Assembly (NCBI GenBank): GCA_020726205.1
Contig: DYTA01000018.1
Span: 1-14,547 of the forward strand
Source of the DNA: Nitrosospira multiformis
GTDB lineage: Bacteria > Pseudomonadota > Gammaproteobacteria > Burkholderiales > UBA11063
Direction of reading: 5' to 3'
Length of the DNA: 14,547 bases
Shown here: one piece after another, positions 1-14,547 of the stretch
Layout: each line of letters begins with the position of its first letter
How positions within the stretch are numbered: the stretch's first letter is position 1
Program-made: the position numbers and the translations under genes
The notes under the pieces: generated by a model
Seen by the model: the letters and a program-made list of their open reading frames with translations, nothing else
Told to the model about the DNA's origin: nothing
The model's database searches: none

Positions 1-273
1 ACTCGCTAACCAAACTACCAACTCATGATCTTTTGAGTAACGATTTATTGTTATAACAATAGCTAAGAAACTTGCTATATTTAAGATCATGGGAAAACTA
101 GCTAATGTTCCATAGAGCATCAATGTAAATAATGTAACGGTAGGAATGTTGCCACTACTTGCTTGATCAAGGAGTTTAAATAGTTCGGTAATTGGTAATA
201 TGATTACCAGTACCGTCAAAATTTTGGCGGCATTAGAAACTAGTTCGCGGTAAAAAACGTTTTTTATTAACAT
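1..273 (-). CDS. lptF: LptF, LPS export ABC transporter permease (5' part only)
   Basis: The minus strand is open from an ATG at 273-271 to the left edge, giving 91 residues of the N-terminus; E. coli LptF is about 366 residues. The protein starts MLIKNVFYREL, the N-terminal 'YREL' signature of the LptF/LptG family. A first hydrophobic helix follows (about residues 16-31), then a polar stretch with QASSG (about 41-45), and a second hydrophobic region (about 52-75). It ends in a segment resembling the family's 'SRMYRDSEMVVW' block (here RYSKDHELVVW). LptF pairs with LptG in the inner membrane and, with the LptB ATPase, extracts lipopolysaccharide and passes it to LptC/LptA. Divergent placement next to pepA is common in proteobacteria. 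I see no clear Shine-Dalgarno sequence before the start. Confidence 0.9.
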   Translation of the reverse strand, partial: MLIKNVFYRELVSNAAKILTVLVIILPITELFKLLDQASSGNIPTVTLFTLMLYGTLASFPMILNIASFLAIVITINRYSKDHELVVWLAS

Positions 274-345
274 GGTAATAGTGCTAGAATAATGTAATTG
301 GATATATTTTAACACACTACGCTTTAATATAGAAAGGTGCTTGTC
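274..345. promoter_or_regulatory. Divergent lptF/pepA promoter region
   Basis: A 72-nt gap separates the two divergent starts. On the plus strand an extended -10 (TGC-TAGAAT, 282-290) with a weak T-rich -35 near 262-268 would drive pepA. On the minus strand an extended -10 (TGT-TAAAAT, occupying 306-314) would drive lptF. The two candidate -10 boxes are only about 15 bases apart, so the promoters probably interfere with each other or share control. The boxes were assigned by eye; the flanking -35 elements are poor. Confidence 0.45.
332..337 (+). promoter_or_regulatory. pepA ribosome binding site that decides the start
   Basis: GAAAGG at 332-337 sits 8 nt before the ATG at 346. It overlaps the in-frame GTG at 337, which is therefore unlikely to be the start. 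The same AGAAAGG string precedes hfq at 10632-10638, so it appears to be a normal ribosome binding site here. Confidence 0.7.
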
Positions 346-1797
346 ATGCAGTTTAAATTTAAACATTCAAAAATTTCGTTAAATACGAAAGCTTCTGGAG
401 CTGATGGCTTTGATGTTAAATTTTGTTTTGAACAAAATGCTACTGAAATTTATCAAAGTATAACTAACAATAATGCTAAGTCAGAATTAATTGATAAAAT
501 GGATGCAGTAGGATCAATTACTACGTATAACAATCAAATTTTAGTTAGTTTAGGTAGTAGTGAAAAGCTAAATTTTGATAACCTAACAGCTAGTGCTGTA
601 GCTTTGTCTAAATTTATTTCTTCAAGGTTAATTAAAGAAATTAATTTTATATTCGATGGTATTTCATTAGAGTCTTTAAATATCAGCTTTGGCGATTGTG
701 TTGAACGATATATAGTTGATTTTATTAATGGGTTATATTATTTTGATGATTTTAAATCACAAAAAATAAAATTAGAGTTAAGCAAAATAAATGTTATCAC
801 AGAAGAAAATATTAATCAAAACTTAAAAAATGCGATTGCAATTCTTGGCGGTTATTTTGTAGTACGTGATTTAGCAAATAATCCATCAAATATTGCTACG
901 CCGACTTATTTAGCTAATGTTGCTGAAGATTTCAAAAAATTAAATAAAAATGTTGAAGTAGAAATTTTTGATGAAAAAGCAATCCGTAAAATGGGGATGA
1001 ATGCATTTCTGGGTGTTGCTAAAGGATCTATTGAGGAACCTAAATTTATCAAGCTTGAATATAAAGGTTTAAAAAAGAATGTTAAGCCTGTAGTTTTGGT
1101 TGGAAAAGGTATTACCTTTGATTCAGGTGGTATTTCTTTAAAACCTGGTGCAAATATGGACGATATGAAATACGATATGTGCGGTGCAGCAACGGTATTA
1201 GGTGTTTTTGCGGCAGTAGCGAGTTTAGGTTTAAGTATTAACCTAACTGTTTTGGTACCAACTTGTGAAAATATGCCTGCTGGAAATGCCCAAAAACCAG
1301 GTGATATTGTAACTAGTATGGCTGGTAAAACTATTGAAATTTTAAATACAGATGCAGAAGGTCGTTTAATTTTATGCGATGCTCTTCATTATGCCAAATC
1401 CTTAAATCCTGAATTTGTGGTTGATGTTGCCACATTAACTGGTGCTTGCGTAATTGCATTAGGCTCTGTTGCAAGTGGTTTGTATGTAAATGATGAAGAA
1501 TTAAATATTGCTATTCAACAAGCTTCGATTAAAGCTAGTGATAAAGTTTGGAGAATGCCACTATTTGATGAATACCGTGCATTACTAAAAGGTAATCATG
1601 CTGATTTATTAAATATTGGTGGATGGGGTGGAAAAGCTGGTAGTGTTACTGCCGCATGTTTTTTAGAAGAGTTTACTGACTATAAGTGGGCTCATTTAGA
1701 TGTAGCAGGAACAGCTTCTACAGCTGAAGCTAAGGGTAGTACAGGTCGTCCATTTAAACTATTACTTGAGTTGGTAAAAATATATACTCAAAAATAA
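346..1797 (+). CDS. pepA: Leucyl aminopeptidase PepA (M17 family)
   Basis: Encodes a cytosolic dinuclear-metal aminopeptidase that removes N-terminal residues, classically leucine, from peptides; M17 enzymes are usually hexamers. With the ATG at 346 the protein is 483 residues, close to the family norm of about 500. The N-terminal half is divergent, as usual. The C-terminal catalytic half is very well conserved. The metal ligands expected by homology are K254, D259 (in VGKGITFDSGG), D277 (KYDMCG), D336 and E338 (NTDAEGR). The catalytic residues correspond to K266 and R340. An in-frame GTG at 337 could add three residues, but the ribosome binding site favours the ATG. It is followed by a stem-loop terminator and is probably a single-gene transcript. 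E. coli PepA also binds DNA; nothing here shows whether this one does. Confidence 0.95.
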   Translation: MQFKFKHSKISLNTKASGADGFDVKFCFEQNATEIYQSITNNNAKSELIDKMDAVGSITTYNNQILVSLGSSEKLNFDNLTASAVALSKFISSRLIKEINFIFDGISLESLNISFGDCVERYIVDFINGLYYFDDFKSQKIKLELSKINVITEENINQNLKNAIAILGGYFVVRDLANNPSNIATPTYLANVAEDFKKLNKNVEVEIFDEKAIRKMGMNAFLGVAKGSIEEPKFIKLEYKGLKKNVKPVVLVGKGITFDSGGISLKPGANMDDMKYDMCGAATVLGVFAAVASLGLSINLTVLVPTCENMPAGNAQKPGDIVTSMAGKTIEILNTDAEGRLILCDALHYAKSLNPEFVVDVATLTGACVIALGSVASGLYVNDEELNIAIQQASIKASDKVWRMPLFDEYRALLKGNHADLLNIGGWGGKAGSVTAACFLEEFTDYKWAHLDVAGTASTAEAKGSTGRPFKLLLELVKIYTQK

Positions 1798-1818
1798 CAC
1801 ATTAGTTTATGTGGTATA

Positions 1819-1853
1819 AAAAGATAGCCACTAATAAACCGTGGTTATTTTTT
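1819..1853 (+). terminator. Intrinsic terminator after pepA
   Basis: TAGCCAC (1825-1831) pairs with GTGGTTA (1841-1847), allowing one G-U pair, around a 9-nt loop. Upstream A residues (1819-1824) pair with the T run 1848-1853, so the element could work in both directions. The T run directly follows the core stem, as in a rho-independent terminator. A weaker CACAT/ATGTG hairpin lies just upstream (about 1798-1815). Confidence 0.75.
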
Positions 1854-1885
1854 ACAGTTATTATGTTAAAATTTAGTGCTAAGAT
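1844..1885 (+). promoter_or_regulatory. Candidate ndk promoter
   Basis: Two extended -10-like boxes lie in tandem: TGT-TAAAAT (1864-1872) and TGC-TAAGAT (1877-1885). No good -35 is visible; a T-rich TTATTT is near 1845-1850. The TGTTAAAAT string also occurs as the lptF candidate -10. The downstream leader is about 25 nt, with AAGG at 1898-1901 before the ATG at 1913. Confidence 0.4.
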
Positions 1886-1912
1886 ATAAAATATAAAAAG
1901 GTAAATTATCAT

Positions 1913-2344
1913 ATGAATTTAGAAAGAACTATCTCGATTGTAAAACCAGATGCTGTAGCCAAAAATGTTATTGGTCAAATTTATGCACGTTTTGAACAAG
2001 CTGGTTTAAAAATAATTGCAGCTAAGATGAAACACTTATCAAAACAAGAAGCGGAAGGATTTTATGAGGTTCATAAAGATCGTCCATTTTTTGGGGAACT
2101 AGTTGAGTTTATGACATCTGGTCCTGTTATGATTCAAGTTCTTGAAGGTGAAAATGCAGTACTTAAAAATCGAGAATTGATGGGAGCTACAGATCCTAAA
2201 AAAGCTGATGCTGGAACAATTCGCGCTGATTTTGCTGACTCAATTTCAGAAAATGCTGTGCATGGTTCAGATAGTGAGGAAAATGCTGCAATTGAGATTG
2301 CGTATTTTTTTGCTACCTCTGAGTTATGTCCTAGAACACGTTAA
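1913..2344 (+). CDS. ndk: Nucleoside diphosphate kinase
   Basis: Transfers the gamma phosphate of ATP to nucleoside diphosphates through a phosphohistidine intermediate, balancing cytosolic NTP and dNTP pools. The 143-residue length is standard. The N-terminus ([12 protein letters not shown]) holds the conserved K11, and the active-site block NAVHGSDS places the phosphorylated histidine at H117. The C-terminus (FFATSELC) is also typical. It stands alone between two stem-loops, after pepA and before rlmN; the ndk-rlmN neighbourhood is common in betaproteobacteria. AAGG at 1898-1901 lies 11 nt before the ATG, a slightly long spacing. Confidence 0.97.
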
Positions 2345-2351
2345 ATATTAA

Positions 2352-2390
2352 GTGGTTATTTGCTGTGTTTATGTATTAGCAAATAACCAC
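2352..2390 (+). terminator. Perfect 13-bp stem-loop after ndk
   Basis: GTGGTTATTTGCT (2352-2364) is perfectly complementary to AGCAAATAACCAC (2378-2390) around a 13-nt loop. A short T-rich tail (ACTTTTATTG) follows, so it is probably a rho-independent terminator, though the U tract is weak. Its arm shares the 10-mer GTGGTTATTT with the terminator after pepA. It ends only 17 nt before the rlmN ATG. Confidence 0.6.
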
Positions 2391-2407
2391 ACTTTTATTG
2401 ATTGAAT

Positions 2408-3502
2408 ATGAAAATAAATTTATTAAATTATACTCTACCAAAATTAGAACAGTTTTTTGTAGAAATTGGTGAAAAAAAATTTCGGGCAAAACAGGTTTTT
2501 CGGTGGTTGCACGTTTATGGTGCACAAAATTTTGATGAAATGACCGATATTGCTAAGTCATTACGTGCTACTTTAGAGCAAATTGCTACTATTGAGGCTC
2601 CTCAACTAGTTTCTGAACAAATTTCTACTGATGGAACACGTAAATGGGCGCTTGAAGTTAGCGGTGGCAATAAAATTGAAGCTGTTTTTATTCCTGAAGA
2701 AGGTAGAGGAACTCTGTGTGTCTCATCTCAAGTTGGTTGTGCCTTAGAGTGTCAATTTTGTTCAACTGCGCGTCAAGGATTTAACCGTAATCTAACTAGT
2801 GGTGAAATTGTTGGTCAATTATGGTGGGCAAATCGTCGTTTAGGAAAAGATCCTAAAGGTGAAAAACTTATTACAAATGTTGTAATGATGGGAATGGGGG
2901 AGCCGTTAGTTAATTATGAAAATGTAATTGATGCAATGAAAATAATGCTTGATGATAATGCATATAATTTATCAAAACGTAAGCTTACTCTTTCTACTAG
3001 CGGCGTAGTTTCTCGGTTTGATTGGCTAGCAGAAGACTGTCCTGTTGCCTTGGCTATTAGTTTACATGCTTCTAATGACGAAGTCCGTGATAAAATTATA
3101 CCTATTAATAAAAAATATCCAATTGCTGAATTAGTTGCTGGATGTAAAAGATATCTAGAAAAATCACCAAAAAATTATATTACATTTGAATATGTTATGC
3201 TTAAAGATGTTAATGATAAATTAGAACATGCTAGAGAGTTAACTAAACTAATGAAAGGTTTAGAATGTAAATTTAACTTAATTCCATTTAATCCTTTTCC
3301 GAATTCTGGTTTTGAATCATCTAGTTGGGAACAAATTTTAAAATTTCAAAAAGTCTTACAAAATGGTGGTTATATAACGACAGTTCGTAAAACTAGAGGT
3401 GATGATATCGATGCAGCATGTGGTCAGCTAGTTGGTAAGGTACAAGACAAAACAAAACGTCAAGAAAAATGGAAAAATTTTATTCCTTTAACTGAGGTAT
3501 AG
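2408..3502 (+). CDS. rlmN: RlmN, 23S rRNA A2503 / tRNA A37 C2-methyltransferase
   Basis: Radical-SAM enzyme that methylates C2 of A2503 in 23S rRNA and of A37 in some tRNAs. From the ATG at 2408 it is 364 residues, normal for the family. The iron-sulfur cysteines C111, C115 and C118 (CALECQFC) and the following TARQGFNRN block are present. So is MMGMGEPL, the SAM-binding GGE-like motif. The C-terminal [11 protein letters not shown] carries the cysteine that forms the methyl-enzyme intermediate (C338). A TTG at 2402 would add two residues. Neither start has a recognisable Shine-Dalgarno sequence, which is odd because the genes downstream do. It is followed after 1 nt by the PilW-like gene, so the two are co-transcribed. 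Confidence 0.96.
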
Positions 3503-3503
3503 A

Positions 3504-4556
3504 ATGCGCTTTTTATCAGCATTAGCTTGTGTTATTAGCTTTAGTTGTTTAAGTGCTTGTGTTACTAAAACAATTAATAGTGATGGAACAGTTCAAAATA
3601 ATATTGTGGATAAAAATAAACTATCAGATACTTACGTTGATTTAGCTGTAGAGTATCAGAAACATAATGCACCACAAGTGGCATTAGAGCGGGTTAATCT
3701 AGCTATTCAGACTTTACCTGATAATGCCAGAGCTTATATGATTAGAGCTATGATTTATCAACAATTAGGAAAAATAACTTTTGCAGAAAATGATTTCATT
3801 AAAGCTATTGATTTGAAGAGTAATTATTCTGAAGCATATGTTAATTACGCAGTATTTTTATGTGAAAATAAAAACTATGATAGTGCGTTAACTAATTTCA
3901 ATTTAGCACTAGAAAACCCATTGTACTATAATCCAGAAATAGGTTATTATAGCCGTGGTAGTTGTTTTTATAAACAAAATAAAATTGATTTAGCTAATGC
4001 CGATTTCCTTAAAGCGTTAAGTTATCGTAGTGCTCCACCTGATACTTATATTTCTTTAGCAAAATTGCAATTTGAGCAAAAAAACTATGCTTTAGCAAAT
4101 TTTTATTTAAGCAAGTTTAGTGGTTCACAAACACCATCAATTATGTGGCTACATATTCAAATTTTACAGGCTTTAATTGATAGTAATACTGACCCAATGA
4201 GAACACATGAGTATGTTTCTTATAGAAATACAATCGGTCAGCTATTGGTTTCTAATTATTCTAATACTCAAGAAGCACAAAAGTATTTAACTCGTTACGG
4301 TTCTCCTGCTCCATTTAAAAAAAATATGCTAAATCAAACAGCTAGTTTAAAACGTAGCAGTGTAATTAGCATACGTAAAGTGAGTTCTCAACCAGTTAGT
4401 CAGTCTAATTTAGTTCCTAATTACGTATATGTGAAATCAGGTGATACTTTATTTTCTATAGCAAATAAAAATAATACAACAGTTAAACAACTTGAGCAAA
4501 TTAATAAAATTAAATCTGCTAATATTAAAGCTGGTATGAAAATTTTTTTAAAATAA
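3504..4556 (+). CDS. pilW: PilW/PilF-like TPR lipoprotein with an extra C-terminal LysM domain
   Basis: By position (rlmN, this gene, ispG) and structure this is the type IV pilus biogenesis/stability lipoprotein called PilF in Pseudomonas and PilW in Neisseria, the outer-membrane pilotin that helps PilQ secretin assembly. A signal peptide ends in the lipobox LSAC, with lipidation expected at C19. TPR-like helical repeats fill about residues 42-260 (for example LAVEYQKHNAPQVALERVN). After a Ser/Gln-rich linker (about 275-305) comes a LysM domain at 307-350 (YVKSGDTLFSIA and GMKIFL), a peptidoglycan-binding fold. The family is usually about 250 residues; this is 350, and the excess is the linker plus LysM. 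GAGG at 3494-3497 supports the ATG at 3504. The 'pilus' role is inferred; no other pilus gene lies in the window. Confidence 0.8.
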   Translation: MRFLSALACVISFSCLSACVTKTINSDGTVQNNIVDKNKLSDTYVDLAVEYQKHNAPQVALERVNLAIQTLPDNARAYMIRAMIYQQLGKITFAENDFIKAIDLKSNYSEAYVNYAVFLCENKNYDSALTNFNLALENPLYYNPEIGYYSRGSCFYKQNKIDLANADFLKALSYRSAPPDTYISLAKLQFEQKNYALANFYLSKFSGSQTPSIMWLHIQILQALIDSNTDPMRTHEYVSYRNTIGQLLVSNYSNTQEAQKYLTRYGSPAPFKKNMLNQTASLKRSSVISIRKVSSQPVSQSNLVPNYVYVKSGDTLFSIANKNNTTVKQLEQINKIKSANIKAGMKIFLK

Positions 4557-4579
4557 TTAAATTTAAGTGAGATGTTACA

Positions 4580-5791
4580 ATGTATAGTCGACGTAAAACA
4601 TTAATAACAAATGTTGGTAATGTAAGAATAGGTGGTAATAATCCTATTGTGGTTCAATCAATGACCAATACTAATACAGAAAATGCGTTAGAAACAGCTT
4701 TACAAATTGCCGATTTGGCAAGAGCTGGCTCTGAAATTGTTAGAATTACTGTTAATACGTTAGCAGCTGGGGCTAAAGTACGTGAAATTTGTGAACGCTT
4801 AACTGATATGGGTATAAACGTACCAATTGTTGGAGATTTTCATTTTAATGGACACAAAATTCTGGCTGAGAATCCTGATTGTGCTAAATATTTAGCTAAA
4901 TATAGAATTAACCCTGGTAATATCGGTAAAGGTGCAAAGCGTGATGAACAATTTGCATATATGATTAATACAGCCAAGGAGTATAATAAGTCAGTTAGAA
5001 TTGGTGTTAATTGGGGATCTTTAGATCAACAATTATTAGCTAATATGTTAGATACAAATGCTCGACAAAGCCAACCGCACAGTCTTGAAGTTGTTATGCG
5101 TAAAGCGCTAGTTGAGTCTGCAATTCAAAGTGCCGATAAAGCGATTGAATTAGGATTACCTTCAGATAAAATTTTATTATCATGTAAAGTTAGTCATGTT
5201 CAAGATTTAGTTTTAGTGTATCGTGATTTAGCTAGTCGTTGTAACTTTCCATTGCATCTTGGTTTAACAGAGGCTGGGATGGGTGCTAAGGGAATTGTTG
5301 CTTCCACTGCTGCATTATCATTGATTCTACAAGATGGGATTGGTGATACTATACGTGTTTCACTAACTCCTAGACCTAATGAAAGTCGAGTACAAGAGGT
5401 TATAGTTGCGCAAGAAATATTACAATCATTAGGATTGAGATCTTTTGCACCTGTAGTAACCTCATGTCCTGGTTGTGGACGTACTTCAAGTGATTATTTT
5501 CAGCTATTAGCAGAAAAAATTCAAACCTACTTGAGAGATCAGATGCCATTATGGAAAATAAAATATCCAGGTGTTGAAGAAATGAAAGTTGCTGTTATGG
5601 GGTGTGTTGTAAATGGTCCAGGGGAGTCTAAGCTTGCTAATATTGGTATTAGTTTACCAGGAAGAGATGAGTCACCAGTTGCGCCTGTCTTTATTGATGG
5701 AGAAAAATCTGTCACATTAAAAGGTGATCATATCGCTGAAGAGTTTCAAGTAATTGTTGATAACTATGTTATGAAGAAATATAGTGCGTAA
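4580..5791 (+). CDS. ispG: IspG, 4-hydroxy-3-methylbut-2-enyl diphosphate synthase
   Basis: Iron-sulfur enzyme of the non-mevalonate (MEP) isoprenoid pathway, converting MEcPP to HMBPP. The protein is 403 residues. The N-terminal TIM-barrel part has the usual VQSMTNTNT start and NPGNIG segment. The C-terminal cluster domain carries C296 and C299 (SCPGCGRT) and C342 ([10 protein letters not shown]), the three [4Fe-4S] ligands; E349 is the expected fourth ligand or catalytic glutamate. AAGTGAG at about 4565-4571 supports the ATG at 4580. It lies 23 nt after the PilW-like gene, probably in the same transcript. In many relatives rodZ sits between these two genes; here there is no room for it. Confidence 0.97.
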
Positions 5792-5933
5792 ACTACTTTA
5801 TATAAGAGAGCAAGTTAGTGGCTGTTTTGATAATTTTTAACCTATAAGCTCAAATACAATTACGGAATAAAATTAATTGAAGTCAACCCACAGTACACTC
5901 CCTAAAATTATAATGAATTAAAATAGGTGAAAA
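5792..5933 (+). promoter_or_regulatory. ispG-hisS gap with candidate hisS promoter
   Basis: The longest gap in the window (142 nt) holds no reading frame I can support and no convincing terminator. A consensus -10 TATAAT lies at 5909-5914, overlapped on its left by TAAAAT (5903-5908). The nearest -35-like box, TTGAAG at 5877-5882, is 20 nt from TAAAAT and so too far to be ideal. A locally C-rich patch (5883-5902) stands out from the AT-rich background. The hisS ribosome binding site AGGTGA is at 5925-5930. Confidence 0.4.
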
Positions 5934-7208
5934 ATGAAAGAAAAAGCACAAAAAATAGTTGGTGTTAAAGGAATGAATGATTTGTTGCCAGGTGATTCAC
6001 ATCGCTGGTTGTGGTTAGAAAATAAATTCCATCTATGGTTGAAACAATATGGTTATGAAAATATTCGTACCCCAATTTTAGAAGATACTAAGCTATTTAC
6101 TCGATCTATTGGTGAAGTAACTGATATTGTTGAAAAAGAAATGTATAGTTTTATTGATAGCCTAAATGGTGATACTTTAACTATGCGTCCAGAAGGAACT
6201 GCGGGTACTTTACGGGCAGCAGTTGAACATAATTTATTATACAATGCAACACAAAAGCTTTGGTATATTGGGCCAATGTTTCGTCACGAACGCCCACAAA
6301 AAGGACGCTATCGCCAGTTTCATCAATTAGGTGTTGAGGCATTAGGATTTAAAGGACCTGATATTGATTGTGAAATAATTTTAATGCTAAATCATCTTTG
6401 GAAAATATTAGGATTAAAAAATATTGAATTACATATTAACTGTCTTGGAAATAAAGAAGAGCGAGCTATTCATCGTCAAGCGTTAATTGAATATTTTGAA
6501 CAATACGTTGATTTATTAGATGATGAAGCTAAACGTAGATTATATACTAATCCATTGCGTATTTTGGATACTAAAAATCCTGCATTACAAGAGTTAGTAA
6601 TGAATGCACCTAAATTAATTGATTGTTTGGATAATGATTCATTGTGCCATTATAATGGTTGGAAATCTGGGCTTGATGCTCTTGGGATTAATTATATCGA
6701 AAATCCACGTTTAGTTCGTGGACTAGATTATTATAATTTGTCAGTATTTGAATGGATTAGCAGTGATTTAGGTTCACAATCAACGGTTTGTGGTGGCGGT
6801 AGATATGATCCATTGGTTGCTGAATTAGGTGCAAAAGATAATTTTGCAATAGGTTATGCAATTGGCCTTGAACGTTTATTGCTTAGTTTAGATGCTCAAA
6901 ATTCTTTGCCAACTAAGCTAAGCCCAGATATCTTTATTGTTAATGAAGGAAATGGCACAGCTAGTTATGCGATGTTAATTGCTAATGAATTAAGAAAGTC
7001 AGGGTTTAATGTTGTTCAAAATTTAGGTGGGGGCAGTTTTAAATCTCAATTTAAAAAAGCAGATAACTCTGGTGCGCCAATTAGTATAGTAATTGGAGAA
7101 AACGAGGTTACAAATAGCCAAGTTGTGATAAAATTAATGGGTGAGCAGACTCAAGAGATTGTAAATTGCGATTTAATAGTAGAATATATTAGTAAAATTT
7201 TAAAATAG
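5934..7208 (+). CDS. hisS: Histidyl-tRNA synthetase
   Basis: Class II aminoacyl-tRNA synthetase that charges tRNA-His. The 424-residue length matches the E. coli enzyme as I recall it. Visible elements in order: the N-terminal [25 protein letters not shown] (83-95), part of the histidine/ATP site; class II motif 2 from [18 protein letters not shown] (116-133); the histidine-specific LVRGLDYYN (260-268); CGGGRYD (286-292); and motif 3 [11 protein letters not shown] (307-317). The C-terminal anticodon-binding domain covers roughly 330-424. AGGTGA at 5925-5930 supports the ATG. It appears to head a transcript that continues into yfgM, bamB and der. Confidence 0.97.
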
Positions 7209-7220
7209 CAGGGTATTTAG

Positions 7221-7853
7221 ATGGCACATTTTGATTTAAATGAACAAGAACAAATAGCAAATGTAAAATATTTTTGGCGTGATTGGGGTAAATATATTGT
7301 TGGTCTAGTGGCTATACTAATTATTGGTTATATTGGAAGCTCAATATATAATTGGCACCAGCAAAGCCAAGCTCAAGATGCAGCAAAAATATATGAAAAA
7401 TTTAGCGGTGCAATGACAAGTGGTAATACAAATTTAGTTTATTCTACTGCAGATAATTTGATGAGCAATTTACCTAAAACAGAATATACTGCAATGGCAA
7501 CTTTGCAAGCAGCAAAAATAGCTTTTGATAATAAAGATCTAGCTAAAGCAGAAAAATATTTAATTTGGACTAAAGAAAATGCTAGTGATAAATCTTTACA
7601 GAGTATAGCTATATTGAGATTAGCTAGTGTTTATATTGATCAAAATAAGTTTGATAAAGCTCGTGAAATGCTAAAAACAAAACATGATTTAGCTTTTGAT
7701 GGCTTATTTTATGAAGGTCGAGGTGATATGTATATTGCTCAAGATGATTTAGCTAAGGCACGTGATGCATACAAAGAGGGATTGCAAAAAGCAGCAAATG
7801 ATCCATCAACTCAGCAAGCTATTCAAATGAAATTAGATATAATTGGGGGTTAA
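7221..7853 (+). CDS. yfgM: YfgM-like tetratricopeptide membrane protein
   Basis: A 210-residue protein with a short cytosolic N-terminus (MAHFDLNEQEQIANVKYFW), one transmembrane helix at about 24-43, and a periplasmic region of TPR-like helices (for example LAKAEKYLIWTKENA and LAKARDAYKEGLQKA). In E. coli YfgM is an inner-membrane partner of PpiD and the Sec translocon and assists periplasmic chaperone traffic. The position between hisS and bamB is the conserved one. It starts 12 nt after hisS, with an AGGG-like ribosome binding site. Its last codons (Gly-Gly) also encode the ribosome binding site of bamB. Confidence 0.88.
   Translation: MAHFDLNEQEQIANVKYFWRDWGKYIVGLVAILIIGYIGSSIYNWHQQSQAQDAAKIYEKFSGAMTSGNTNLVYSTADNLMSNLPKTEYTAMATLQAAKIAFDNKDLAKAEKYLIWTKENASDKSLQSIAILRLASVYIDQNKFDKAREMLKTKHDLAFDGLFYEGRGDMYIAQDDLAKARDAYKEGLQKAANDPSTQQAIQMKLDIIGG
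7845..7849 (+). promoter_or_regulatory. bamB ribosome binding site inside yfgM
   Basis: A GGGGG run within the last Gly-Gly codons of yfgM lies 8 nt before a TTG at 7858. It supports that TTG as the bamB start rather than the in-frame TTG at 7843, which the G run itself follows. The overlap implies translational coupling of yfgM and bamB. Confidence 0.55.
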
Positions 7854-7857
7854 TCGA

Positions 7858-8997
7858 TTGTTTAAACGAATTTTACTAGTTTTAACCAGTGGTTTAGTAG
7901 CTACTGGTTTAATTTCTTGTGCTTCAGATAATTCACCTCAACCATTACCAATGCCAAAAATTAGTAATGAAGTAAAACTACAGCAAGGTTGGGTTCAGAG
8001 TAAATTAAATAATAGTGATGCAGGAAGCTTTGTTCCAACTATTTATGATAATGCTATTTTTACTGCTGATTTCGATGGTGATATTTATAAAATTGATCCT
8101 ACCGATGGTAGTATTATTAATCAATTTACTATTGATAAAAAGTTATCTAGCGGAGTTGGAGTTTCTACTAGTAACATTTTTGTAACTACTAAAGATTCTT
8201 TATTGATTGCTATTGATAAAGGAACTGGAAAAATTAAATGGCAAACCCCATTACCAACAATTTCTCTCGAAGCACCTCAAGCAACCAGTAATGTTGTAAT
8301 AGTAAGAACTAATGATGCTCAGGTTTTAGCTTTTGATACAGCAACTGGAGCTCCGCTTTGGGTATACCAAAAACCCATTCCTCCATTAACTTTACGGGTG
8401 CAAAATTCATTTTTAGTGATTGGTAATGAGGTTGTTGTGGTTGGGCTTCCTGGTGGTAAATTAGCGTTAATTAACTTGGTCAGTGGAACTCCAATTTGGG
8501 AAAATTATGTTGCAGTTCCTGAAGGATCAACTGACTTAGATAAGATTACAGATATAGGAATGAGACCTGTTTTAGATAATAAAACTCTCTATGTTGCCAC
8601 ATATAATGGTAAATTATCTTGTGTAGATGCGATGTCAAGTAATATTATTTGGCAGAAAAAATTTAGCACTACAAATGGAGTTGTTGTTGATGAACAAAAT
8701 GTTTATGCCGTTTCTCAAGATGGTATTGTTTATGCCTTTGATAAGGCAACTGGAGCTCAGGTATGGCAGAATAAAACACTGCAATATCGCTCTTTGAGTA
8801 CTCCTGCACTTGAAGGAAATGGTATACTAGTTGTAGATAATGATGGTTATGTTCATATGTTTAATCGAAATGATGGACATGAGATGGCAAGGGTAAGCAC
8901 GTATCTATTGTCTGGAATATCGCAACCTGTAACTCGTGATAGTGGTATTGTGTATCAATCTGCAAATGGATACCTTGTACAAATTAAAAATTATTAA
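7858..8997 (+). CDS. bamB: BamB, outer-membrane protein assembly lipoprotein
   Basis: Beta-propeller lipoprotein of the BAM complex, which inserts beta-barrel proteins into the outer membrane; it docks on BamA. From a TTG at 7858 it is 379 residues (E. coli about 392). The signal peptide ends in the lipobox LISC with lipidation expected at C21. The rest shows repeated PQQ-like propeller blades, each with a variant of 'AxDxxTGxxxW': for example [22 protein letters not shown] and [11 protein letters not shown]. An in-frame TTG at 7843 would overlap yfgM and add five residues, but then the signal sequence would start less typically. It begins 4 nt after yfgM and ends 8 nt before der; bamB-der is a conserved pair. 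Confidence 0.93.
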
Positions 8998-9005
8998 GGA
9001 AATTT

Positions 9006-10403
9006 ATGAAGCCTACAATCGCATTGGTTGGAAGACCAAATGTTGGCAAATCAACGTTATTTAATCGTTTAACTAGAAGTAGAGATGCTTTAGTTGCTGA
9101 TTTTCCAGGGTTGACTCGAGATCGTCATTATGGAATAGGTCGTATTGGTCACAAGCCATATATTTTGGTTGACACGGGTGGTTTTGAACCATTGATAGAA
9201 AGTGGTGTAATGCTTGAAATGGCTCGTCAGTCAGAACAGGCTACTTACGAAGCTGATGCAGTAATTTTTATGGTTGATGGTCGTAATGGAATGACTCCAC
9301 AAGATCGGTTAATTGCTAATAAGCTGCGGACATTGAATAAACCTATTTATGTTGCTATTAATAAAGTTGAAGGTGTTGATAAAGTTATTGCAATTAGTGA
9401 CTTTTATGAACTTGGACTTGAAAATATGTATCCTCTTTCAGCAACACATGGTGATGGAGTGCATAAGCTTATTGATGATGTATTACGTGGTTTTAAAAAT
9501 GTAACTGACGACGAAGAACAATCAGATAAAATTACTTTTGCAGTGATAGGATGACCAAATGTTGGTAAATCCACATTGGTTAATACTATCTTGGGAGAGG
9601 AGCGAGTTATCGCTTTTGATGAAGCAGGTACAACAAGAGATAGTATTTATATTGACTTTGAGCGTAACGATAAGAAGTTTACAATTATTGATACCGCAGG
9701 TATTCGTCGTAAAGGTAAAGTAACAGATAAGCTAGAAAAATATTCAGTATTAAAAGCCATTCAAGCAATCAGTGAAGCAAATGTTGTTGTACTAGTTTTA
9801 GATGCTCATTTGGATATAGCAGAACAAGATGCTACAATTGTTGGGTATGCGCTTGAAGCTGGTAAATCGATTGTTGTTGCCATTAATAAATGGGATCATT
9901 TGGATGATGAACAAAGGCAAAAAATTAAAGATGATGTAAAAGAAAAATTACATTTCTTAGATTTTGCTAAATATTGTTATATTTCTGCACTTTACAAAAA
10001 AGGTACGAATGATCTACTTGATTCAATTAGTGCTGCTTATACTTCAGCTTTTGTGAAGTTTTCAACACCTAAATTAACTAGAGTTTTAAAAGAGGCTGTA
10101 AATCGCCAGCCTCCAACTCATAAAGGTAATTTTAGACCTAAAATGCGTTATGCGCATCAAGGTGGTTCAAATCCACCTATTGTAGTAATTCATGGAAATA
10201 GTTTATTATCCGTACAAAAGGCTTATACAAAATATTTGGAGCGCTCTTTTAGAAAAGTCTTTGATTTAGTAGGTACACCGCTAAGAATTGAATACAAAAA
10301 CAGCGAAAATCCATTTGATGATAAAAAAGAAGAATATATTAAACCAGGGTTATTACAGCGTCAGAAAATAAAAAATAAAGCTGAAAATAGGTATAAAAAA
10401 TAA
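9006..10403 (+). CDS. der: Der (EngA) ribosome-biogenesis GTPase, interrupted by one in-frame TGA
   Basis: Double-GTPase needed for 50S subunit maturation and essential in the bacteria where it has been tested. The frame is continuous over 465 codons except for TGA at codon 183. Before it lies G domain 1: GRPNVGKST (9-17), DTGG, and NKVE, where E instead of D is a form I associate with betaproteobacteria. After it comes G domain 2, beginning mid P-loop (P-N-V-G-K-S), then [13 protein letters not shown] and NKWD. The KH-like C-terminal domain ([10 protein letters not shown] to VVIHGN) follows. Both parts are intact, with no frameshift. A separate downstream product could start at the TTG at 9576, but it would lack the P-loop, so a functional split protein is unlikely. 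AAGGA at 8996-9000 supports the ATG. Sequencing error, a real nonsense mutation, or readthrough remain open. Confidence 0.92.
9552..9554 (+). other. In-frame TGA replacing the arginine of the second Der P-loop
   Basis: The codons read GGA-TGA-CCA-AAT-GTT-GGT-AAA, i.e. G-stop-P-N-V-G-K, where the family has G-R-P-N-V-G-K. The first P-loop of the same gene (9030-9046) is nearly identical in DNA and has AGA here. The change is one base away from AGA (A to T) or CGA (C to T). The next base is C, giving UGAC, known in E. coli as a leaky termination context. Confidence 0.9.
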
Positions 10404-10576
10404 TGAAAATATTAAAGTTTATTTTGATTTGGGGTGTTCTATCTGTACTATTATCAAGCATTAGTGCGTGTGCGAGCTATCAAACTGAAATGAATAATCC
10501 TTTACCTAATGAGCATGATGTGCCTGTTGATCAAACAATGCCTGCAAATGATGATTCTTCGGTTAGTCTGGATTAA
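10403..10576 (+). CDS. Small putative lipoprotein (57 residues), function unknown
   Basis: The ATG overlaps the last base of the der stop codon (TAATG). The protein starts [11 protein letters not shown], has a hydrophobic signal core, and a lipobox ISAC that would place a lipidated cysteine at residue 23. The mature part is only 35 residues, polar and acidic (several Asp/Glu), with prolines and no predicted fold. I do not recognise a family; it lacks the CGLKGPLY-type motif of LptM/YifL. Its overlap with der indicates translational coupling. The protein is too small for many gene finders but has a complete signal peptide and lipobox, which is unlikely by chance. It is probably the last gene of the hisS transcript. 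Confidence 0.7.
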   Translation: MKILKFILIWGVLSVLLSSISACASYQTEMNNPLPNEHDVPVDQTMPANDDSSVSLD

Positions 10577-10577
10577 T

Positions 10578-10606
10578 TTAACAAGTAATTATTAATTACG
10601 TATAAA
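10578..10606 (+). promoter_or_regulatory. hfq promoter
   Basis: TTAACA (10578-10583, five of six matches to the -35 consensus), a 17-nt spacer and TATAAA (10601-10606, five of six matches to the -10) form the best sigma-70-type promoter in the window. Transcription would start near 10613, giving a leader of about 30 nt with AGAAAGG at 10632-10638 and ATG at 10645. Confidence 0.65.
10585..10599. repeat. Perfect 15-bp palindrome inside the hfq promoter spacer
   Basis: GTAATTA-T-TAATTAC is a perfect 7-bp inverted repeat around a single base and fills almost all of the 17-nt spacer between the -35 and -10 boxes. This is a classic position for a dimeric repressor, or for an activator that twists the spacer. 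An overlapping alternative hairpin (AAGTAA at 10583-10588 with TTACTT at 10608-10613) also exists. Confidence 0.5.
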
Positions 10607-10644
10607 GTTACTTCATTAATTTAATATATATAGAAAGGTATGTT

Positions 10645-10902
10645 ATGTCTAAACAAACAGTAAATCTTCAAGATCCGTATTTAAATAGTTTACGTAAAGA
10701 GCAAATTAGGGTTGCTATTTATCTTATTAATGGAATAAAGTTATCTGGAGTTGTAGCTTCATTTGATCAATACGTAGTTGTTTTAAGAGATGGTGATGGA
10801 ACAGTTAATCAACTAATCTATAAACATGCAATTTCAACAATTGTCCCATCAAGAGGATTTTCAACCAATATTTTTGAGAATGAGGCTGCGTTAGCAAAAT
10901 AA
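10645..10902 (+). CDS. hfq: Hfq RNA chaperone with an enlarged beta3-beta4 loop
   Basis: Sm-like hexameric RNA chaperone that helps small RNAs pair with mRNAs. The 85-residue protein has the N-terminal LQDPYLN, rim residues LRKEQ, the Sm1 block ([19 protein letters not shown]) and the Sm2 block YKHAIST (YKH at 59-61), so the proximal RNA-binding face is intact. Compared with E. coli Hfq as I remember it (LKN-TVSQMVYKH), the segment [14 protein letters not shown] has about three extra residues in the beta3-beta4 loop, about two more than Neisseria. The C-terminal tail is short and acidic (ENEAALAK). Good promoter and ribosome binding site; hflX follows after 3 nt. Confidence 0.96.
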
Positions 10903-10905
10903 TCA

Positions 10906-12072
10906 ATGACAGAAGATATACTATCCAAAGAAAAACCAAGCGCTGTTTTAGTAGCAATAAATATAGATCATAATTTAGATTTTGACGAGGATGTAGCGGA
11001 AGCTGTTTCACTTGCCGAGTCATATGGTTATAAAATATTACAGGTTATTACAGCTAATCGTGCTCGTCCAGATCCACATTATTTTGTAGGAAGTGGTAAA
11101 TTAGATGAAATAAAAACTATTTGCGACTCATTAAAACCTAAAGTATTATTAATTAATCATAATATAATGCCTGTACAAGAAAGAAATTTAGATCGCATTT
11201 TAACTGATATAAGAATTGTTGACCGTACCCAGTTAATTTTAGATATTTTTGCGGCTAGAGTTACAACTAATGAAGGTATTTTGCAAATAGAACTGGCTCA
11301 ACAATCATATTTAGCAACTAGACTTGTTCGTCGTTGGACTCATTTAGAGCGTCAACGTGGTGGTTATGGTATGACAGGTGGTCCAGGTGAGAAGCAAATT
11401 GAACTAGATAAAAGGGCAATAGCAGATAAAATTGTAAAACTTAGACGTAGACTTGATGCGATTGTGAAGCAAAGAGATACTCAGCGCAAATCTCGTTTAA
11501 AAAACGGTATGAATTCTGTTTCTATTGTCGGTTATACTAATGCTGGTAAATCAACCTTGTTTAATGCTTTAACTAAGGCTAATGTGTATGCAGAAGATCG
11601 CTTGTTTGCGACATTACAAACAACCTCTCGTCATTTATTTTTAGCAGAGAATAATGAGATAGTTATTTCTGATACAGTAGGTTTTATTCGTGATTTGCCA
11701 GCTAAATTAGTTGCTGCTTTCAGAGCAACATTAGAGGAAACTGTACATGCTAATTTATTATTACAAGTTGTTGATATGTCACACTCAACTAGAGAGAGAC
11801 ATATTACAGATGTTAATAATGTATTAAAAGATATTGATGCTGATGGTATTCCTCAATTGATAGTTTATAATAAGATTGATTTGGTAGATGAGATTGAACC
11901 TCATATTGAATATAATGACCTAGGTCAGCCTATTGCAGTTTTTCTTTCTGCTCAAAATAATTTAGGTCTTAATCTATTAAGACAAGCAATTATAGAAAAA
12001 TTAACTGATATAAATGCAACTAATACTCAAAAACAACAGGATCTAGTTTATGAACCATGGAAAATACGATAA
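10906..12072 (+). CDS. hflX: HflX ribosome-associated GTPase
   Basis: GTPase that binds the 50S subunit and can split stalled or heat-stressed ribosomes. The 388-residue protein has the N-terminal HflX domain (for example VGSGKLDEIK, 61-70), the conserved linker GGPGEKQIELDKR (158-170), then the G domain: G1 GYTNAGKST (209-217), G3 DTVGF (256-260) and G4 NKID (322-325). There is no good Shine-Dalgarno sequence in the 3 nt after hfq or just inside its end, so translation is probably coupled to hfq. Its last 23 nt overlap the start of hflK. The hfq-hflX pair is conserved across proteobacteria. Confidence 0.96.
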   Translation: MTEDILSKEKPSAVLVAINIDHNLDFDEDVAEAVSLAESYGYKILQVITANRARPDPHYFVGSGKLDEIKTICDSLKPKVLLINHNIMPVQERNLDRILTDIRIVDRTQLILDIFAARVTTNEGILQIELAQQSYLATRLVRRWTHLERQRGGYGMTGGPGEKQIELDKRAIADKIVKLRRRLDAIVKQRDTQRKSRLKNGMNSVSIVGYTNAGKSTLFNALTKANVYAEDRLFATLQTTSRHLFLAENNEIVISDTVGFIRDLPAKLVAAFRATLEETVHANLLLQVVDMSHSTRERHITDVNNVLKDIDADGIPQLIVYNKIDLVDEIEPHIEYNDLGQPIAVFLSAQNNLGLNLLRQAIIEKLTDINATNTQKQQDLVYEPWKIR

Positions 12073-13093
12073 ATCATCTTCTAATAGTATAATCGATCGT
12101 TTGAACCATTGGTTAGGTAAGCTTATGGGAAAGAAATCACTAAAGAATCAAATAATTTATCATAAGCAACATAATCAAATGCCTAGCAATACAAAATTTA
12201 GTATTATTTTTGTGTTAATGGCAATATTTTTATGGTTATTAACTGGTTTATACTATGTTCCTGATGCTAGTTATGGATTAATTTTTAAACGTGGTGAAAT
12301 AAATAAAGTTGTTTCAGGGATGACTATTGGTGTTTCTGCACCGTATCCATTTTCATCAGTTGAACTTATTGATGCAGATAAAAATATAATTAATTTTGGA
12401 CAAGAAAGTAGCAATTCAACTATCTTAGTAACTAAAAATAATATGAATTTAAAAGTATCTGGTGTTATTATTTATCATGTTATTGATCCAAAGAAATATT
12501 TTATTAATTTTTATCAAGAGACTAATGATTTAGATCAAAAAGTTGAATGGTTAACTGTGACGCAGATTCAAAATTACTTTTTAATGCATGACTCATCTCA
12601 GTTATTGACGACTAGTAATTCAGATATGCTTTCTAAAATTTTGGAAACGAGTAATTTATTTTTTGCTAAGTATGGAATAGCTATTGATCAGATTAAAAAT
12701 GTAGCAATTTCTAAAGATACTACAAATTTTAAAATGATTCAACCATTAAATAGTGAATCAAGTTCAATTATAATAGATCAAGCATATGATTATGCAAAAT
12801 TTATAGAAAATAGAACTCAACATATAACAACGGATTTTAATTATTTATTGCCTCAATATCAAGCAAATAAAACTGCTATTACAGAGTTATTATATTATAA
12901 ATTATTGAGTACATTACCTAAAGAATCAAATCTTATGGAGTCTTATCCTTTATTAAATTTAACTGAATCTCAATTTATTCTGTTTTGTAATAATACAAAT
13001 AGTACTAGTTTAAGTGAAATTCAACAAAGTAGTCAAATTGGACGAAACTTAAATCGAACCGTCGATCGTCAACGTGAATTTAGGAGTCGTTAG
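12050..13093 (+). CDS. hflK: HflK, FtsH-modulating SPFH membrane protein (divergent, shortened)
   Basis: Together with HflC, HflK forms an SPFH-domain cage in the periplasm that encloses the FtsH protease and modulates its proteolysis. The 347-residue protein has a cytosolic N-terminus lacking the usual Gly-rich tract, one transmembrane helix at about 50-70, then an SPFH domain (YYVPDASYGLIFKRGEIN, later YHVIDPKKYF). The C-terminal half keeps FNYLLPQYQ (matching the family's LLPEY) and ends in the usual Arg-rich tail. The helix between the SPFH domain and LLPQY is about 25-30 residues shorter than in E. coli HflK as I recall it. ACAGGAT at about 12035-12041 supports the ATG, which overlaps hflX by 23 nt. 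Identity rests on synteny plus these blocks, as the sequence is divergent. Confidence 0.88.
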   Translation: MNHGKYDKSSSNSIIDRLNHWLGKLMGKKSLKNQIIYHKQHNQMPSNTKFSIIFVLMAIFLWLLTGLYYVPDASYGLIFKRGEINKVVSGMTIGVSAPYPFSSVELIDADKNIINFGQESSNSTILVTKNNMNLKVSGVIIYHVIDPKKYFINFYQETNDLDQKVEWLTVTQIQNYFLMHDSSQLLTTSNSDMLSKILETSNLFFAKYGIAIDQIKNVAISKDTTNFKMIQPLNSESSSIIIDQAYDYAKFIENRTQHITTDFNYLLPQYQANKTAITELLYYKLLSTLPKESNLMESYPLLNLTESQFILFCNNTNSTSLSEIQQSSQIGRNLNRTVDRQREFRSR

Positions 13094-13096
13094 AGT

Positions 13097-13804
13097 ATGC
13101 GTATTTTATTATTACTATTTATACTTTTATTTGGGTTTGGTGCATCTGGTTTTTTTATTGTTGATGAGCATGAGTTTGCTGTAATTTCATTTGATAATAA
13201 TATGCAAGTTTTTGATTCTGGATTACATTGGAAGTTTCCGTTTTATGGTGATTTGACTTATGTTTATTCAAACCAACGCAATTCAGATATTTCTACGACT
13301 AATACAATTAGATTAAAAGATGGCTCTCAATATATAGCAGAAATTAATATGGTTTGGAAGGTGTATCAAGTACAAAATTATATGAAATATATACAATCTA
13401 ATTCAATGAAGCAGTTTGCAATTGACTTGTCGCAAGATATAGAGTCTAAGGTTTTATTAGTTGCAAAAAACTCTACAAGTAGTACTGATTTTATGCAAAA
13501 ATTATCTACGCAAAGTAAATATTTATTATCAAATAAAGGTATAGAAATTTTATCAATTAACATAACATCTATTAAATTTGTTGATAATAAAAATCAAATT
13601 ATAAAAATGATGAGCGCAGAAAGTAGTTATCAATTTGCGCAACAAGTAAAATTAACAGCTGAAAATAAGCAAAATCAACAACTAAATGTTCTGAAACAAA
13701 AAAATATTGATTTTTTTAATTTTTATATGAAAATAAATCAACTTGAACAAACAGCACGAATTAAACAAGACGTACCACCACTGAGTGCTATTTATCAACA
13801 ATAA
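13097..13804 (+). CDS. hflC: HflC, FtsH-modulating SPFH membrane protein (divergent, short)
   Basis: Partner of HflK in the FtsH regulatory cage. At 235 residues it is much shorter than E. coli HflC (about 334) or other betaproteobacterial forms (near 290). An N-terminal signal-anchor (about 2-22) is followed by [13 protein letters not shown] (start of the SPFH domain) and GLHWKFPF, a strong family hallmark. The C-terminus keeps [14 protein letters not shown], aligning with the family's DFYAF-type segment. The helix between IKFVD and DFFNF is about 30 residues shorter than in E. coli. TAGGAGT (13081-13087) inside the end of hflK supports the ATG, 3 nt after hflK. The frame is open throughout, so the short length is not a frameshift. 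Confidence 0.88.
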
Positions 13805-13821
13805 TTTTAACGGGAGTTATC

Positions 13822-14547
13822 ATGGAACAAGTTTTAAAGTCTTTAAAAGATAATCAAACAAAAATTTCTCAAGAAAATTTAGTAAGTTTATTTAATAAAA
13901 ATCCGTTGCGTTCAGAGCAATTTAGTTTGCAATATAATGGAATTTATTATGATTTTTCTAAAAATAAAATTAATGAAGATACAATCAATTTATTGGTTGA
14001 ATTGGCTAAAAGTCGTGGATTAAGTGAAAAAATTCAAGCAATGTTTAGTGGTGAACGAATTAATAATACAGAAGATCGTGCCGTGTTACACACTGCATTG
14101 CGCAGTGATAAAGAAAGCATTTTGGTTGATGGTAATAATGTAATGCCTGATATTAATGCAGTAAAAGTTCAAATGGCTAATTTTTGTGAAAATATCCATA
14201 CCGGTAAACACGTTGGTTATACAGGTAAAGAAATTAAAACGATCGTGAATATTGGAATTGGCGGTTCAGATTTAGGTCCAGTATTGATTACACAAGCCTT
14301 GAAACCATACCGAAAATTTGGTATGAATATTCACTTTATGTCAAGTGTTGATGGTTACATGTTTAATGATATTATAGCTGATATTGATCCTGAAACAACA
14401 TTATTTGTAGTTGCATCAAAAACATTTACAACTCAAGAAACTATGACTAATGCACATAGTGCTCGTAGATGGTTCTTAGGGCAAACAGGTAATAATACTG
14501 CAGCAATTGCTAAGCATTTTATTGCATTATCCACCAATGCTAAAGCA
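13822..14547 (+). CDS. pgi: Glucose-6-phosphate isomerase (5' part only)
   Basis: Interconverts glucose 6-phosphate and fructose 6-phosphate in glycolysis and gluconeogenesis. The frame is open for 242 codons to the right edge; the full enzyme is about 550 residues. Conserved blocks: [18 protein letters not shown] (77-94), [11 protein letters not shown] (143-153), the phosphosugar-binding signature, and [13 protein letters not shown] (198-210), the active-site serine/threonine block. GGGAG at 13812-13816 supports the ATG. It begins 17 nt after hflC, so it is probably on the same transcript; hflC in betaproteobacteria is more often followed by hisZ and purA. Confidence 0.95.

Follow-up and report, generated by a model that had tools for sequence, protein, structure and literature searches.

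The window, i.e. the whole stretch of 14,547 nucleotides that was analysed, is an entire contig (C83). The draft genome to which it belongs comprises 126 contigs with 1,042,198 bases in total and is rated 69% complete with 2% contamination. The window has a G+C content of 31.7% and carries a der (engA) gene on the forward strand, whose reading frame contains an in-frame TGA. The nearest named locus belongs to the MAG 'Neisseriales bacterium UBA11063' and is 87% identical over the 3' piece of der, while the next named matches do not exceed 63%. The source is therefore probably a betaproteobacterium that is AT-rich and uncultured. Nine genes of the window and the partial pgi gene at the contig end were compared with the NCBIfam models at an E-value limit of 1e-40. 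Matches covering most of the family were obtained for leucyl aminopeptidase, Ndk, RlmN, IspG, HisS, BamB and HflX; for leucyl aminopeptidase, the best model is matched from position 69 of 496 and another one from position 31 of 492. PilW is matched by residues 9-228 of a protein of 350 aa. The TPR protein encoded downstream of hisS (210 aa) matched general TPR models only. The gene called hfq, a name given by eye, encodes an 85-aa protein that had no NCBIfam match at 1e-40. The putative hflK and hflC genes (12050-13804) are very divergent, HflK matching its model with an E value of 4.3e-06 and HflC having no match at 1e-6. The names of hflK, hflC and the TPR protein are putative and rest on gene order. 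Moreover, an unlisted open reading frame (10403-10576) for a lipoprotein-like protein of 57 aa with the lipobox-like motif LLSSISAC directly follows der, its ATG overlapping the TAA of der (TAATG).

A plasmid search and a scan of viral contigs yielded nothing useful for the question of the TGA. Four contigs from the viral collection (L145-L148) contain matches to 245-251 residues of the 3' piece of Der, with identities of 32-37%. The initial annotation had also proposed to look for a second der copy; none was found in the 69%-complete draft, and the remaining matches are other GTPases.

The der reading frame and its internal TGA

The frame of der extends from the ATG at 9006-9008 to the terminal TAA at 10401-10403, and the TGA at 9552-9554 is the only in-frame stop within it, as had been described in the initial annotation. 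The 5' part (9006-9554) encodes the first G domain and the linker, together 182 aa, and is terminated by the TGA; it matches positions 1-182 of the Der model TIGR03594 with an E value of 1.1e-62. The 3' part (9555-10403) encodes the remainder of the second G domain and the KH domain, is open up to the TAA and matches positions 184-432 of the 432 positions of the same model (E value 1.1e-93). The TGA occupies the place of the residue next to the first glycine of the second P-loop (GxPNVGKS). Only if the one TGA is read through does the gene match TIGR03594 over its full length (positions 1-432), with a score of 545.8 bits (cut-off 306.7); owing to the TGA at 9552-9554, der does not form a single uninterrupted reading frame. 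The gene resembles other genes for Der/EngA double-domain GTPases in encoding two G domains and a KH domain, with the motifs on either side of the stop preserved, and in the gene order hisS-(TPR protein)-bamB-der. It differs from them by the one in-frame TGA at the second P-loop. The whole-genome record carries the identical TGA, which gives no independent support because the record is the same assembly.

A truncated Der ending at codon 182 would be devoid of the KH domain and of nearly all of the second G domain. A split gene that restarts at the TTG at 9576-9578, with which a listed open reading frame begins 3' of the TGA, could be rejected because the predicted product of 275 aa would have no P-loop, in agreement with the earlier remark on this codon. 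The ATG at 9551 shares bases with the TGA but is in another frame, which reaches a stop after five codons.

It had also been noticed that the DNA stretches for the first and the second P-loop (9030-9046 and 9549-9565) are identical in 16 of 17 bases, which holds true. Over 60 bases, the agreement drops to 40, and the two stretches are therefore one motif coded twice rather than a duplicated block of DNA.

The second P-loop in relatives and selection on der

A match of the Der kind (E value of 1e-70 or better) was obtained in 53 of the 60 relatives that were searched, and the comparison of der in close relatives that had been recommended could be carried out. The P-loops were read in the loci L007-L035, of which L021 and L022 stop short of the second P-loop. 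In all 27 loci that reach it, the second P-loop reads GRPN[VA]GKS, with arginine and no stop at the site; 14 of these loci are from the same genus, and the 13 others are from other families of the order. The remaining genomes of the order, including G042 with two TGA and G031 with one TAG flagged inside the match, lie outside this reading. Thus, the P-loop arginine that the initial annotation had called invariant is kept in the Der genes that were read, but other GTPases vary at this position; HflX of the window itself, for instance, reads GYTNAGKS. In each of the 14 full-length der genes from same-genus relatives, a single frame of 439-464 aa runs through the two P-loops, and the stops flagged inside some of the matches lie off the site. 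The arginine codon at the second P-loop is CGN in nine and AGR in five of these 14 loci, and the clade that is nearest in the tree uses CGN only. For this reason, the first P-loop is no guide to the ancestral codon, and the idea that the TGA replaced an AGA as found there is unsupported.

Among 22 genomes of the same genus, 14 contain a full-length der that is open at the site, two contain a der cut by contig ends and six yield none; G028 of the same order also yields no der. In the two drafts with a cut der (G004 and G021), the contigs break inside the gene about 25 codons past the site, at the conserved AGTTRDS stretch. These breaks lie at the end of G004:C19 (L176), the start of G004:C65 (L185) and the end of G021:C1 (L177), and the end of G004:C19 has an A-rich tail that codes for poly-lysine. 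A further contig of G004 reads GRPNVGKS at the second P-loop. From the fact that two related drafts break in der near the site, we do not claim a cause for a base error. In G008, contig C16 (L202) carries at 4548-8337, after bamB, a gene for a 541-aa protein and an open reading frame judged by eye to be transposase-like; in relatives, this is the place of der.

The six drafts without der, one of which (G005) is rated 98% complete, could suggest that der is under loss in this lineage and that the stop is an early step towards a pseudogene. However, the contigs of G005 and G017 break off within bamB and do not extend to der, no match to hisS or hflX was obtained at an E value of 1e-40 for G001, G018 and G020, and G008 is only 52% complete and has different neighbours. 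Moreover, a full-length der has been kept in 14 genomes, and der of the window shows no relaxed selection. A gene on its way to loss is thus so improbable an explanation that it hardly needs to be considered.

Strong purifying selection acts on both halves of der, neither of which shows signs of decay. When the halves were aligned separately, the dN/dS ratios relative to the nearest relatives G011 and G002 were 0.032-0.036 for the first and 0.043-0.051 for the second half; these ratios are rough because the synonymous distances to the nearest relatives amount to 1.5-2.1. The ratios relative to more distant relatives range from 0.036 to 0.111, with that of the second half relative to G016 not being computable because the synonymous sites are saturated, and pairs of relatives give 0.008-0.101. 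At columns that are invariant in the 14 relatives, der of the window departs from the common residue at none of 83 columns before the stop and at one of 137 after it (F to Y). Furthermore, neutral drift since the appearance of the stop is rejected in either half for a distance of 0.02 (P values of 0.023 and 0.013) and is not rejected for a distance of 0.01 (P values of 0.15 and 0.18). Therefore, the stop is either very young or absent in the cell. Neither relaxed selection nor further lesions as expected for a pseudogene were observed, and the earlier view that the gene has not been decaying is borne out by the dN/dS ratios, the conserved columns and the drift test.

UGA as a stop codon and the possible hairpin at the site

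An in-frame UGA that would have to be read as an amino acid could also point to a genome in which UGA is reassigned or suppressed, be it by loss of RF2, by a tRNA with a UCA anticodon, by an unusual tRNA-Trp or by selenocysteine. Two observations would fit this explanation. The 13 gene ends tallied in the window include no TGA, the internal one of der left aside, and prfB was not found above the cut-off in the 69%-complete draft, the single match there being RF1. However, the tally of a larger sample argues against it. This sample consists of the window and 11 further stretches of the same genome (191,931 bases in total), which lie on contigs picked via earlier matches and not randomly, and the open reading frames of at least 120 aa in it were chosen greedily without large overlaps (n=155). 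They end with TAA in 118, TAG in 24 and TGA in 13 cases including der; in the 192 kb, TGA seldom serves as a stop, terminating 12 of the 154 frames other than der. Behind each of these 12 TGA ends, the frame stays open for no more than 28 codons. A scan of nine of the 12 frames showed that eight finish at or close to the end of a known family and one had no match; the families are FtsZ, an asparaginase, a murein transglycosylase, the CCA enzyme, RsmG, UvrC, MlaA and the ribosomal protein L17 (rplQ). Since TGA closes conserved genes, UGA is a working stop here, and a changed genetic code could be rejected given that TGA terminates ftsZ, rplQ, uvrC, rsmG and others. Moreover, 23 of 26 genomes contain prfB above the cut-off, and the completeness of the other three is only 52-69%, which leaves a loss of RF2 unsupported.

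The tRNAs do not argue for a special reading of UGA either. The draft gave 16 tRNA matches, of which 15 are over the cut-off, and ARAGORN was applied to 13 of the 16 loci, the other three overlapping with scanned loci. No UCA anticodon was present among the tRNAs read from these 13 loci of the 69%-complete draft; L050 and L051 gave no tRNA, L050 being an Rfam match that ARAGORN failed to recognise. The suppressor tRNA considered in the initial annotation was therefore not seen among the tRNAs read, with the reservation that the draft gave only 16 tRNA matches in all. A tRNA-Sec over the cut-off was absent from all 15 genus members (the own draft G000, which is incomplete, and 14 same-genus genomes); it was detected in four of the 23 genomes searched, none of them among these 15, and weaker matches occur in all 23. 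In bacteria, a UGA codon for selenocysteine is accompanied by a hairpin, the SECIS element. The UGA of der likewise forms the foot of a possible RNA hairpin of 12 pairs (9552-9582, forward strand). In contrast to a SECIS element, however, the hairpin is not tied to a UGA in the relatives, which have arginine and not cysteine at the site, and selenocysteine is unlikely in view of the absence of a tRNA-Sec over the cut-off from the 15 genus members searched, among them the incomplete own draft.

A bacterial tRNA-Trp with an anticodon stem of 4 bp is reported to read UGA (PMC13092985). An in-frame UGA in der that would have to be read as an amino acid would resemble this natural readthrough. However, the tRNA-Trp that a pattern search identified in six of ten genus members has the anticodon CCA and a full anticodon stem of 5 bp in all six (determined with ARAGORN in two relatives and by eye in four); the tRNA-Trp of the own, 69%-complete draft was not found by this pattern. 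A tRNA-Trp with a short stem was rejected because of the normal stems in the six relatives. Taken together, reassignment or suppression of UGA in this genome is already largely refuted and must be regarded as extremely unlikely.

The initial annotation had also considered a deliberate, UGA-dependent control of the Der level, and the hairpin could assist such a programmed readthrough. The 80 nt from the TGA onwards have a folding energy of -24.1 kcal/mol with z scores of -3.96 (200 shuffles) and -3.19 (100 shuffles), and the equivalent 80 nt of the 14 same-genus relatives have z scores of 0.83 to -2.24. Among the 674 sense-strand windows of 80 nt in the contig (60 shuffles each), ten have a z score of -3 or lower and none reaches -3.96. 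Furthermore, the base after the TGA is a C, and UGAC is a leaky context in E. coli. However, none of the 27 relatives read has a UGA at the site, and weaker hairpins occur at the equal place in some relatives without the stop. Five of the 14 same-genus relatives share the 12 pairs in part (G003 eight, G022 five, G013 and G014 three each and G002 two), and the other nine share none. The coding sequence alone therefore tends to form a hairpin at the P-loop site, the one of the own genome being stronger than those of the relatives and extending to the TGA. The TGA also lies inside the stem, which the ribosome would already have opened upon reading the codon, and the hairpin is a single stretch that was tested post hoc. 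Neither the stop (absent in 27 of 27 loci) nor the structure (pairs shared in five of 14) is conserved as would be expected for programmed readthrough. UGA-dependent control of Der is thus very unlikely, and the hairpin is best treated as a curiosity that is not counted as evidence of control. It would be fainter still a prospect that in this one species readthrough of the UGA and a hairpin strengthened in the lineage set the Der level, with the accuracy of termination metering a GTPase of ribosome assembly.

A probable consensus error or possible young nonsense mutation

The TGA is probably a single-base consensus error in a draft of low completeness, and der, which is presumably essential, is normal in all other respects. 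If so, the organism would make an ordinary full-length Der. The quality of the draft (126 contigs, 69% completeness), the arginine in the 14 full-length der genes of the genus as well as in 13 of 13 loci of other families, and the dN/dS ratios of the gene relative to its nearest relatives (0.032-0.051), which fall within the range of the relatives (0.008-0.101), argue for this explanation. While the stop in the assembly, the lack of decay, the function of UGA as a stop and the open genes of the relatives are observations, the wrong base is what we infer from them as most likely.

To put the TGA into perspective, the 155 open reading frames were scanned for genes split by in-frame stops. Such a split is recognised only if the stop is preceded by at least 120 aa and followed by at least 50, and the scan was confined to stops as opposed to frameshifts. 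At least 50 open codons follow in frame in 20 of the 155 cases. The scan of the downstream pieces covered 18 cases besides der and the hflK-hflC junction. Of these pieces, 14 match a family of their own from its start or close to it, the match of a copper ATPase beginning at position 98 of 838, and four had no match. Thus, a split by an in-frame stop could be demonstrated for der alone in the 192 kb, with four candidate pieces having no match. Of the possible coding substitutions in the window, 5.3% (2052 of 38430) create a stop, so that one case corresponds to about 19 errors in the 192 kb or roughly one in 10,000. Such a rate is plausible for a thinly covered draft. However, a consensus of short reads is usually better than one error in 10,000, which counts against an error, as does the hairpin at the TGA, which is unusual for the contig in view of the ten among 674 windows mentioned above.

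A cause for such an error was not found. Compared with the 14 same-genus loci, der of the window has no identical stretch of at least 13 bases that includes position 9552, while matching 17-mers and one 19-mer begin at 9553. In terms of DNA identity, der is closest to G002 (0.81) and G011 (0.80) at 9402-9551, to G016 and G019 (0.81 each; G011 0.75) at 9555-9704 and again to G002 (0.80) at 9801-10400. The region 9555-9800 is nearer to G016 and G019, and its flanks are nearer to G002 and G011, which may reflect recombination, rate variation or a join. The nearest relative switches several times along der and the differences are small, so that a chimeric join at the site of the TGA is at most a possibility.

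Alternatively, the TGA could be a genuine and very recent nonsense variant in a part or most of the population, which would be tolerated by low-level readthrough with a near-cognate tRNA or as a short-lived load. In favour of this, UGA is generally the leakiest stop codon. The lack of decay so far is also compatible with a recent mutation, as a neutral distance of 0.01 is tolerated and only one of 0.02 is rejected. However, the same P-loop change in either G domain of the E. coli Der is reported to cause a severe growth defect (PMC3466195). Another study that is quoted there found both G domains to be needed at 30 degrees and either of them to be dispensable at 42 degrees (PMC3466195). Judged from the E. 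coli P-loop mutants, which grow very poorly, the loss of the second G domain together with the KH domain should be very harmful. Moreover, the base in a consensus should be that of the majority allele, which is hard to square with such harm. A recent nonsense variant is thus conceivable but rather unlikely. The initial annotation had placed a base error first and a recent nonsense mutation second, and both explanations survive in this order. In a literature search, no paper matched all the terms on stop codons and assembly errors in MAGs, and a search that required companion topics, with papers bearing only the name outside its scope, retrieved no paper naming UBA11063.

The TGA in der thus most likely goes back to a sequence error or a very recent mutation, as opposed to a novel mode of decoding; nothing that was tested supports recoding, and little supports control by UGA. 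If the TGA is an error, the locus calls for caution, because one wrong base in a draft is sufficient to make an essential gene look broken. If, on the other hand, the TGA is real and fixed, der would be a rare case of an essential gene that lives on the readthrough of a stop codon, and the organism would provide a natural test of how accurate termination has to be.
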